In this document: piece by piece, positions 1 to 64,000 of the stretch
Position numbering within the stretch: the first letter of the stretch is position 1
Layout of the letters: every line of letters starts with the position of its first letter
Origin: Pseudodesulfovibrio sp. S3
Lineage (GTDB): Bacteria; Desulfobacterota; Desulfovibrionia; Desulfovibrionales; Desulfovibrionaceae
Direction: 5' to 3'
Assembly: GCF_004025585.1 (NCBI RefSeq)
Contig: NZ_QTZO01000003.1
Coordinates: 124,001 to 188,000, forward strand
Length of the DNA stretch: 64,000 bases
Position numbers and translations under genes: made by a program
The notes under the pieces: generated by a model
Seen by the model: the letters and a program-made list of their open reading frames with translations, nothing else
Told to the model about the DNA's origin: nothing
Database searches by the model: none

Positions 1-1592
1 TCCAGACTCTTGCGTTCCTCAGAGGCAGAAATAATCCGGTCTTCGAGTTCTTTGAGTTGAGGCGTGATATACCGCTCGCTGCTGACCAGGGTCTGGCGAC
101 GGATGAAATACTCGGGCACTTGCCCCTTGTACGCCTTGGAAACTTCGAAATAATAACCAAAGACCTTGTTGAAACCCAGTTTGAGCTTGGGAATATCGTT
201 CTTGGACAACTCTTCTTTATAGAGCTCGTTGAGCTTGTCTTCTCCATGCTCGTTGAGTTCGATCAGCTCATCCAAGGTCGGATCAAACCCTTTTTTGAAC
301 AAACCGCCGTCAGTGATCACCGGGGGGGGATTTTCCACCAATGCAGAATCAAGAAGGGCGGAGAGATCTTCCATCCCATCCCATTTGTCGAATATTTTAT
401 TCAAGCTTGGAGCATTGTCCATAACTTGATCCTCCAGATGATTCTTGAGGATCGGTAGCGTGGACAGGCTTCGCTGAAGGGCGATGAAATCCTTTGGAGT
501 GGCTCGGCCCAGAAAAATACGCGTGGAGAGCCGTTCGAGATCGTACACGGAATCCAGGCCGTGCCGGATGCCGCTGCGCAGCTGGTCCCGCTCAAAGAAG
601 AAGCTCACGCAATCGAGCGTTGCTTCAATAGGCCCCAGTTGCCGCCAGGGCTGACGCAGGCGTGCTTCAAGCAGTCGACCACCCATGGGGGTCAAGGTTT
701 TATCCATGACATGCCAGAGTGTGCCGATACCGGTCTTGCCATCAAGGCGTCTGAATATTTCAAGATTTCTTTCAGTTATCTCATCAAGCAACAGATGTTT
801 GGTCAGATTCAAGGGTTTGAATTCGCCCAAATGCCCGAATTTCCCTTTCTGGGTATGATCCAAATAGGTCAAAAGACAGCCACAGGCCCGTACCAATTCG
901 TTCCGGTTGGACAGCCCCAGACTGTCCAAGTCGGCAACTCCCTGCATTTCAAGGATTCTATTCCTGCCTGTGGCAAGATCGAAATATGTCCCCGGCACAA
1001 CATAGGTTACCTGAGAGGACAGCTCTCCGAATTGCGGCGGTACCTTCTTGCCCTGGGGGAGAAGGAGTTCACTGGGATTGATTTTGACCATCCACTGCCA
1101 CAGTTCGGATTCCCGGCGGCTATGCAGTCCCGACCACTGACCAGTGGAAAAATCGAGCCAGGCAATGCCGCCTGCGTCCTTGGCGGAATCCCAATAGAGG
1201 GACCCAAGATAATTGTTGCCTTTGGATTTCAGATTGGAATCTTCAACCACGGTTCCAGGCGTGAGCACCCGCGTCACGTCACGTTTAACCAACCCCTTGG
1301 CTTCCTTGGGGTTCTCAATCTGATCACAGATGGCGATCTTGTACCCTTTGTTGAGCAATTGGCTCAAGTATGGCTCCACTGAATGGTGGGGCATACCGCA
1401 CATGGGAATAGGATTTTCATCGTTGGGGTTACGGCTGGTCAGGGTAATCTGCACGGCCCTGGCCACTATCTCGGCGTCTTCGAAGAAAAGCTCATAGAAA
1501 TCGCCCATGCGAAAAAACAGCAGGCAATCGGGATGTTCCTCCTTGAAATGGAGGTACTGCTCAAGCATGGGAGTCAGTTTTCTTTGTATCAC
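1..1592 (-). CDS. mutS: DNA mismatch repair protein MutS (5' part, runs off window)
   Basis: MutS recognises mismatches and small loops and recruits MutL for repair. The minus-strand reading begins with a GTG at 1592, or an ATG at 1568 in the same frame, and stays open to the window edge, giving about 530 residues. The N-terminal mismatch-recognition domain is clear: LLFFRMGDFYELFFEDA holds the conserved phenylalanine that stacks on mismatched bases, followed by IPMCGMPHHSVE and AICDQIENP. The connector, the core lever start (RNLEIFRRLDG, TLTPMGGRLLEARLRQPW) and the clamp entry (GYYFEVSKAY) follow. The ATPase domain lies outside the window. A stop codon just upstream of the GTG limits other starts; neither start has a strong ribosome site. 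It follows lapB by 21 bases on the same strand. Confidence 0.95.
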   Translation of the reverse strand, partial: MIQRKLTPMLEQYLHFKEEHPDCLLFFRMGDFYELFFEDAEIVARAVQITLTSRNPNDENPIPMCGMPHHSVEPYLSQLLNKGYKIAICDQIENPKEAKGLVKRDVTRVLTPGTVVEDSNLKSKGNNYLGSLYWDSAKDAGGIAWLDFSTGQWSGLHSRRESELWQWMVKINPSELLLPQGKKVPPQFGELSSQVTYVVPGTYFDLATGRNRILEMQGVADLDSLGLSNRNELVRACGCLLTYLDHTQKGKFGHLGEFKPLNLTKHLLLDEITERNLEIFRRLDGKTGIGTLWHVMDKTLTPMGGRLLEARLRQPWRQLGPIEATLDCVSFFFERDQLRSGIRHGLDSVYDLERLSTRIFLGRATPKDFIALQRSLSTLPILKNHLEDQVMDNAPSLNKIFDKWDGMEDLSALLDSALVENPPPVITDGGLFKKGFDPTLDELIELNEHGEDKLNELYKEELSKNDIPKLKLGFNKVFGYYFEVSKAYKGQVPEYFIRRQTLVSSERYITPQLKELEDRIISASEERKSL

Positions 1593-1613
1593 GAGATATG
1601 AAGCTGATTAGAA

Positions 1614-2765
1614 TTATTCAGAAATATCAATTCGAAAAGCGATGGAGTGCCAACTGCGACAGCGAGGGCAATTGAAAAACAGTTGATCACGTTTCAGACC
1701 GCAACGGCGGCAAAAGAACCTGCGAACATTTCGGGCGCGGCCAATGAAGAAGGAAAGCTGTTCCTTGTAGAAAGGGGTCAATGTCTGATCAGCCCGTGAC
1801 AGCTCGAAAAGCTCCAACCGCGCAAGCCAGAAGTTTGGTTGCAGCATCAAGGCCTTTTCAAGCCAGGATCGGGCGTTGTCAAGGTCACCGATCTTGAGAA
1901 GCAACAAGGCCCCATAGTAAAGCAACAGTGCGTCCGGCTCCTGAGTTTCAATAATCGGCAAAAGAACAGCAACAAGCTTGTTGTCTGAACAAGCACTGGA
2001 CCACTCGGTCTCTTCACCGAAAGAGGCCTGCTTGGCCTTTTCCGCCTTGTCGAGAACAAGCAGGAGTCCTTCGAAAAGCACAAAACGCAATTCAGGCTCA
2101 ACCTGTTGCAATGCCTGGCCGAGTATGTCGGCAACCTTGTTGACGCCGCCGCCTTTGTATGCCTGGACAAGTTGTTCCAACCAAGCCTCCACGGCACCGG
2201 GATAGGCCCGGATGGCATGGCGAAGCGAGCGGTTGCCCTGTGCATCATTTCCTTCGGCGAATCGATCCATGGCAAGGCGGACCAGGTAATGCGCCTGTGG
2301 AAGGGGCAAATTGAGTTGCCCGTAGGACTCAGCCGCTTTCTCGAAATCTCCACGTTCAGCAGTGAGCCGAGCCATTTCCTGATGAATGGAGCTGGGATCC
2401 TGGCCGAGCGATCGGGCTTCATGGAAGGCCTTCTCCGCTCGATCAAGAAAACCGGCGCGGCGAAAATCGCGCCCAAGTTCGAACCAGGCGCGAGCCTTGA
2501 ATTCACGGTCAAGTCCCGGCCTGACAATGAGGCTGTTTCTGATTTGGATGGCGCGCTCGATTTCTCCCTGGGAACGGTAAAGACTCCCGAGCGCAAGATA
2601 GATTTCAACCGCTTCCGGATCATTTTGGACAACCTTGCTCAGCTCTTCAATAGCCGCGCGAGTATCCTGCACGGGTAAGGATTCGCCTCCGCCAGCAGCA
2701 CGGGCTGCCTGAAGGTTCAAATCAAAGCTCGGTGTCTTGTGACGACTGAAAAAATTCCAAACCAT
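1614..2765 (-). CDS. lapB: LapB (YciM)-like TPR protein with C-terminal rubredoxin-type zinc site
   Basis: LapB controls LPS synthesis in enterobacteria by presenting LpxC to the FtsH protease. This 383-residue protein has several TPR units, including IYLALGSLYRSQGEIERAIQ near residue 58, which matches the LapB signature. It ends in a metal-binding tail with CRRCG and CPRC pairs, the rubredoxin-like site of this family. E. coli LapB begins with a membrane helix. Here the N-terminus (MVWNFFSRHKTPSFD) is polar and I see no membrane segment. The gene starts 8 bases after lapA with AAGGA before the ATG. The family call is firm; the LpxC/FtsH role is inferred. Confidence 0.85.
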   Translation of the reverse strand: MVWNFFSRHKTPSFDLNLQAARAAGGGESLPVQDTRAAIEELSKVVQNDPEAVEIYLALGSLYRSQGEIERAIQIRNSLIVRPGLDREFKARAWFELGRDFRRAGFLDRAEKAFHEARSLGQDPSSIHQEMARLTAERGDFEKAAESYGQLNLPLPQAHYLVRLAMDRFAEGNDAQGNRSLRHAIRAYPGAVEAWLEQLVQAYKGGGVNKVADILGQALQQVEPELRFVLFEGLLLVLDKAEKAKQASFGEETEWSSACSDNKLVAVLLPIIETQEPDALLLYYGALLLLKIGDLDNARSWLEKALMLQPNFWLARLELFELSRADQTLTPFYKEQLSFFIGRARNVRRFFCRRCGLKRDQLFFNCPRCRSWHSIAFRIDISE

Positions 2766-2773
2766 GAAAATCC

Positions 2774-3127
2774 TTAAAGTTGATCGTCTTCTTTCACTTC
2801 ATTGTACGGCTGATCTTCACTGATGGGCATATTGCGCAGAGAATTGAGTTCCTGTTCGAGACTGGCCATGCGAGTCCGGCATTCCTTGAGGTTGGCTCCA
2901 GAACGGAATTTATCAATGATGAAATAAATGATGGTCAGCAGGGAGCCTGCGACAAAGGCTGCCAGAATAAGAACGCCAAAGGGCAGGGGGATTGAATGCA
3001 GGGTAGCCACATAGGGTATATCCAGGACCAAAGTCAGCCCCTGTAGCAGGACATCATTATTCTGACTGAAAAAAAGGATGGAAAAGACAAAAAGAGCCAA
3101 CAGAAATAACACTTTGATAAAACGCAT
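2774..3127 (-). CDS. lapA: LapA-domain inner-membrane protein
   Basis: This 117-residue protein matches the LapA (DUF1049) family, a small membrane partner of LapB in LPS assembly. It has a first membrane helix at about residues 4-22 followed by SQNNDVLLQGL, typical of the family. A second helix lies near residues 48-70, and a cytoplasmic tail with coiled-coil character (CRTRMASLEQELNSLRN) follows. A good AAGGAG site sits just before the ATG. It is 10 bases after the HIT gene and 8 bases before lapB, so the pair is almost certainly co-transcribed. Because LapB here lacks its own anchor, LapA may hold it at the membrane; that is inference. Confidence 0.85.
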   Translation of the reverse strand: MRFIKVLFLLALFVFSILFFSQNNDVLLQGLTLVLDIPYVATLHSIPLPFGVLILAAFVAGSLLTIIYFIIDKFRSGANLKECRTRMASLEQELNSLRNMPISEDQPYNEVKEDDQL

Positions 3128-3137
3128 GAATATCTCC

Positions 3138-3626
3138 TTAAGCAGTTATTTCATCAAACAGCGGCTTGAGACGGCTGTAAGTTGAAGACAGATGTTCGGG
3201 AATAACCGTGGTCTCGCTAAAAACGGCCATGAAGGACGCATCACCGTTCCAGCGGGGGACTATCTGAAAATGCATGTGCTGGGCAATACCTGCTCCGGCC
3301 GCTTCTCCAAGATTGAGTCCCAGGTTGATCCCCTGAGGGTTGAAGGCTTTTTCCAATATATCGGTACAGCGCCTGAGCCACAACATACAATCGTTGGATT
3401 CTTCCAACGTCAACTCCGTCAGGTTGCTCACATGACGATAGGGAGTAACCATGAGGTGTCCATTATTGTATGGAAATTTATTCATTATGACAAAGCAATG
3501 TTCTCCGCGGGCAAGAATACACCGCTCTTCGTCTTCAGCCGTATCCCCGGGGATGCAGAAAACGCATTCTTCAGGTTTCGGTCCGAGTATGTAGTTCAGG
3601 CGCCAAGGCGCCCACAAGACTTCCAT
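3138..3626 (-). CDS. HIT family nucleotide-binding protein
   Basis: This is a histidine-triad protein of 162 residues, counted from the ATG at 3626; an in-frame TTG at 3662 would add 12 residues with little support. The catalytic triad appears as QHMHFQIVPRW near the C-terminus. The N-terminal MEVLWAPWRLNYI and a zinc-type pair (CVFCIPG) are typical of the Fhit/Ap4A hydrolase-like branch. Such enzymes hydrolyse dinucleoside polyphosphates or nucleoside phosphoramidates. The substrate cannot be told from sequence. It lies between the nucleotidyltransferase fusion and lapA on the same strand. Confidence 0.9.
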   Translation of the reverse strand: MEVLWAPWRLNYILGPKPEECVFCIPGDTAEDEERCILARGEHCFVIMNKFPYNNGHLMVTPYRHVSNLTELTLEESNDCMLWLRRCTDILEKAFNPQGINLGLNLGEAAGAGIAQHMHFQIVPRWNGDASFMAVFSETTVIPEHLSSTYSRLKPLFDEITA

Positions 3627-3753
3627 GCTATGATTATCCGCTCTGTTTTGAAATGATGACAACTATGGGCAAACGATGAAGCCCATTGAAATACAGCCAC
3701 CAACACCTTGATTTTCTACACGGCTTACACCTGGAGAGCAAGCGGGAAACCGT

Positions 3754-6441
3754 TTAGACCTGACTGCCCGGGATAAGATTTGTGGCCAGCTCCTTTTTCA
3801 ATTTTTTCGCCATGTTCAATTGATCCGTCCGGGTTTCCACCTTTCCATCGATCTTGGCGACCATGAGCTTGTCCAAGATAATCGCATACATCGGCCCCGG
3901 TTCGACCCCCATCTTTTGAAGATCATTGCCGTTGATGTCAATTTTCATATAACGCAACCGGGCAAGATATTGGGAAATATTTCTTCGAATGTGTTCTTTC
4001 CTGCTCCGAGCCATCAGAAACAACACGCCTTCGACCGGGATGGGATGAAGGATCGCGTAGAGTCTGCTCAGCTTTGATGCCCCCTCCTTCCAGGTCATCA
4101 ATTTCATAAGGGCGTCACCAATCATGTCGCGGAGTTGATAAAAATCCCGTTCCTCCCTTTGGGTAAAATGCAGCCTTGTGGAAATCTGGTCTATTTGATT
4201 GCGTTTGATGCCCATGGTCATACCGAGAAGGTAAAGCTTCCAAGGAGTTATAGCCGGTTCCAGGTAGAGCAGCTTGTACCAGTTGTGGACCTTGACCAGT
4301 TCCGTCAGAATCTGAATCCGTTCCCGGGTCAATTTGAGCAGGGGATGGATTGCCTCCATGATACCAAGTTCCTGCATTCGGTTAAGGCATGCCAGCGGAT
4401 CTTCCTCGTTCATTATCCATTGCAGCTCATGCATGACACGGGTACCGGACAGCTTGCTGAACAACTGGAGATTCACGGCATTCTTAATGAGACGCATAGT
4501 CTGACCACCGATCTGAAAATCAAAACGGCGTTCGAACCGGATGGCCCGGAGAATACGGGTAGGGTCTTCCACGAAGCTTAAGGAATGCAAAACACGAATG
4601 GTCCGGTTTCGTATATCCCGCTCGGCACCGAAAAAATCCACCAACTGACCGAACCGGCCGGGGTTGATGCGCAAAGCGAGCGCATTGACCGTAAAATCAC
4701 GCCGATACAGGTCCATTTTTATTGACGACAGTTCCACGGTGGGCAGGGCGGCAGGATATTCATAATATTCAAGGCGGGCGGTGGCCACGTCAACGCGTTG
4801 ACCGTCTTCCATAATGACTACCGCAGTTTTAAATTTGGAATGGGCCTTGACCCTGCCTTCGATCCTCTCTGCAAATTTTCTGGCGAATTCGATACCGTCC
4901 CCCTCAACGACAAGGTCGAGATCAAGATTGGGCCTGCCGAGGAGAATGTCACGGACGAATCCGCCCACCGCATAGACTTCCCAACCAAGTTCGGCCCCGA
5001 GTTCCCCGGCTGACTTCAGCAGATCAAGCATCTTTTGCGGCAAACGATTTTTGACCTGGGAACCAATGTCTCTTACGCGTCGGCTGTCCGGCATGAGAGA
5101 ATCGGGAATGCGGGCGGGCTCCTCAATGAGCATGTTCATCAAATCCGTCCGTGTGATTACGCCTACCAGTTGGCCGTCCTCCACAACGGGAAGCATTCGT
5201 TGACGATTGCTCAGAATGATTTCCATGACTCTATATAAATCGGTCTTGACCTCCACCGTATCGAATTTCCTGGTCATGTACTCGCTCAAACCGATATCAC
5301 CCAGATGATGAGTGATTGCCTTGTCAGCAGTCTTATGTCCCATGATTCCAATACACTGCATACTGTCTTTCGCCACCACCGGCACATCTTTCAAGCCATA
5401 ACGCGTCATGAGCTCCACGGCGTCTTTCATGGTCTTGTCGCCCTCAATGACCACTGGAGGGCGCGACATGAGACTGTCCACAACGATTTGCGGATTGATC
5501 TGGGAGTAGAAGAGGGCGAACAGGTCGTCACGTACTTCAGCCAGAGTCTTGTCCTTGATGGTGGCCGAAGCTGCGGCAGTATGACCGCCTCCGCCCAGAG
5601 AGGCACATATTTGCCCTACATTTACATCAGGATTTCGTGATCTCGAAACCACATGAATGCGGTCCGCCATCCTTCCCAATGCGAAAACGACCTTGACCTT
5701 TTCCATATCCATAAGCTTGTGAACCAGCAGCGCGAAATCGGGCACGAACATGTCTGTAGACAATTCGGTAATAATGACATCAATGCCATGGATATCATAT
5801 GTCTTTGCATTTTTAAGCAATTCACCGAGATAGGTAATTTGCTCGGCGGACAGTTCGTGAGAAAGAAGATCGCTGATGACCTCAATGTCCATGCCCTGGC
5901 TTTTCAGCCAACCGGCAGCCTCGAAATCATGCGGCGTAGTTGTGTTGAAGCCGAATGACCCGGTATCTTCATAAATACCAAGGCCGAGAAGGGTGGCCTC
6001 TTCTCTATTGAGAGACAACCCTTGTTCCCGAATCTCGTGAACCAGGATGGCGGTTGTGGACCCCCAAGGTTTGACCACGCTTTTTTCGGCGGGAAGATCC
6101 TCGTCGCTGTCAGGATGGTGGTCATAAAGGTGTATACGCAGATTCTTGTTATCCAGCACAGGACGGACATGCGGAATTCTCGAACGCTGCCGGGTATCGA
6201 CGACCACCAGAAGCTCCACGGATTCGGGGTCGATATCCTTGAACGCCTTGAAATTAAAAAGATAGGTTGTGCTTTCAATAAAGAAATTGCGCAGGCTGGT
6301 TTCCTGACTGCCAGGGAAGATCAGCACCGAATCGGGATAGATTTTGCTGGCCGCCACCATTGCTGCAAGGGCATCAAAGTCCGCATTGGCATGGGCTGTG
6401 ATCACGGTCGGAGCTGATATCTTTTCAATTTTGTTTTTCAT
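3754..6441 (-). CDS. DHH phosphoesterase - CBS pair - tRNA nucleotidyltransferase/poly(A) polymerase fusion
   Basis: This 895-residue protein has three parts. Residues 1 to about 320 form a DHH/DHHA1 phosphoesterase: AHANADFDA near 17-25, YDHH at 106-109, and GGGGH near 285. Two CBS domains follow to about 435. From about 490 comes a class II nucleotidyltransferase: AVGGFVRD then DLDLVVEG supplies the metal-binding acidic pair, followed by DFTVNALALRI and the RNA-binding signature DPTRILRAIRF. Fusions of this layout are known from Aquifex and delta-proteobacteria, where related enzymes add the terminal A of tRNA CCA ends. I infer A-adding or CCA-repair activity with a nuclease-like DHH module. 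It starts 25 bases after xerD. A second nucleotidyltransferase lies at 50911. Confidence 0.9.
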   Translation of the reverse strand: MKNKIEKISAPTVITAHANADFDALAAMVAASKIYPDSVLIFPGSQETSLRNFFIESTTYLFNFKAFKDIDPESVELLVVVDTRQRSRIPHVRPVLDNKNLRIHLYDHHPDSDEDLPAEKSVVKPWGSTTAILVHEIREQGLSLNREEATLLGLGIYEDTGSFGFNTTTPHDFEAAGWLKSQGMDIEVISDLLSHELSAEQITYLGELLKNAKTYDIHGIDVIITELSTDMFVPDFALLVHKLMDMEKVKVVFALGRMADRIHVVSRSRNPDVNVGQICASLGGGGHTAAASATIKDKTLAEVRDDLFALFYSQINPQIVVDSLMSRPPVVIEGDKTMKDAVELMTRYGLKDVPVVAKDSMQCIGIMGHKTADKAITHHLGDIGLSEYMTRKFDTVEVKTDLYRVMEIILSNRQRMLPVVEDGQLVGVITRTDLMNMLIEEPARIPDSLMPDSRRVRDIGSQVKNRLPQKMLDLLKSAGELGAELGWEVYAVGGFVRDILLGRPNLDLDLVVEGDGIEFARKFAERIEGRVKAHSKFKTAVVIMEDGQRVDVATARLEYYEYPAALPTVELSSIKMDLYRRDFTVNALALRINPGRFGQLVDFFGAERDIRNRTIRVLHSLSFVEDPTRILRAIRFERRFDFQIGGQTMRLIKNAVNLQLFSKLSGTRVMHELQWIMNEEDPLACLNRMQELGIMEAIHPLLKLTRERIQILTELVKVHNWYKLLYLEPAITPWKLYLLGMTMGIKRNQIDQISTRLHFTQREERDFYQLRDMIGDALMKLMTWKEGASKLSRLYAILHPIPVEGVLFLMARSRKEHIRRNISQYLARLRYMKIDINGNDLQKMGVEPGPMYAIILDKLMVAKIDGKVETRTDQLNMAKKLKKELATNLIPGSQV

Positions 6442-6466
6442 ATGATATTCAAATCTGTTGCAGTGA

Positions 6467-7390
6467 TTACATGGATGATCTCGGATGATATTTCTGATGC
6501 AATGTCTTCAGCCTGCTCGATTCAACATGAGTGTAGATTTCAGTGGCGCTGATATCCGCATGTCCGAGAAGCAGTTGCACGGTCCGCAAATCAGCACCGC
6601 CCTCAAGCAGATGGGTGGCAAAGGAGTGTCGAAAGGTGTGCGGAGAAATCGACCTTCGAATCCCGGCCAATGTAGCAAATTTCTTGATCAGTTTCCATAC
6701 GCCCTGTCGGGTAAGCCCCTTGCCTGAACGATTGAGAAACATGAAATCTTCCAAAGGCTTGAAAGAAGGACGGGTAAATTCAAGATATCTGTTCAAATAG
6801 TCCTGTGCCGTAAAGTGAATGGGAATCAAACGATCCTTGGACCCTTTGCCGAATACCTTGAGCATCCCTACCTGCGGATCGAAGTCAAGCACCTTCATCT
6901 GAATCAATTCGGATACACGGAGTCCGGCGGCATAGAGCAACTCCAGCATGACCTTGTCGCGCATCCCGAGCAGGGTGGAGGTGTCCGGCAGGGCAAGTAC
7001 TCGACTGATTTCATCCCTGGTCAAGAATTCCGGTAGTTTTTTAGGCAACTTGGGGTTTTCCAACAAATGACCGGGATCTTCCTTGAACCATTTCTGGTCC
7101 ATGGCGTATGCAAAGAAACCTCGAAGGGAAGAAAGATGCCTGGCCAGGGAGCGGCTTTTCAATCCCTTTGCCCGAAGATAGGTCAGATAGAGAAAGAGGG
7201 GCCTGTCCGAAAGATCCTTGAGCGCAAAGGATTTTTCTTCGAGAAAGGCCAACAGGGAATGCAGGTCCTGGGCGTAACCAGACAGGCTGTTTTCGGACAA
7301 CCCTTTTTCGATGAGGACGTGCTCAAGGTAGCTGTCCACCCATGGGTGATTGAAATCAATATTGTTTTTTATTTTTTCGTATTTTTTCAT
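6467..7390 (-). CDS. xerD: Tyrosine recombinase, XerC/XerD type
   Basis: Xer recombinases resolve chromosome dimers at dif near the division septum. The protein is about 307 residues from the ATG at 7390 (a GTG at 7396 is also in frame), the usual Xer length. The N-terminal SAM-like core-binding domain contains VLIEKGLSENSLSGYAQDL. The catalytic domain shows AAGLRVSELI, GKGSKDRLIPI, SPHTFRHSFATHLLEGG and LLGHADISATEIYTHV, giving the Arg, Lys, His-x-x-Arg, His and Tyr set. The RVSELIQMKV form fits XerD slightly better than XerC, but this is not certain. No FtsK-independent partner recombinase is nearby; ftsK itself is at 25.9 kb. A 17-base palindrome lies just upstream at 7403-7419. Confidence 0.9.
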   Translation of the reverse strand: MKKYEKIKNNIDFNHPWVDSYLEHVLIEKGLSENSLSGYAQDLHSLLAFLEEKSFALKDLSDRPLFLYLTYLRAKGLKSRSLARHLSSLRGFFAYAMDQKWFKEDPGHLLENPKLPKKLPEFLTRDEISRVLALPDTSTLLGMRDKVMLELLYAAGLRVSELIQMKVLDFDPQVGMLKVFGKGSKDRLIPIHFTAQDYLNRYLEFTRPSFKPLEDFMFLNRSGKGLTRQGVWKLIKKFATLAGIRRSISPHTFRHSFATHLLEGGADLRTVQLLLGHADISATEIYTHVESSRLKTLHQKYHPRSSM

Positions 7391-7402
7391 GATCACGGCT
7401 AG

Positions 7403-7419
7403 ATCATATTTAATATGAT
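7403..7419. promoter_or_regulatory. 17-base perfect palindrome, candidate operator
   Basis: ATCATATT, a central T, then AATATGAT form a perfect inverted repeat. It sits 13 bases before the xerD-like start, in the space shared with the divergently transcribed dapL. An operator bound by a dimeric regulator is a possible reading. No regulator gene lies next to it, and AT-rich DNA makes chance palindromes more likely. Confidence 0.35.
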
Positions 7420-7533
7420 AAAAGTATTGGATAATATCAATGGAAGAAGGCTAGTGGTCACACCAAATTGAAACCAAGCACCGCTTCCAGCTTCCTTGCT
7501 AGCAAGGAGCCGCCCAAAGCGCAATGGTTCGCA

Positions 7534-7562
7534 TTGACAGCGGGTCATGCCACCATTATGAA
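7534..7562 (+). promoter_or_regulatory. Sigma-70-type promoter for dapL-folK
   Basis: TTGACA at 7534-7539 and TATGAA at 7557-7562 are separated by exactly 17 bases. This is a near-consensus housekeeping promoter about 39 bases before the dapL ATG at 7601. Confidence 0.65.
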
Positions 7563-7600
7563 AGTGCTTCCGTATTGTGTCATTTAAGGAGAGTTCATAC

Positions 7601-8767
7601 ATGTCAGATTTCAAGTTAGCCGACCGGTTGTCATCCCTTCCTCCGTACCTGTTTGCGGCCATAGACAAGGCCAAGGCAGAAGTCGCGGCCAAAGGCATGG
7701 ACATCATCAGCTTGGGTATCGGCGACCCAGACCTTCCCACGCCTGACTTCATCATCGAAGCCCTGTACGAAGGTGCTAAAAAAGCTGCAAACCACAGATA
7801 TCCTGACTATGTCGGCATGCTCGCTTATCGCCAGGCCGTAGCGGATTGGTACAAGCTGCGCTTCAACGTGGACCTGGACGCCAAAACCGAAGTGGTCAGC
7901 CTGATCGGTTCCAAAGAGGGCATTGCCCATTTTCCGTTGGCCTATGTCAATCCCGGAGACACGGTACTGGTCGCCACGCCCAACTATCCGGTATACGGTA
8001 TTGCCACCGAATTTGCAGGAGGCAAGGTCGAATACCTGCCGCTGATCGAAGAAAACGATTTCCTGGTGGATCTGGACGCTGTGTCCAACGATTCCTGGGC
8101 CAAGGCCAAGATGATATTCGTATGTTACCCGAATAATCCGACCGCAGCCACAGCCACCAGGGGCTTTTACGAAAAGCTTATTGAAAAGGCCAAGGAATTC
8201 AACGTGATCGTTGTTTCCGATGCCGCCTATACCGAAATATACTATGATCCGACCAACAAGCCCCTTTCCATACTTGAATGCGCCGGGGCCAAGGACGTCT
8301 GCATCGAATTCCACTCCCTGTCCAAAACCTACAACATGACCGGCTGGCGTGTCGGCATGGCGGTAGGCAACAAGGACCTCATCGCAGGTCTTGGAAAAAT
8401 CAAGGAAAACGTGGATTCCGGCATCTTCCAGGCCGTTCAAGAGGCAGGTATCGCAGCCCTCAGGGACGGCGAACCTTATGCCGAGAGTTTCCGTACCATC
8501 TACAAAGAGCGCCGGGATGTTGTCAGCACCGCCCTGACCAAGGCCGGCATCAAGCATCGCATCCCCGATGCTTCTTTCTACATGTGGTGCAACACTCCGG
8601 CAGGCTACAAGTCCTCGGAATTCGTGACCAACGTGTTGAAACAGACAGGCGTTGTGCTCACGCCGGGCAATGGATTCGGAACGCCGGGAGAAGGGTATTT
8701 CAGAATCTCCCTGACCGTAAATAACGATCTGCTCGAGGAGGCCGTATCCAGAATTTCGAAACTGTAA
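7601..8767 (+). CDS. dapL: LL-diaminopimelate aminotransferase (DapL)
   Basis: DapL converts tetrahydrodipicolinate directly to LL-diaminopimelate using glutamate, a short route to lysine and peptidoglycan. This PLP enzyme has 388 residues from the ATG at 7601, which follows an AAGGAGAG site; an in-frame ATG 24 bases upstream lacks one. Fold-type I features include ISLGIGDPDLPTP, TPNYPVYG, YPNNPTAA, VSDAAYTEIY and SLSKTYNMTGWRVG, where the lysine of SKTYN binds PLP. The length and the AYTEI motif fit the DapL branch of the aminotransferases rather than AspC. It is followed by folK with 8 bases between. The exact substrate is inferred from family resemblance. Confidence 0.85.
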   Translation: MSDFKLADRLSSLPPYLFAAIDKAKAEVAAKGMDIISLGIGDPDLPTPDFIIEALYEGAKKAANHRYPDYVGMLAYRQAVADWYKLRFNVDLDAKTEVVSLIGSKEGIAHFPLAYVNPGDTVLVATPNYPVYGIATEFAGGKVEYLPLIEENDFLVDLDAVSNDSWAKAKMIFVCYPNNPTAATATRGFYEKLIEKAKEFNVIVVSDAAYTEIYYDPTNKPLSILECAGAKDVCIEFHSLSKTYNMTGWRVGMAVGNKDLIAGLGKIKENVDSGIFQAVQEAGIAALRDGEPYAESFRTIYKERRDVVSTALTKAGIKHRIPDASFYMWCNTPAGYKSSEFVTNVLKQTGVVLTPGNGFGTPGEGYFRISLTVNNDLLEEAVSRISKL

Positions 8768-8775
8768 TCTGCTAC

Positions 8776-9267
8776 GTGAGCCTAGGCTCCAACGTAGGGG
8801 ATACCGAAGATAATCTCCATGAGGCTTTGATCCTGCTTGAAGATTACGGCGATGAGATCAGGCTCAAGGGTGTTTCCGAATACTATCAGACGGAACCTCA
8901 AGGCGAGGTCCAGGATCAACCCTGGTTCACCAACCAAATCATCATGCTTGAAATCGACGCCGAGATATGGTCTCCGCCCGGTTTCCTGTCCACATGTACT
9001 GCCATTGAGGCCAAGATGGGGCGGACCAGAGCCGTTCCCGGCGGTCCCAGACCCCTGGACATGGACATCATCGCATGGGGAGATGTCCAAATGGACATGG
9101 ACTTCCTGACCCTCCCGCATCCGCGGGCCAAGGAAAGGGCATTCGTGCTTGTTCCGCTGAAGGAAATCGCCCCTGATTTCGTCTTTCCTGACGGTACGAG
9201 TATCGACGAAGCACTTGATGCCATCGAATACAGGCAGGAAGGCAACAAAATCTGGCAGAAATCCTAA
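8776..9267 (+). CDS. folK: HPPK, 6-hydroxymethyl-dihydropterin pyrophosphokinase
   Basis: FolK moves pyrophosphate from ATP to 6-hydroxymethyl-7,8-dihydropterin in folate synthesis. The 163 residues from the GTG at 8776 show the family start VSLGSNVGD, the GPRPLDMDII metal-binding signature, LPHPRAKERAFVLVPL and IAPDF. The start is odd. Family members begin a few residues earlier with a beta strand, here VICY, but upstream in frame there is no ATG, GTG or TTG before a stop. An ATC that overlaps the dapL stop (TAATC, 8765-8769) or the GTG are the choices. It is probably translationally coupled to dapL. Confidence 0.9.
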   Translation: MSLGSNVGDTEDNLHEALILLEDYGDEIRLKGVSEYYQTEPQGEVQDQPWFTNQIIMLEIDAEIWSPPGFLSTCTAIEAKMGRTRAVPGGPRPLDMDIIAWGDVQMDMDFLTLPHPRAKERAFVLVPLKEIAPDFVFPDGTSIDEALDAIEYRQEGNKIWQKS

Positions 9268-9290
9268 CCGCAAAACCAACGAGGCAAACC

Positions 9291-9569
9291 ATGCTGAAGT
9301 TCTTAGTCATTGGCGCAGCACTTTTTCTTGTCTACAAGCTCTTCATGGGCGACAAGAAGAATAAGAATATGCAAAATGAGAAGGTCGTCAAAGAAAAGGT
9401 GGCCTCTGGTGATATGGTCAAGGATCCTGCTTGCGGAACCTATGTCGACAAAGACAGCGACATCCGCGTCCGGGAAGGGGATAAGGTCCATGTCTTCTGT
9501 TCCTATGAATGTCGCGACAAATACCTGAAGCAGATTCAGGCCAAAACGACCGAAAAAGAAAATAATTAG
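9291..9569 (+). CDS. Small membrane-anchored protein with TRASH/YHS-like metal-binding domain
   Basis: The 92-residue product has one N-terminal membrane helix (LKFLVIGAALFLVYKLF) and a lysine-rich linker. A short domain follows with DPACGTYVD and FCSYECRDKY. This cysteine pattern (C, then C-x3-C) resembles YHS/TRASH domains, which bind soft metals and occur in metal-handling proteins. The domain should face the cytoplasm if the helix inserts with the lysines inside; this is inferred. It is the last gene of the dapL-folK unit and is followed by a strong terminator. No specific function can be assigned. Confidence 0.75.
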   Translation: MLKFLVIGAALFLVYKLFMGDKKNKNMQNEKVVKEKVASGDMVKDPACGTYVDKDSDIRVREGDKVHVFCSYECRDKYLKQIQAKTTEKENN

Positions 9570-9593
9570 CTTCTCCCAATTCCAATACGCATA

Positions 9594-9623
9594 GAAAGGC
9601 CCACACCAGGGCCTTTCTTTTTT
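9594..9623 (+). terminator. Rho-independent terminator
   Basis: GAAAGGCCC and GGGCCTTTC form a 9-bp stem with a 6-base loop, followed by TTTTTT. It ends the dapL-folK-small protein unit. Confidence 0.9.
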
Positions 9624-10012
9624 GCCTAGAATCGTTCGTAAGCCATTTCAGGCTTCAGCATGACCCCCAACCCGGATTAATCCGTAAAAACCAGCACAAC
9701 CCAATTTCAGCAACCGCATTCCAAGAACAGGGGTGAAAATCGAATCAAAAGGAATAGGGATTCAGCTTGGTAATGATTTAATTCTGCATCTTCAGCATGT
9801 TATATGTTTGTCTCATAATGTAAATTATGTAAACTTTTAACAAAGTAAGGGTAAAATCTGCCTGCAATTTACAACTGTTTTTTCCCCCCCACTCATTTTG
9901 AAGAAATCAATTGAACAATTGGGGAAACTGCCCATTGAGAGTTTTTTGAGGTCCTGATAATGTGACACACATCAAAACAGATAAAAGCCACTCACACGGC
10001 ATTTGGAGAACA
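9624..10012. other. Gene-free AT-rich leader region
   Basis: About 390 bases lie between a terminator and the secreted TPR gene. The stretch is AT-rich from about 9760 and contains no convincing open frame, tRNA or clear promoter. It presumably holds the promoter and a long leader for the gene at 10013. Confidence 0.5.
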
Positions 10013-12094
10013 ATGAAATCAAGACTGGTGCTCTCACTCATGATCGGCTGCCTGATTATAACCGGGATAACTCCCGTATTTGCTGCAGAAAAACAAACTT
10101 TCCAAGACTGGCTTGAGCACTATAGTGCCTGGGATCGCCTTGAACAAGAGTTCGCCCAGGAAACCACTGCCGACACCCCTGAAGCTGTCCTCAAGCGTGC
10201 CCAAGTCTATTTGAACTTGAATTCTCCTGAAAAAGCGCTTGAAATCATTGAAATGACGCCCGCTTTTGAAGGTTCGCTTGAAGCGGAACGTCTGTGGATG
10301 GGCGGACAGGCGCATCGCAGCCTTGGTGATCTGACAAAAGCTGTCCTGTGGTTCACCCAAGCGACTAAATTCATGGCCAATGACAATGAGATCAGGGCCA
10401 AATTCAAATCTGAACCGAATCTCGATACCATATGGCACGATGTCTGGCTCAAGATGTACTGGTCCTACATGGCCAATTACACCCTATCCAGGAATTCTCA
10501 AAAAGAAGCCTTGAATATGGTCATGACCGCCGGGCGCAAGGTCTGGGATAACAACTTCTGGAAAACGGCCAATTATCAGTTGAATCCGGTCGCTCAGGAG
10601 CAATCTCCCGAGCCAATGGCTGTCACATCCCTGGCCGCTCCGATTTCGATCGAGGATACCAAACTGATCGCACAAGCCATGGCCTCTGTTTCACTGGAAA
10701 AATTTGAAGAAGCCTCTGGTTTTATTTCCCAAATAACCCAAGAGCCTGGCCGCTCTTTCTGGTCTTCCATCCTTGCTTTTCTGGAACAAGGCAACCTCCC
10801 GGAAAACCTTGAAGTCTTTATTCAGGGAAACTACCTCAAAGCGCATGCTTTCTGGGCAGGAAACATTCTGGCCCCCTACTCCAAGTCACGCAGCCAGTGG
10901 TTCCTGGGAAATCCCGACTCTGCACCATGGACAAAATTCAGGAACAACCTCCTGACCATGCCTTACGTTGAAGCTGAAAAAGCCATCAACAACGAACTTG
11001 GATCCATGCTTATCTCTGAACAGACTGCAAGCCTTCTGAACAACTTCAAATTGGCTCTTTCTCTCTCCAACGGCAATTTTGTTCTATCCGCAACAACCTG
11101 GAATAACATCAATAAACAATCGCTTCCAATATGCCTTAGGTTGGCGGGCATACTGGCCTTCAAGGACAACTTGAACAAAGTCCTGCCGGAAAAACCGGCC
11201 GAAGCATACGCCCTGTACCCGATACTGTCCGCTCTTTCCGCTGCTGCCGGTCAAACCTTCCATGATAAAACCGAAGCCCCATTCTGGACCGCCGCACCTG
11301 CCGAGCAATTGCAGACCTTGTCGGAACAATACCCTCTTGACCGCCTGTTGCTCCTTGCCTATTGGCAGCAACATTTCACAAAGGCACCGTCCACGGACAT
11401 GGCCAAACGGGCAGCCTTCGTGTTTGACGATTCCTCGTTCGGCATTCAAGGACTGCTCTACCTGGCCGATGACGCCGTAAAGGCAAAGAGGCTTCAATTG
11501 GGGGCCTTTTATTTGAATACAATCGACGAGTCCACCCTCCCCTCCAATCTGAAAATATCCTGGCTGGATATCAAGACCCGCCTGGAGCTGGATTCCGGTC
11601 GGCAGTCTGCCGCTCTGGAAACTTATAAGGAAATGACCGAAACCGGCGAACCCATTCCCGTAATGACCCGGTTGCGCATGGCGCTCCTTTATCAGCAACG
11701 CAAGGAATATCAGGCTGCACAGGATGAGCTGCTGACGATGTGGAAATCAAGCGCATCCATGACGACAACGCTCCAGGCCGAAACACTGTTCTGGCTCGGC
11801 GAGGGCGAACACGCCATGCGGAACACTGACAAGGCGCTTGATTACTACCTGAGGCTGGCCTGGCAGTATCCCCAAGAGAATATCTGGGCTTTGACGGCCA
11901 TGTACCGTGCCTCCTTGATTTATGAAAAACGGGGAAAATACGAGACTGCCAAAAAGCTGCTCGGCACGGTCGTGCGCAATGCCGCCCGGCCTGAACAGCG
12001 CGAGGCTGCCAAGGCGCGCATAGACGCCATCGACAAAAAGATGGGCAAGGAAAACATCGATGCTACCGACAACGCTCTGGTCTATCCATTCTAG
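10013..12094 (+). CDS. Secreted TPR-repeat protein of unknown function
   Basis: The 693-residue product begins with a clear signal peptide: basic MKSR, a hydrophobic core to about residue 20, then VFAAEK as a likely cleavage point. The ATG at 10013 follows a TTGGAGA site; an upstream GTG at 9962 lacks one. The mature protein is alpha-helical with TPR-like units at both ends, for example PEAVLKRAQVYLNLNSPEKALEII near residue 46 and ALDYYLRLAWQYPQENIWALTAMYRASLIYEKRGKYETA near the C-terminus, quoted here only as landmarks by their ends. The middle is less repetitive. It is probably a periplasmic scaffold. It stands alone, with a convergent LysE gene downstream. Confidence 0.75.
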   Translation: MKSRLVLSLMIGCLIITGITPVFAAEKQTFQDWLEHYSAWDRLEQEFAQETTADTPEAVLKRAQVYLNLNSPEKALEIIEMTPAFEGSLEAERLWMGGQAHRSLGDLTKAVLWFTQATKFMANDNEIRAKFKSEPNLDTIWHDVWLKMYWSYMANYTLSRNSQKEALNMVMTAGRKVWDNNFWKTANYQLNPVAQEQSPEPMAVTSLAAPISIEDTKLIAQAMASVSLEKFEEASGFISQITQEPGRSFWSSILAFLEQGNLPENLEVFIQGNYLKAHAFWAGNILAPYSKSRSQWFLGNPDSAPWTKFRNNLLTMPYVEAEKAINNELGSMLISEQTASLLNNFKLALSLSNGNFVLSATTWNNINKQSLPICLRLAGILAFKDNLNKVLPEKPAEAYALYPILSALSAAAGQTFHDKTEAPFWTAAPAEQLQTLSEQYPLDRLLLLAYWQQHFTKAPSTDMAKRAAFVFDDSSFGIQGLLYLADDAVKAKRLQLGAFYLNTIDESTLPSNLKISWLDIKTRLELDSGRQSAALETYKEMTETGEPIPVMTRLRMALLYQQRKEYQAAQDELLTMWKSSASMTTTLQAETLFWLGEGEHAMRNTDKALDYYLRLAWQYPQENIWALTAMYRASLIYEKRGKYETAKKLLGTVVRNAARPEQREAAKARIDAIDKKMGKENIDATDNALVYPF

Positions 12095-12153
12095 ACCGGA
12101 GTGAAACAGTAGCTGCCTGGAACACAAATTCCGGCAGCATCATCCCCCTTTCG

Positions 12154-12175
12154 GCCTGCTGCAACGGCAGCAGGC
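12154..12175. other. GC-rich hairpin between convergent genes
   Basis: GCCTGCTGC and GCAGCAGGC form a 9-bp stem with a 4-base loop between the TPR gene and the convergent LysE gene. There is no T tract on either side, so it may slow transcription but is not a classic terminator. Confidence 0.5.
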
Positions 12176-12198
12176 TCATCGGCACAGGATCCGGCCCA

Positions 12199-12819
12199 TC
12201 ACGGCATCCATCCCAAACGTTTGAACCCGTCCTCAACCAGGATCAGGGCCAACAGGCACAGGGTCATCCCGAGAACGCGCATTATCCATATATATGACTT
12301 CCCTGTGATGAATGACCTTGATCTGCCCACGATAAGGGCCAAAATAATCTTTGATCCTACCAAACTCATGTAGAAACAACAGATGAACCCCACAAAAGCC
12401 CATACACTCCGGCTCATGGCCTTGTGAATGATCGGAGCCCCCACGCTTACCCAGAAGAGGTACGGATGGGGGCTGAACATGTTCACAAGAATTCCCTTGA
12501 ACAATGGGACTGACGCTGCCTGTGAATAATCTACGCAAACTGGCCGTGTCCGCATGTTTTCATACCCCATATACACAATGAGTATTCCGCCCAGTATCGA
12601 TATCCAGCCGAGAATATTGTCTAAACCGGAGAGTTGATCGAGCAGGAAAAGCACGGCCAGGATGATCGGAAGGTCCGAGAAAAGCGGGGATATGGCCATC
12701 TTCATGCCCGCCCCAGCTCCATGCCTCAGGGTTTCGGCTATGACCAGGGTCAGCAGCGGCCCTGGAGAGCAGCCCGCAGACAGTCCAAGGATCAATCCGA
12801 TTGTCATAAATTCGAACAT
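12199..12819 (-). CDS. LysE/RhtB family amino-acid exporter
   Basis: The 206-residue inner-membrane protein has about six hydrophobic segments and the family signature LSAGCSPGPLLTLVIAETLR near the N-terminus. LGWISILGGILIVYMGYENM follows in the next region. LysE family members export amino acids or other small metabolites with proton exchange. The substrate is unknown. It is single, convergent with the TPR gene and divergent from tex. Confidence 0.85.
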   Translation of the reverse strand: MFEFMTIGLILGLSAGCSPGPLLTLVIAETLRHGAGAGMKMAISPLFSDLPIILAVLFLLDQLSGLDNILGWISILGGILIVYMGYENMRTRPVCVDYSQAASVPLFKGILVNMFSPHPYLFWVSVGAPIIHKAMSRSVWAFVGFICCFYMSLVGSKIILALIVGRSRSFITGKSYIWIMRVLGMTLCLLALILVEDGFKRLGWMP

Positions 12820-12964
12820 TCCGTGTGGCTACCTTACAACCACTGGGCAGATCAACACCTTTGCCCCCTTCACTGCCGATACAGTGTTTCCCTGCTTGAC
12901 TCCTGGGCCCGAACACGTTCCAACGGGGGTGACTTATACTTCACCTGAAAGGACTGCACACCTC

Positions 12965-15097
12965 ATGACCGACACCCATATTCAAACCATATCCCGCGAA
13001 CTGTCCCTCAAACTTCAGCATGTCAAAGCCGTGGCTGTCCTCCTGGAGGAAGGAGCCACAGTGCCGTTCATTTCCAGGTATCGCAAAGAAGCCACAGGCA
13101 CCATGGATGAGGTGGGTGTGGCCGGAGTGCGTGACAGGCTGATTGAACTGGCGGAACTGGACAAGCGGCGCGAAGCGATCCTTTCATCTCTGACCGAACG
13201 AGACCTACTCACTGATGACCTCAGACAAGCTCTCGAACAGGCCAAGGACAAGGCGCGGCTTGAGGATGTCTATCTGCCCTACCGGCCCAAACGACGAACA
13301 CGAGCGGCCGTAGCCAAGGAACGAGGCCTGGAACCTCTGGCGAACGCCCTTTTCAGCCAGCGCGGCTTGGACCCTCAGCGTGAGGCTGCGCGATTCGTGA
13401 ATCCGGACAAGGACGTGCCCGATGTAGCTGCGGCCCTGGCCGGGGCTCGGGATATCATTGCCGAAAACATCAATGAAAACGCCAACGCACGGGCAGCCAT
13501 GCGAGCCCTGTTCGTCAAACGTGGCCGATTTGTTTCAAAGGTCGCCAAAGGCAAGGAAGAAGCCGGGGCCACCTACCGCGACTGGTTTGATTGGGATGAA
13601 CCGCTAGCACGGGTACCCGGACACCGGGCATTGGCCATGTTTCGGGGGGAAAACGAAAAACTGCTCAAACTCTCCCTGCGCCCGCCCGAGGAAGAGGCCT
13701 CCTCCCTCTTGCGGAGCTCTGTCCTGCGCGGCAATGGCACCGACACCCAGGAGGTGGGACTGGCTCTTGATGATTGCTATAAACGGCTTCTCGGTCCGTC
13801 CATAGAAAACGAGGTGCGTGCCGAAGTCAAAAAACGGGCTGACGCTGAAGCCATCGGCGTGTTCGCAGCCAACCTGCGCGAACTGTTGCTGGCTGCTCCG
13901 CTCGGGCAAAAGCGTGTGCTGTCCCTGGATCCCGGATTCCGTACCGGGGCCAAGCTTACTGTCCTCGATGCCCAGGGCGCGCTCCGGGAACACACCACCA
14001 TTTTCCCCACAGGATCGAAAAAGCAACAGACCGAGGCCTGCGAGACCCTCCGCGCCCTGTGCGCAAAGTATGAAGTCGAGGCCATTGCCATTGGTAACGG
14101 CACAGCAGGACGCGAGACAGAGACCTTTGTCCGGGAACTGAACCTCGGCATCCCGGCCGTACTGGTCAACGAGTCCGGGGCATCAATTTACTCCGCATCG
14201 GAAGTCGCTCGACGGGAATTCCCGGATCTGGACCTGACCGTGCGCGGTTCGGCCTCCATCGGACGCAGACTCATGGACCCACTGGCCGAACTGGTCAAGA
14301 TTGACCCGAAATCCATTGGGGTGGGCCAGTATCAACATGATGTGGATCAGACTGCTCTCAAGAAGAGCCTGGATGACGTGGTGGAACGGTGCGTCAACTC
14401 GGTGGGCGTGGACCTGAACACCGCAAGTCGTGAGTTGCTTGCATCCGTTTCCGGTCTCGGCCAGATCCTGGCGGAAAACATTGTGACCCACCGCGACGAG
14501 CACGGCCCGTTCGGTTCGCGCCGGGAATTGCTTAAGGTCAAACGCCTTGGGCCAAAGGCATTTGAGCAGGCCGCAGGTTTTTTGCGCGTCAAAGGAAAGG
14601 AAGTGCTGGACGGAAGTGCGGTCCACCCGGAGCGGTATGCACTCGTCAAGCAGATGGCAAAAGACGTTGGCTGTTCCGTGGCCGACCTGATCAACAACGA
14701 AACGGCCCGCGAACGAGTAAAGATCGACAACTATATCTCTGAAGATGTGGGACAGCCGACCCTGCGAGACATCATGAACGAACTGACCAAACCTGGTCGT
14801 GACCCGCGTGCCGAGTTCAGTGCCTTTTCATTTACCGAGGGCGTCAATGACATCAAGGACCTGCATGAAGGCATGAAACTACCGGGCATCGTCACCAACG
14901 TCACCAAATTCGGCGCGTTCGTGGACATCGGCGTACACCGTGACGGGCTGGTCCATATCAGCCAACTGGCCGACAAGTTCATTCGCGATCCGTCCGAAGT
15001 GGTCACCGCAGGCCGCGAAGTCGAGGTAACCGTTATAGGTGTGGATGAAAAACGCGGCCGCATCAATCTGAGCATGAAAAGAAACGCCGGAGCCTAA
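12965..15097 (+). CDS. tex: Tex family RNA-binding transcription accessory protein
   Basis: Tex is a nucleic-acid-binding protein related to eukaryotic Spt6. The 710 residues from the ATG at 12965 (AAGGA 10 bases or so upstream) cover the full family length. In order they show the N-terminal helical region with VPFISRYRKEATG, LEDVYLPYRPKRRTRA, the YqgF-like RNase H fold with LSLDPGFRTGAKL and IAIGNGTAGRETE, the helix-hairpin-helix region (SVGVDLNTASRELL, VSGLGQILAENIV), and a C-terminal S1 domain (LPGIVTNVTKFGAFVDIGV). An open frame extends about 300 bases upstream but has no family similarity. Confidence 0.95.
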   Translation: MTDTHIQTISRELSLKLQHVKAVAVLLEEGATVPFISRYRKEATGTMDEVGVAGVRDRLIELAELDKRREAILSSLTERDLLTDDLRQALEQAKDKARLEDVYLPYRPKRRTRAAVAKERGLEPLANALFSQRGLDPQREAARFVNPDKDVPDVAAALAGARDIIAENINENANARAAMRALFVKRGRFVSKVAKGKEEAGATYRDWFDWDEPLARVPGHRALAMFRGENEKLLKLSLRPPEEEASSLLRSSVLRGNGTDTQEVGLALDDCYKRLLGPSIENEVRAEVKKRADAEAIGVFAANLRELLLAAPLGQKRVLSLDPGFRTGAKLTVLDAQGALREHTTIFPTGSKKQQTEACETLRALCAKYEVEAIAIGNGTAGRETETFVRELNLGIPAVLVNESGASIYSASEVARREFPDLDLTVRGSASIGRRLMDPLAELVKIDPKSIGVGQYQHDVDQTALKKSLDDVVERCVNSVGVDLNTASRELLASVSGLGQILAENIVTHRDEHGPFGSRRELLKVKRLGPKAFEQAAGFLRVKGKEVLDGSAVHPERYALVKQMAKDVGCSVADLINNETARERVKIDNYISEDVGQPTLRDIMNELTKPGRDPRAEFSAFSFTEGVNDIKDLHEGMKLPGIVTNVTKFGAFVDIGVHRDGLVHISQLADKFIRDPSEVVTAGREVEVTVIGVDEKRGRINLSMKRNAGA

Positions 15098-15174
15098 ACC
15101 TGCCCGCTGGCCCAGAGGACGGAGACATGACATTTCGTCTAGTTCTTTAGCAACTCAAAAAAAACAAAAAGAGG

Positions 15175-15208
15175 AAGGGTTGCAGCTTGTTAGCCGCAAC
15201 CCTTTTAT
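15175..15208. terminator. Terminator hairpin between tex and tRNA-Leu
   Basis: AAGGGTTGC and GCAACCCTT form a 9-bp stem. On the plus strand it is followed by TTATTAT; on the minus strand a T-rich run follows. It probably ends tex in one direction and the pgk-tpiA-secG-tRNA-Leu transcript in the other. Confidence 0.75.
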
Positions 15209-15213
15209 TATCG

Positions 15214-15300
15214 TGGTGCCGAGGGGGGGATTCGAACCCCCACGGAATTTCTTCCACTGCCCCCTCAAGACAGCGTGTCTACCAATTCCACCACCACGGC
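15214..15300 (-). tRNA. leuU: tRNA-Leu (anticodon GAG), CCA encoded
   Basis: The minus strand folds as a class II tRNA with a long variable arm. The anticodon stem is CTGTC / GGCAG around the loop TTGAGGG, giving anticodon GAG, which reads CUC and CUU. The T arm is GGGGGTTCGAATCCCCC and CCA is encoded. The acceptor GCCGTGG / CCTCGGC has one U-U mismatch at the fifth pair. It lies 15 bases after secG on the same strand, the same order as secG-leuU in E. coli. Confidence 0.95.
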
Positions 15301-15315
15301 ACGATATGCGTTGAG

Positions 15316-15663
15316 CTATTCGCTCTTGGCGTCTTCTCCGGCGTCCTTGAAGGTGATACCCGGCTTGGCCTGTTCAGCCGGCACCGTGGTTTCTACCGCC
15401 GTGTCACCCTGCAACATGATGGATTCTTCTTGAGAAACCTTGTTACCGGTCAGGATGTTATAACCGAGGGAGGTAACCAGGAAAACCGTTGCAAGGCCTG
15501 CGGTGACTTTCACCAGAAGTCCGCCTGCGCCGGAGCTACCAAACATGGTGCTGCTGCCGCCGCCAAAGATGACTCCCATCCCTTCATGGCCGGATTGGAG
15601 CATTACTGCGCCGATCAAAAATATGCAAGCCAAAACATGGATGACTATGACTATGGTTTCCAC
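15316..15663 (-). CDS. secG: SecG preprotein translocase subunit
   Basis: SecG is the small inner-membrane partner of SecYE that helps SecA-driven protein export. The 115 residues have two membrane helices (METIVIVIHVLACIFLIGAVM and GLLVKVTAGLATVFLVTSLGY, each about 20 residues). Between them lies the conserved LQSGHEGMGVIFGGGSSTMFGSSGAGGLL-type loop, of which HEGMG and FGSSGAGG are the key parts. A non-conserved acidic tail ends the protein. It follows tpiA by 39 bases and leads into tRNA-Leu. Confidence 0.95.
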   Translation of the reverse strand: METIVIVIHVLACIFLIGAVMLQSGHEGMGVIFGGGSSTMFGSSGAGGLLVKVTAGLATVFLVTSLGYNILTGNKVSQEESIMLQGDTAVETTVPAEQAKPGITFKDAGEDAKSE

Positions 15664-15702
15664 AATTCTTCCCTTTTCTTAAAACTTTTTCCGCTTGCAA
15701 AA

Positions 15703-16458
15703 TCAGGCCAATACGATCTGACTGAAACTTTCGCTCTGCAAGCTCGCGCCTCCTACCAATACTCCGTCAACGTTGTCAAGCGCAATAATGTCGGCACAAT
15801 TGCCCGGCTTGACGCTTCCTCCATACAATACCCTGATTTCATTACCATTATCACCAAAGATGGAGACAAGAATTTTCCGGGTAAAGGCGTGGGCATCCTC
15901 AATTTCCTCTGGTCCCGCCACCTCGCCGGTCCCGATGGCCCAAACCGGTTCATAGGCAACGCTCAACCTTTCGGGTGCTATATCAACAGGCACGTTTTTC
16001 AAACCCAAGCGAAGCTGACGCTCGAGCACCTCTTCTACCTTCCCTGCCTTTCTCTCATCGATCTTCTCTCCGATGCACAGCACGACCTTCAACCCGGCTT
16101 CCAGACCATAAGCGGTCTTGCGCCCGATATACTCATCATCCTCACCCAACACATGCCGACGCTCGGAATGTCCCGTCAGTCCATATGTCGCCCCAACGTC
16201 CAAAAGCATCTTGGGAGAGATTTCACCTGTAAATGCACCCTCTTCCTCGGTATAGTAGTCTTGACCGCCCGCAGAGAATCCTTCCACAGACTTCAGGACA
16301 TCCCCCACTCCTTTGAGAACCGTAAAGGGGGGGAAAATAAGGACCTCTCTGTCTTTCGGCAGTTTGGACGCAGCCAGAGCAACCAGATCCTCAGCAGTGG
16401 ACTTGGCGTCTTCCCAGGTTTTGAACATCTTCCAGTTGGCAGCCATGAGTTTCTTCAT
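15703..16458 (-). CDS. tpiA: Triosephosphate isomerase
   Basis: TpiA interconverts dihydroxyacetone phosphate and glyceraldehyde 3-phosphate. The 251-residue TIM barrel shows the N-terminal AANWKMFKTW lysine site, GLTGHSERRHVLGE with the catalytic histidine, and AYEPVWAIGTGEVA with the catalytic glutamate and mobile loop. LYGGSVKPGN and VDGVLVGGASL form the phosphate site. The ATG overlaps the pgk stop as ATGA, so the two are translationally coupled. Confidence 0.97.
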   Translation of the reverse strand: MKKLMAANWKMFKTWEDAKSTAEDLVALAASKLPKDREVLIFPPFTVLKGVGDVLKSVEGFSAGGQDYYTEEEGAFTGEISPKMLLDVGATYGLTGHSERRHVLGEDDEYIGRKTAYGLEAGLKVVLCIGEKIDERKAGKVEEVLERQLRLGLKNVPVDIAPERLSVAYEPVWAIGTGEVAGPEEIEDAHAFTRKILVSIFGDNGNEIRVLYGGSVKPGNCADIIALDNVDGVLVGGASLQSESFSQIVLA

Positions 16459-17657
16459 TTGTTCGAGCACTCCTTTAAAGCTTTAAATGCAGGCAGCTCC
16501 TTGCCTTCGAGAAATTCCAGGAAAGAGCCTCCACCTGTAGAGATAAAACTAAATTTATCAGCTAAATGAAGCAGATGAACCACAGCATCTGTATCACCGC
16601 CGCCAACAATGGTCAGGGCGTCTTCCAGGTCGGCTATGGCTTCACAGACCGCCAGCGACCCTTTTGCAAAGGCCGTTGTCTCGAACAACCCCATGGGGCC
16701 GTTCCATACCACGGTCTTTGCTTTTTTCAGTATGGAGATAAAGTTCTGTGTGGTCTCGGGACCGATATCCAGCACCAACGCATCAGAAGGGATGGCTTTG
16801 GCGGAACAGATACCCTCAGCCTTTTTTGCCTTATGGGTCTTTGCGTAGCGGAAATCAACGGGAAGGTGCAAGGCAGACCCCATGGATTCGGCCTTGGCCA
16901 TGATGGCCTTGGCATCATCCACTAAATCACGCTCCACCAATGACTGGCCTACTTCATACCCCATGGCCAACAGAAATGTGTTGGCCATGGCTCCGCCGAT
17001 GATGATATCATCCACCTTGCCGAGCAAGTTGTTCAATATTCCCAACTTGCTGGAAACCTTTGCGCCGCCGGAAACGCAGACATAGGGACGCTTGGGGGCC
17101 TTAAGAGCTTTACCGAGAAATTCATATTCGCGCTTGAGAAGGAACCCTGCACAGCAGACTTTTGCATATTTTGGAACATCCACAACCGAGGCGTTTTCTC
17201 GATGGGCCACACCAAAAGCGTCATTGACGTAGATGTCTGCCAGGGATGCGAGCAATTTTCCGAAATTCTCCCGGGCTTCAGGAGTCTTGCCGGTTTCCTC
17301 CGGGTTGAAACGGAGATTGTCAAGCATGATGACTTGACCAGGCTGAAGGGACGCAGCCATCTTTACGGCCTGGTCACCGATCCTGCCCGGAATTAGGGGG
17401 ACGCATACCCCAAGAAGTTCCCCGATCCGGTTTGCCACCGACCCCAAGGACAGCTCTGGAACGACTTCGCCTTTGGGCTTGCCCAAATGAGCGCATAAAA
17501 TGACAGCTGCCCCTTTGTCCAAAGCATATTGAATGGTCGGCAGAGAAGCCTTGATCCGATTGTCATCGGTGATGATGCCGTTTTCGATTGGAACATTGAA
17601 ATCCACTCGAAAAAGCAATTTTTTTCCCGCTAAATCAATTTGATCGATAAACAACAT
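16455..17657 (-). CDS. pgk: Phosphoglycerate kinase
   Basis: Pgk makes ATP and 3-phosphoglycerate from 1,3-bisphosphoglycerate. The protein has about 400 residues. It shows the signature LLFRVDFNVPI, the substrate-site LCAHLGKPKG and LDNLRFNPEE, VNDAFGVAHR, PYVCVSGGAKVSSK and the C-terminal nucleotide loop IVGGGDTDA. The ATG at 17657 is preceded by GAGG at good spacing; the ATG at 17663 is too close to it, and a TTG at 17678 is further upstream. It starts just after rimI and its stop overlaps tpiA. Confidence 0.97.
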   Translation of the reverse strand: MLFIDQIDLAGKKLLFRVDFNVPIENGIITDDNRIKASLPTIQYALDKGAAVILCAHLGKPKGEVVPELSLGSVANRIGELLGVCVPLIPGRIGDQAVKMAASLQPGQVIMLDNLRFNPEETGKTPEARENFGKLLASLADIYVNDAFGVAHRENASVVDVPKYAKVCCAGFLLKREYEFLGKALKAPKRPYVCVSGGAKVSSKLGILNNLLGKVDDIIIGGAMANTFLLAMGYEVGQSLVERDLVDDAKAIMAKAESMGSALHLPVDFRYAKTHKAKKAEGICSAKAIPSDALVLDIGPETTQNFISILKKAKTVVWNGPMGLFETTAFAKGSLAVCEAIADLEDALTIVGGGDTDAVVHLLHLADKFSFISTGGGSFLEFLEGKELPAFKALKECSNK

Positions 17658-17678
17658 ATGCATATCCTCATGTTTCAA

Positions 17679-18125
17679 TTATTCCGAAAAATCATATCGA
17701 AACAGTAACGCATCTTCCTTGGTATCAGGATAATAATTTTTGCGCACACCAATTCTCTTGTATCCGAATTTCCGATATAATGCCAAGGCCGGATCATTCG
17801 ATCTCTTGACGTCCAAAAAGCTCTTTTTAATATTGCAACTCACACACATCTCAAAGCATTTACCAAGAAGAACCTCGGCCAGTCCCTGCCGCCTGTATTC
17901 CGGATGAACGGCTAGGTTCAGTATTTCCATTTCATCTACGATAAGCGAAAAAGCCATGTATCCGACCAGCGCTTCACCCCTTCTAATCCCCAACACCCGA
18001 AAGGCCTTATTCTTTAATCCAAGAAGAAACTGCTCTTGGGTCCAATGGTAATCAAAACACAGCCCCTCGAGATCAATAAGCTCCTGGACATCGGATTCGT
18101 CCAACAGCACCACTGTATCTTTCAT
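17679..18125 (-). CDS. rimI: RimI-like N-acetyltransferase (GNAT fold)
   Basis: RimI acetylates the N-terminal alanine of ribosomal protein S18. The 148-residue GNAT protein shows MEILNLAVHPEYRRQGLAEVLL, which is motif A with the Q/R-x-x-G-x-A/G acetyl-CoA loop. FLDVKRSNDPALALYRKFGYKRIGVRKNYY, with the N-DPALALYRKFGY part, is the RimI-type C-terminal half. Expected ligands and length fit the family. It is the first gene of the run into pgk. Other ribosomal or protein targets cannot be excluded. Confidence 0.85.
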   Translation of the reverse strand: MKDTVVLLDESDVQELIDLEGLCFDYHWTQEQFLLGLKNKAFRVLGIRRGEALVGYMAFSLIVDEMEILNLAVHPEYRRQGLAEVLLGKCFEMCVSCNIKKSFLDVKRSNDPALALYRKFGYKRIGVRKNYYPDTKEDALLFRYDFSE

Positions 18126-18221
18126 GGAAAAACCCCACCCCTTCAGTTGGCTGGAAATGTCCAGGCATTATGTGTATACGGAGTTTGCAAGCAATTTAAA
18201 ATATTATGAGAATATAACAAC

Positions 18222-18761
18222 ATGATTTTCAATAAAAAACCGATCGAAAACGAAGACAATGACCACAGTGTGGAAATCGTTGATAAAAAGAATCGCCCTC
18301 TGGCTATCCTTTCCAAACGCTCAGCACATAGACAACTGCTGATGCACCGTTCGGTTCAGGTCCTTGTTTTTAATCCTGAAAAGAAGATTTACCTGCAAAA
18401 AAGAAACAAAAACAAACAGTTTTTCCCGGGGCGCTGGGATATCTCCGCCCGCACCCATCCCCGAGCCGGAGAATCGACCTATGACGCGGCCCTTCGCGCC
18501 CTCCATGAGGAATTGAACCTGGAGATAGATCACCCGCAACTGATCAGGGAACTGCCTGCCAGTCCTGAAACCGGATTCGAACATGTCACACTGTATGCTG
18601 TCACTAAAAACACACTGCCGATTTCTCCAAACATCGAATTGGCTTCAGAGGGATTCTACTACTCACCGGAAGAACTGACTTGCCTGGTCAAGGAGTTCAG
18701 AGAACTGCTCACGCCGAATCTGGTTATCCTGTGGGAGTCCGGTCTGTTGGTTCCGGCCTAA
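18222..18761 (+). CDS. Nudix hydrolase, isopentenyl-diphosphate isomerase-like branch
   Basis: The 179-residue protein carries a Nudix fold. RSVQVLVFNPEKKIYLQKR, GRWDISARTHPRAGES and a modified Nudix box ending in ALHEELNLE are visible. The spacing and the replacement of the first box glutamate by alanine resemble the IDI/YfcD-like branch rather than the classic MutT type. YfcD-like proteins are of uncertain substrate. The stop codon overlaps that of the convergent suhB-like gene. Its upstream site is AT-rich with a weak ribosome site. Confidence 0.8.
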   Translation: MIFNKKPIENEDNDHSVEIVDKKNRPLAILSKRSAHRQLLMHRSVQVLVFNPEKKIYLQKRNKNKQFFPGRWDISARTHPRAGESTYDAALRALHEELNLEIDHPQLIRELPASPETGFEHVTLYAVTKNTLPISPNIELASEGFYYSPEELTCLVKEFRELLTPNLVILWESGLLVPA

Positions 18762-19549
18762 CCAGCGGTCAGCAACCTGCTCAGTTCCTCATGAATTCCA
18801 CCGTTGGTCGCCAGAATGCTGCCTGATTCGAACGTATAGGGCCTGGATGTATCATATTCACTGACCATTCCGCCTGCTTCCTTGACGAGCAGGATTCCCG
18901 CAGCCGTATCCCAAGGATTCAAAGCCCGCTCATAGAACCCCTCAAAGCGACCGCAAGCCACATACGCCAGATCCATGGCGGCCGCCCCCGGCCTGCGAAT
19001 GCCTCTGGTTAACGGCAGCAACACTTTAAGATTTTTAAGAATATCCTCAAGATTTTCTTCTATGTCATAGGGAAACCCAGTTGCCAGAAGGGACTTCTCC
19101 ATATCCGTCTCGTCTGTCACAGATATGGAGTTTCCGTTCAGAAACGCCCCCTGCCCTTCCACGGCAGTGAACATTTCCCCCATCAGGGGCAGATTAATCA
19201 CCCCCATCACAACACGGTCATGACGCCAAAGCCCAATGGAATTAGCCACAAAAGGCAGACCGTGAGCAAAATTGGTGGTTCCGTCCAAAGGATCGATTAC
19301 CCAGGTGCATTTCCCAAGGTCGGTATTCTTGGCTGTTTCTTCCGCCAGAAAATCGGAATCGGGCAACAGTTTGATCAATTCTGACTTGAGCATGGTTTCA
19401 ACGGCCAAATCAGTCTCGGTAACCAGATCGATCCTGCCCTTGAGACGGATTTTCCGGGTCCGACTTGCGCCGTCCTTGACGATATCACCGGCCCTGACAA
19501 CGATTTCCTTGAGGCTTTCCATGATGCCATTGGCGTCAAACGTATCCAT
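18758..19549 (-). CDS. suhB: Inositol monophosphatase family protein (SuhB-like)
   Basis: The 263-residue protein has the Mg-dependent phosphatase motifs of the family: DLVTETDLAVE, AEET, the central WVIDPLDGTTNFAHGLPF with the metal-binding Asp residues, and a C-terminal NPWDTAAGILLVKEAGG. Members hydrolyse inositol phosphates or related sugar phosphates; SuhB in E. coli also joins the rRNA antitermination complex. The ATG follows AAGGGGAG. The gene is convergent with the Nudix gene, sharing stop codon bases. The exact substrate is not readable. Confidence 0.88.
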   Translation of the reverse strand: MDTFDANGIMESLKEIVVRAGDIVKDGASRTRKIRLKGRIDLVTETDLAVETMLKSELIKLLPDSDFLAEETAKNTDLGKCTWVIDPLDGTTNFAHGLPFVANSIGLWRHDRVVMGVINLPLMGEMFTAVEGQGAFLNGNSISVTDETDMEKSLLATGFPYDIEENLEDILKNLKVLLPLTRGIRRPGAAAMDLAYVACGRFEGFYERALNPWDTAAGILLVKEAGGMVSEYDTSRPYTFESGSILATNGGIHEELSRLLTAG

Positions 19550-19565
19550 ATGCGTCTCCCCTTAA

Positions 19566-19595
19566 AGAAAAAGGGCGGTAATGACCGCCCCTAAA
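19566..19595 (-). terminator. Rho-independent terminator
   Basis: On the minus strand GGGCGG and CCGCCC pair around a short loop and are followed by TTTTTCTTT. It ends the DUF6485-like gene before suhB. Confidence 0.8.
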
Positions 19596-19615
19596 AACTG
19601 TTTCAGATCAAATGG

Positions 19616-19819
19616 CTACGCCCTGCGCTGGACAAAAAACTCCACCGACCTGTTGTAGGTCTTTTCTTCTTCCACGGTAAAATAACAGGCTGGCAGTTCG
19701 CCCCGCTGCCGATGGTAATGGAGACATTCACAACATATGCCGTGCTTGTCGCAGTTGTAGGTGCAAGTGCAGTATTGTTCGTTTATCTTTGATCGTGGGC
19801 ATTGATCTTTTTTCTTCAT
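19616..19819 (-). CDS. DUF6485-like small cysteine-rich protein
   Basis: The 67-residue product from the ATG at 19819 follows a strong GGAGAGGGGG site. It carries a dense cysteine pattern: CTCTYNC, then [22 protein letters not shown], of which CCECLHYH and LPACYF are the landmarks. This matches my memory of the DUF6485 family, found in anaerobes; its function is unknown. A metal or Fe-S ligand role is likely from the six to eight cysteines. It is transcribed alone with its own terminator. Confidence 0.7.
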
Positions 19820-20057
19820 AATAACCCCCTCTCCAAAATGAATAACCAAGCCGATTTCATAAGATTTCAGATAATAGCCAACAGTACTGAGAGTGTCAAT
19901 AATTCAAGACTATTGTTTCGTTATCGACGAGTCTGACCTCATACGACTGCCCGCCAGCAGCCAATCCGATAAAATCAAGAACAGATACGCAACACGTTGT
20001 TTTTCAGGCCATAAAAGTATATGATCACAAGATCACCATAAGGGGAGCATCTCCTCT

Positions 20058-21830
20058 GTGCATTTTTTGATCATGGATACGGTTTCAATGTGGGAAAAAG
20101 CATTCAGCCAGGCACCAGGCTACCAAAGAATAGAGAAAAACAAGTCTCAGACTATCGGCTTGAAAACCCTTGAGGAACTCAAGGATTTCATTGACTTTGA
20201 GCATATCAAGTACTGTCTTTTAAAACCGTATTTTGAAGTCAAGGATTATCCCTTGGTCGAGGCGCGCGAGCTGCTGCCCTCATTCGAGGTCGACCTGTAC
20301 GAATACAAGTCCCTCCCCGGCTTCTCCATGGTGGCTTTCGAAAGGCAACTCAACTCCTTTCAGGAGATATTCCAGTTCGATGCCCTGCACTCCCTTTCGG
20401 ATTGGGAGGAAATGCAGGTTCAAGACACGTGTTCCGTTGAAGAAAATGCCATCGCCACCAATATCCGCACCTTCCAAAGCCGCCTTCCCAAAAGATACCA
20501 TGCCGCTTTTCTGAGTGAATTCGAATCAAAGAACATCTGCTCCATGCAGAGTTACGACCGAATACTCCCCTTCCTGCTTGAACTCGAACGTGCCCATGTC
20601 ATTGCTCATGATTCCACGGGGGAATTCACTCTCCAGGGTATGTACGCTTCGCTGCCTTCAAATCTGGATAGCGAGCTCAAACAGTTTGGGCTGAAGATCG
20701 GCAAATTCAAGCCGGGCAACAATCTCATGTACGAATGCAATCGGCTGTTCGTCTATCAATTCATGATGGAATTGCACGGGTTTCCCATTGTTTCCGAACG
20801 GCGTACTTCTTCGGCCATGTTCGCCATCAGACTTCTGAGGCAGCATGAACGCTTCATCGTACGCGTGCTCGGCCAAAGCGACCGCACCATCACCACCATG
20901 ATGTCGCCGCCGCCAGGCACCCCCAGGCGTTTGGCAAAATACCCCAAAGTGGAAAAAACCGCCCTTGTCCAAGTCCACGAAAACCAGAAGGATTTAGTGG
21001 AACTCCTTAAGGACCAAGGGTTTTTCGTTGATGACAAAAAACGAGTGGTCATCCTGAGGGTCACCTACCAGCAACACGACTACAGCCCGAAAAACGTGCG
21101 CGAGGACCGGGCCCTCTCCGTGCTCCGGCAGGAGGTCATTCATCCCATAACCGGACGCACCATTGAAAACCTGAACATCATCCAGAACGTGCGCAACATG
21201 ATCCTGCGCCTCAACGACATCGTCCGCGGCGAATATCGCATTCCCGTTAATTACAAACGCAGCGAGATCATTGAAAGCACAGACACCCACGAGGACAGAC
21301 TCAAGGCTCTCTACACATGGCTTTCCAAACACATGCATCGGATAGTGGATTATTCGGACGACTACTACTCTCAAATCGTGCGCGTACTCGACGGCTATCT
21401 GCTCGCCCCGGACAATTACGGCATTTTCAACGATCATTATGAATTGCACCAGGAAGTCTGGTCCAGATACGGCCAGATCCAGCAGGCCAGAAAAATCCGT
21501 ATTCTTGAGGATCTCCGTAATCGCAAGTACAAGGGTGAAAGCATTTCCTACCACCGAATGTTGGAGCTGATGACAGAAATTCTCAACGAACTTAAATTTG
21601 AAATTGTTAATTATTTCGACAGGCTTGTCGTCAAAGTTTTGATAATAGGCAATGATGTGGTGTCCGATTCCTACCTGCTTCGCAAGTACATTCAGGTGGA
21701 CGACAAAACGCTTTCACCATATGGACACGACATCAAGAAAATGTATCAACAACTGGTCATGCTGCTCGACGAATTCCGTTCCATCAGGAAATCTCGCACG
21801 GCAAGCAGTTCCAGTTCCAGCCCCTTCTAG
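20058..21830 (+). CDS. Conserved-looking 590-residue protein of unknown function
   Basis: I do not recognise this gene. The GTG at 20058 follows AAGGGGAG; an ATG at 20073 lacks a site. The protein is soluble, without a signal peptide or membrane segments, with mixed helix and a central part containing RTSSAMFAIRLLRQHERFIV and RTITTMMSPPPGTPRRLAK. The C-terminal half is strongly helical, including EDRLKALYTWLSKHMHRIVDY and ELMTEILNELKFEIVNYF, and ends in a serine run. It leads straight into a gcvT family gene 21 bases later, so they are probably one transcript. Its codon use looks like its neighbours. Confidence 0.7.
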   Translation: MHFLIMDTVSMWEKAFSQAPGYQRIEKNKSQTIGLKTLEELKDFIDFEHIKYCLLKPYFEVKDYPLVEARELLPSFEVDLYEYKSLPGFSMVAFERQLNSFQEIFQFDALHSLSDWEEMQVQDTCSVEENAIATNIRTFQSRLPKRYHAAFLSEFESKNICSMQSYDRILPFLLELERAHVIAHDSTGEFTLQGMYASLPSNLDSELKQFGLKIGKFKPGNNLMYECNRLFVYQFMMELHGFPIVSERRTSSAMFAIRLLRQHERFIVRVLGQSDRTITTMMSPPPGTPRRLAKYPKVEKTALVQVHENQKDLVELLKDQGFFVDDKKRVVILRVTYQQHDYSPKNVREDRALSVLRQEVIHPITGRTIENLNIIQNVRNMILRLNDIVRGEYRIPVNYKRSEIIESTDTHEDRLKALYTWLSKHMHRIVDYSDDYYSQIVRVLDGYLLAPDNYGIFNDHYELHQEVWSRYGQIQQARKIRILEDLRNRKYKGESISYHRMLELMTEILNELKFEIVNYFDRLVVKVLIIGNDVVSDSYLLRKYIQVDDKTLSPYGHDIKKMYQQLVMLLDEFRSIRKSRTASSSSSSPF

Positions 21831-21851
21831 CAATCCATCAAGGAGTATACT

Positions 21852-22937
21852 TTGAAAACCCTAGCCACCACCCCTCTCTCTGGATGGCACCGTGAAAATG
21901 GCGCGAAAATGGCCCCGTTCGCCGGCTTCGACATGCCGGTGCAGTACAAAGGCATCATCATTGAACACAATCATACGCGAAATAAGGCTGGCATTTTCGA
22001 TATCTGCCACATGGGCGAGTTCAAACTCTCCGGCTCCGGGTCAAAAGACGGCCTGAACAAAATCGTCAGTCATGACTTGAACACGCTGGCTCCAGGAAAA
22101 TGCAGATACGGCTTTCTGCTCAACCAATCAGGCGGCATCAAAGACGATCTGATCATCTATTGCCTGGCAGAGGATGAATACATGCTCGTGGTCAATGGCG
22201 CGTGCAGACAAAAGGATTTCGACCAGATCCAGGCAAACCTGCCGGATGGTCTTGAGTTCACTGACATAAGCGATGAAACCGGAAAGATCGACGTTCAGGG
22301 CCCCGAGAGCCTCGCCGTTCTGAACGATCTCCTTGGTACAAGCTGGAATCATTTGAAGTATTTCAGCTTCGAGAAAACCGACTGCGCTGGCTTCCCCATG
22401 ATTGTCAGTCGAACAGGTTACACTGGCGAACTCGGCTATGAACTCTATCTCCCGGCAGACAAGGCACTGGAGATATGGAAGAAGCTGGCGGCCGACGAAC
22501 GCGTCGAACCCGTAGGGCTTGGCGCCAGGGATACCTTGCGTCTTGAAATCGGCTATCCCCTGTATGGTCAGGATCTGGACGAGGATCATACTCCCAGAGA
22601 ATCCGGAGGCGGCTTTTTCCTGAAGAAGGAAACGAATTATATCGGGAAGTCGGGTCTGGACAAAGTCCGAGAATCCCTGATCGCCTTGTCCATTGAGGGG
22701 CGCAGAACCGCCCGCCACAACGATGAGGTGCTTTTGCCCAACGGAGAGAGAACCGGCATTGTCACCAGCGGCTCGTTCGCTCCGAGCCTGGGCCACTGCA
22801 TCGCCCTGGCCTACGTTCGCGCAGAGGATGAGGATAAAGACTCGTTCATCGTGAAAACGGCCCGGACAGAGATTGTCGCAAAAAAGGCCGCACTGCCCTT
22901 CTACAAGGACGGCACGGCCCGGATAAAGATCGACTAG
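21852..22937 (+). CDS. gcvT: Glycine cleavage T-protein family aminomethyltransferase
   Basis: GcvT moves the methylene of the H-protein-bound aminomethyl group to tetrahydrofolate. The 361-residue protein starts at a TTG after AAGGAG. It shows GWHRENGAKMAPFAGFDMPVQY (only its ends are given as landmarks), FDICHMGEFKLSG, SRTGYTGELGYELYLP, GLGARDTLRLEIGYPLYGQDL and TSGSFAPSLG, which are the typical GcvT folate-site motifs. The length fits true GcvT better than the YgfZ branch. No gcvH or gcvP lies nearby, so the other cleavage-system genes are presumably elsewhere. Confidence 0.88.
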   Translation: MKTLATTPLSGWHRENGAKMAPFAGFDMPVQYKGIIIEHNHTRNKAGIFDICHMGEFKLSGSGSKDGLNKIVSHDLNTLAPGKCRYGFLLNQSGGIKDDLIIYCLAEDEYMLVVNGACRQKDFDQIQANLPDGLEFTDISDETGKIDVQGPESLAVLNDLLGTSWNHLKYFSFEKTDCAGFPMIVSRTGYTGELGYELYLPADKALEIWKKLAADERVEPVGLGARDTLRLEIGYPLYGQDLDEDHTPRESGGGFFLKKETNYIGKSGLDKVRESLIALSIEGRRTARHNDEVLLPNGERTGIVTSGSFAPSLGHCIALAYVRAEDEDKDSFIVKTARTEIVAKKAALPFYKDGTARIKID

Positions 22938-22941
22938 ACAG

Positions 22942-22968
22942 AAGGGACGCCTCAAGCGTCCCTTTTTT
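22942..22968 (+). terminator. Terminator after gcvT, inside the 3' end of the DUF374 gene
   Basis: GGGACGC and GCGTCCC form a 7-bp stem with a 5-base loop, followed by TTTTTT. It lies within the last codons of the convergent acyltransferase gene. Confidence 0.85.
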
Positions 22969-23614
22969 CTTGTGGCCCAAGTGAGCTCATGCGCTCTTCC
23001 AGACGTGCCCTTTCCCGCTTCAGCACTTCCTTATCCAACTTCTCCGTAGTCACCTCCATGGGGTCGCCAATGTAGAGGGGACAACGGGTAAAAGGAAAAG
23101 GCACAATAAATCGGTCCCAGGATTTTTCAAAAACCTTTTTGCGCAATGGATAGGCCCGGACAGGAATAATTTTCGCCTCGGCCCGCTGGGCCAGAAAGAT
23201 TATCCCGTCCTTTGCCTTGTGTCGCGGCCCCTTGGGACCATCAATGGTAAAAACCGCCATGCGGTTTTCCTTGATCATAAGTCGCTTGGCCTGCAATAGG
23301 GCTTTGACCCCGCCGCGGGTACTCGAACCGCGCACGGTTGCATGCCCCAGCTTTTCCAGAACGCGCGCGATTATCTCACCGTCCTTACTCTGACTGACGA
23401 ATATCACGAGATTCGAGTTCGCTTTTTCGCTTATGCCAGTAATCGGAAATATTTCGCCGTGCCACAAGGCAATAATCAAGGCCTGCCCTTGCTTCTTCTG
23501 TTCCAACAAGTTTTGTGAATTACCAAAAAACTCGTAACGGATTGTCCTGGACCACATCCGGAACACCCAGGCTAAGAAAGGAGACAGCTTGTCGAAATCA
23601 AAAGGTATTTTCAT
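22952..23614 (-). CDS. DUF374 lysophospholipid acyltransferase-like protein
   Basis: The 220-residue protein has the DUF374 acyltransferase layout: IIALWHGEIFPI, where H takes the place of the HX4D start, VRGSSTRGGVKALLQAK, FTIDGPKGPRHKAKDGIIFLAQR and IIPVRAYP. Members of this family are related to KdtA/lyso-acyltransferases. They sit in the inner membrane or associate with it, and several lie in LPS gene clusters. The substrate is unknown. Its stop lies inside a terminator for gcvT, so transcription from both sides overlaps here. Confidence 0.82.
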   Translation of the reverse strand: MKIPFDFDKLSPFLAWVFRMWSRTIRYEFFGNSQNLLEQKKQGQALIIALWHGEIFPITGISEKANSNLVIFVSQSKDGEIIARVLEKLGHATVRGSSTRGGVKALLQAKRLMIKENRMAVFTIDGPKGPRHKAKDGIIFLAQRAEAKIIPVRAYPLRKKVFEKSWDRFIVPFPFTRCPLYIGDPMEVTTEKLDKEVLKRERARLEERMSSLGPQEKRDA

Positions 23615-23778
23615 ATTAAAAGCGACTCTTCATTTTCATATGTATCTATCCACTCAGTGATCAGAGAGCAAGAAAAGAACTCTATCGACAACATCGATCG
23701 AAGGCGGCATTGCCATACTAAATATAAATTTGACCAAACGAGTTATTCTATGCTGCTGTTAATAATTAAGGAGTATAC

Positions 23779-24393
23779 ATGACCGAAATTTCACTTGATT
23801 GCAAAGACCTTCCCTGTCCCCAGCCCGTCCTTAAATGCAAAGACGCAATTGAACGGAACTCGCCCAACAGGCTTGAGATTACCGTGGACAATGATGCGGC
23901 CAAGGAAAACGTTTCCCGTTTCATGACCGTCCAGGGGTTCACTGTCAAGACACGGCAAGAAGGCAGGAATCATATCATCACCGGCACCAGAGAGGATGAC
24001 GGCGACTGCGCCGAATGCACCGTCATGAACGACACCAAAATCGCTGCGACGGACAAAGAGAAAATCCTGGTTTTTATTGCCTCTGACACCATTGGTTCCG
24101 GCGACGGCACCCTTGGCGGCAATCTCATGTTCAACTTCCTGCTGACGTTAAAGGAACTGGACAGCGATCTCTGGCGCATCATTCTTGTCAACGGCGGTGT
24201 AAAGCTGGCAATATCCGACAACAAATGCATGGCTGAGCTGGCGAGACTTGAGGAAAGCGGCGTTTCCATCCTCGTCTGCGGCACTTGCCTGGAGTTCTTC
24301 GGCCTGACAGACAAACGGGGCGTAGGCGCAGTCACCAACATGCTCGATGTGGTAACCAGCTTCCAGCTTGCCACCAAGACCATTCAGGTCTAG
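23779..24393 (+). CDS. yedF: YedF-like sulfurtransferase (TusA-like plus DsrE-like)
   Basis: YedF proteins are associated with selenium metabolism. The 204-residue protein has a TusA/SirA-like N-terminal domain with LDCKDLPCPQPVLKCKDAI, where CPQP is the catalytic cysteine motif. A DsrE-like C-terminal domain follows from about residue 95: ILVFIASDTIGSGD, LMFNFLLTLKEL, and VSILVCGTCLEFFGLTD. A TusA-DsrE arrangement is typical of YedF. It lies directly before a pseudouridine synthase gene with 8 bases between. The selenium link is established for the family; here it is inferred. Confidence 0.87.
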   Translation: MTEISLDCKDLPCPQPVLKCKDAIERNSPNRLEITVDNDAAKENVSRFMTVQGFTVKTRQEGRNHIITGTREDDGDCAECTVMNDTKIAATDKEKILVFIASDTIGSGDGTLGGNLMFNFLLTLKELDSDLWRIILVNGGVKLAISDNKCMAELARLEESGVSILVCGTCLEFFGLTDKRGVGAVTNMLDVVTSFQLATKTIQV

Positions 24394-24401
24394 AAGACTG
24401 C

Positions 24402-25160
24402 ATGAGTGATGCATCGACAGAATCAATTCGGCTGAACAAATTTATTGCCCAATGCGGCATAACCTCCCGTCGCGGTGCAGACGATCTGGTTTTTTCCGGC
24501 CAGGTTAAGGTCAACGGCATCATTGCAGACTCTCCCGGCATCAAGGTCGATCCCGACAATGATACGGTCACGGTCAAAGGCAAGACTATCGCCCTTCCCG
24601 GAAAAGGTCGGGAATTGACCATTGTACTACATAAGCCCGTCGAGACCGTCACCACGGTCAACGATCCGCAAGGACGCAAAACCGTTCTTGATTTTTTGCC
24701 GAATGACATTAAGAAATTGCGCCCATTCCCGGTCGGCCGTTTGGACTTTTTTTCAGAAGGACTGCTTTTGCTGACCACGGATGGCGAACTCTGCTACCGC
24801 CTAACCCACCCGAAATTCCACCTGCCCAAGATCTATGTCGTCACCATTAGGGGTTCGGTTCAGGATAGAGCCGTCATGATCATGCGCAAAGGCATGGTTT
24901 TGAGAGATGGAGATAAACTGGCTCCGGCCAAAGTGGAAGTCAGTAAACCTGTCGCCGGTACGCAACAGATTGAAATCACCTTGATACAAGGGATAAATCG
25001 ACAGATTCGCCGCATGTGCGAAGAACTGGGCATGACCATACTGAGGCTGAAACGCGTCCAACAAGGCCCCATCGACCTTGGAAAGCTCAAACGCGGAGAA
25101 TGGCGAGAACTGTCGAAAGAGGAATTGATTGCCCTGAAAAAGGCAGTAAAACTCGCCTAG
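24402..25160 (+). CDS. RsuA/RluB family 16S/23S rRNA pseudouridine synthase
   Basis: The 252-residue enzyme from the ATG at 24402 has an N-terminal S4 RNA-binding domain (IRLNKFIAQCGITSRRGADDLV, given by ends; key GITSRRGA). The catalytic motif follows as RPFPVGRLDFFSEGLLLLTTDG, with the aspartate of GRLD. INRQIRRMCEELGMTILRLKR is the family C-terminal signature. It makes pseudouridine in rRNA. RluB, RluE, RluF and RsuA cannot be told apart here, though the S4 domain and length fit RluB/RsuA. The last four bases overlap the convergent lolA stop. Confidence 0.9.
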   Translation: MSDASTESIRLNKFIAQCGITSRRGADDLVFSGQVKVNGIIADSPGIKVDPDNDTVTVKGKTIALPGKGRELTIVLHKPVETVTTVNDPQGRKTVLDFLPNDIKKLRPFPVGRLDFFSEGLLLLTTDGELCYRLTHPKFHLPKIYVVTIRGSVQDRAVMIMRKGMVLRDGDKLAPAKVEVSKPVAGTQQIEITLIQGINRQIRRMCEELGMTILRLKRVQQGPIDLGKLKRGEWRELSKEELIALKKAVKLA

Positions 25161-25849
25161 ATTCCTTCTGTATTGTCTTCAACCTGTGTGCCTTCAGGGG
25201 GCACAAAGGTGAACATTTCAGGGTTCAGATTCACATCCACTTCCACGTTGGACAGCCGCAACTCATTACCGTTGCCATAAAAATCAACAATCATGACCTG
25301 CCGAAGCAATCCGGTAGCCGGCTCCACGCCGACAAAAGCCAAAACCATGCCTGGTTCGGCCTCCTTCGGCACGAGTTGCAGCACAACAAATCCCTTCCCC
25401 CACCTGGAACGGACTTCATCGGCACCAGCCCATTCAGTCTTGACCACAAAGTCTTCCTTGATATTGGCCTGACCGGAGATAAACCGCAAAATTGTCTTGG
25501 AATTCAATAGGGTTGCCACACTGTACTTTATGGCAAGCTCCTCGTCCTCAATGTAGTTCCAAGCAACCTCCTTGCCAACAATAAGCAATTCCTTTTCCGG
25601 TGCAGTGGTCTCCCAACGCACCTGGGAAGGCTGACGAAAACTGATTTTTCCTTCGCGGGTTTCGACTTCACCGCTGGCTACATTGGTCAACTCCTGGACA
25701 AAGTCAGCCCGAAAAGTCTTGAGAGTCTCATAGCGTTGCTGAATCAGGTCGGGCAAATCCTCGGGAGCAACAGCCTCTGCGGCCATGGACATGAGGGGGA
25801 ATGCCAGGGTCAGCACTGTCGTACAAATAGCGATATACAATTTAGACAT
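25157..25849 (-). CDS. lolA: LolA, periplasmic lipoprotein carrier
   Basis: LolA ferries lipoproteins from the LolCDE pump to LolB at the outer membrane. The 230-residue product starts with a signal peptide (LYIAICTTVLTLAFPLMSMAAEA, cut near AMA/AEA). Then come FRADFVQELTNVASGEVETREGKISF and QVRWETTAPEKELLIVGKEVAWNYI, of which FRADFVQ and RWETTAPEKELL are the key landmarks. ATGLLRQVMIVDFYGN and a beta-rich C-terminus follow. It lies 14 bases after ftsK on the same strand. Confidence 0.93.
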   Translation of the reverse strand: MSKLYIAICTTVLTLAFPLMSMAAEAVAPEDLPDLIQQRYETLKTFRADFVQELTNVASGEVETREGKISFRQPSQVRWETTAPEKELLIVGKEVAWNYIEDEELAIKYSVATLLNSKTILRFISGQANIKEDFVVKTEWAGADEVRSRWGKGFVVLQLVPKEAEPGMVLAFVGVEPATGLLRQVMIVDFYGNGNELRLSNVEVDVNLNPEMFTFVPPEGTQVEDNTEGI

Positions 25850-25863
25850 TCATTATTCTCCAA

Positions 25864-28095
25864 TTATTCCGGCTTAATAACCTTGCGCGGCTTGCTGCCT
25901 TCCTGGGGCCCGAGGATACCGTCCATTTCCATTTGTTCGATAAACCTGGCTGCACGGTTGAAACCAATTCTGAGCCGCCTTTGTAAAAGCGAAATGGACG
26001 CCTTACCTTGAGACAGCACAAACTGTACCGCTTCATCATAGACAGGATCATCCGTCTGATCAACATTGCCAGGGCCCCCGCCGTTCTTGGGATTCTGGCT
26101 CCAATCGCTGAAGTCGAGCTCAAATTCCTGGGGGACGGCGTTCTTCCAGAAATCGACCACATGCGCTATTTCCGTCTCGTCCATGTACGCACCGTGCATA
26201 CGTTTGAGTTTGCCGCCACTCGGCTTGAAGAGCATATCTCCCTTGCCGAGAAGCCGCTCAGACCCTACGGCATCGAGGATGGTGCGGGAATCGAACTTGG
26301 AAGTCACGAAAAAGGATATTCGTGTGGGAAAGTTCGCCTTGATAAGACCGGTGACGACATCAACACTGGGCCGCTGGGTAGCCAATACCAAATGGATACC
26401 CGCAGCACGCGCCAATTGGGCCAGGCGGACGATACACATCTCCACTTCCTTGGCTGCGGTCATCATGAGATCAGCAAGTTCGTCGATGATGATGACCAGA
26501 TACGGCATGTGCTTCATGTTCTCGAATTCCTCGGGAACATTGTCACCCATTTCAACTATTTTCTTATTGTATCCCTCGATGTTGCGCACACCAAGCTTTG
26601 CCATCTTCTCATATCTGCAATCCATCTCGAAGACAGCCCAGTCCAAAGCGCTCTTGGCCAGATTCATGTCCGTGACCACGGGATGAACCAGATGCGGCAA
26701 CTCGGCATACGGAGCCAGTTCAATACGCTTCGGGTCCACCAGCAACAATTTTACTTCATCGGGACCGGCCTTGTACAGCAAGCTGAGCAGAAAACCGTTG
26801 ATGCCCACTGATTTACCTGCGCCCGTGGCACCGGCAACCAGCAAATGCGGCATCTTGGCCAGATCGGCCACCATTTTCGCACCGTGGATATCTTTGCCCA
26901 AGGCGAGCGTCAGAGGTGATTTTGATTCAACAAATTCCTTGGATTCGATTATTTCACGCAAGTAGACCATTTCGCGCTCAATGTTGGGTATCTCGATGCC
27001 CACACTGTCCTTGCCTGGAATGGGTGCCTCGATGCGCACGGATTCGGCTCGCAAAGCCAGCGCAATATCGTCGGTCAGGTTCTCGATCTTACTTACCTTG
27101 ACCCCCGGCGCAGGCTTGAACTCGAACATGGTTACCACCGGGCCTGGAACTACCCGCTGGATTTCGCCCTGAACATTAAAATCATTCAAGCATTCCTTGA
27201 GTTTGTCCGCCAATGGCTGCAATACTTCCGGAGTCTGCGAGGTCCGTTGCGCAGGAGGACTGGTCAACAACTCCACACTGGGCAGCCCCCCCGGTGCGGC
27301 AGGTGCCTTGGCAACGGGCCTGGCAGCAGGCTGAGGCTTGGGCTTGGGGAGTTCTCTCTTTTGCGGCTTGTCCGATTCGCCCGCATCAAGATCAATGAAT
27401 TGGAGTTCATAATCCTCTTCCGTATCTCCTTCCTCAATATCCTCACCACGTTCCAGGGCCTTGGCTTTTATGCGTTCGTTACGCTGTTTTCGCCATTCGA
27501 GTATCCTTTCAAGGCAAACGGCCCACGCCCTCACAAGAACGTCCCAGACCGAAGCCCAGGTCACACCGAATACGCCCTGAATGGAAATGATCGTCACAAA
27601 GAACCAGAGAAGAAAGGTACCCACCGGCCTGAGATACGGCAGAGTGTATTTCGTGATGACGCTCCGGCCGAACAATCCGCTGCCCACGAGACCATAGGCG
27701 TCTTTGGGAACATTGGAAAACCAGGGGTGCATGGCCCAAGCCTCAAAGGCGATAAACAGCCCGATGACGCCCAGCCAGCGTGTTGTGGAAAGCCTTAATC
27801 GGGAAACAAACCTGATCAACCCCAGATACAGAAAATACAAGGGCCAGAAAACAGCTCCCATACCAAAGGTTTCCACAAGGAAACCGGCACAGTAAGCCCC
27901 TGCATACCCGACTACATTCTGCACTTTTCTCCCGGAGGACACGGCTTGATTGAAGCTCGGATCACCAGGACTGAAAGAGAGAATGCTCAGAAAAAGAAAT
28001 GCAGAGAGAAAAAGGAAGAACAGCCCGACAATCTCGTTGCTGCGCCCTTTTTCCCCGATCTTAATAGTCTTTCGTTGTCGTACCATTATTCCCAC
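25864..28095 (-). CDS. ftsK: FtsK/SpoIIIE DNA translocase
   Basis: FtsK pumps the chromosome through the closing septum and activates XerCD at dif. The protein has 743 residues from the GTG at 28095, or 740 from an ATG at 28086. Four membrane helices lie in the first 200 or so residues. A short proline-rich linker follows (residues about 230-290). The motor shows Walker A VAGATGAGKSVGING, Walker B LVIIIDELADLMM and RISFFVTSKFDSRTIL. The C-terminal gamma domain contains SISLLQRRLRIGFNRAARFIE for KOPS recognition. The length is like SpoIIIE rather than the much longer E. coli FtsK. Confidence 0.96.
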   Translation of the reverse strand: MGIMVRQRKTIKIGEKGRSNEIVGLFFLFLSAFLFLSILSFSPGDPSFNQAVSSGRKVQNVVGYAGAYCAGFLVETFGMGAVFWPLYFLYLGLIRFVSRLRLSTTRWLGVIGLFIAFEAWAMHPWFSNVPKDAYGLVGSGLFGRSVITKYTLPYLRPVGTFLLWFFVTIISIQGVFGVTWASVWDVLVRAWAVCLERILEWRKQRNERIKAKALERGEDIEEGDTEEDYELQFIDLDAGESDKPQKRELPKPKPQPAARPVAKAPAAPGGLPSVELLTSPPAQRTSQTPEVLQPLADKLKECLNDFNVQGEIQRVVPGPVVTMFEFKPAPGVKVSKIENLTDDIALALRAESVRIEAPIPGKDSVGIEIPNIEREMVYLREIIESKEFVESKSPLTLALGKDIHGAKMVADLAKMPHLLVAGATGAGKSVGINGFLLSLLYKAGPDEVKLLLVDPKRIELAPYAELPHLVHPVVTDMNLAKSALDWAVFEMDCRYEKMAKLGVRNIEGYNKKIVEMGDNVPEEFENMKHMPYLVIIIDELADLMMTAAKEVEMCIVRLAQLARAAGIHLVLATQRPSVDVVTGLIKANFPTRISFFVTSKFDSRTILDAVGSERLLGKGDMLFKPSGGKLKRMHGAYMDETEIAHVVDFWKNAVPQEFELDFSDWSQNPKNGGGPGNVDQTDDPVYDEAVQFVLSQGKASISLLQRRLRIGFNRAARFIEQMEMDGILGPQEGSKPRKVIKPE

Positions 28096-28102
28096 TTGTG
28101 AT

Positions 28103-28142
28103 AAAAAAGGTCCTGGACAGCAAGCTGCCCACGACCTTTTTA
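28103..28142 (-). terminator. Terminator for efp
   Basis: On the minus strand AAAAAGGTC and GACCTTTTT flank an inner GGGCAGC / GCTGTCC stem, giving one long hairpin that ends in TTTTTT. It lies between efp and ftsK. Confidence 0.85.
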
Positions 28143-28173
28143 CGCAATTTTCACGATGTGTTGCAAGTCCGCT

Positions 28174-28731
28174 TTATTCGCGACCAAGATACTCTCCGCT
28201 ACGGGTATCCACCTTGATCGTGTCGCCTTCGTTGATGAAGAGCGGCACGTTGACCTGCAGACCGGTTTCCATGGTGGCCGGCTTGGTGGCATTGCTGACA
28301 CGGTCGCCCTGTACGCCGGGATCAGTCTGGGCAACGGTCAAGCTGACGTTGGCGGGCAGATCCACACCGATCAGCTCCCCATTGTACAGGAGCACTTTCA
28401 CAGTGTCCCCTTCCTTGATGTAACCGCCCTTCTCGCCGACATTGGTTCCAGGAACATGCATCTGCTCATATGTGGCAAGATCCATGAAAACGAAATTGTC
28501 GCCCTCTTTATAGATGTACTGCATCTCTGTCATAGCCATATCGGGCTTGTCGACTTTTTCACCAGACCGGAAGGTCTTATCCAGCACCTGACCGGTCATC
28601 ATCTGGCGAAGCTTGGTACGCATCATTGCACCGCCCTTGCCGGGCTTGAAGTGCTGAAATTCAATTATTTCGAATGGTTTCCCATCAATTTCGATCTTCA
28701 GACCTGTTCTGAAGTCCTTGGTCGATATCAT
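28174..28731 (-). CDS. efp: Translation elongation factor P
   Basis: EF-P relieves ribosome stalls at polyproline. The 185-residue protein, from the ATG at 28731, has the three beta-barrel domains. The loop PGKGGA carries the modifiable lysine, K32. The signatures [33 protein letters not shown] and the C-terminal [29 protein letters not shown] (by its parts VNVPLF and [10 protein letters not shown]) are present. It follows aroQ by 46 bases. Which modification occurs is unknown; no modifying enzyme lies in the window. Confidence 0.97.
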
Positions 28732-28777
28732 GTCTGCTCCAAAAAGTTTCCCGGCATTCCCCGGTAGGTTGAATGTC

Positions 28778-29239
28778 TTATTCAGTCGCCAAACGCTCAT
28801 ACAGCGCCTGGACACCGAGGGCATAACCCAGAATTCCGAAACCGGCAATAACGCCGATGCACCTCTCGCCCATGATGGACTGCTGTCTCAACGGCTGATC
28901 GGTCCGCGCCCATATGTTGCTGATATGCACTTCCACGCATGGAACCCCGATCCAGGCCAGGCAATCCGCAATGGCCAGACTGGTATGTGTATAAGCTCCT
29001 GCATTGAATACCACCCCGTCCACCTGCTCTTTCCGGGCCTGCTCAAGGCGGTCAATCAGGCCGCCTTCGGAATTGGACTGAAAATGCGTCATGGTCACTT
29101 CGGCAGCCTTGTCGCCCATGACCTGTTCCAACAACGTCGGCATGTCATCCATGGTTTGTGAACCATAGATTTCAGGTTGCCGTTTTCCGATATGCCCGAG
29201 ATTGGGGCCGTTCAGTATCAAAATATTGAGTTTGCCCAT
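28778..29239 (-). CDS. aroQ: Type II 3-dehydroquinate dehydratase
   Basis: AroQ removes water from 3-dehydroquinate in the shikimate pathway. The 153-residue protein from the ATG at 29239 has [21 protein letters not shown] with the lid tyrosine and catalytic arginine, [32 protein letters not shown] with the conserved histidine, and [13 protein letters not shown]. It lies directly upstream of efp. An ATG 21 bases earlier is in frame but the GGAAGAG site favours 29239. Confidence 0.96.
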
Positions 29240-29351
29240 ACGCTCTTCCCTCTTTCCCAAAAATTACCTCACACGCTTCTTGACGCGCCCCGGTAAAAAC
29301 AGAACATTAGGGACGTCCGAAAACCATTTGCCATAAAAGCGGTGCTTCTTT

Positions 29352-29954
29352 ATGAACCGAACCATTGAGTTAGTCAAAACAATATACGAAATCAAGCAAC
29401 TTGAGGAGTGCAGCGAGGTGCAGATAGCCCTTGCCGGACGCTCCAATGTAGGCAAATCGTCCCTGGTCAACCGTCTGGCCGGTCGCAAGGCACTGGCCAA
29501 AATCAGTTCCAAACCCGGGAAAACGCGCAGCCTGAATTACTATCGGGTCAATCCGGACGGGTATTATCTGGTTGACTTACCAGGCTACGGATACGCCAAA
29601 TGCTCCAAGACCGAGCGCGACAAATGGGCCAAACTCATTGCGGCTTACATGAACAACAATCCGCAGCTCAAAGCCGTGGCAGTGTTGCTCGACTCCCGAT
29701 TGACACCGCAAAAAATCGACATGGAATTGACAGCCTACCTTCGCAGTCTGGGCATCCCCGTGATTCCGGTCCTGACAAAAGCGGACAAATCAAAACAGCG
29801 TGAACTGGCGCAATTGCAAAACCAGTGGAAAGACATCCTGCAACAAGAGCGTCTCCCGATTCTCTTTTCCAGCAAGACCGGCAAAGGTGAAGACAAACTC
29901 TGGGATACCTTTAGTGAATACGCCGGAATGCCGTCAGACACGCCGGAGCCGTAG
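29352..29954 (+). CDS. engB: EngB (YsxC/YihA) ribosome-biogenesis GTPase
   Basis: EngB is a GTPase needed for 50S ribosome assembly. The 200-residue protein shows G1 LAGRSNVGKSSLVNRL, the G2 threonine in SSKPGKTRSLNYY, G3 VDLPGYGYAKCSK, G4 VLTKADK and the G5 region FSSKTGKGEDKLW. It is a single domain with no appended parts. Its last 21 bases overlap the end of the convergent lptG. Confidence 0.97.
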   Translation: MNRTIELVKTIYEIKQLEECSEVQIALAGRSNVGKSSLVNRLAGRKALAKISSKPGKTRSLNYYRVNPDGYYLVDLPGYGYAKCSKTERDKWAKLIAAYMNNNPQLKAVAVLLDSRLTPQKIDMELTAYLRSLGIPVIPVLTKADKSKQRELAQLQNQWKDILQQERLPILFSSKTGKGEDKLWDTFSEYAGMPSDTPEP

Positions 29955-31076
29955 GCCACTCCCCCACTCTTTCAGCGTCCTCTGGAAACCCGGCAGAGTG
30001 ACCCAGGCAAGACGAAAAGAGGCCAGCGATGCCATGATGCCGTTGCCCAGCCAGGCCGCGATGATGGGCGGTAAAACGCCTTTTTCGCCTGCTGTTGCGC
30101 CGACCACATGCACTCCGTATTGGACGAAGATCAAGATAAGCGCCAGCCCGATGTTCGCATAGACGTTCTCGGAAAACGTGACCAGCACCAGGGCCAATAA
30201 CGCCATGGTTACCATGGAAAAGGCATAGGAGAACTTTCCATGCCAGACGGTCTGGAGAATTTCGACGTTCGATCCTGACTCCTCCAGTTTTTCAATGGCC
30301 TTGGACAACTCAAGAAGCGGCAGTTGTGCCTTATCTCCCTTGAGCTCGACGGCGGCGTATGCCTTGAGATTCTGCCGAACGGACAAAAATTGGGATATCC
30401 GGCTTACCCCGATGAATGTCCTGGTATCAAGTTCATGCACATCCAAAAGGCCCCATCCATGGTCGTCAATAAGGGCTTTTTTGGCTGTGAGTATCCGAAT
30501 AAGCTCTTGATTATCAGTGGTAAATTCATACACTGTGATGCCGCTTGCCCGACTTTTACCAGGGTGCGCCTTCTCGGCAAGGACAATAAACGGTCCGTCC
30601 CGAAACCAGAGGCTGTCGATGGTCATCTCGTCCAGTTGTTTTTTCCTGACGTCCTCTTTCCAAATACGATTGGCCTCATATTCGCCGAACACGCCCAGGA
30701 ATTGGGAAAACACAAGCTGCCCAACGCTCCAAATCATGGCGTAAACAACAAAAAAACGGATGAACCAGGTAAAGGAAACGCCCCCGGCGCGCAGGGCCAA
30801 CATTTCCCTGGATCGGGTCAACACCCCCATCTGGATAACCATGGCGAGCAGGAAGATCGCAGGCATCAACTGCGAAACAATGAGCGGAATTTTAACGACA
30901 AAATAAAACAGGATGGTTTCCGCGCCCAGTCCGGCCTGGATAAAATCATCAAGCCTGTCAAAAATATCGGACAGAAGGTAAAGGCAGGTTCCCACGGTCA
31001 GGCAGGCCGCCATGAGATACAGGTTTTGCCGTATGAGATAACGGCTCAACACACCTATGCCAAGGATATTCCTCAT
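29934..31076 (-). CDS. lptG: LptG, LPS-export ABC permease
   Basis: LptG pairs with LptF and the LptB ATPase to pull LPS from the inner membrane. The 380-residue protein begins at the ATG at 31076, which overlaps the lptF stop as ATGA. It has two N-terminal helices and MVIQMGVLTRSREMLALRAGGVS, which is the coupling helix region (key SREMLALRAGG). A periplasmic beta-jellyroll middle follows, then C-terminal helices including the YGVHVVGATAGEKGVLPPIIAAWLGN region. The convergent engB overlaps its end by 21 bases. Confidence 0.93.
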   Translation of the reverse strand: MRNILGIGVLSRYLIRQNLYLMAACLTVGTCLYLLSDIFDRLDDFIQAGLGAETILFYFVVKIPLIVSQLMPAIFLLAMVIQMGVLTRSREMLALRAGGVSFTWFIRFFVVYAMIWSVGQLVFSQFLGVFGEYEANRIWKEDVRKKQLDEMTIDSLWFRDGPFIVLAEKAHPGKSRASGITVYEFTTDNQELIRILTAKKALIDDHGWGLLDVHELDTRTFIGVSRISQFLSVRQNLKAYAAVELKGDKAQLPLLELSKAIEKLEESGSNVEILQTVWHGKFSYAFSMVTMALLALVLVTFSENVYANIGLALILIFVQYGVHVVGATAGEKGVLPPIIAAWLGNGIMASLASFRLAWVTLPGFQRTLKEWGSGLRLRRV

Positions 31077-32245
31077 GCTTCCGCTTCCTTGCGAAACCGC
31101 AAATGCATGAGCCACAGGATCACGGTGGGCGTTCGTTCAAGATTGGCATACCGCATACCGATCAACGCGACGAAGACAAAGAGCACATTGGGTGCCCACA
31201 TCCCATAAATTGCCGGAATGGTGCCGGATTCCCCCATACTGACGCCGATGGAGAACATTGTGTAATAGACCATGAACAAGCCCATGGCCAAGAGCAGGCC
31301 GTATTGCTGCTTCAACCCTCTGAACACAGAGGCAATGGGAATGGCAAACATGCCCAGAATAAAGCAGCCCAAAGGCAATGTGAGACGCTTGAAGTACTCG
31401 GTGTCAACCTTCTTGAAAAACCGCTCGTCCTGATCCGGCATGAGCCCCGGATCGCTTCGTATGGCACTCAGACGGAAAAACGGCATATCCTTGGCCTTCT
31501 CTTCCGTAAAATTGAAACCCATGAGGAGCTTGCCGAGATCGAGCTTAATGGAATACTTGCCGAATTTGAGGACGTTCAATTCCTCTCCGCTTTCTCGAAA
31601 GATGTTCCCATTCTTGAACACGATCCGTATTTCAGCCTGTTCCGGCTTGGAAACAATCTGCGCCTCCGGAGCCACCACCACCACGGATGTTCCCTTTATG
31701 GATTCATCCCGGACAAAGACGAACTTCAACTCGCCCTTTTCATTGTCGACCTGATGCGCATAAAAAGTGACTCCGGGAAACTCCTTGTTGAAAACGCCTG
31801 GCTGAAGGGCAAACTTGGAATGGGTCTTGGCAAAATAGTAGAGCTTGGTCTTGAACATATCCATGCCCCAGGCAAGTCCCCAGAACGATATGAAAAATGT
31901 GAACAAGGTTGCCAGGGCGCAGAATGCCGCCGGAGCGGAAAGCATACGATAGAGACTGACCCCGCTCGCCTTGAGTGCAATCAGTTCATTGTCCGTACTC
32001 ATACGCAGAAACGTCAGAAAAACACTCAGCATGGTAGCGATGGGCGCAATGAGCAGCAAAAAAAACGGTGTCAGGAAAAAGAAAAGTTGCAGGATATTGA
32101 AAAAACCGATGTTCTGAGAAAGAAACAGGGAACGGAGTTGCAACATCCTGCCTATCAGGATGAGTCCCAATAGACAGGACACCGTCAAGCCGAACAGCTT
32201 GAGCAGTTCAAAGAAAATTTGGCGCTGAAGGAGCTTCACTGGCAA
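31073..32245 (-). CDS. lptF: LptF, LPS-export ABC permease
   Basis: LptF is the partner permease of LptG. The 390-residue protein has the same layout: LLKLFGLTVSCLLGLILIGRM, LLLIAPIATMLSVFLTFLRMSTDNELIALKASGVS (landmarks IAPIATML and NELIALKASG), a periplasmic beta-jellyroll near residues 110-260, and C-terminal helices. Start choice is between a TTG at 32245 and a GTG at 32239; neither has a strong site. It lies directly after a 60-residue small gene and is coupled to lptG. Confidence 0.92.
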   Translation of the reverse strand: MPVKLLQRQIFFELLKLFGLTVSCLLGLILIGRMLQLRSLFLSQNIGFFNILQLFFFLTPFFLLLIAPIATMLSVFLTFLRMSTDNELIALKASGVSLYRMLSAPAAFCALATLFTFFISFWGLAWGMDMFKTKLYYFAKTHSKFALQPGVFNKEFPGVTFYAHQVDNEKGELKFVFVRDESIKGTSVVVVAPEAQIVSKPEQAEIRIVFKNGNIFRESGEELNVLKFGKYSIKLDLGKLLMGFNFTEEKAKDMPFFRLSAIRSDPGLMPDQDERFFKKVDTEYFKRLTLPLGCFILGMFAIPIASVFRGLKQQYGLLLAMGLFMVYYTMFSIGVSMGESGTIPAIYGMWAPNVLFVFVALIGMRYANLERTPTVILWLMHLRFRKEAEA

Positions 32246-32248
32246 TAA

Positions 32249-32431
32249 CTAGCTCTGGTTTTCCTTATAGAATCGTTGGAGAAACTCCATGTCCTTGGGC
32301 CCCATGTTGAAACGAACGCCCGCCTCTTCAATAAGTGCAGCAAGCCCCTTCTCCGTCTGGCTTTCCATCATCTCGCTGATCCAGGCTATGGCTTTGCGGG
32401 TTAATTCGCTCTGAGGCATTATGGTCGTCAT
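32249..32431 (-). CDS. Small protein of unknown function upstream of lptF
   Basis: The ATG at 32431 follows CAGGAG at good spacing and encodes 60 residues, MTTIMPQSELTRKAIAWISE at the start and LQRFYKENQS at the end. It is soluble, helix-rich and acidic to neutral, with no signal or membrane segment. It ends 3 bases before lptF, so it is probably co-transcribed with the LPS-export pair. I do not recognise the family. Confidence 0.65.
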   Translation of the reverse strand: MTTIMPQSELTRKAIAWISEMMESQTEKGLAALIEEAGVRFNMGPKDMEFLQRFYKENQS

Positions 32432-32565
32432 CGAGTGCTCCTGTTTTTTCCTTGCTTCCAATCAATAGAAATACACCAGCTTCCAAGGGGTTGCAAGGCA
32501 GTGTTAGTTGGACTAGACCTTTTGACTCAAGACACGTCAAAACCCTGTTCATCCCTGAGGATCAT

Positions 32566-33357
32566 ATGGCACCCTGGTATGTTGCGTTCATTCTCGGCAT
32601 TGTTGAAGGCCTCACCGAATTTCTCCCCATTTCCAGCACCGGCCACCTGATCATAACGGGGCATCTCTTGGGTTTTACCGGCCCCAAGGCCGAAACATTT
32701 GAAATCGTTATCCAACTCGGTGCAATCATGGCCGTCGTTGTTCTTTATTGGCAACGCTTCATAGGTCTCATCATCCCGGACCCAAAACGAAAATTCTCCG
32801 GGATATACGGCCTGTGGCTGCTATTTCTCACCTCTCTGCCTGCTTCGGTGCTCGGATTGCTGACTCACGGCTACATCAAGCAGTACCTTTTCTCGCCAAC
32901 CACAGTCGCTGTGGCGCTTGCAGTGGGCGCGGTGTTCATTTTCGCGGTCGAAGGCGTCAGCAAGGATGAATCAACTGCATCTTTGGATGATATCACGCCT
33001 AAACTTGCCCTGGGCATCGGACTGTTTCAATGCCTGGCTCTGTGGCCCGGTTTTTCCCGTTCCGCTTCGACCATTATGGGAGGAATGCTCCTTGGAGCCA
33101 AGCGCACCGTGGCCGCCGAATACTCATTCATCGCTGCGGTTCCCATCATGTTCGCTGCCACAGGTTATGATTTCCTGAAGAATTACCAATTGTTTGAAAG
33201 CAACGACATGGCCTTCCTGCTCATCGGATTTTTGGTCTCGTTCGTCTCTGCCTGGCTGGCCGTCAAAGGGTTCATCTACCTTCTCGGCAGGCTTACCCTT
33301 CGTCCCTTTGCCATATACAGACTGGCTCTCGCGCCACTGATTCTCCTGTTTTTGTAA
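32566..33357 (+). CDS. uppP: Undecaprenyl-diphosphatase UppP (BacA)
   Basis: UppP recycles the undecaprenyl carrier of cell-wall and LPS synthesis by removing one phosphate. The 263-residue membrane protein starts at the ATG at 32566, after TGAGGATC. It shows the two signatures GIVEGLTEFLPISSTGHL and ALWPGFSRSASTIMGGMLLG, holding the catalytic glutamate, serine and arginine. About seven to eight membrane helices follow the usual pattern. It is single and followed by tRNA-Met. Confidence 0.97.
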   Translation: MAPWYVAFILGIVEGLTEFLPISSTGHLIITGHLLGFTGPKAETFEIVIQLGAIMAVVVLYWQRFIGLIIPDPKRKFSGIYGLWLLFLTSLPASVLGLLTHGYIKQYLFSPTTVAVALAVGAVFIFAVEGVSKDESTASLDDITPKLALGIGLFQCLALWPGFSRSASTIMGGMLLGAKRTVAAEYSFIAAVPIMFAATGYDFLKNYQLFESNDMAFLLIGFLVSFVSAWLAVKGFIYLLGRLTLRPFAIYRLALAPLILLFL

Positions 33358-33394
33358 GATGTTCCAAAAAATTGGAATAAGTCCGAATTTCCAC

Positions 33395-33423
33395 TTGCCA
33401 AGCACAAAAAGACGTTCTATAGA
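33395..33423 (+). promoter_or_regulatory. Promoter for tRNA-Met
   Basis: TTGCCA at 33395-33400 and TATAGA at 33418-33423 are 17 bases apart, about 28 bases before the tRNA. Confidence 0.65.
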
Positions 33424-33450
33424 CTGTTTCCGCTTCGGCGAAACAAACGT

Positions 33451-33527
33451 GGCGAGGTAGCTCAGTTGGTCAGAGCATGCGGCTCATATCCGCAGAGTCG
33501 GAGGTTCAAGTCCTCTCCTCGCTACCA
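33451..33527 (+). tRNA. tRNA with anticodon CAT (elongator Met, possibly Ile2)
   Basis: A complete cloverleaf with CCA encoded is present. The anticodon stem TGCGG / CCGCA encloses the loop CTCATAT, giving anticodon CAT. The T arm is GAGGTTCAAGTCCTC. The first acceptor pair is G-U and it lacks the three G-C pairs below the anticodon that mark initiator tRNA. Elongator Met and lysidine-modified Ile2 share this anticodon; I favour Met but cannot exclude Ile2. Confidence 0.9.
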
Positions 33528-33540
33528 CGAATGGAATAAG

Positions 33541-33581
33541 AATCCCGTAAAATCATAAAGGTTTTACGGGATTCTTTTTTT
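33541..33581 (+). terminator. Terminator after tRNA-Met
   Basis: AATCCCGTAAAA and TTTTACGGGATT form a 12-bp stem with a 9-base loop, followed by CTTTTTTT. Confidence 0.9.
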
Positions 33582-33730
33582 CTCCCCCCTTCACTTTTCA
33601 TAGACGGCAAAAACGCCTCACCGATGCGTTCATACTAGAACTTATGTCAGAATGATTGCCTCCCGACCTCTTTTCATTGTATTTTTCATTGAACATGCGT
33701 ATTTGTTTCAATAAACAAAATCGGTATACC

Positions 33731-34702
33731 ATGAACAAGAATGCACTTTTTATGTTTGCGATTTGCACCCTTCTTTCTCTTGCAGCCTGTTCAAGCGAAC
33801 CACAGGATGTCTTTCAGGGCTATGTTGAAGGGGAATATGTTCACGTGGCTGCTCCAATAGGCGGCACACTTGATGAACTCAACGTCACCCGAGGACAGAC
33901 TGTTTCAAAAGACGCCCCTCTCTTTGGGTTGGAACGGGATTTTGAAAAAGCGGCCGTTGACGAGGCAACACACGACCTGCAACGGGCTCAAGACAATCTT
34001 GCCAACCTGGAGAAAGGTCAGCGTCCAACCGAGATAGCCTCAATCCAAGCCCGCCTGCGACAGGCAAAAGCAGCAGCGGATTTGGCAAAGGTTGAATACA
34101 AGAGACGGGTCCAGCTCATTGCCGAGGAAACCATTTCACAAGAGGAACTGGATCGATCAAAAAGCGACTATGATCAGAAAAAACAACAAGTAAGTGAAAT
34201 CAACTCGGAGCTGCAAACGGCTGGTCTAGGTGCGCGCAGCGATGTCATTCGAGCCGCGGCATCGGAAATCATGCAAAAGCAGGCCAAGCTTGTCCAGGCG
34301 CTCTGGAACTACAACCAGAAAGTCCGCACCGCTCCTAGCTCGGCATTTGTGTTCGACACACTCTTTCGCATGGGCGAATGGGTGCCTTCAGGGCAGGCCG
34401 TGGTATCACTGTTGCCACCCGAGAATATCGAAATCCGCTTTTATGTGCCCCAAACTATCGTGAGCCAAATCCAAACCGGACAAAAGGCCATCGTTACCTA
34501 TGACGGCGCTGAAAAGCCCGTCGATACAACGATCTCCTATATCTCCCCTTCTGCCGAGTTTACCCCCCCGGTGATCTATTCCAGCCAAAGCCGGGCAAAA
34601 CTCGTTTTCATGCTCAAGGCCAGACCATCTCAAGAGGATGCTGAAAAACTCCATCCAGGACAGCCGGTCGACGTCACCATTCCCACTCTCGTCCTCCAAT
34701 AG
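33731..34702 (+). CDS. HlyD/YbhG-like membrane fusion lipoprotein
   Basis: This 323-residue protein links an inner-membrane ABC pump to the periplasm and outer membrane. From the ATG at 33731 it carries a lipoprotein signal with lipobox LAAC (FMFAICTLLSLAACSS). The biotinyl-like barrel (VAAPIGGTLDELNVTRGQTVSKDAPLF, key PIGGTL and GQTVS) is split by a coiled-coil hairpin near residues 70-170. The adaptor end is PGQPVDVTIPTLVLQ. It is the first gene of the three-gene ABC-2 efflux operon, like ybhG-ybhF-ybhS/R. Confidence 0.85.
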   Translation: MNKNALFMFAICTLLSLAACSSEPQDVFQGYVEGEYVHVAAPIGGTLDELNVTRGQTVSKDAPLFGLERDFEKAAVDEATHDLQRAQDNLANLEKGQRPTEIASIQARLRQAKAAADLAKVEYKRRVQLIAEETISQEELDRSKSDYDQKKQQVSEINSELQTAGLGARSDVIRAAASEIMQKQAKLVQALWNYNQKVRTAPSSAFVFDTLFRMGEWVPSGQAVVSLLPPENIEIRFYVPQTIVSQIQTGQKAIVTYDGAEKPVDTTISYISPSAEFTPPVIYSSQSRAKLVFMLKARPSQEDAEKLHPGQPVDVTIPTLVLQ

Positions 34703-34716
34703 GGACCATCAATTGT

Positions 34717-35652
34717 ATGTCCTCTGATATTATCATCGATGTCCAGGGATTGACCAAATCGTTTGGTTCAAAAACTGTGGTCAACAATCTGGACATGCGG
34801 ATTCGCAAAGGGGAGATATACGGCTTCCTCGGGCCGAACGGCTCGGGCAAGACAACATCCATCCGCATGCTCTGCGGACTGCTCAAACCCAATTCCGGTT
34901 CCGGGACATGCCTTGGATATGACGTGATTACCGAGTCTGCCAGCATTAAACCGCACGTGGGTTACATGACACAGAAGTTCAGTCTTTACGAAGACTTGAC
35001 AGTCAAGGAGAATATCGAATTCACGGCTCGTATTTTCGGGCTGGAAAACCCGTCACGAAAAACACGTGAATGTATTGAGCGAATGGGACTCGGCCCTTTC
35101 GAAAAGCATCTGGCCGGGACGCTTTCAGGGGGCTGGAAGCAACGGCTTTCCCTTGGAGTCTGTACTCTCCACTCCCCTCAGCTCCTGCTGTTGGATGAAC
35201 CGACCGCAGGCGTTGATCCGGGTGCCCGTCGGGATTTCTGGGATCAGGTTCACACCCTTGCCGCCCAGGGAATCACGGCCCTTATCAGCACGCACTATAT
35301 GGATGAAGCTGAACGATGTCACAGGCTTGCATACATAGCATACGGCAAACTCCTTGCAAGGGGAACTGTGGAGGAGATGATCTCCAACGCTCGATTGAGC
35401 ACATGGAGCGTCAGTTTTGATAACCAGGAAGGGACACTGCATGACCTTTCAGAACAGCTCAAACCGCTCCCTGGTATCGATCAGGTTGTTGCATTCGGAA
35501 ACACCCTCCATGTCAGCGGAAGAAATGCAAAGGCTCTCGAACACAGTATAGCCCCATTTCAAAAACAGCCATATAAATGGTCCTTGATCGATACAAGCCT
35601 GGAAGAAGTTTTCATCGACCTCATGCAACAGAGTAAAGGAGGCCTCGGATGA
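34717..35652 (+). CDS. ABC transporter ATPase, YbhF-like
   Basis: The 311-residue ATPase has Walker A GPNGSGKTTSIRML, the Q-loop GYMTQKFSLYEDLTV, the signature LSGGWKQRLSLG, Walker B LLLLDEPTAGVDPGARR and the H-loop ISTHYMDEAERC. A C-terminal extension contains VSFDNQEGTLHDLSEQLKP-like sequence. It has one nucleotide-binding domain; E. coli YbhF has two. Its stop overlaps the permease start by four bases. Confidence 0.93.
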   Translation: MSSDIIIDVQGLTKSFGSKTVVNNLDMRIRKGEIYGFLGPNGSGKTTSIRMLCGLLKPNSGSGTCLGYDVITESASIKPHVGYMTQKFSLYEDLTVKENIEFTARIFGLENPSRKTRECIERMGLGPFEKHLAGTLSGGWKQRLSLGVCTLHSPQLLLLDEPTAGVDPGARRDFWDQVHTLAAQGITALISTHYMDEAERCHRLAYIAYGKLLARGTVEEMISNARLSTWSVSFDNQEGTLHDLSEQLKPLPGIDQVVAFGNTLHVSGRNAKALEHSIAPFQKQPYKWSLIDTSLEEVFIDLMQQSKGGLG

Positions 35653-36782
35653 GCCTTTTTTCCTTCAAACGATTCATTGCCATGGTGGGCAAGGAATTCG
35701 TGCAAATGAGGCGAGACAGGCTTACCTTTGCCATGTTGATAGGTATTCCCCTCATTCAGCTAATCCTCTTCGGCTACGCCATCAATTCCGACCCCCGCCA
35801 TCTGCCCACAGCAGTGCTTTCTGCCGACAATTCCCCCTTTTCACGATCAATTGTCACCGGAATGCAGACCAGCACCTTTTTCGACGTCACGAGCTTTCCC
35901 AAAACCCGTGCTGAAGCAACCGATCTCATCCGCAAAGGAGTTGTACAGTTCGTCGTCACCATACCCGAACAATTCGGACGAGACATTCTTCGTGGAGACA
36001 GGCCGGTTCTCCTGCTTGAAGCAGACGCCACAGACCCGATGGCCACAGGCAATGCAGCCGGTTCATTCCCTGAGATTGTTCGGCGCGCACTGGCCAAGGA
36101 ACTCAAGGGGAACGCAGCGAATCTCAATCAGGGACTGGCTCCGGTGGATATACGAATCCATAATGATTACAACCCGGAAGCAATTAGTCAGTACAACATA
36201 GTTCCGGGTTTGATGGGCGTCATTTTGACCATGACCCTTGTCATGATAACCTCGCTGGCCATTACCAGAGAATCCGAGCGCGGCACCATGGAACACCTCC
36301 TCGCCACGCCGGTCAGACCTCTCGAAGTCATGCTGGGCAAAATCGTTCCCTACATCTTTGTCGGCTACATCCAGATAACACTCATCGTATTGGCTGCCCG
36401 GCTCCTGTTCAATGTGCCGATGCATGGAAGTGTTCCCTTGGTATTTGCCCTCTCTCTGCTCTTCATTGGGGCCAACCTCTCCGTAGGCGTCACCATTTCC
36501 ACGGTTGTAAGGAACCAACTCCAAGCTGTTCAAATGTCGATATTTTTCTTCCTGCCATCACTACTTCTTTCAGGATTCATGTTTCCTTTCAGAGGAATGC
36601 CGCAATGGGCGCAAGTCGTTGGGTCGATCCTGCCGCTGACCCACTATCTTCGCCTCATTCGTGGAATTCTTCTCAAAGGCAATGGGCTTGAAGATTCCAT
36701 CCAACATGTCTGGCCCATTCTATTTTTTTGGTTTGTCGTTGTCGCCATTGGCTTGAAACGATATCGCCGTACACTCGATTAG
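35649..36782 (+). CDS. ABC-2 type permease, YbhS/R-like
   Basis: The 377-residue protein starts with MVGKEFVQMRRDRLTFAMLIGIPLIQLILFGYAIN, given by its key parts KEFVQMRRD and GYAIN. A large periplasmic loop follows (residues about 45-170), then five membrane helices with ITRESERGTMEHLLATPVRPLEVMLGK, key ERGTMEHLLATP. This is the ABC-2 exporter layout. The E. coli relative has two permeases; here only one is present, which would work as a homodimer. Substrate unknown, probably drugs or lipophilic compounds. Confidence 0.9.
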   Translation: MSLFSFKRFIAMVGKEFVQMRRDRLTFAMLIGIPLIQLILFGYAINSDPRHLPTAVLSADNSPFSRSIVTGMQTSTFFDVTSFPKTRAEATDLIRKGVVQFVVTIPEQFGRDILRGDRPVLLLEADATDPMATGNAAGSFPEIVRRALAKELKGNAANLNQGLAPVDIRIHNDYNPEAISQYNIVPGLMGVILTMTLVMITSLAITRESERGTMEHLLATPVRPLEVMLGKIVPYIFVGYIQITLIVLAARLLFNVPMHGSVPLVFALSLLFIGANLSVGVTISTVVRNQLQAVQMSIFFFLPSLLLSGFMFPFRGMPQWAQVVGSILPLTHYLRLIRGILLKGNGLEDSIQHVWPILFFWFVVVAIGLKRYRRTLD

Positions 36783-37164
36783 CCTCAAGGCACGCGATCC
36801 TCCGCGGCTCAGTTGTTCCGTCCGGCAAAGCATCCGCTTTTCCCCTCGCACTCAAGCAATCTCTCCAGCTATCAAATAATCCTAGCAATTGATTTGGAAT
36901 TGCCAGCCTGCCCCCCCCACGCCTTTGACACATATGCCCCTCTTTCAAACTGCAGGAATCTGGCCTTTCATTTTCAATCCCTCTTTTCCGACCCTTCAAT
37001 CCCGTACTGGACTGCATTTTCCTACAGACGATCTCACAATTATTCGCTTCGTTTATCTAGATATTTTCTATTTTTTTTCTAGAGAACAATCTAACAACAC
37101 GTAATTATGCCTTTTTATAAAACAATAAAACTTTTCGGCTTGATATAAATCTCAATTGTTTTAG
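36783..37164. other. AT-rich gene-free stretch before ssrA
   Basis: About 380 bases hold no convincing gene. The stretch is T-rich and includes several poly-T runs. It contains no clear hairpin terminator for the exporter operon. Confidence 0.5.
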
Positions 37165-37194
37165 TTGCCAAAACCATTAGACTGCTTATATACA
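37165..37194 (+). promoter_or_regulatory. Promoter for ssrA
   Basis: TTGCCA at 37165-37170 and TATACA at 37189-37194 are 18 bases apart and end about 25 bases before the mature tmRNA 5' end. Confidence 0.65.
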
Positions 37195-37219
37195 ACTTGT
37201 CCGTACAGTTCTTTGACAT

Positions 37220-37603
37220 GGGGGCGCACTGGTTTCGACGGGGATAGTTGAAGCCGAAGCCGCAGGTCGAGGTTGGTCGATGGCCTCGTAAAAATCGACC
37301 ACAAGATAATTGCAAACGACAATTACGACTACGCAATGGCTGCCTAAGGGCAGAATTGCTACCTGACACCTAGCGTGTCACGATTCTACTGCTGACGCCT
37401 TATAAGCGGATAGAATCGACAAACTATAGGGCTAGCATCACAATTGGGTTCCTTCGGCTGTGGTGCGAAATAATAGGAGAACTAGTCTAGGGGCTGTTTG
37501 GCCCGGTGCAATCCTCTAGGCGAAACACTATTCCGGGCCTAAACCTGTAGACGCTTTCGCGGATCGTTCTCGGACGGGGGTTCGACTCCCCCCGCCTCCA
37601 CCA
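37220..37603 (+). ncRNA. ssrA: tmRNA (one-piece)
   Basis: tmRNA rescues stalled ribosomes and tags the unfinished protein. The 5' end GGGGGCGCACTGGTTTCGAC and 3' end GGTTCGACTCCCCCCGCCTCC plus encoded CCA pair as the tRNA-like domain. The tag reading frame is at 37312-37347, GCA to TAA, and encodes ANDNYDYAMAA. This is a one-piece form of 384 bases, as in most bacteria. A perfect 20-bp terminator follows. Confidence 0.97.
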
Positions 37604-37615
37604 CCCGATATCCCA

Positions 37616-37662
37616 TGTCATAAAAAAACCCCGCCTTTATTTGGCGGGGTTTTTTTATGACA
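37616..37662. terminator. Bidirectional terminator after ssrA
   Basis: A perfect 20-bp inverted repeat (AAAAAAACCCCGCC / GGCGGGGTTTTTTT at the core) around a 7-base loop can end ssrA on the plus strand and the motB run on the minus strand. Confidence 0.92.
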
Positions 37663-37675
37663 AAAAATCAATTCA

Positions 37676-38428
37676 TTACCACTTCGATCGCCCCGTGGGG
37701 ATATAATAGAATTCAACTCGCCTATTGGCCATGCGGTTCTCTTCAGAGGTGCTCGGCAGGATAGGTTTTGCGCTGGCATACCCTACTGCCTTCATACGAT
37801 TCGCCGAGATATCCGAATGCTCCAGAATATACCGTAGGCAACGCGCTGCCCGAGCTGCTGATAAATCCCAATTGGAATGGTACAGCTTTGACTCGACCTG
37901 ATCTCCATCGGTATTACCCCGAATCACCAGATTAAAGTCTGTATTTTCCATAGCATCGATGACTACCTGCATCCCCTTTTGGGCGTCTTCAGCCAATTCG
38001 GCAGACCCCTTCTTAAACACAATCTGGTTGCCCAACCTGAGCATGACACCCGATTTGTCGCTGCTCACCTTGGCCATATGATTCAAATCCTTGGCCCGAA
38101 TGGCCTTTTTGATACGCGCTCCGAGTTCGACAATTTCCCGGTTTTCCCGCACACTTTTACGCTCATTGAAGCTCGTGTCTGCATAGGGAACCGAATATGC
38201 TCCCGCATCTTCATGTTGAACACCAAGGGCCTCCTGGATGGACCCCATCATCTTCCTGAAATTCGTGACATCCTGATTGGTAAAGGAGAGAAGCAGCACG
38301 AAAAAGCACAAAAGCAGTGTCACCATGTCGGCAAAGGTCGCCATCCACGGCGGAATCCCTTCTTCCGGCTTGGGCGGATCGGGCTTCGGCCCACCTCCCT
38401 GCTGTTCCAACACCTCTTTTTCAGCCAT
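37676..38428 (-). CDS. motB: MotB-like stator protein (second copy)
   Basis: MotB anchors the flagellar stator to peptidoglycan and carries the ion-binding aspartate. The 250-residue protein from the ATG at 38428 (AGAAGG upstream) has a proline-rich start, the membrane helix FADMVTLLLCFFVLLLSF with D34, and a C-terminal OmpA domain with NTDGD, LSAARAARCLRYIL, VGYASAKP and NRMANRRVEFYY. It lies 10 bases after a second motB. Both share nearly the same helix. Confidence 0.9.
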   Translation of the reverse strand: MAEKEVLEQQGGGPKPDPPKPEEGIPPWMATFADMVTLLLCFFVLLLSFTNQDVTNFRKMMGSIQEALGVQHEDAGAYSVPYADTSFNERKSVRENREIVELGARIKKAIRAKDLNHMAKVSSDKSGVMLRLGNQIVFKKGSAELAEDAQKGMQVVIDAMENTDFNLVIRGNTDGDQVESKLYHSNWDLSAARAARCLRYILEHSDISANRMKAVGYASAKPILPSTSEENRMANRRVEFYYIPTGRSKW

Positions 38429-38438
38429 CAAACACCTT

Positions 38439-39203
38439 CTACCAAGCATCCCGCTGGGGCATGTGCAAATAAAACTCAACTCGCTGATTCTTCAGACGAT
38501 TTTCTTCAGAATCATTGGGAACTGACGGCCTCGTGTCCGCATATCCCACCGCCTTGGCCCGATTGATTTCTATACCGCCCTGATTGATGATGTAGTCCAA
38601 GGCCACGGCCGCCCTGGAAGCCGAAAGCTCCCAATTGGAAGGGTACTTCTTTGTTGAGATATGAGTGTCGTCGGTATGGCCACGGACTACGATATTCAAC
38701 TTGTAATCCTTGAGAACCTTTATCACCCTATCCAGGAGTTCCGATGCTTCGGGCTTGAGATCTGCCGTGCCCGGATAGAAAAGTGCCGCAGAACTGGCGC
38801 TGAAGACCACTCCATCACGATCGGCGGAAACACCGGCGCCTTCCATCATCTTCACATCCACTTCCTCAAGCAAAGACTTGAGGCGCATGACCACACCGAG
38901 AAGCAAACGCTCGTCGTGAGAGATACTGGCTGCCAGCTCCTTGACCGTTGCACTGGTGTTGAACTGGGCCATATCCTCGGACACGGCTCGCACTTCCCGC
39001 ACGCCGAAAGCCCCTTTCAAGGAGCCCAAAGCATCCCGGTATTTCTCTTCACTTTGTTCGGCAAAAGAAAGCAGAAGTACAAAAAAACACAACAAAAGCG
39101 TCACCATATCCGCAAATGTCGCCATCCACGGAGGCAGCCCCTCATCACCAGGCGGATCTTCGGAAGGCTTTCTGCGTACGGCTTCTTCTGCTTGTTTGGC
39201 CAT
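38439..39203 (-). CDS. motB: MotB-like stator protein (first copy)
   Basis: The 254-residue protein has the same layout: polar N-terminus, FADMVTLLLCFFVLLLSF with D32, a periplasmic linker with DGVVFSASSAALFYPGTADLKPEA (key SSAALFY), and an OmpA domain with RGHTDDTHIS, LSASRAAVALDYI and VGYADTRPSV. The key aspartate is present, so it looks functional. It lies 18 bases after motA and 10 before a second motB. Confidence 0.92.
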   Translation of the reverse strand: MAKQAEEAVRRKPSEDPPGDEGLPPWMATFADMVTLLLCFFVLLLSFAEQSEEKYRDALGSLKGAFGVREVRAVSEDMAQFNTSATVKELAASISHDERLLLGVVMRLKSLLEEVDVKMMEGAGVSADRDGVVFSASSAALFYPGTADLKPEASELLDRVIKVLKDYKLNIVVRGHTDDTHISTKKYPSNWELSASRAAVALDYIINQGGIEINRAKAVGYADTRPSVPNDSEENRLKNQRVEFYLHMPQRDAW

Positions 39204-39221
39204 TGGGACTCCGGAGAGAAC

Positions 39222-39977
39222 CTATGCGGATTCTTGACGCAATGCGGGAGACAAAAACGCCTGAAGCTTTTCCCTGACCATGGAAGGATGGTCGCCCCTT
39301 TGCAAGGAGGACACCCCTTCGATCATGATCTGCATGAACAGGACATCTTCTGCGGATCGTTCCTCAAGCTTGGTGGCCATGGGCAAAAATAAACAGTTGG
39401 CCATGATGGCCCCATAAAAGGTGGTCAAGAGGGCGACAGCCATGGCCGGGCCAATGGAAGACGGGTCGGATAGATTTGACAGCATATTGACCAGTCCAAT
39501 CAAGGTTCCGATCATGCCGAACGCCGGTGCCATGGTACCCATGCCCTTGAACACGGCCTGCCCCTGGCGGTGACGTTGTTTCATGAATTCCAATTCTATC
39601 TCCATCACAGATCGGACCAGACCTTCACTGGAACCATCCACGACGAGCATCACTCCTTTCTTCAAGAACGCATCGTCAATATTAACTTTTTCAAGAGCAA
39701 CAAGACTCTCCTTACGTGCAGTTTCAGACAAGGAGGTGATAAGCCGGATAATCTCTTGCGGATCATTGGATTTGAAAAGCAGGGTTTTCATGCCGACCTT
39801 GATGGCATTGATGACGACACCCATGGGGAACATGACAAAGGTAACGGCAAAGGTACCCCCGATCACAACGACAATCGAAGGAACATCGATAAAACCGGCT
39901 GCATTGCCACCCATGAAAATTGTTGCGACAACAAGACCGAATGCCCCGCCAAGACCGATTAAAGTTGCAATATCCAT
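39222..39977 (-). CDS. motA: MotA flagellar stator protein
   Basis: MotA forms the stator ring around MotB and drives rotation with ion flow. The 251-residue protein has four membrane helices. The start IATLIGLGGAFGLVVATIFMGG, the proline-containing GTMAPAFGMIGTLIGLVNML and AVALLTTFYGAIMANCLFLPMATKL are typical of the MotA/PomA family. The form fits the PomA-like branch, but the ion cannot be read. It leads two motB genes and follows the fapA gene by 3 bases. Confidence 0.94.
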   Translation of the reverse strand: MDIATLIGLGGAFGLVVATIFMGGNAAGFIDVPSIVVVIGGTFAVTFVMFPMGVVINAIKVGMKTLLFKSNDPQEIIRLITSLSETARKESLVALEKVNIDDAFLKKGVMLVVDGSSEGLVRSVMEIELEFMKQRHRQGQAVFKGMGTMAPAFGMIGTLIGLVNMLSNLSDPSSIGPAMAVALLTTFYGAIMANCLFLPMATKLEERSAEDVLFMQIMIEGVSSLQRGDHPSMVREKLQAFLSPALRQESA

Positions 39978-39980
39978 ATG

Positions 39981-41099
39981 TTATCTTTTGATTTTACCGG
40001 TAGAAGTACCGATTTTAACTTCATCGTTTTCATAATAGAAAAACACATCTTCCAAAAAATCATCAACTTTGAGATAAGCAGACCCTATACTGATCTCCAC
40101 TCCGGGTTTAACAACGCCGGGCACAAGGACCTTGCATTCGCCAAGGCGCTCCGTGGCATAAATCCCTTCCCAAAGCTTCACCTTCAAGGCCATCAACAAT
40201 TTCAATTCCTTGCGGGCCGATTCCAACTTGGGTCTGTATTCTGCCCTGAACTCTTCACCCTTGTTCAATATCTTTTCAAAAGAGGCAATATCCGCATGCA
40301 CAATTTTGATTCGCTCGTTGTACTTCTTGTCGGCATGCAGCAATGAGGGGTCGTATCCCAAGACCAGAGACGTGTCGGTATCCATCCCGCCACCAAGCTG
40401 TTCTCCTACATAGATGTATTCGTAAGCACAGATATTTCCACCCGTGAGCCGTCCCCCAACTGCCAAACGTCTTCCGGCATAGACGTTACTATGCATCAGA
40501 GCACCTTTGACCAGAACATCATTACTTGCGACAACAGTCGCATATTCACAAAATGCCAATTTGATGTCGTTACCGGCCTCAAGGTGCGCCGTCTTGCCGC
40601 CCTTGACACCACCGCGGCAGTCCAAGTTGTTGCGGGCCTCGATAAGCACCCCTTCCACCTGCCCAACAACCTTCACATCCTCGCCGAGTATGGAAAATCC
40701 GCCGCGAACGGAACCTTCTATGGTGATATTACCAACAAATTCTATATTTCCAGTACGATAGTCAATATCAGCGCGAACTGTCAGCGTCTCACGGACAAGA
40801 ATGATGCCTTCCTTGTAGCACGCATAGCCGTTGACGGCTGCATAGAGCTTGTCAGGAAAGTTACGTTTCAGTCCTGTGCCTCGGCCTGCGGGAAACACCT
40901 TGTCATCAGATACAAACCGTTCGTCGATTTCGCTGCTGGATTCATCGAGAGGAATCCACTCGGCAATAACATCCCCAGCGGCAACGCTTTGGACAAAATT
41001 CAACTCATGATGATCCACACTGCCATCGGCCTGCTCTTCCGGTTTCAGTTTGGATGGATCCCAATCCGGATCAAAATAGTGTTTCAACAAAAAAGGCAT
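39981..41099 (-). CDS. FapA (DUF342) domain protein
   Basis: The 372-residue protein has the FapA layout: an N-terminal domain and a right-handed beta-helix region with VGNITIEGSVRGGFSILGEDVKVVGQVEGVLIEA, key ITIEGSV and GEDVKVVGQVEG. A coiled-coil part follows near residues 270-320, then a C-terminal beta portion. FapA proteins are bactofilin-like cytoplasmic proteins whose best-known member is linked to polar flagella and chemotaxis proteins. AGAGGGG before the ATG supports the start. It directly precedes motA. Confidence 0.85.
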   Translation of the reverse strand: MPFLLKHYFDPDWDPSKLKPEEQADGSVDHHELNFVQSVAAGDVIAEWIPLDESSSEIDERFVSDDKVFPAGRGTGLKRNFPDKLYAAVNGYACYKEGIILVRETLTVRADIDYRTGNIEFVGNITIEGSVRGGFSILGEDVKVVGQVEGVLIEARNNLDCRGGVKGGKTAHLEAGNDIKLAFCEYATVVASNDVLVKGALMHSNVYAGRRLAVGGRLTGGNICAYEYIYVGEQLGGGMDTDTSLVLGYDPSLLHADKKYNERIKIVHADIASFEKILNKGEEFRAEYRPKLESARKELKLLMALKVKLWEGIYATERLGECKVLVPGVVKPGVEISIGSAYLKVDDFLEDVFFYYENDEVKIGTSTGKIKR

Positions 41100-41287
41100 T
41101 GCCCCTCTGACACGTATGGGAAAAACGGCTTCACCTGCAAAGAGAAGAAACCGCTAATGGCTTTATAAAAACGATGATATTTCAACGCATTTCAACATTT
41201 TGAAAACATATTCAAATTTCAAACCACAGTCAACGACTAACAATACTATCGAACAGGAACGTTTCTCATAAAAAAATATTTATTACC

Positions 41288-41314
41288 TAAAGAAATCGAT
41301 GCTAATGCCGATAT
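41288..41314 (+). promoter_or_regulatory. Sigma-28 (FliA) promoter for flaG
   Basis: TAAA at 41288-41291 and GCCGATAT at 41307-41314 are separated by exactly 15 bases. This matches the FliA consensus TAAA-N15-GCCGATAA with one change, upstream of a flagellar gene. Confidence 0.75.
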
Positions 41315-41371
41315 AAAACGTAAGAGGCAAATTAGGTTGGGATGATTCGTGTAACACCAGGGAGGGAGACC

Positions 41372-41761
41372 ATGAATATCCCCGAAATGACTATCGAGAT
41401 GAAGCAAGGACTGCGTTCGGAGAACGTGGTGCCGGCGAAGACCGTGTCCAGACCTCCTGGTCAGAAAGACACGTCTCAAAGCGCCAACACAGACAGTGCA
41501 CCGACAAAGACCGAAAAGGACAAGCAATCCACCGGACGCACGAAGGAAGAACTCTACGAATTGATCGCTGAGGCCGAAAAGCATCTTGAGGCCAATGACA
41601 TCAAGCTCAAGTTCAATGTCCTGGAGAACAATGACACTATTCAAGTGGAAGTTCTGGACTCGGATGGAAAGGTCATCCGCAAGATACCCGATGACGATTT
41701 GATCAAACTGACCAAGTCGCTGAAGAATCTCGGACAAGGCTTTCTCAACGAAGTTTACTAG
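41372..41761 (+). CDS. flaG: FlaG family flagellar protein
   Basis: The 129-residue protein begins at the ATG at 41372 after GGGAGGGAGA. The N-terminal half is low-complexity. The conserved domain follows from about residue 70: ANDIKLKFNVLENNDTIQVEVLDSDGKVIRKIPDDDLIKL, key LKFNVLEN and VIRKIPDDDL, the FlaG signature. FlaG proteins tune flagellar filament length. It is driven by a sigma-28 promoter and sits divergent to the motA-motB run. Confidence 0.9.
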   Translation: MNIPEMTIEMKQGLRSENVVPAKTVSRPPGQKDTSQSANTDSAPTKTEKDKQSTGRTKEELYELIAEAEKHLEANDIKLKFNVLENNDTIQVEVLDSDGKVIRKIPDDDLIKLTKSLKNLGQGFLNEVY

Positions 41762-41772
41762 GCCCTTCTCCT

Positions 41773-41821
41773 ACGCCAACAAATACGCCCCTGCCTGACT
41801 GCCGGGGCGTATTTGGCGTTT
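41773..41821. terminator. Hairpin terminator after flaG
   Basis: ACGCC and AAATACGCCCC pair with GGGGCGTATTT and GGCGT on the other side. The T tract is only partial, so termination may be incomplete. Confidence 0.6.
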
Positions 41822-41836
41822 CCCCAACGCATAGGC

Positions 41837-41865
41837 TTGCCATCATCCGAGGGCTGAGGCATACT
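41837..41865 (+). promoter_or_regulatory. Possible sigma-70 promoter for the small 97-residue gene
   Basis: TTGCCA at 41837-41842 and CATACT at 41860-41865 are 17 bases apart. The -10 box is weak. Confidence 0.45.
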
Positions 41866-41900
41866 ACATAGGACAAATGGCTATACACTCGGAGGTCATC

Positions 41901-42194
41901 ATGTCCGATATCAGTATTTCAGCTGACACTGTCCAGACCATGGCGATGGACAATCTGTTTTCAGCCCCGGAATCGCTCACCGGTTCAGACAACGAAATTT
42001 CGTCCGGCCTGAACACCCGAGGCATAGATTCCATGGAACAGGCTGTGGCCGGTGTTGAAGTGGCTTCCCGCACTGAAGAATTTTTCGGCGCCGGAACGGA
42101 TTTCAGCTCCACAGGCACCGACATTGATATCCAACAGGCCGTTGTTTCCGCTGCGGACACAGGCATTGGCAGCATCACCGACAAGATAGCCTGA
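41901..42194 (+). CDS. Small acidic protein of unknown function
   Basis: The ATG at 41901 follows CGGAGG; it encodes 97 residues starting MSDISISADTVQTM and ending GSITDKIA. The composition is serine-, threonine- and aspartate-rich with few basic residues and no aromatic core. There is no signal peptide or membrane segment. It may be disordered. It lies between flaG and the ppsA terminator. I do not recognise it; a flagellar or secreted role is only a guess from location. Confidence 0.6.
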   Translation: MSDISISADTVQTMAMDNLFSAPESLTGSDNEISSGLNTRGIDSMEQAVAGVEVASRTEEFFGAGTDFSSTGTDIDIQQAVVSAADTGIGSITDKIA

Positions 42195-42213
42195 TCCTCG
42201 CATATGTCCTGAC

Positions 42214-42250
42214 AAAAAAAGGCCCCAGTCTTCACGACCGGGGCCTTTTG
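42214..42250. terminator. Bidirectional terminator
   Basis: AAAAGGCCCC and GGGGCCTTTT form a 10-bp stem with a 13-base loop, with A and T tracts on both sides. It serves both the small 97-residue gene and ppsA. Confidence 0.9.
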
Positions 42251-42267
42251 CTATGTTCAGCCAAAGG

Positions 42268-45200
42268 CTACCATTTCTTGTTACGCTGTTGTTCCAGCGC
42301 CGCTTCCTGTTCTTCAAAGGAATTGAAACCGGCGTGACGCATGGCGTCCTCCACCGTATGATGCCAATCCCAACTGGCATAGATAACCGGCTTGTGGAAA
42401 ACGGAACGGAACTGCTCCATCTCCTGACGGTAGAACTCTTCCTTCGGGGTCTCCATGTGGTCACGCAACTGTTCGCTGAAGCGATCCAACTCACCCTCAT
42501 ACCACTCCATGAAGTCTTCGGGGGACTTGTATTTCTTCAGTATGTGACCATAGCTGTTCCCCTCAAGCAGTTTCTGAAGATTGAGCATATGCTGCTGCTT
42601 GAGCCAAGCCCCCAGATCACGGGTCTTGATGTTTTCAGCTTCCACCGCTGCCATGTCGAACTTGGTCTGATGGTATGTATCGGGCACCACTGATGCGGAC
42701 ACGATGCCGGCAATGGCGACCAGACCGCGCAGGATGACGCTGTTGGAAACGCCCTGCCCGCAAAAGCCAACCTTCTTGCCGACCTTCTGACCGGCAAAAA
42801 TGGCGGACAGAATCGCCCAGACGACCGCCGGATCCTCTTCATCATATATGTGTTGCAAACTGGCGTTGTCCCTGTCGGTGGCAAGAACCATCTGCGTCAT
42901 ATCATTGGAACCAATGGAGAACCCATCAACTTCCTTGAGGAATTCCTTGCACAGAATGGCGTTACTCGGGATTTCGGCCATAAGAATGACCTTGAGTCCA
43001 TCCTTGCCGGATTCCAGGTTGTGCACCTGCTTGAGATACCGCTTCATGCTGCGCGCCTCTTCCAAGGTGCGGACGAACGGGAACATGATACTCAGGTTGC
43101 TGCCGCCATAAATGCCCCTGGCAAGCTTGAATGCCTCCAATTCCCAGTCATGGATGTTTCGGGATACGCCACGGTACCCGATCATGGGATTGTCTTCATG
43201 GGCCTCGAACAGCAATCCACCGAGCAGATTGCGGTATTCATTGGACTTGAAGTCCGTGGTTCTGTAGACGATGTTGCTGCCGTAGAAGGCCATCGCGAAC
43301 AATGCCAATCCCTGGGACAGGGTCTGGATATAGTTTTCCTTGCCAGTGGTGTACCCCCTCGATTCGAGCAAGGTACGAATCCGATCCGGCAGGGTTGCCA
43401 CCTCATCCATTTCGGATTTCAAGCCCATCTTGAGGGCGACTTCCTCGCGCAGCCTGGTGATCTTATCGATATGGGCCACAAATTCCGGGTCCGTCTTCAA
43501 ACGAGCCACGTACTCGGACACGATCTTTTCATGCTGTTGGCGAATTTTCCATGCCTCGGTCCGAATCGCCGGAGTGGGTTCAAGCAGATCCTGATATCCG
43601 AACACCACGGCAACATGTGCTTCCGGATCAATGGAGGTTTTAAGGATGTCAAGACGATCAGTGGCATGAGAAATGTGTTCGTCAAGCTTGTGATCCATCT
43701 CGCGCAGACGACGATGCATGGCCAGGACCTGATCGGTGCTTCGCGCCCCCTCCTGCTCGGCCAGTGCTTCCATCTTCTTGGTCAGCCCGGTAATCAGGCC
43801 GACATATTCACGAAGTTTCAACGGCATGGTAATGAGTCCGGTGTCGAGCTGCTCTTTCATTACCTTGGTCAGCCGTCTATCCATCTGCATGATCTTGTCT
43901 TCGACCAAGTCGTTCAGGACGTCTTTGTCATAGGCTTCGAGCGCCATTGGATGGACACCGATATTCCCGAGCATGAACTCGGCGCGAAGCAGGCCGATCT
44001 CAAAATCAGGCACCTGACGTAAACGCGAAAGGAACAAGGCCTGTCCCACATCGGCCAGGATCAAACCGACCTTGGTCTTGGTGGTGGGCAGTTTTGCAAT
44101 ATTGATTTCACCGCCCACTTCCACCAAGGGCAGTTCGCCGCGATAGACCTTGCCTCGTGAGCCGTCAACCGTGACCTGCTGTCCTTCCAGGGACCGCAGG
44201 GCCTCAAGACGCTGAATACCGATGATGGCTGGAATGCCCAACTCGCGAGATGTAATGGCCGCGTGACTGGTGTCACCGCCGACATCGGCCAGAATGGCCG
44301 AAGCGATACGCATACCCGGCACCATGTCCGGGTCGGTGCGTGCAGCCGCCAAAATATCGCCCTTGTTGATCTTGTTCAATTCCAGTGCAGAGCGGAGGTA
44401 TTTGACCGTACCTTGGCCGGCACCACGGGAAGCGCCGTTGCCCTCCAGAATGACTTCAGCGGAATCAATAGCCTTTTTATCCACTTCACGACGACGCATG
44501 AAAATGGTGTCAGGATGGTGTTCAAGATCCTCGTTCCAGCGAGTTTCCGGACGCGCCTGCACAAACCAGAGCCGATCCGTCTTGTCGATGCAGAATTCCG
44601 TATCCATGATCATATCGTCATACGCCCTGGAAATGGCTCGCACACCCTGGGCAACCGTCTCGGCCTGAGCAATGGACAAAGCCCATCGATGGACCTCGCT
44701 TTCCGACACCTTAACCACATGCGTTCCGCTACCGTCTTCCTTGTAGACGATTTTCTTTTCCTTGCAGCCCATGTAACGGATAACGACCTCACGACCCCCA
44801 TCACGCTGGAAAACATAAAATTTGTCAGGAGTAACCATACCGCCGACAACCGCCTCGCCCAAGCCGTAGCTGGCGTCGATCGACACGAGATCGTTACGGT
44901 CTGTACCCCGGCACCCCGTGGCCGTATCCGCGCTGAACGCCGTACCGGATATGACCGGGTTGATCATACGCATAATGCAGACGGATAAGGAGGTATGCTC
45001 AATGGCCCACTCCTTCTTGGCCAGTTCGGCAATGGCATCGTTACCGGTTTCCTCGGCCTTGGTAATAGCATCGAGAATGGCCTCACGACGGTAGGTCATG
45101 GAGCGCAAATTATAGGCAGAAGCACAATCCCAATGGTAGGCTTCAAGGCACTCATCAGCACCAACAATATTCAGATAGGTATCCTGAAGACCGGCAAACG

Positions 45201-45858
45201 CCTTTTTGCGACTGTCTTCACCGGCTGCCGATGAACGAACAGCGACTGGTACATCGTCCAATCCGGCTTCCTTACATATGGAATCGTACGCTTCCTTGAT
45301 TTCCTTGCCGATATCATCAGGCAATTCAACGGACAGGATAGCCGACTGGACCAAAACCGAACGCATACGCAACTGGTCGATACCTTCGGGAGAAGTGGCA
45401 AAGCCTTCAACGACATTATTAATGAAGGTGCGCAGCCGGATGGGTGTCCCCGACTGTTTTTCAGACTGCTCACGAATCTTTTTACCCACTTCCCGGACAA
45501 AATGCTGGAGATAGTCAGAATCCTCATTCACCGCGTCAGAATTCCAGTCGATCTTATTGTATTCCTTGTCCACAGTCGAACGGACAACGGCTGCATTGAC
45601 CTTGGTATCATCAAGAATGGTGTGAAAAACATGCGAAGAAATCGCCCTGAATTCAGGTGCCCGGATTCCGGGTATCTGACTGATGATGGCGGTATTGTAG
45701 TTCTTGCCGCCAACGAGAAGTTCGGCATCTTCGCCAATCTTCTTGATATCGGCTCCGTTCAAAACCAATTTTTTCTTAAGAGTCTCAACCTTTGCATCGA
45801 CTTTCTTGGCTTTGCCTGCCACGGCCTTCTCGGCATCAGCACTCTGGGTCTTGGCCAT
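42268..45858 (-). CDS. ppsA: Phosphoenolpyruvate synthase-like protein, extended form
   Basis: This enzyme would turn pyruvate plus ATP into PEP. The protein has 1196 residues from the ATG at 45858, which follows CAGGAGGAAG; E. coli PpsA has about 790. An N-terminal extension precedes the ATP-binding PPDK-N domain with DVPVAVRSSAAGEDS. The swivelling domain has the phosphohistidine in GGDTSHAAITSRELGIPAI. The TIM-barrel PEP site has FSIGSNDMTQMVLATDRD and GFCGQGVSNS. A C-terminal extension of about 140 residues follows with MEWYEGELDRFSEQLRDHM and a tryptophan-rich end. It lies after pyc, with a terminator between. Confidence 0.88.
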   Translation of the reverse strand: MAKTQSADAEKAVAGKAKKVDAKVETLKKKLVLNGADIKKIGEDAELLVGGKNYNTAIISQIPGIRAPEFRAISSHVFHTILDDTKVNAAVVRSTVDKEYNKIDWNSDAVNEDSDYLQHFVREVGKKIREQSEKQSGTPIRLRTFINNVVEGFATSPEGIDQLRMRSVLVQSAILSVELPDDIGKEIKEAYDSICKEAGLDDVPVAVRSSAAGEDSRKKAFAGLQDTYLNIVGADECLEAYHWDCASAYNLRSMTYRREAILDAITKAEETGNDAIAELAKKEWAIEHTSLSVCIMRMINPVISGTAFSADTATGCRGTDRNDLVSIDASYGLGEAVVGGMVTPDKFYVFQRDGGREVVIRYMGCKEKKIVYKEDGSGTHVVKVSESEVHRWALSIAQAETVAQGVRAISRAYDDMIMDTEFCIDKTDRLWFVQARPETRWNEDLEHHPDTIFMRRREVDKKAIDSAEVILEGNGASRGAGQGTVKYLRSALELNKINKGDILAAARTDPDMVPGMRIASAILADVGGDTSHAAITSRELGIPAIIGIQRLEALRSLEGQQVTVDGSRGKVYRGELPLVEVGGEINIAKLPTTKTKVGLILADVGQALFLSRLRQVPDFEIGLLRAEFMLGNIGVHPMALEAYDKDVLNDLVEDKIMQMDRRLTKVMKEQLDTGLITMPLKLREYVGLITGLTKKMEALAEQEGARSTDQVLAMHRRLREMDHKLDEHISHATDRLDILKTSIDPEAHVAVVFGYQDLLEPTPAIRTEAWKIRQQHEKIVSEYVARLKTDPEFVAHIDKITRLREEVALKMGLKSEMDEVATLPDRIRTLLESRGYTTGKENYIQTLSQGLALFAMAFYGSNIVYRTTDFKSNEYRNLLGGLLFEAHEDNPMIGYRGVSRNIHDWELEAFKLARGIYGGSNLSIMFPFVRTLEEARSMKRYLKQVHNLESGKDGLKVILMAEIPSNAILCKEFLKEVDGFSIGSNDMTQMVLATDRDNASLQHIYDEEDPAVVWAILSAIFAGQKVGKKVGFCGQGVSNSVILRGLVAIAGIVSASVVPDTYHQTKFDMAAVEAENIKTRDLGAWLKQQHMLNLQKLLEGNSYGHILKKYKSPEDFMEWYEGELDRFSEQLRDHMETPKEEFYRQEMEQFRSVFHKPVIYASWDWHHTVEDAMRHAGFNSFEEQEAALEQQRNKKW

Positions 45859-46099
45859 TTCTTCCTCCTGGAAAGCCTGCCTGGTTCTTGGCTTAAAGAT
45901 CACATACGAACCAAAACAAACGACTCTCTCTATGGTGAATTATCAAAAATACACAATCAGGACATACGCTTCGAGTTACCGTTTACAGGGTAAAACAGGC
46001 GTTCGTCAATGACTCTATTGGTTGGACCACTATACCTTTTTTGCTTATAAATCTCTACCAGCAAAGAATAAAAAAGGCGCAAAAAAGGCAGCCAGGGAA
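45859..46099. other. AT-rich gap before ppsA
   Basis: About 240 bases between the ppsA start and the pyc terminator hold no gene. It probably contains the ppsA promoter and leader, but I see no strong boxes. Confidence 0.45.
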
Positions 46100-46145
46100 A
46101 ATAAAAATGAAGGCCGACACACTGTTAACGTGTGTCGGCCTTCAT
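46100..46145 (-). terminator. Terminator for pyc
   Basis: A perfect 15-bp stem ATGAAGGCCGACACA / TGTGTCGGCCTTCAT with a 9-base loop is followed on the minus strand by TTTTTATTTT. Confidence 0.92.
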
Positions 46146-46218
46146 GCGAATACCATGTCAACGCCACTGGCTGCTGAGGTATGTTTTTATACCACTTTGC
46201 AGGGGGCTTTGTATTTTT

Positions 46219-49200
46219 TTATATTTTCTGGCCGCAGTTAGGACAGAAGTTGCAATCTTCGTTGGGGACATCAAACTTACACGTAGGACAAACACCGACC
46301 TCTGGTCCGAGTTCGACCAGCAGTTCTCCTTCCACGACCGGGATCATCTTTTTATCTTCAGTATAGTTCGCAGACTTGATCACACGGCGGACCGTGCCGC
46401 TGACTGGGGCCACGATAGACTTTTCTTGTTTCATTATTGAGATGTTGAACAACTCCTCGCCCGCCTTGACCTTGTCACCAGGACGAACATGCGTGACCCA
46501 CAGATCGCCGTTGCTGGGCGAGCCTACATGATACTCATTGGCAGGGTCGGCCTTTTCCATGCGTTCCTTGCCGCCGACTTCAGGCTCAGCCACCTTGACC
46601 TGATGGCTCATGATCTCTGAATCAAGGACATACCGTACAACAGCCATACCGTTCTCATCCGGCTCGGAGATATCCAAAATACGCATGCGGTGCGGCTTTC
46701 TGCAATTGCCCTGGAAGTTCAAAACCTCGCCTTTCTCAAGCCCTTCAAACCACACATCTACAGGCAGGTTGTTGATGTTACCAAACTTTTCGCAGAAATC
46801 GATGGTCGTGATGGCATCGCCAGGATGGTTGAGATACATGATGAACTCTTCCTCGCTGGGCTGACGGTGGAGCCGAGTCTGCAAGGCCTTCATCTCGGCC
46901 TCAAGATCCACATCCACCAAAGTTACCAGGGGAGACTTCTCGGTACGCTCCTTGATTGCGGTTTTCCAACTGGAGCCGAAAGCGGAATTGTACACCCAGT
47001 CTTCGGGGAAGCCCAAAGGCAGCTTGCCGAACTTGCCGAGCAGCAGGTTGCGGAAAGCGTCGTTAGAGTCGCGGTACAAATCAAGCCGAGCCTCGCGTTC
47101 GAGGCCGGTAAGATCATTCTCATTGCACAGAGTGACAACGTCCAGGATGTTGAGGAGCCTGCGTACTTCCCGTTCGCCTCCGCGCTTGTAAGCGCCGGTC
47201 ACGGCCAAAAAGGCCGTATTCCAGGTAATCTGGGAGCCTGGCGTCACATCGTGATAGCGGACGACCTTCCGAGTCCCTTCCAGGAACTTGAGCATGTAGG
47301 GCAAAAGCTTGATATAGCCCTGCTTGAGCGCTCCTTCCTGTGAGGAAGAAGTGGCTCCGCCGGGCATGCCGTGGCGGACCACGTCATGGTCGATCCCCTG
47401 AAAATACGGGGCGGTGTAACGATCATAGTAGGGCATGATCTGCTTGAGCTTGAAATTGGTCGCTCGGATCATGTCCTTGTCGAGATGCGTCTTGAGGCCT
47501 ATTTCGTCCTCTATGTAGGCGGCGGTGGATAAGACCTCACCCTGGCCGTACCAACGGACACTGGCGCCAATGGCCACATCCACGATGTGCGCGCCAGCCT
47601 CGGCAGCCGCACCCATAGTTGGTACGAACAAACCATCGGTGTAATGCCGGTGACTGTGAATGACCAATTCGGGATACTTCTTGGTAATGGCACCGATGAG
47701 TTCCCGCATGAACCTGGGAGGACAAACGCCAGCCATATCCTTGAGGCCGAGAATGATCATCTTCACGGCCTTTTTCTTGCTGACGCCTGCCGCAGAAGCA
47801 CACATGGCAATAATATTATCGGTCACGGTCAGGTAGCGTTCCACATCGAAGCCCTTGGCCCAGGACAAGGATATGGCAGGTTCGAAGATATTCTTCTTCG
47901 AATTCATGGCCACTTCGGCAAAGGGCTGCATGTTCTCGACATGGTTGAGAAAGTCAAAACAACGAATGACATCGTAGTGCTCGTTGATCATTTCTCCGGT
48001 AAGCCGCATGACATTCTTGGGCTGCGGTTTGTATCCCAGGATATTGGTGGACCGGATAAGAATCTGCTTGAGCGTATCGGGTGCAAACTTGTTCCACGCC
48101 GCCGCTTCTGCAAACGGGTAGGTCATGTTGGCAAGCATGGCCACATGAAAATGCGCCCCGCCTCCGTTTTCCAGGGAGAAGAACCCGCATTTGTCCAGGG
48201 AGGGGCCGATAATGGCATCCTCCGCCAGACGGAAACGGTTGCCGCTGTTGGACTGGGTAATGTCACGCGTAGTGGTATCAGTCATATGGATGATACCTGC
48301 CTCACGATCAGTCCGCAGGCCGTCCAGAATGGCCTCCCGGTCCATACTCCGGGTAAAGCGCGGTTCGAACCAGGAGGAAACTTCAGGGGCATCGGCCAGT
48401 TCAAAACGGCCTACGCGCTTATCGTCCCGGTTCCGGTATTCCCCAAGCTGTACATACTTATTGTAACCCATGGCCGAAATCTCGGCCACCAGACGGGTCA
48501 TGCGCAGGAAATCAGGTTCACGATCCGAATAATCCATGAGTTCGGCATAGTGCTGACGAACGAAGTTGGTATCATAAACCGCATCGATAAACTTTGGATG
48601 ATCGACAATCTTGCGATGGAAAGGAATGGTCGTTTTCAACCCGCCGACCATGTACTCACGCAACGAACGTTTCATCAAAGAAACGACCTTCTTCCATGAG
48701 TTGCCATAGGCTATGAGCAGCGAGGCCGCCGAATCGTAATTGGACGGGAAACGGTATCCGTCACCCACGCAGGAGTCGATGCGGATGCCCTGCCCGCCCG
48801 GAGACACATACCGGGTGATACGTCCGGAATTCGGCTCAAAATTCTTTTGCGGGTCTTCACAGTTGATGCGGCACTGCATGGCCCACTGATACGGCTTGGT
48901 GGTCTTCTCATTCAAACGCAGCTTGGAACCAAAGGAGATGGCGATCTGCTCTTCCACCAAGTCGATACCGTAACGGCATTCAGTGATACCGTGCTCAACC
49001 TGCAAACGGGTATTGACTTCGATGAGATACGGAATCCCATCGGCATCGACCAGAAATTCAACAGTGGCCAAAGAGTGATATCCGACGGCCAACACCAATT
49101 GCTTTGAGTATTCCTTGAGTTGCGCACGCAGTTCCGCAGTGTATTTGGGCCAGGGCGAAGGCGTGATCTCAATGAGCTTCTGGTGATTACGCTGAACCGA

Positions 49201-49929
49201 ACAGTCGCGCTCATCCATGCAGAAGACATTGCCATGTTGATCTGAAATGACCTGAATCTCGATGTGGCGAACCGACGTCAGCAACTTTTCCACGTAGAGG
49301 CGGGGATTGCCGAACGAGGCCTGAGCCAGGGCTGAAGCCTTGGAAAAGGCACTTTCCAGATCTTCTTCCTGATATACTTCATATATACCACGGCCTCCGC
49401 CGCCGCCCTCGGCCTTAAGCATGACGGGAAATCCGATTTCCTCTGCCATTTGACGAGCTTCCGGAATGGAAACGGCCCCTTCGGAGCCAGGAACCACCGG
49501 CACGCCCAGTTCTATGGCGAGCTTGCGAACAGCCACCTTGTTGCCAAGGATACGCATGGGTTCCCGATCAGGACCAATAAAAATGATACCCGCTTTCTTG
49601 CATTTGGCAGGAAACGAATCATCTTCGGCACCGAATCCCCAACCGGGATGGATAGCGACTATGTCATTGGCCTTGGCTTCTCGTATGACTCTGTCCAAAT
49701 CGAGATAGGCTCGAGGATCAGGACCAAGCATCAACAACTCGTTGGCCCCGGACGTTGCAGGCGAGGTTTTATCAACATCGGTCGCGGTCATGATCGCTTT
49801 GGCGTCGAACATTTCGGTTATGGAACGGCAAATGCGCCTGGCCGGGATTCCCCGGTTGGCTACAAGGATCCGTTTCCCCTTGACCTCTTCCAGTACCTGC
49901 TCAAAGGACTTCGGCTTCATGAATCTCAC
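46219..49929 (-). CDS. pyc: Single-chain pyruvate carboxylase with C-terminal zinc ribbon
   Basis: Pyc makes oxaloacetate from pyruvate, bicarbonate and ATP. The 1236 residues cover all parts. The biotin carboxylase part has RILVANRGIPARRICRSI and the ATP-grasp loop KAEGGGGGRG. The carboxyltransferase part, about 540-810, has KMIILGLKDMAGVCPP and HSHRHYTDG. The PYC-type domain follows, and the biotinyl domain ends with ISIMKQEKSIVAPVSGTVRR; K1167 is the biotin site. After that comes an unusual tail with C1214-x2-C1217 and C1229-x2-C1232. A GTG at 49929 or an ATG at 49920 may start it. It lies 63 bases after birA. Confidence 0.93.
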   Translation of the reverse strand: MRFMKPKSFEQVLEEVKGKRILVANRGIPARRICRSITEMFDAKAIMTATDVDKTSPATSGANELLMLGPDPRAYLDLDRVIREAKANDIVAIHPGWGFGAEDDSFPAKCKKAGIIFIGPDREPMRILGNKVAVRKLAIELGVPVVPGSEGAVSIPEARQMAEEIGFPVMLKAEGGGGGRGIYEVYQEEDLESAFSKASALAQASFGNPRLYVEKLLTSVRHIEIQVISDQHGNVFCMDERDCSVQRNHQKLIEITPSPWPKYTAELRAQLKEYSKQLVLAVGYHSLATVEFLVDADGIPYLIEVNTRLQVEHGITECRYGIDLVEEQIAISFGSKLRLNEKTTKPYQWAMQCRINCEDPQKNFEPNSGRITRYVSPGGQGIRIDSCVGDGYRFPSNYDSAASLLIAYGNSWKKVVSLMKRSLREYMVGGLKTTIPFHRKIVDHPKFIDAVYDTNFVRQHYAELMDYSDREPDFLRMTRLVAEISAMGYNKYVQLGEYRNRDDKRVGRFELADAPEVSSWFEPRFTRSMDREAILDGLRTDREAGIIHMTDTTTRDITQSNSGNRFRLAEDAIIGPSLDKCGFFSLENGGGAHFHVAMLANMTYPFAEAAAWNKFAPDTLKQILIRSTNILGYKPQPKNVMRLTGEMINEHYDVIRCFDFLNHVENMQPFAEVAMNSKKNIFEPAISLSWAKGFDVERYLTVTDNIIAMCASAAGVSKKKAVKMIILGLKDMAGVCPPRFMRELIGAITKKYPELVIHSHRHYTDGLFVPTMGAAAEAGAHIVDVAIGASVRWYGQGEVLSTAAYIEDEIGLKTHLDKDMIRATNFKLKQIMPYYDRYTAPYFQGIDHDVVRHGMPGGATSSSQEGALKQGYIKLLPYMLKFLEGTRKVVRYHDVTPGSQITWNTAFLAVTGAYKRGGEREVRRLLNILDVVTLCNENDLTGLEREARLDLYRDSNDAFRNLLLGKFGKLPLGFPEDWVYNSAFGSSWKTAIKERTEKSPLVTLVDVDLEAEMKALQTRLHRQPSEEEFIMYLNHPGDAITTIDFCEKFGNINNLPVDVWFEGLEKGEVLNFQGNCRKPHRMRILDISEPDENGMAVVRYVLDSEIMSHQVKVAEPEVGGKERMEKADPANEYHVGSPSNGDLWVTHVRPGDKVKAGEELFNISIMKQEKSIVAPVSGTVRRVIKSANYTEDKKMIPVVEGELLVELGPEVGVCPTCKFDVPNEDCNFCPNCGQKI

Positions 49930-49992
49930 TGGTCTCCTAGACAGAAATAACTGAAAATAACCCTCTCGGCTCCGTCCCGCCTAATGCAGAAC

Positions 49993-50883
49993 CTAGAGAG
50001 GAAAAATCGAACCTGAATACAGAACGGTTTCTTTCTCACCACGACGTAAAACGAGCCCCCCATTCTGGGAAAGACCTGAAAGAACAGCCTCATAGGAGAT
50101 GTCATCTCCCTCCCTGACCAAGATAGTTCGTCCGAACCAGGCGAGCTTGCTCTCGACCATTGCGGTGAATCGAGTGGGTGGAATCTCGTCGAGCATGACT
50201 GCATACACATTTTTCCCACGGTTTACAAGGTTTTCCAATAGCTTCACCGGGCCACCGGAAAAGGAGGGAATTGTGATTTTTGCGGCGGATACAGAATGAT
50301 CTTCTCGCAATTCGACATCCTTCGGACAATCCGTAAGATTCAACCCCAGTCCCACAATCGACACTTCATTTCGTTCTTCAATCAAAATACCGCCGACCTT
50401 CCGGCCATTTTGTAGAATATCATTCGGCCATTTGATTTCAATCGACGCTCCAAGTCCTTCCAACACCTCAGCAACGACATAGCCGGCCACCAACGGAAGA
50501 AGATGTGGCATCGCTTCGGCCCACTCGCCCTGTACCGGCGGAGAAGGCAACACAATGGAGGCATGGAGGTTTCCCGGCAGAGACTTCCATGGTCGCCGCA
50601 ATTGCCCCCTGCCGCTGAATTGTTCCGCACATAAGACCGCTCCCCACTCGCCAAGCTGGCCTTTCTGGACCATTTCCGAAGCCAATTCCATGGTTGTTTC
50701 ACATGCACCGACAACAACGACAGAACTGTCCACAGAAGAGTTACCGGCCAGAAAATCCACAGGGAACCCGCCACCGAGAGGCGTCCAAGGCCCAAGCTCC
50801 TGCAGGTCCGAATCCCATACAGGATGGACACTTTCAAGGCCTTCAGGGGCCGTTTTCATAAGAAAAATTCCTGGTGGAAGCAT
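49993..50883 (-). CDS. birA: Biotin-protein ligase (BirA without repressor domain)
   Basis: BirA attaches biotin to the lysine of carboxylases. The protein has 296 residues from the ATG at 50883, or 288 from one at 50859. It has no N-terminal DNA-binding domain. The ligase part shows GRGQLRRPWKSLPGNLHASIVLP (GRGQLRRPW is the biotinyl-AMP loop), IEIKWPNDILQNGRKVGGILIE and a C-terminal SH3-like domain. It lies just upstream of pyc, its expected substrate. Confidence 0.92.
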   Translation of the reverse strand: MLPPGIFLMKTAPEGLESVHPVWDSDLQELGPWTPLGGGFPVDFLAGNSSVDSSVVVVGACETTMELASEMVQKGQLGEWGAVLCAEQFSGRGQLRRPWKSLPGNLHASIVLPSPPVQGEWAEAMPHLLPLVAGYVVAEVLEGLGASIEIKWPNDILQNGRKVGGILIEERNEVSIVGLGLNLTDCPKDVELREDHSVSAAKITIPSFSGGPVKLLENLVNRGKNVYAVMLDEIPPTRFTAMVESKLAWFGRTILVREGDDISYEAVLSGLSQNGGLVLRRGEKETVLYSGSIFPL

Positions 50884-50910
50884 GAGTTACCTTGTGCTAC
50901 AATGTGGACA

Positions 50911-52020
50911 ATGAATATTTACCTGGCTGGCGGCGCTGTCCGCGATCTCCTGCTGGGCAGGCCCCTGTCCGATAGAGACTATCTGGTCACGAAAACCACC
51001 CGCAAGGAATTTCAAAAAGCTTTTCCCAACGCCCAGGAAGTAGGACTAACGTTCCCGATCTTCCTTGTGGACAAGACCGAATTTTCCTTTCCCAGAAGCG
51101 ACTCTCTAGCCAATGAATTAAGAGCCCGCGATCTGACTGTCAATGCACAACTGCTCGACGAGAACGGGGAACTCATCTGCCATCCTAACGGCCTTGACGA
51201 TCTCAAAAGACGTATCCTTAGACCTGCTTCCGCACACTCCATGGAAGAAGATCCGCTTCGTGTGTTTCGTGCTGCCCGATTCTGGAGCCAGCTCCCCGAC
51301 TTCACACCCCACGAAGAGCTGCTTGAAGCCATGCAATCCGCAGCCCGCAAAGACTTGCTCAAAACCATCTCCGCCGACCGAATCGGTCAGGAGATGCGCA
51401 AGGTGCTCGAAGCGCCTGCTCCCGGAAACTTCCTGCGGCTTCTATCAAAAACGGATTGCCTGTTGCCGTGGTTTTCAGAGCTGGACCCCGCGCAAACCAT
51501 CCCTGCAGGTCCTCGCCCCTATCACGATACAAATGTTCTGGAGCACACCTGTCAGGTCATGGACAAACTGGCAGGAGATGCCGTCGCGGTTTGGATGGGG
51601 CTGTGTCACGACCTGGGAAAATCGCTCACGAATGAAGAAAATCTCCCGCACCACTATGGGCACGACCTCTCAGGCGTCCCTTTGGCCGGATCATTGGCTC
51701 AACGCATCAGGCTTCCCAATGCCCTCAAGATCGCCGGCATGAAGGCAGCGAGATGGCACATGGTTGCCGCCAATTTCGATGAGCTTCGACCGGGAACCAA
51801 GGTGGATCTGCTGATGGACGCCCATCTTTCGGGCATCCTGGCTCCCCTTTTCCGTCTGGTCCTGGCCGATCACGACAAGGACTTTCTTTCTCGGGCAAAA
51901 AGAAACCTGGAAATGATTCTTCCCATCAAGCTTGCACCAACAGACATGAACCACGGAGCAGAATCCGGCAAAAAACTCAGGCAGCTTCGCGCACACGTCC
52001 TTACTGATGACGTCTTATAA
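50911..52020 (+). CDS. tRNA nucleotidyltransferase (CCA or CC-adding) with HD domain
   Basis: The 369-residue protein has LAGGAVRDLLLGRPLSDRDYLV, with the GG-x-VRD and metal-binding DRD. LRARDLTVNAQLL and DPLRVFRAARFWS follow, the RNA-binding start. An HD domain follows near residue 225 with TCQVMDKL and GLCHDLGKS. This is the class II nucleotidyltransferase of the CCA family. Together with the fusion at 3754 it suggests separate CC- and A-adding enzymes, with CC-adding inferred here. An ATG at 50902 is also possible. No strong ribosome site. It is divergent from birA. Confidence 0.85.
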   Translation: MNIYLAGGAVRDLLLGRPLSDRDYLVTKTTRKEFQKAFPNAQEVGLTFPIFLVDKTEFSFPRSDSLANELRARDLTVNAQLLDENGELICHPNGLDDLKRRILRPASAHSMEEDPLRVFRAARFWSQLPDFTPHEELLEAMQSAARKDLLKTISADRIGQEMRKVLEAPAPGNFLRLLSKTDCLLPWFSELDPAQTIPAGPRPYHDTNVLEHTCQVMDKLAGDAVAVWMGLCHDLGKSLTNEENLPHHYGHDLSGVPLAGSLAQRIRLPNALKIAGMKAARWHMVAANFDELRPGTKVDLLMDAHLSGILAPLFRLVLADHDKDFLSRAKRNLEMILPIKLAPTDMNHGAESGKKLRQLRAHVLTDDVL

Positions 52021-52136
52021 TCTCCTGCATCTTTTTGACAAATATAGCTGAAACGTCTACTAAAATATCAACTAGTATTCGGATGGCACACCATCCCCCA
52101 TCACTACAGCATTTCGATTAAACTGGAGATCACTGA

Positions 52137-53048
52137 ATGAGACTTGTCACACGATCCGATTTCGACGGTTTGGCCTGCGCCACCCTGCTTAAACAACTGA
52201 ACCTCATCGACGACTATCTCTTTGCACATCCCAAAGATTTGCAGGACGGCAAGGTGGAAGTCACCGAAAAGGACATCCTGGCCAATGTCCCCTATGTGGA
52301 AGGATGTGGACTCTGGTTCGACCATCACACCAGCGAGACCGACCGACTGGGCGACATTGAATTTGAAGGAGCCAGCAAACCACTGCCTAGCTGTGCCCGG
52401 GTTATTTACGAGTATTACGGAGCCAGTAAATTCCCGGCCTCATATGCATCCTTCGTGGACGCCGTGGATAAAGTGGATTCTGCCAACCTGACCGCCGATG
52501 AAATAGCCAACCCCACCGGCTGGATTCTTCTGGGTTACATCATGGACCCAAGGACCGGATTGGGGCGCTACCGGGATTTCCGCATCAGCAACTACCAACT
52601 CATGTTGGACATGATCGAATACTGCCGCAGCAAAACCGCAGAAGAAATCATGGAAATTCCCGACGTCAAGGAACGGATAGAAAAGTATCAGGAAGACCAG
52701 ACTAATTTCATTCAGATGCTCAATGATAACGCCACAGTAGAAGGCAATGTGATCATCCTGGACCTGCGCGATCAGGATCCGATCTACTGCGGTAACCGTT
52801 TCATGATTTATACACTTTTCAGCCAGTGCAACGTCAGCATCCGAGTCATATGGGGCTTCAAGAAACAAAACGTGGTATTCACGGTCGGCCACTCCATTCT
52901 CAACAGAACCAGCAAGGTCGATATCGGCGCTCTCATGCTTTCCTTTGGCGGAGGTGGTCACAAGGCCGTCGGCACCTGCCAGGTTGCGGACAGTGAAGCC
53001 TCGGCAACACTCAAGAAAATGATAGACCACATCAACACAAACGCCTGA
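52137..53048 (+). CDS. Stand-alone DHH phosphoesterase
   Basis: The 303-residue protein has DHH motifs in order: VTRSDFDGLACATLL, LWFDHHTSETD, VDAVDKVDSANLT and a C-terminal SFGGGGHKAVGTCQV. These fit the DHH/DHHA1 family of Mn-dependent phosphoesterases, which includes NrnA/RecJ and exopolyphosphatases. It probably cuts short nucleotides or nucleotide-like substrates in the cytoplasm. It follows the nucleotidyltransferase by 116 bases on the same strand and starts after GGAG. The related DHH module at 3754 is fused to a nucleotidyltransferase. Confidence 0.88.
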   Translation: MRLVTRSDFDGLACATLLKQLNLIDDYLFAHPKDLQDGKVEVTEKDILANVPYVEGCGLWFDHHTSETDRLGDIEFEGASKPLPSCARVIYEYYGASKFPASYASFVDAVDKVDSANLTADEIANPTGWILLGYIMDPRTGLGRYRDFRISNYQLMLDMIEYCRSKTAEEIMEIPDVKERIEKYQEDQTNFIQMLNDNATVEGNVIILDLRDQDPIYCGNRFMIYTLFSQCNVSIRVIWGFKKQNVVFTVGHSILNRTSKVDIGALMLSFGGGGHKAVGTCQVADSEASATLKKMIDHINTNA

Positions 53049-53060
53049 TCATGATCCACT

Positions 53061-53109
53061 AAAAACGGCTGCACTTCTCTTTGGAGCAAGGTGCAGCCGT
53101 CTTTTATTT
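53061..53109 (+). terminator. Terminator after the DHH gene
   Basis: ACGGCTGCAC and GTGCAGCCGT form a 10-bp stem with a 16-base loop, followed by CTTTTATTT. Confidence 0.85.
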
Positions 53110-53168
53110 CCAGAAACACACCACGGGCAATCCTGAAAGGAACCTCTGTGCATCTCAAATCACATGTT

Positions 53169-53942
53169 TCATTGTCCCCTCAAAACGGTCATGGCCCTAT
53201 TCGCCTCGGCTTTGCGGTTGGCATAGAGTTTCTTGCAAAAACGACGAATGACATCCTCTACTTCCTTCACTGGCGGCAACTCCCTGACCTGCGGCAAGCC
53301 ATACCCCTCAAAGTCGATCGGCATGAAACACATATCCTTATCAAGCGTAGACCCGTCCACGAGGCTGAGGTCACCCATGATCTGCTCCCGCTCGAACTGA
53401 TCAGGATTCATGCCCTTGACCTGCCGAAGAATCGCAGTGGTTGAAACTGTCTCGTTCACCTTCCTGATCTTGTGGTTGATCAGGCGGGCTATTTCCTCAA
53501 GGCGGGTATAATGCATGGTTAACCGCTTTCTCCCCGGGCTTTCAGGGTCATTGTAATGCCGACCATGCACATATTCGTTCACAATGGCCTGCAATGCACC
53601 ATACGCCTTGAAAACACAACGAATGTATCGACCGCGGGCCGTCAAAGAAAATGGAACGGAAGTATAAATATGCGGAGGAGCACCCTCTGCAGGTAGGATA
53701 TCGGAAGGCTTCAAACCAAGAGATTCGCAAAAATCACTGACGGCATGATCATCAATCAGCAACAAACGCAGTGTGGAGGCTGCTTGAAACAAAAGTTCCA
53801 CCGTGGGCAGGAATTCCTTCACCATGCCGGAAAATGCCTCAAGGGCGTTGTCCATCTCCTTTCTTGTGCCGAAAAAGGAATCGGCCATATCAGCCACCAC
53901 TTCCGCCTGAAACTGATCGGCAAACTCTTTGATATTAGGCAT
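53169..53942 (-). CDS. Conserved-looking 257-residue protein of unknown function
   Basis: I do not recognise this gene. It encodes a soluble helical protein with no signal or membrane segment. Landmarks are FADQFQAEVVADMADSF at the N-terminus, HIYTSVPFSLTARGRYIRC near residue 90, RHYNDPESPGRKRLT near 135 and FMPIDFEGYGLPQVRELPP near 205. The last part has VIRRFCKKLYANRKAE. It is single, convergent with the DHH gene and divergent from the succinyl-CoA synthetase gene. Confidence 0.65.
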   Translation of the reverse strand: MPNIKEFADQFQAEVVADMADSFFGTRKEMDNALEAFSGMVKEFLPTVELLFQAASTLRLLLIDDHAVSDFCESLGLKPSDILPAEGAPPHIYTSVPFSLTARGRYIRCVFKAYGALQAIVNEYVHGRHYNDPESPGRKRLTMHYTRLEEIARLINHKIRKVNETVSTTAILRQVKGMNPDQFEREQIMGDLSLVDGSTLDKDMCFMPIDFEGYGLPQVRELPPVKEVEDVIRRFCKKLYANRKAEANRAMTVLRGQ

Positions 53943-54088
53943 AACTCCTCCCGATTATCTCCACTTTTTTTCACCTAATCATGCTTTTTCCCCTTTTAAG
54001 TTATCACGGTCAATATATTTACGTTGATTCAACCGTCCAAACCCACTAATGTTCTACGGTCAATGCAAAGACAACACAGGAGCACGGT

Positions 54089-56170
54089 ATGTTGCTGAAT
54101 GAACACAAGAGTAAAATTCTTTTTGAAAAGGCCGGGATTCCAGTCCCTCAGGGCGTGATCGTTTTTCCCGGTGAAGAAGCGGATTTCAAGCCAGGCTTCG
54201 CCCTTCCCTGGTTTCTGAAATCCCAAGTCCTGGTCGGCGGCCGTGGCAAGGCCGGCGCCATTCTGCGCATTGACGATGCCGACGACTTTCCCGAGGCCGC
54301 TGTCAAACTATTCCGCCTGGATATCAAAGGGGAAACAGTCCCCTTTATCCGTGTAGAACCCGGTGCGATGATCGAACGTGAATTCTATCTATCCCTGACC
54401 GTTTCCCGAGAACGCAAATGTATTCTCCTCACCGTAGGCCGCGAAGGCGGCGTGGAGATTGAAAACCACGGCAAAGACAACCTGTTTGTCCAGGAGGTCG
54501 CGCTGCCCGGAGGGCTGGCCCCCAACCAGATAAGAGCGGCTTTCTTCCACCTCGGCCTGGAAAAAAGTCAACTCAGCTCTTTCGGGGCATTGTTGACCTC
54601 TCTGTTCAAGGGAATGCTCGACAATGGGCTGCTCATGGCCGAGATCAACCCCCTGATCACCACTCCTGACGGCGAATTCCTGGCCTTGGACGGCAAGGTG
54701 GAGATTGACGACAATTATGTCGATCTCAACCCGGGTATGGATAAATATTATCAGGAAGAAAACTCCACACCCGAAGAAAACAAGGCCCGAGACGCAGGTT
54801 TGTCCTTTGTCAAACTCTCGGGCTGGGTCGGCCTCATGGTCAATGGTGCTGGCCTGGCCATGGCCACCATGGACATGCTTAACTTTTCAAAACTACCGGC
54901 CAGCAATTTCCTGGACCTAGGCGGAGCGGCTGACCAGAAACGCATGGAAATCGCCCTGGAGTTGCTCTTTGGGGACACCCAGGCCAAAGCGGTTTTCATC
55001 AACCTTTTCGGCGGAATCCTTTCCTGCGAAAAAGTTGCATTGGCTATGAAGGGCGCCCTTGCCGGGGCTGCCCCCCCAAAGCCCCTCGTGGTCCGCATGT
55101 CCGGCAAGGACGCCGAATCCGGCTTGGAAATCCTCAAAAATCTCCATGTGGACAACCTCCACATGGCCACCGACATGCAAGAGGCCATCGCAACCTTGAA
55201 AACCCTGAAGCCCAAGGCCCCCCCTGCCGTCGACTTTCCCGCCCCCATGGATAGCCCCCTCGGCAAAGCACCCAAAAATGTTGGTTACCGCAGTTCCGCG
55301 CTCTTCGACATCGACAAGGACACCCCCATTCTGGTTCAGGGCATCACCGGTCGAGAGGGGCAACTCCACACCCGCCTCATGCTTGAATACGGAGCCAATG
55401 TGGTTGCTGGCGTGACCCCCTTCAAGGGCGGACAAGAAGTGTTGGGTGTTCCAGTCTACAACTCCATAGCCGAAGCCAAGCGTTGCCATCATATCGGCGC
55501 CAGCATTATCTTTGTTCCGCCCCGCATGGCAGCGGATGCCGTGGCTGAAGCAGCAGGCAACGAAATCCCCTGGGTCATCTGCATTACCGAGGGTATCGTA
55601 CAGCATGATATGCTGACCACCTTCGAACAGATCAAACGGTCCCCCACCCGCGTCATTGGCCCGAACACGCCGGGCCTGATCGTGCCCGGACAAACCAAGA
55701 TAGGCATCTTGCCCACCACGCCTTTCACGGATGGCCCTGTGGCCATTCTGTCCAGAAGCGGCACGTTGACTTACGAGGTTGCAGACCGGCTGACTTCGGT
55801 CGGCATCGGCCAATCCCTGTGTGTCGGCATCGGTGGTGATCCTTTCATCGGGATCAATTTTATTGATATGTTCGAAATGATTCGTAATCATGACAAGACC
55901 AAGGCCGTGATCGTGCTCGGTGAAATCGGTGGGCAGGCTGAAGAGAATCTGGCTGAATACGTCGTCCGCACCGGGTTCGACAAACCAGTCATTTCATTTA
56001 TCGCAGGCCAGACCGCTCCTCCGGGAAAACGACTTGGACATGCAGGAGCCATCCTGGATACTGGCGGCGGCATTGAAAGCAAACTCAAAACCATGAGCAA
56101 CGCCGGTTTCGCTGTCTGTCCCAGTCTTGAGGCTGTTACAGAAATGACTTCAAAGGCTCTGAGATTATAG
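54089..56170 (+). CDS. Succinyl-CoA synthetase fused beta-alpha (SucC-SucD) chain
   Basis: The 693-residue protein has the beta subunit first (residues 1 to about 372: [71 protein letters not shown]). The alpha subunit follows from about 403 ([40 protein letters not shown]). The phosphohistidine is H651. Bacterial enzymes are normally two separate proteins. The AGGAG before the ATG supports the start. It could make succinate plus ATP from succinyl-CoA, or act on a related acyl-CoA such as acetyl-CoA. Confidence 0.85.
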
Positions 56171-56188
56171 GGCAGGAAGGCTGGTCTA

Positions 56189-57277
56189 TTATGAATCGAT
56201 TAATTCAGCCAATTTTTTAAAGGCATGTTCGCTGCCAAACTTAGCAACAACTCGCTTTCGCCCGTTGTTGCCCAACTCAATGCGGCGCTCGGGGGAAAGA
56301 ATCAAGGACTCAATTTTATCAGCAAAGTCAGTGACATCTTCCGGGGTTGCCAACACCCCGGTGAAACCATTCTCAATGACTTCCGGGTTTGAACTGACAT
56401 CAAATGCCACCACAGGTTTCCGTGTCGCCTGCGCCTCGACCAGGGCATAGCCGAAACCTTCCCATAAAGCGGAATGAGCCAATATATCTATTGACTGATA
56501 GAACCCTTTCATCTCCTTGACAAAACCAAGAAAGAAGATGGTCTTCCCAAGTCCACGCGACCGAGCGTACTCTTTCAACTCAGTCTCAAGCTCTCCGGTC
56601 CCTGCGAGGAGAAGACGAACATCATGGCCCCGTTCCTCTAGTATTCTGACTGCTTCGATAACCAAATGTTGCCCTTTCTGTCGTGTCAGCCTGCCAACGT
56701 TCCCTATTACAATTTCTTTTCCAAGGCGCTGATATATAGGAGCAGAGGGACGCTCATCATATGAGTCAAAATCAAACCCGTTATAGATGATATTCACATT
56801 GGAAGGATCAATGAGTTCAGGGTTTTCCTTGAGAACGAGACGCCTTGTCTCGCTCGAATTACACACCATACGAGTTATGATCGATTTAAAGAGAAAACGG
56901 TTGAACGCGGAATTCCTGACGGGTACGGCTATGCCCCGCCTATAAATAATATTGCGAACTCCAACGCAACGAGCTGCCATACCTCCGATCTTGACATCGT
57001 TGGGCAGGGAAATAATGACGGAATTGATTGCATTCCGTATGAAAAGAATCATCAACCGAACCATCATCAAGGGATTGAGAAAACTCAGATTGGTGACAGG
57101 GAATCGATGGACAATTATATTTTCAAGTCCTTCAAGACGATCACCCAACACGCTCTCTTCGTTCGCAACAACGTGAACGACATAGCCATTACGGCTGGCG
57201 ATACGGCTGTTCTCAAACACCCATTGTTCGCCACCGCCCCACGCCTTGCTTGTGTTGAAAAAACAGACCCTTTTCAA
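56189..57277 (-). CDS. Glycosyltransferase, GT4 (GT-B fold)
   Basis: The protein has about 362 residues. The best start is a TTG at 57277 after GGAGGGAG; upstream ATG and TTG codons lack a site. The GT-B fold shows SKAWGGGEQWVF at the start and GNVGRLTRQKGQHLVIEAV. The nucleotide-sugar site is SALWEGFGYALVEAQATRKPVVAFD, with the E-x7-E motif. It probably adds sugars to LPS, O-antigen or a capsule. It has no glycan-gene neighbours, and the sugar is unknown. Confidence 0.88.
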   Translation of the reverse strand: MKRVCFFNTSKAWGGGEQWVFENSRIASRNGYVVHVVANEESVLGDRLEGLENIIVHRFPVTNLSFLNPLMMVRLMILFIRNAINSVIISLPNDVKIGGMAARCVGVRNIIYRRGIAVPVRNSAFNRFLFKSIITRMVCNSSETRRLVLKENPELIDPSNVNIIYNGFDFDSYDERPSAPIYQRLGKEIVIGNVGRLTRQKGQHLVIEAVRILEERGHDVRLLLAGTGELETELKEYARSRGLGKTIFFLGFVKEMKGFYQSIDILAHSALWEGFGYALVEAQATRKPVVAFDVSSNPEVIENGFTGVLATPEDVTDFADKIESLILSPERRIELGNNGRKRVVAKFGSEHAFKKLAELIDS

Positions 57278-57409
57278 AACTCCCTCCATACCATAACTGT
57301 ACGTTTCCAAAGGCGTGCACCCTAACCGAACTTATCCGAGCGAAGCAAGCACGAAAAACGCATGCCGCCCTGAGCGCAACGCATTGCCGTCAAAACAGCA
57401 ACCACTTTG

Positions 57410-57865
57410 CTATCGGAATTTACCGTCTAATATCAGGTGAGAAGCGTAGCCCAGAACAAAGGCTCCATAAAACGGAATGAATCCAAGTGCCAGACCCTCC
57501 GACTGCATGAAAAACGGAATAACCAGTATGGGCAGGGGGACGACAAGCATCGCCCACCAAGTATGTGTCCAACCGCGATGAGTCCCCACAGCAGGAAGCA
57601 TGGAAAACAACCCGAACCAGGCGGCCCATGCGTAAAGCCCCTTGAGGATCAGCCCGAGATCCACCAGAACAAACACCGCATAATACAGATTTTGTCCCTT
57701 GGAATTGGTATCCACATCCGGGAAAAGAGCCCCGAGAAGACAGAAACCGATCAATCCGCCGGCAAGTAGCGGCTCAAAGACCAGCCAGCCCAACAGGATG
57801 GCTCCCACCAATCCCATGACGCCAAAAAAAAGACCTCCGGCAAGATGTCCTCTGTAATCAGGCAT
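57410..57865 (-). CDS. YdjM-like inner-membrane metal-dependent hydrolase family
   Basis: The 151-residue membrane protein starts MPDYRGHLAGGLFFGV, followed by about four helices. It includes the conserved ALFPDVDTNSK acidic pair and THRGWTHTWWAML histidine cluster, typical of the YdjM/DUF457 family. The enzyme activity of the family is uncertain. It lies 32 bases after a TetR gene on the same strand. Confidence 0.82.
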   Translation of the reverse strand: MPDYRGHLAGGLFFGVMGLVGAILLGWLVFEPLLAGGLIGFCLLGALFPDVDTNSKGQNLYYAVFVLVDLGLILKGLYAWAAWFGLFSMLPAVGTHRGWTHTWWAMLVVPLPILVIPFFMQSEGLALGFIPFYGAFVLGYASHLILDGKFR

Positions 57866-57897
57866 CGCTATTACTCAATGGCAACCAGGACATTCAA

Positions 57898-58473
57898 TCA
57901 GGACGTAGCACAGACACTGCGCACAACGAACGCCCTAGCTTCCTCATAGAGTCCGGGAATATCATAGGGGGTCAGGAACCGAGTGCGGACCGCACCGACA
58001 ATATTGGCGTAAACCATGAACGCCGTCTGAGTCGCAGGCAGGTCGACAATAGATCCGTCTTCCATTCCACGAACTATAAATTCATCAATCATATCAATAA
58101 GCTCACGAAACTTTGCACCAATTTTATTTCTGTCGAGATCGGGGTTATCATCGCTGAACGGTGAACAGCGGATGATCGTAGGAAAAGTGCTTTCATTCTC
58201 GATGGTAAAATCAAGATACGCCTTGACGAACACACTGAGCGCTTCACACCCGTTCCGGGCTTCCATGGTCTTGTCACGCAGGACGGTGATCATGGTATCA
58301 ATCAACTCAGAACCCGCCACCATGAACAGGTTTTCCTTGGAATCATAGTAATGAAAGACTAATCCCGAGGCTACACCGGCCTGCTCGGCAACCATCTTCA
58401 TGGTTGTTCCAGCATATCCGCAACGAGCGAATATTTCCTGGGCAGCCAGGAGAATCCTCTCTTTCTTCGACAT
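57898..58473 (-). CDS. TetR family transcriptional regulator
   Basis: The 191-residue protein has an N-terminal TetR helix-turn-helix: KERILLAAQEIFARCGYAGTT, then MKMVAEQAGVASGLVFHYYDSKENLF. The C-terminal ligand-binding part is helical and not typical of a well-known regulon. It follows sufB by 153 bases on the same strand. Whether it controls the suf genes or YdjM is not known. Confidence 0.93.
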   Translation of the reverse strand: MSKKERILLAAQEIFARCGYAGTTMKMVAEQAGVASGLVFHYYDSKENLFMVAGSELIDTMITVLRDKTMEARNGCEALSVFVKAYLDFTIENESTFPTIIRCSPFSDDNPDLDRNKIGAKFRELIDMIDEFIVRGMEDGSIVDLPATQTAFMVYANIVGAVRTRFLTPYDIPGLYEEARAFVVRSVCATS

Positions 58474-58626
58474 TCAGTACTCCCTTGTAAACCTTCTGAA
58501 ATGGACAAATGAGACACTATCTAGTACGTGAATCCGGTTTGTTCAAGAGCAAATTCAATTCAGGAACCAATAAGAAAAGGGCGGAAGCCTCGGCCCCCAC
58601 CCCTTTCTCTCAACATCTCATTAGTC

Positions 58627-59787
58627 CTACATAGAATCAGAATTCTGCAATTCTTCGATTTGCTTATCAATTTCTTTCTGCAGCCGGTCCGGCAGCCCCA
58701 TTATGTCGGTGTTCAGAAACCCTCTGACAATGGTGGAGGTCGCTTCATTCTCGTCCAGCCCACGAGCCATGAGATATTCGATCTCTTCCTGGGCTATTTT
58801 GCCCACCGAAGCCTCGTGGGACAATTCAACGCCCTCTTCCGTGCCATCCAACTCCGGGATGGCCCAAATCCGTCCACCGCCCAGAATCAGGCCCTGACAT
58901 TCCAGATGCCCCTTGCTGGGAACATGATGAGCCGCGATATGTCCTCGGTTGATGATAGTACCGCCTGCGGCAATGGTCCGGGCTATGATCTCACACCGTG
59001 TATTGGGAGCGTTCATGATCACGCGATTGCCCATATCCAGGTGCGATCCCTCGGTGGCAACCACCACGGAATTGAAGCGGGCCACGGCATTGGGACCGTT
59101 CAATGCGATGGATGGATACATCTGAAGATCCTTGACCGGCTTGAGCAAGACATAGTTATTCAGAAACGTGCCGCCCTCTTCGACAACACCGGCGGATCGG
59201 GGCCGGACAGCCACGGCATCGGACCAATTATGAACCATGGTAAAGGTCAACGAGGCATTTTTCTTCACGAAAAATTCGGATATACCCAAATGCGCCCCGG
59301 CCTTGGTCCCATGCGCCACTGAACATCCGGTGATAATGTGCGCCTCGGCCTCTTCCTCGATGATGACCATATTATGGACATTCTGGCCTACATGCTCGGA
59401 TTTGAGCATGAGACAGGACTGGATGGGATCCTTGATCTTGGCACCGGCCTTGACCCGAATGAAATAGCCGCCGTGCAGATTGTCAGAGGCAGATTTGGTG
59501 AATTCGTCCTTATCCCTGTCCACCAGTGTCCAGTAGTAGTCCTTGAGGCCGTCATACTTCTTCAAGGCATCCTTGATATCCATAATCTCGACGCCTTCGT
59601 CCCTGGACTGACAGTGGACTGCGGACTGGTCCATTTGCAGATAGGAGGCCGAACGTGTGCTCAAGTCCGAAACCACACCAGCCATGAGCAGCTGGTTCTT
59701 GTCATCATCGGACAAGGCGTTCAGGTCAACGATGGCCTCCTGCTGAAGCCCGTCAAATTTGAAATCTTTCAGATCTACTTTGTTCAT
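58627..59787 (-). CDS. sufB: SufB/SufD-like Fe-S cluster scaffold
   Basis: SufB-type proteins form the scaffold of SUF Fe-S assembly with the SufC ATPase. The 386-residue protein has a helical N-terminus and a beta-helix core with GTKAGAHLGISEFFVKKNASLTF, key LGISEFFVKK. EGSHLDMGNRVIMNAPNTRCEI, key with C, and IIARTIAAGGTIINRGHI follow, then LSHEASVGKIAQEEIEYLMARGLDENEA, key LSHEASVGKI. It directly follows sufC. No sufS, sufE or sufD is nearby. Confidence 0.9.
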   Translation of the reverse strand: MNKVDLKDFKFDGLQQEAIVDLNALSDDDKNQLLMAGVVSDLSTRSASYLQMDQSAVHCQSRDEGVEIMDIKDALKKYDGLKDYYWTLVDRDKDEFTKSASDNLHGGYFIRVKAGAKIKDPIQSCLMLKSEHVGQNVHNMVIIEEEAEAHIITGCSVAHGTKAGAHLGISEFFVKKNASLTFTMVHNWSDAVAVRPRSAGVVEEGGTFLNNYVLLKPVKDLQMYPSIALNGPNAVARFNSVVVATEGSHLDMGNRVIMNAPNTRCEIIARTIAAGGTIINRGHIAAHHVPSKGHLECQGLILGGGRIWAIPELDGTEEGVELSHEASVGKIAQEEIEYLMARGLDENEATSTIVRGFLNTDIMGLPDRLQKEIDKQIEELQNSDSM

Positions 59788-59809
59788 ATGAATTTCCCTT
59801 GCGGAGTGG

Positions 59810-60568
59810 CTAGTTCATGCAGCGGACACATTCCTGGTAGCCGTGCTCGCGGATGTGGTCCAGAATGTCCCTGGGGCGACCCTCACAGCACAGATGCCCC
59901 TGAAACAGCACCTGACCACGGTCAGCGTTGACATAGTCAAGAATATACCCGGTGTGTGTAATGATCAGTCCAGCGGTCCGGGTCTGCTGCTTGCGCTCTT
60001 TGAGACTCAGCTCGGGAGCAACCTTGAAGTTGCCGTCCAGCACGTCCCGAGCCACTTTGCCCACCAACTGCATGTTCTCCATGTCCACGCCGGATTCCGG
60101 CTCATCAAAAAGCACCAAATCTGGTTGTTGGGCCATGAGCTGAAGCAATTCCGAACGCTTGATCTCGCCACCAGAGAATCCGGCATTGATATCCCGGTCC
60201 AGGAATTCGGTCATGTTCACAATTTCTGCAAGCATGTCGGTGTTCACGGTTCCCTTGCGGGAACACATGTCCACCAGGTGGCGGGTCCGCAGTCCATGAA
60301 TGGTCGGCGGGCGCTGAAAGGACATGCCCAAACCAAGACGGGCGCGCTCGTACATGGGAGCGGAGGTGACGTCTTCACCCTTGAAAATAATTTTCCCTTT
60401 GGTGACTTCATACCCGGAGAACCCCATCAGGGCCATGAGCAGAGAAGTCTTGCCCGACCCGTTTGGTCCGAAAAGTATGAACGTCTCCCCAGCATTAATC
60501 TGGAGATTGATTCCTTTGAGAACCTCTTTGTCGCCGATGTTGACATGCAAGTCTTCTATGGTCAGCAT
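59810..60568 (-). CDS. sufC: SufC-like ATPase
   Basis: SufC powers SUF cluster assembly. The 252-residue ABC ATPase has Walker A FGPNGSGKTSLLMALMG, the signature FSGGEIKRSELLQL, Walker B LVLFDEPESGVD and an H-loop IITHTGYIL. The family end contains CEGRPRDILDHIREHGYQECVRC. The ATG at 60568 fits the conserved N-terminus. It lies 22 bases before sufB, and the two form a minimal SufCB system. Confidence 0.93.
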   Translation of the reverse strand: MLTIEDLHVNIGDKEVLKGINLQINAGETFILFGPNGSGKTSLLMALMGFSGYEVTKGKIIFKGEDVTSAPMYERARLGLGMSFQRPPTIHGLRTRHLVDMCSRKGTVNTDMLAEIVNMTEFLDRDINAGFSGGEIKRSELLQLMAQQPDLVLFDEPESGVDMENMQLVGKVARDVLDGNFKVAPELSLKERKQQTRTAGLIITHTGYILDYVNADRGQVLFQGHLCCEGRPRDILDHIREHGYQECVRCMN

Positions 60569-60714
60569 GTATTCCCTCACTTTGAATCGATGTGCAAAAG
60601 GGTCAATACTTAAGCACGTCATGGAAGTCCAGCGATTGATACGCAGGAGGCCCCTTTCACTTGCCCCGCCGGGGGTTTTGGATGTACTCGTTTCGACCGA
60701 AGGAAGGATGAGCA

Positions 60715-61440
60715 ATGAAGAAAAAGCGCATAAACAACCTTGGCGATCTCAAGCAGATCAAATTCAAGAAGGAAAAAGAAGACTTCTATTCCCTTCCGTA
60801 TGTGAAAAATGAGCCTCCAAAGGAAAAAGTCAACCCCTGTGACGGACCTCCTGATGAAGAAATTTTTCTGGCAGCCATGCAGGGAGTCGAAAAAATGAAC
60901 GACTCAGGCGGCCGCCAGGTCCCTGTGCCCGCAGAAACCGGCCCGTCCAGATGCGTCTCTCCCGAAGAGGAGGCCACCAACGACCTGCAACGGTTCATGC
61001 ACGGCGACATCGAATTCGAACTCGAATACACCGAGGAATTCATGTACGGCTATGTACGCGGGTTGGATATCAAGATTTTCCAGCAACTCAAGGCCGGTTC
61101 CTTGAGCGTGGCAGCCCATCTCGACCTGCACGGCATGACTTCGGACCAGGCACGGGACAGCCTGCTTTTCTTCATTCACGAAAGCTACCTGCAAAATCAT
61201 CGCTGCGTGCTGGTGGTGACCGGACGTGGCAAGAACTCCCCTGGCGGCCAGGCGATCCTGCGCACAGAGGCCGAGACCTGGCTGACCAAGGAACCGCTCA
61301 GACGCGTTGTCCTGGCCTTTTGCACTGCACAGCCCAAACACGGCGGCGCAGGAGCCCTGTATGTTCTCCTGCGCAAGCAAAAGAAGACTCAGGGCAAGGT
61401 CAAGTGGGATACCATGGTGAATTGGGACAATAACGGCTAG
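60715..61440 (+). CDS. Smr-domain protein
   Basis: The 241-residue protein has a charged N-terminal half and a C-terminal Smr (small MutS-related) domain from about residue 140: HLDLHGMTSDQARDSLLFFIH, then VLVVTGRGKNSPGGQAILR and PKHGGAGALYVLLRK. The DLHGMT and GRGKNS motifs are diagnostic. Smr domains act as DNA or RNA endonucleases, recently in ribosome rescue (SmrB). It is divergent from sufC. Confidence 0.9.
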   Translation: MKKKRINNLGDLKQIKFKKEKEDFYSLPYVKNEPPKEKVNPCDGPPDEEIFLAAMQGVEKMNDSGGRQVPVPAETGPSRCVSPEEEATNDLQRFMHGDIEFELEYTEEFMYGYVRGLDIKIFQQLKAGSLSVAAHLDLHGMTSDQARDSLLFFIHESYLQNHRCVLVVTGRGKNSPGGQAILRTEAETWLTKEPLRRVVLAFCTAQPKHGGAGALYVLLRKQKKTQGKVKWDTMVNWDNNG

Positions 61441-61467
61441 CCGGACCCATTGGACCGAATGAAAGCA

Positions 61468-61500
61468 GAGAACCCGCCCTTTCGGGCGGGTTCTTTTGTT
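61468..61500. terminator. Bidirectional terminator
   Basis: AACCCGCCC and GGGCGGGTT form a 9-bp stem with a 4-base loop, followed by CTTTTGTT. It serves the Smr gene and cheW, which converge here. Confidence 0.88.
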
Positions 61501-62038
61501 ACGCGTGTGCGGCTACAACTTCTTCAATCTTGGGTTGTTCTGCTCCACTTCCGAGGTTGGACATGCCCTTGGCAATGGACAGCTCTTCTGCGGAGAATAT
61601 CTTGTTGATATCAATAATTATAATGAACTGTTCGTTCTGACGTCCCATGCCCTTGATGTATTCGGCATTGATGGCCGCACCCATCTTCGGGGCGGGTTCG
61701 ATGGTATCCGGGGTCATCTCGAAAACTTCACGCACCGAATCGACCAGTGCGCCCATAATCGTGAACTCTCCTTCGAATTCGATCTCCACGATGATGATAC
61801 AAGTGTCCACGGTATCCTCACCCTGGGACATGCCCAACTTCAGACGCATATCAACCACAGGTACCGCGTGGCCACGAAGGTTGATAACGCCGCGCATGAA
61901 TTTGGGCGTACGTGGAATTTTGGTAATGGAGGTCAATTCCAGCACCTCCCGAACCGTTCCGATATCAAGAGCAAAAATTTCCTTGCCCAGCGTGAAGGTC
62001 AAAAACTGATTGATATCTTTCAATGCTTCATCAGCCAT
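61499..62038 (-). CDS. cheW: CheW chemotaxis coupling protein
   Basis: CheW links receptors to CheA. The 179-residue protein has the CheW fold: QFLTFTLGKEIFALDIGTVREVL, key FTLGKEIFALDI, then KFMRGVINLRGHAVPVVDMRLKL. A longer insert near residue 75 (MSQGEDTVDTCIIIVEIE) and FSAEELSIA at the end follow. It is single here, with the motility block some 20 kb away. Its upstream region is AT-rich. Confidence 0.95.
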   Translation of the reverse strand: MADEALKDINQFLTFTLGKEIFALDIGTVREVLELTSITKIPRTPKFMRGVINLRGHAVPVVDMRLKLGMSQGEDTVDTCIIIVEIEFEGEFTIMGALVDSVREVFEMTPDTIEPAPKMGAAINAEYIKGMGRQNEQFIIIIDINKIFSAEELSIAKGMSNLGSGAEQPKIEEVVAAHA

Positions 62039-62281
62039 GCCAACCCCCTAATTAATTATCATTTATTGTCAAAAAAAACATTTTGACCATGCCATGCCCA
62101 TATGAATGTTATCTAACATCCACCCATGAGCTTTTCAATTTCTTCTGTAATAACTATACACACAATCAGACAAAAACCATTATAAATATACCCACCTTTG
62201 AGCGTTGCGGCAACCATCATCCATAGAACTTAAATAATTTTCAAAAATAACACCATGTTGACTTTTTTTCTCAAAAAATGA

Positions 62282-62310
62282 TTGACAACTTTCACAGGCG
62301 CGGCTAGTTA
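62282..62310 (+). promoter_or_regulatory. Promoter for tRNA-Pro and tRNA-Thr
   Basis: TTGACA at 62282-62287 and TAGTTA at 62305-62310 are 17 bases apart, about 13 bases before the tRNA-Pro. It may drive both tRNAs. The stretch 62039-62281 otherwise holds no gene. Confidence 0.6.
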
Positions 62311-62322
62311 CTCACTTCGCGT

Positions 62323-62399
62323 CGGGATGTAGCGCAGTCTGGGAGCGCACTTGAATGGGGTTCAAGGGGCCGGAGGTTCAAATCCTCTCATCCCGACCA
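62323..62399 (+). tRNA. tRNA-Pro (anticodon GGG)
   Basis: The acceptor CGGGATG / CATCCCG, the anticodon stem CTTGA / TCAAG with loop ATGGGGT (anticodon GGG) and T arm GAGGTTCAAATCCTC fold well; CCA is encoded. It reads CCC and CCU. Confidence 0.95.
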
Positions 62400-62401
62400 A
62401 A

Positions 62402-62450
62402 CGATGAGATACCCCGCTGGACCGAATCAAATCGGTCCGGCGTTTCATCG
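62402..62450 (+). other. Spacer hairpin between tRNA genes
   Basis: CTGGACCGA / TCGGTCCGG with outer CGATGA / TCATCG pair between tRNA-Pro and tRNA-Thr. There is no T tract. It may aid processing of a joint transcript. Confidence 0.55.
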
Positions 62451-62464
62451 AAAACAGACGGAAT

Positions 62465-62540
62465 GCTGACGTAGCTCAATCGGTAGAGCGCGTCCTTGGT
62501 AAGGACGAGGTAGGCAGTTCAATCCTGCTCGTCAGCTCCA
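62465..62540 (+). tRNA. tRNA-Thr (anticodon GGT)
   Basis: The acceptor GCTGACG / CGTCAGC and the anticodon stem CGTCC / GGACG with loop TTGGTAA (anticodon GGT) fold well; CCA is encoded. It reads ACC and ACU. Confidence 0.95.
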
Positions 62541-62550
62541 TATATATAAG

Positions 62551-62587
62551 AAAATCGCCTTTCGAATGAGAGGCGATTTTCTTTTTT
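62551..62587 (+). terminator. Terminator after tRNA-Thr
   Basis: AAAATCGCCT and AGGCGATTTT form a 10-bp stem with a 10-base loop, followed by CTTTTTT. Confidence 0.9.
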
Positions 62588-62947
62588 CGTGCATTGTTCC
62601 GAGGTCCCAACGACTTCCAGGGATAATTCTGTACCTGTAAAGCTCCCCGTCTCAGGTCCAGCACTTTATGCGAATTTCCGGCCTTCTTCGGATTCATCCA
62701 TGCCGGGCATGAAGCCCGAAGAAGCAATGAAAAGAACTGCTGCCGCAGTCTATTGCTGCAACAGAATTGTCGTGTTAATGTACAATAAAATATTCAATAA
62801 ACAAATAGTTGCAACCTGTTCTGCATCCCATGTGAATCTCGGGACACTTGTCATTAACCAACTTGATTTGCACAGGAAAACATATAAAATATACTTTCAA
62901 GAAAGTTTGTCCGCTGGTAATAAGGCTTGAGCGAAAAGGGATTACAA
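62588..62947. other. Gene-poor stretch with a long imperfect hairpin
   Basis: About 360 bases hold no convincing gene. CTTCTTCGG at 62683-62691 pairs with CCGAAGAAG at 62716-62724 and an inner ATGCC / GGCAT, forming a long stem with a small bulge. No T tract follows. A 113-residue open frame through this stretch shows no family signal. Confidence 0.5.
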
Positions 62948-63703
62948 ATGAACTTTAAAAAAATGATAAAATCCTTCAAGCTGTTCATAATCATTCTATT
63001 GTTTGGTCTTGTTGGAGCTGCGAAAGCTCAAGAACTTACAATTTATGTAGACAACTGGCCTCCATATAACTTCATAAAAAATGACAAGATTGTTGGGATT
63101 AGCACGGAGTTGATAGAAGCAGCGTTACAAAGGGCTAACATTCAATACAAACTTGTTAAATATCCCTTTAAACGAGGCTTAGCTACTGTGCGGAGCACTC
63201 CATACACAATGCTCTATACGGCGGCGCGCATTCCTCAACGCGAAGATGAGTTCGCATGGATTGGCCCACTCCATCCCAGAAAAGTATATCTTTTTAAACT
63301 GAGTAACCGAACTGATATTCAGATCAATGAATTAGAAGATATTAAAAAATATCGTACAGGCGTCCTTTCAGGGGGGTCCGTTGAACAATTTTTCATCGAC
63401 AGTGGCCTTTCTGATGAATATTATCATTTAGTCAATTACTCTGTGCAATTATTGAAAATGCTGCTTATAGGACGGTTCGATCTTATCCCAGGCGACCCTT
63501 TGGATTTAGCCTATCAAATGAAGAGTTTGGGATCCAAATATTCGGAGCTTGAAGTGGCATATTTATTATCTGACGAAGGCGGTTATTACATGGTAGCAAA
63601 CAAAGAGACTCCTGTTGAGATTCTCGTAAAGATTCAGGAATCTTTGGAAGAGGTCATAGCAACAGGCCTCAGAGACCGAGTTATAGAAAAATATTTAAGG
63701 TAA
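62948..63703 (+). CDS. Periplasmic amino-acid-type solute-binding protein (SBP family 3)
   Basis: The 251-residue protein from the ATG at 62948 follows AAAGGG. It has a signal peptide (MNFKKMIKSFKLFIIILLFG, cut near AKA/QEL) and the SBP-3 pattern: LTIYVDNWPPYNFIKNDKI, GISTELIEAAL, YTAARIPQREDEFAWIGP, YRTGVLSGGSVEQFF and DEGGYYMVANKETP. No permease or ATPase follows in the window. Stand-alone members like this are common in sulfate reducers and may act in sensing. It is AT-richer than most of the window. Confidence 0.88.
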   Translation: MNFKKMIKSFKLFIIILLFGLVGAAKAQELTIYVDNWPPYNFIKNDKIVGISTELIEAALQRANIQYKLVKYPFKRGLATVRSTPYTMLYTAARIPQREDEFAWIGPLHPRKVYLFKLSNRTDIQINELEDIKKYRTGVLSGGSVEQFFIDSGLSDEYYHLVNYSVQLLKMLLIGRFDLIPGDPLDLAYQMKSLGSKYSELEVAYLLSDEGGYYMVANKETPVEILVKIQESLEEVIATGLRDRVIEKYLR

Positions 63704-64000
63704 GCGGGTTTAAGGTAATCCCTTAACGGCCATGCAGATTCAAGACTAGGAAAAGTGCGAATAAGTCCCTGCTACCATGGGGAGTGCCAAGAATCCTTAA
63801 ATTGGTACCACTTTTCTTGATCGTTACCTTGTCCCCGTGAAATGGAATGAATGACAGATAAAATCCATGACAAGCACTCCCGAAAGGATTGTCATATCTT
63901 GTAGCGATATTCAAAATTATCCCCGATTATTATATCTCACTCACCACGTCTTCACCCCGGCAAAGACAACAAAAAAGGATGCCAACACTATCAGCTGATA
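63704..64000. other. Window end, no confident gene
   Basis: About 300 bases after the solute-binding gene hold only short open frames. I see no recognisable family, tRNA or terminator. Confidence 0.45.

What the first reader, a model, noticed from the sequence alone, without database searches (positions are those of the whole stretch)
3754..6441. DHH phosphoesterase joined to a tRNA nucleotidyltransferase, mirrored by neighbours at 50911-53048
At 3754 a DHH module, two CBS domains and a class II nucleotidyltransferase form one chain. At 50911-53048 a second nucleotidyltransferase is followed by a stand-alone DHH protein. The same pairing, once fused and once side by side, suggests a shared job such as trimming and re-adding RNA 3' ends or removing short RNAs. 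CBS domains often sense adenine nucleotides, so ATP level could gate it. Separate CC- and A-adding enzymes are known in Geobacter and Aquifex; the DHH role is not settled.
Basis: partly seen in the sequence, partly recalled or inferred. Interest (0 to 1): 0.62.

Follow-up and report, generated by a model that had tools for sequence, protein, structure and literature searches.

The report
Split tRNA CCA-end repair enzyme pair
The window carries what looks like an already described two-enzyme system that rebuilds the CCA end of tRNA, one enzyme adding CC and the other (with extra DHH and CBS modules) adding A, while the DHH gene beside the CC enzyme looks like a separate enzyme that clears a signalling by-product.

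Summary
3754-6441 (minus strand) encodes 895 residues of DHH-DHHA1-CBS-CBS-nucleotidyltransferase; 50911-52020 a second nucleotidyltransferase; 52137-53048 a stand-alone DHH protein. These two are the only PF01743 nucleotidyltransferases found in the genome. The short one has lost the flexible loop (4 residues where two CCA-adding structures have 21), the published hallmark of bacterial CC-adding enzymes. The fusion keeps its loop and best matches NCBI's 'A-adding tRNA nucleotidyltransferase' model, though below its cut-off. Most likely this is a split CC-/A-adding system, known from delta-proteobacteria; DHH(Nrn)-CBS-nucleotidyltransferase chains are also in print. The claimed 'same pairing, fused and side by side' is not supported. 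The stand-alone DHH protein is another subfamily, 52% identical to the pGpG hydrolase PggH of Vibrio cholerae. It is absent from 4 of 23 genus genomes that keep the CC-type gene, and near a detected nucleotidyltransferase in 2 of 80 named relatives examined. The fusion's conserved neighbour is xerD (17 of 17 loci tested). 45 of 46 distinct tRNA sequences found encode CCA, so the pair probably repairs ends. What the fused DHH and CBS modules do remains open.

The parts
3754..6441 (-). DHH-DHHA1-CBS-CBS-nucleotidyltransferase fusion, 895 aa; predicted A-adding tRNA nucleotidyltransferase
5515..6405 (-). NrnA-like DHH-DHHA1 module of the fusion (residues 13-309); catalytic motifs invariant in 34 of 34 aligned fusions of the order
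5128..5481 (-). CBS pair of the fusion (about residues 321-438); TRTDL of CBS2 invariant in 34 of 34
4336..4977 (-). Class II nucleotidyltransferase head and RNA-binding part of the fusion (residues 489-702), flexible loop region present (19 residues)
50911..52020 (+). Second nucleotidyltransferase, 369 aa, flexible loop deleted; predicted CC-adding enzyme
52137..53048 (+). Stand-alone DHH protein of the PggH (pGpG hydrolase) family, 303 aa; judged a separate function
52035..52040 (+). TTGACA, possible -35 box in the 116-nt spacer before the PggH-like gene; TTGAC present in 16 of 19 related spacers. No convincing -10 box in the window itself
6467..7396 (-). xerD, upstream neighbour of the fusion on the same strand in 17 of 17 loci tested
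49993..50883 (-). birA-type biotin ligase, neighbour of the CC-type gene also in the 6 family members outside the genus that were examined

Best explanation
Two nucleotidyltransferases share the building of the tRNA CCA end. The 50911-52020 enzyme, which lacks the flexible loop, adds C74 and C75 and stops. The fusion at 3754-6441 then adds A76. Because the tRNA genes found already encode CCA, the pair mainly repairs trimmed or damaged ends. The fused NrnA-like DHH module is probably an active phosphodiesterase on a very short RNA or nucleotide, and the CBS pair probably binds an adenine nucleotide; their substrates, and any control of A-addition, are not known. The stand-alone DHH gene is a separate function: a PggH-type enzyme that splits pGpG, the product of c-di-GMP breakdown, placed beside the CC-type gene in one genus. 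Shown here: gene content, loop deletion, motif integrity, sequence relationship and gene-neighbour pattern. Inferred: every enzyme activity.
For: Exactly two PF01743 proteins in the genome. Loop region 4 residues in the short enzyme, 21 in 1miv and 6ibp, 19 in 3h37, 1vfg and the fusion; loop absence is stated as the hallmark of bacterial CC-adding enzymes (PMC7014341, passages, Introduction). Fusion: best model NF041569 'A-adding tRNA nucleotidyltransferase', 865 bits, protein 13-881 on model 3-876 of 880, so the model spans the whole DHH-CBS-NT chain. Fusion plus a loop-shortened second enzyme in 35 of 41 genomes searched, which would be odd if the fusion added CCA alone. Delta-proteobacteria with separate CC- and A-adding enzymes and no poly(A) polymerase are described (PMC8208693, passages). 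tRNA genes: 45 of 46 distinct sequences end in CCA. Stand-alone DHH: 52% identical to PggH over 301 residues; 23 GGDEF matches in the genome.
Against: The fusion is below the model's curated cut-off (865 against 1440). Its closest solved relative is 3h37 (274 bits; 199 and 193 for 4wby and 1vfg), which I recall as the Thermotoga maritima enzyme; that enzyme carries Nrn and CBS domains and is called CCA-adding (PMC8208693). Three of 41 genomes showed only the fusion (G008, G035, G039; G035 is 94% complete) and two (G025, G038) pair it with a loop-bearing second enzyme. No activity was measured.
Confidence: 0.75

Rival explanations
1. The fusion is a full CCA-adding enzyme, like the Thermotoga protein of the same architecture, and the short enzyme is an auxiliary or partly redundant CC-adding enzyme.
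For: Best solved match is 3h37 (Thermotoga by recall); loop region of 19 residues, as in 3h37; Thermotoga's native enzyme has Nrn and CBS domains and is CCA-adding (PMC8208693, passages); 3 of 41 genomes showed only the fusion.
Against: Best family model is the A-adding one (below cut-off); a loop-shortened partner is present in 35 of 41 genomes and in 23 of 25 in the genus, the two exceptions being 81-82% complete.
Confidence: 0.2
2. One reading: DHH and nucleotidyltransferase genes form one RNA 3'-end trimming and re-adding pathway, once fused and once side by side.
For: Adjacency in 19 of 19 genus genomes that have the DHH gene, spacer 73-120 nt; two Pelotomaculum loci have a nucleotidyltransferase about 2.4 kb from a PggH relative.
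Against: Different DHH subfamilies; 4 of 23 genus genomes lack the DHH gene but keep the CC-type gene; no PggH-like gene within about 1.5 kb in 6 of 6 family members outside the genus; 78 of 80 named relatives without a detected nucleotidyltransferase in the stretch held; TTGAC in 16 of 19 spacers.
Confidence: 0.05
3. The stand-alone DHH protein is a general dinucleotide or short-RNA hydrolase rather than a pGpG-specific one.
For: Other DHH enzymes, NrnA and NrnB, cleave short RNAs as well as pGpG (PMC6256023 and PMC12709177, passages). Relatives at 55-62% identity occur in many phyla.
Against: 52% identity to PggH, described as pGpG-specific in citing papers; an NrnA-like protein is already encoded; 23 GGDEF matches. 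The residues that set PggH specificity were not checked, as the original paper is not held.
Confidence: 0.25

Closest known systems
Split CC-adding and A-adding tRNA nucleotidyltransferases (Geobacter sulfurreducens and other delta-proteobacteria, Aquifex aeolicus)
   Same: Two class II nucleotidyltransferases in one genome, one with the flexible loop deleted; the arrangement is described for delta-proteobacteria, with and without a poly(A) polymerase (PMC8208693, passages).
   Different: No third enzyme of the family was found here, whereas Geobacter also has a poly(A) polymerase (PMC8208693). Activities are untested.
NF041569 A-adding tRNA nucleotidyltransferase; Nrn-CBS-nucleotidyltransferase chains such as the Thermotoga maritima enzyme
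   Same: Same domain order over the whole chain: model positions 3-876 of 880 matched. Nrn and CBS domains in the Thermotoga enzyme, and DHH-DHHA1 in tRNA nucleotidyltransferases generally, are mentioned in print (PMC8208693; PMC12709177).
   Different: Scores 865 bits against a cut-off of 1440; the Thermotoga enzyme is called CCA-adding, this one is predicted A-adding.
PggH of Vibrio cholerae (PDB 7d62), pGpG-specific phosphodiesterase
   Same: 52% identity over 301 residues, E 8.2e-105 in the PDB search; DHH and GGGGH motifs kept.
   Different: Other gene neighbourhood (a CC-type nucleotidyltransferase in one genus); specificity untested.
NrnA, bifunctional oligoribonuclease/PAP phosphatase (NF053633)
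   Same: The fused DHH-DHHA1 module matches the model at 2e-18 with motifs intact.
   Different: 66 bits against a cut-off of 350, and fused to CBS and nucleotidyltransferase; a separate, better NrnA-like protein (120.7 bits, also under the cut-off) is encoded elsewhere.

Membership tests
Bacterial CC-adding tRNA nucleotidyltransferase (50911-52020) | Class II head with motif A (GGAVRD..D.D), motif C-type RDLTVNA and motif D-type EEDPLR | tested here: met
   Sequence; PolyA_pol E 9.2e-12 and PolyA_pol_RNAbd 1.3e-9; motif lettering partly recalled, EDxxR and loop from PMC7014341
Bacterial CC-adding tRNA nucleotidyltransferase (50911-52020) | Deletion of the flexible loop | tested here: met
   4 residues against 21 (1miv, 6ibp) and 19 (3h37, 1vfg); the same in 32 of 32 rows of this type from the order
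Bacterial CC-adding tRNA nucleotidyltransferase (50911-52020) | Adds CC, not A | not testable with these tools
   Needs an assay
A-adding tRNA nucleotidyltransferase (3754-6441) | Passes the NF041569 curated cut-off | tested here: not met
   865 bits against 1440, although the whole model is covered; so I say it probably works as one, not that it is a certified member
A-adding tRNA nucleotidyltransferase (3754-6441) | Flexible loop present and a CC-adding partner in the genome | tested here: met
   Loop region 19 residues; partner at 50911-52020
A-adding tRNA nucleotidyltransferase (3754-6441) | C-terminal part that excludes tRNA lacking CC (PMC7014341) | not tested
   A structural property; no model was made
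PggH-type pGpG phosphodiesterase (52137-53048) | Full-length similarity with DHH and GGGGH motifs | tested here: met
PggH-type pGpG phosphodiesterase (52137-53048) | c-di-GMP signalling in the same genome | tested here: met
   23 GGDEF matches
PggH-type pGpG phosphodiesterase (52137-53048) | Cleaves pGpG only | not testable with these tools
   Needs an assay; the original paper is not held
Anti-phage defence proteins | Match to a PADLOC model | tested here: not met
   0 matches for 3 of 3 proteins

The most novel reading that the evidence does not exclude
The fused NrnA-like DHH module acts on the same tRNA as the nucleotidyltransferase, removing wrong or damaged 3' nucleotides or short CCA fragments, and the CBS pair switches the chain between trimming and A-addition according to adenine nucleotide level: a built-in, energy-sensing editor of tRNA ends.
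Probability: 0.1. Interest if true: 0.65.

Novelty: new member of a known kind. Interest (0 to 1): 0.2.

Why it matters
It is mostly a clean example of a known arrangement. Its use is as a test bed: the DHH and CBS modules keep their motifs in 34 of 34 aligned fusions of this order, yet in Thermotoga such modules are reported as not needed for CCA addition (PMC8208693), so what they do is a real, testable gap. It also shows that two DHH genes near nucleotidyltransferases need not mean one pathway.

Tried and rejected
Operon reading of 50911-53048: weakened, not excluded, by the 116-nt spacer and by TTGAC in 16 of 19 spacers (3.3 expected from dinucleotide shuffles). The 19 are related, so these are not independent; in the window itself the best promoter score is reached by 7% of shuffles, and 3 of 19 spacers (L013, L018, L021) lack TTGAC.

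Fused DHH as the cell's only nanoRNase: rejected, since an NrnA-like protein is encoded beside a gene that I read as truB (120.7 bits, below NF053633's cut-off of 350). Orn: no NF003765 match. Poly(A) polymerase reading: disfavoured by the models and, for the short enzyme, by its loop deletion. PAP-like rows with 23-25 residues in the loop region occur in four other genomes of the order (L028-L031; the PAP label is my recall of motif style). Anti-phage reading: no PADLOC match. No structure was predicted: loci from the genome search are not on that tool's list of allowed inputs, and a single-sequence model of 895 residues would be weak.

Rows dropped and limits: searches kept one row per distinct motif string and only frames that matched a motif pattern. 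Five fusion loci (L039, L047, L084, L085, L091) and two second-type loci (L032, L033) are therefore absent from them, and one search also lacks L207, L211, L215-L217, L221, L222 and L231. One search aligned 34 of the 40 fusions (these five and the truncated L041 left out). One search tested xerD in 17 of the 40 fusion genomes, those whose locus had flank. The match list was cut by the tool. In one search, identical tRNA sequences count once.

Full report
WHAT IS THERE. The 3754-6441 frame on the minus strand encodes 895 residues with DHH, DHHA1, two CBS domains, the PolyA_pol head and its RNA-binding part in that order. At 50911-52020 lies a 369-residue second nucleotidyltransferase and at 52137-53048 a 303-residue DHH protein. 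A search of the whole genome (3.68 Mb, 43 contigs, rated 100% complete) finds exactly two PF01743 proteins, these two.

THE SHORT NUCLEOTIDYLTRANSFERASE IS OF THE LOOP-DELETED, CC-ADDING TYPE. From motif A to motif C it spans 73 residues, against 92 in 1miv and 6ibp (both named CCA-adding enzymes), 95 in 3h37 and 94 in 1vfg. In an alignment the flexible-loop region holds 4 residues, against 21 in 1miv and 6ibp and 19 in 3h37 and 1vfg. Second enzymes of this type gave rows from 32 genomes of the order, and 32 of 32 have 4 residues there (23 in the genus, 9 outside); three further genomes have a second enzyme with 12, two have one with 21, and four have an extra PAP-like enzyme with 23-25. PMC7014341 (passages, Introduction) says that absence of this loop is the hallmark of bacterial CC-adding enzymes and blocks the switch to ATP.

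THE FUSION IS MOST LIKELY THE A-ADDING PARTNER. Its best family model is NF041569, A-adding tRNA nucleotidyltransferase, 865 bits over residues 13-881, but the curated cut-off of 1440 is not reached. Its loop region holds 19 residues, as in 35 of 35 fusion rows. Against an A-only role, its closest solved relative is 3h37 (274 bits; 199 and 193 for 4wby and 1vfg). I recall 3h37 as Thermotoga and 4wby and 1vfg as Aquifex; one search gives no organisms. The native Thermotoga chain has Nrn and CBS domains and adds CCA, and those domains are reported as not required for it (PMC8208693, passages). For an A-only role speaks the partner: of 41 genomes searched, 35 have the fusion plus a loop-shortened second enzyme (32 with 4 residues, 3 with 12), two have the fusion plus a loop-bearing one (G025, G038), three showed only the fusion (G008, G035, G039; 82, 94 and 84% complete) and one showed neither (G014, 81% complete).

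REPAIR RATHER THAN SYNTHESIS. Rfam finds 49 tRNA matches in the genome. ARAGORN on 47 stretches that cover them gives 46 distinct sequences, 45 ending in CCA; the exception is the weakest Rfam match (31.7 bits), for which ARAGORN gives no amino acid. The pair therefore probably repairs ends.

THE FUSED DHH AND CBS MODULES. In 34 aligned fusions the residues H17, N19, D21, D23, D82, D107-H108-H109, the EDTG motif, the GGGGH motif and TRTDL of CBS2 are invariant. All are from one order, so this is moderate evidence that the modules work. The DHH part resembles NrnA (2e-18). Other Pfam DHH matches in the genome are four: an NrnA-like protein and, by my reading of the sequences and neighbours, RecJ, a manganese-dependent pyrophosphatase and a protein next to polA. 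Orn was not found. What the fused modules do is not known.

THE STAND-ALONE DHH GENE IS A DIFFERENT THING. It is 52% identical over 301 residues to PggH of Vibrio cholerae, called a pGpG-specific phosphodiesterase in papers that cite the original work (PMC10294637, PMC10600005 and PMC12709177, passages); the original is not held. BLASTP with the fused DHH part gives one meaningful match, 58 residues at 29%. The genome has 23 GGDEF matches, which fits c-di-GMP turnover.

THE PAIRING IS LOCAL. Of 41 genomes, 20 have this DHH gene: 19 of 25 in the genus and one outside. In 19 of 19 it lies 73-120 nt downstream of the CC-type gene. Four further genus genomes (G011, G017, G021, G023) keep the CC-type gene without it; the last two of the 25 (G008, G014) are 81-82% complete and showed neither. 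In the tree of the CC-type enzymes G011 pairs with a genome that has the gene (support 99/97), which points to loss there; for the other three, loss or later gain is not resolved. The genome outside the genus has no nucleotidyltransferase detected within about 5 kb (L075). The six family members outside the genus have birA and pyruvate carboxylase beside the CC-type gene and no PggH-like gene within about 1.5 kb. Among 80 named PggH relatives (kept of 585) two, both Pelotomaculum, have a detected nucleotidyltransferase, about 2.4 kb away. The spacer carries TTGAC in 16 of 19 genomes (3.3 expected), consistent with a promoter of its own but weak in the window itself. The fusion has xerD upstream on the same strand in 17 of 17 loci tested.

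VERDICT. This is a new instance of the known split CC-/A-adding arrangement with the known Nrn-CBS architecture, next to a PggH-type gene. Library searches for the architecture (0 papers; 24 papers, 20 listed; 1 paper) and for tRNA nucleotidyltransferase with pGpG (1 paper, whose one mention is of DHH architectures) showed me no paper that links PggH with CC-adding genes; I read passages of few of these, and most subscription papers are not in that library.

Noticed in passing
L244 (G000:C1:118115-118187), outside the window: A tRNA-like sequence after Thr-Tyr-Gly tRNA genes, with an unassigned four-base anticodon in ARAGORN, no encoded CCA and only 31.7 bits; perhaps a decayed tRNA.
   Followed up: partly
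53169-53942: Convergent gene after the PggH-like gene, 257 aa, no Pfam or NCBIfam match; 36% identical copies lie in the same neighbourhood in 3 of the 4 genus loci that lack the PggH-like gene.
   Followed up: partly
54089-56170: Single chain with ATP-grasp, CoA-binding and CoA-ligase domains, like fused succinyl-CoA ligase subunits.
   Followed up: no
37220-37603: tmRNA gene with tag ANDNYDYAMAA.
   Followed up: no
L177 and L185 (Pelotomaculum): A CBS-containing nucleotidyltransferase, cut by the locus edge, about 2.4 kb from a PggH relative; independent of this genus.
   Followed up: no
L072, L073, L074 (G033, G028, G037): Another second-nucleotidyltransferase type in one family of the order, with a shortened loop region (12 residues) and a different sequence upstream of it; perhaps an independent loop loss.
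   Followed up: no
L026 (G000:C25:5284-5691): A further DHH protein beside what I read as DNA polymerase I; its family was not scanned.
   Followed up: no
1614-3127: Downstream of the fusion and a HIT-domain gene lie a LapA-like (below cut-off) and a TPR protein with a weak LapB zinc-ribbon match, suggesting a lapA-lapB pair.
   Followed up: no
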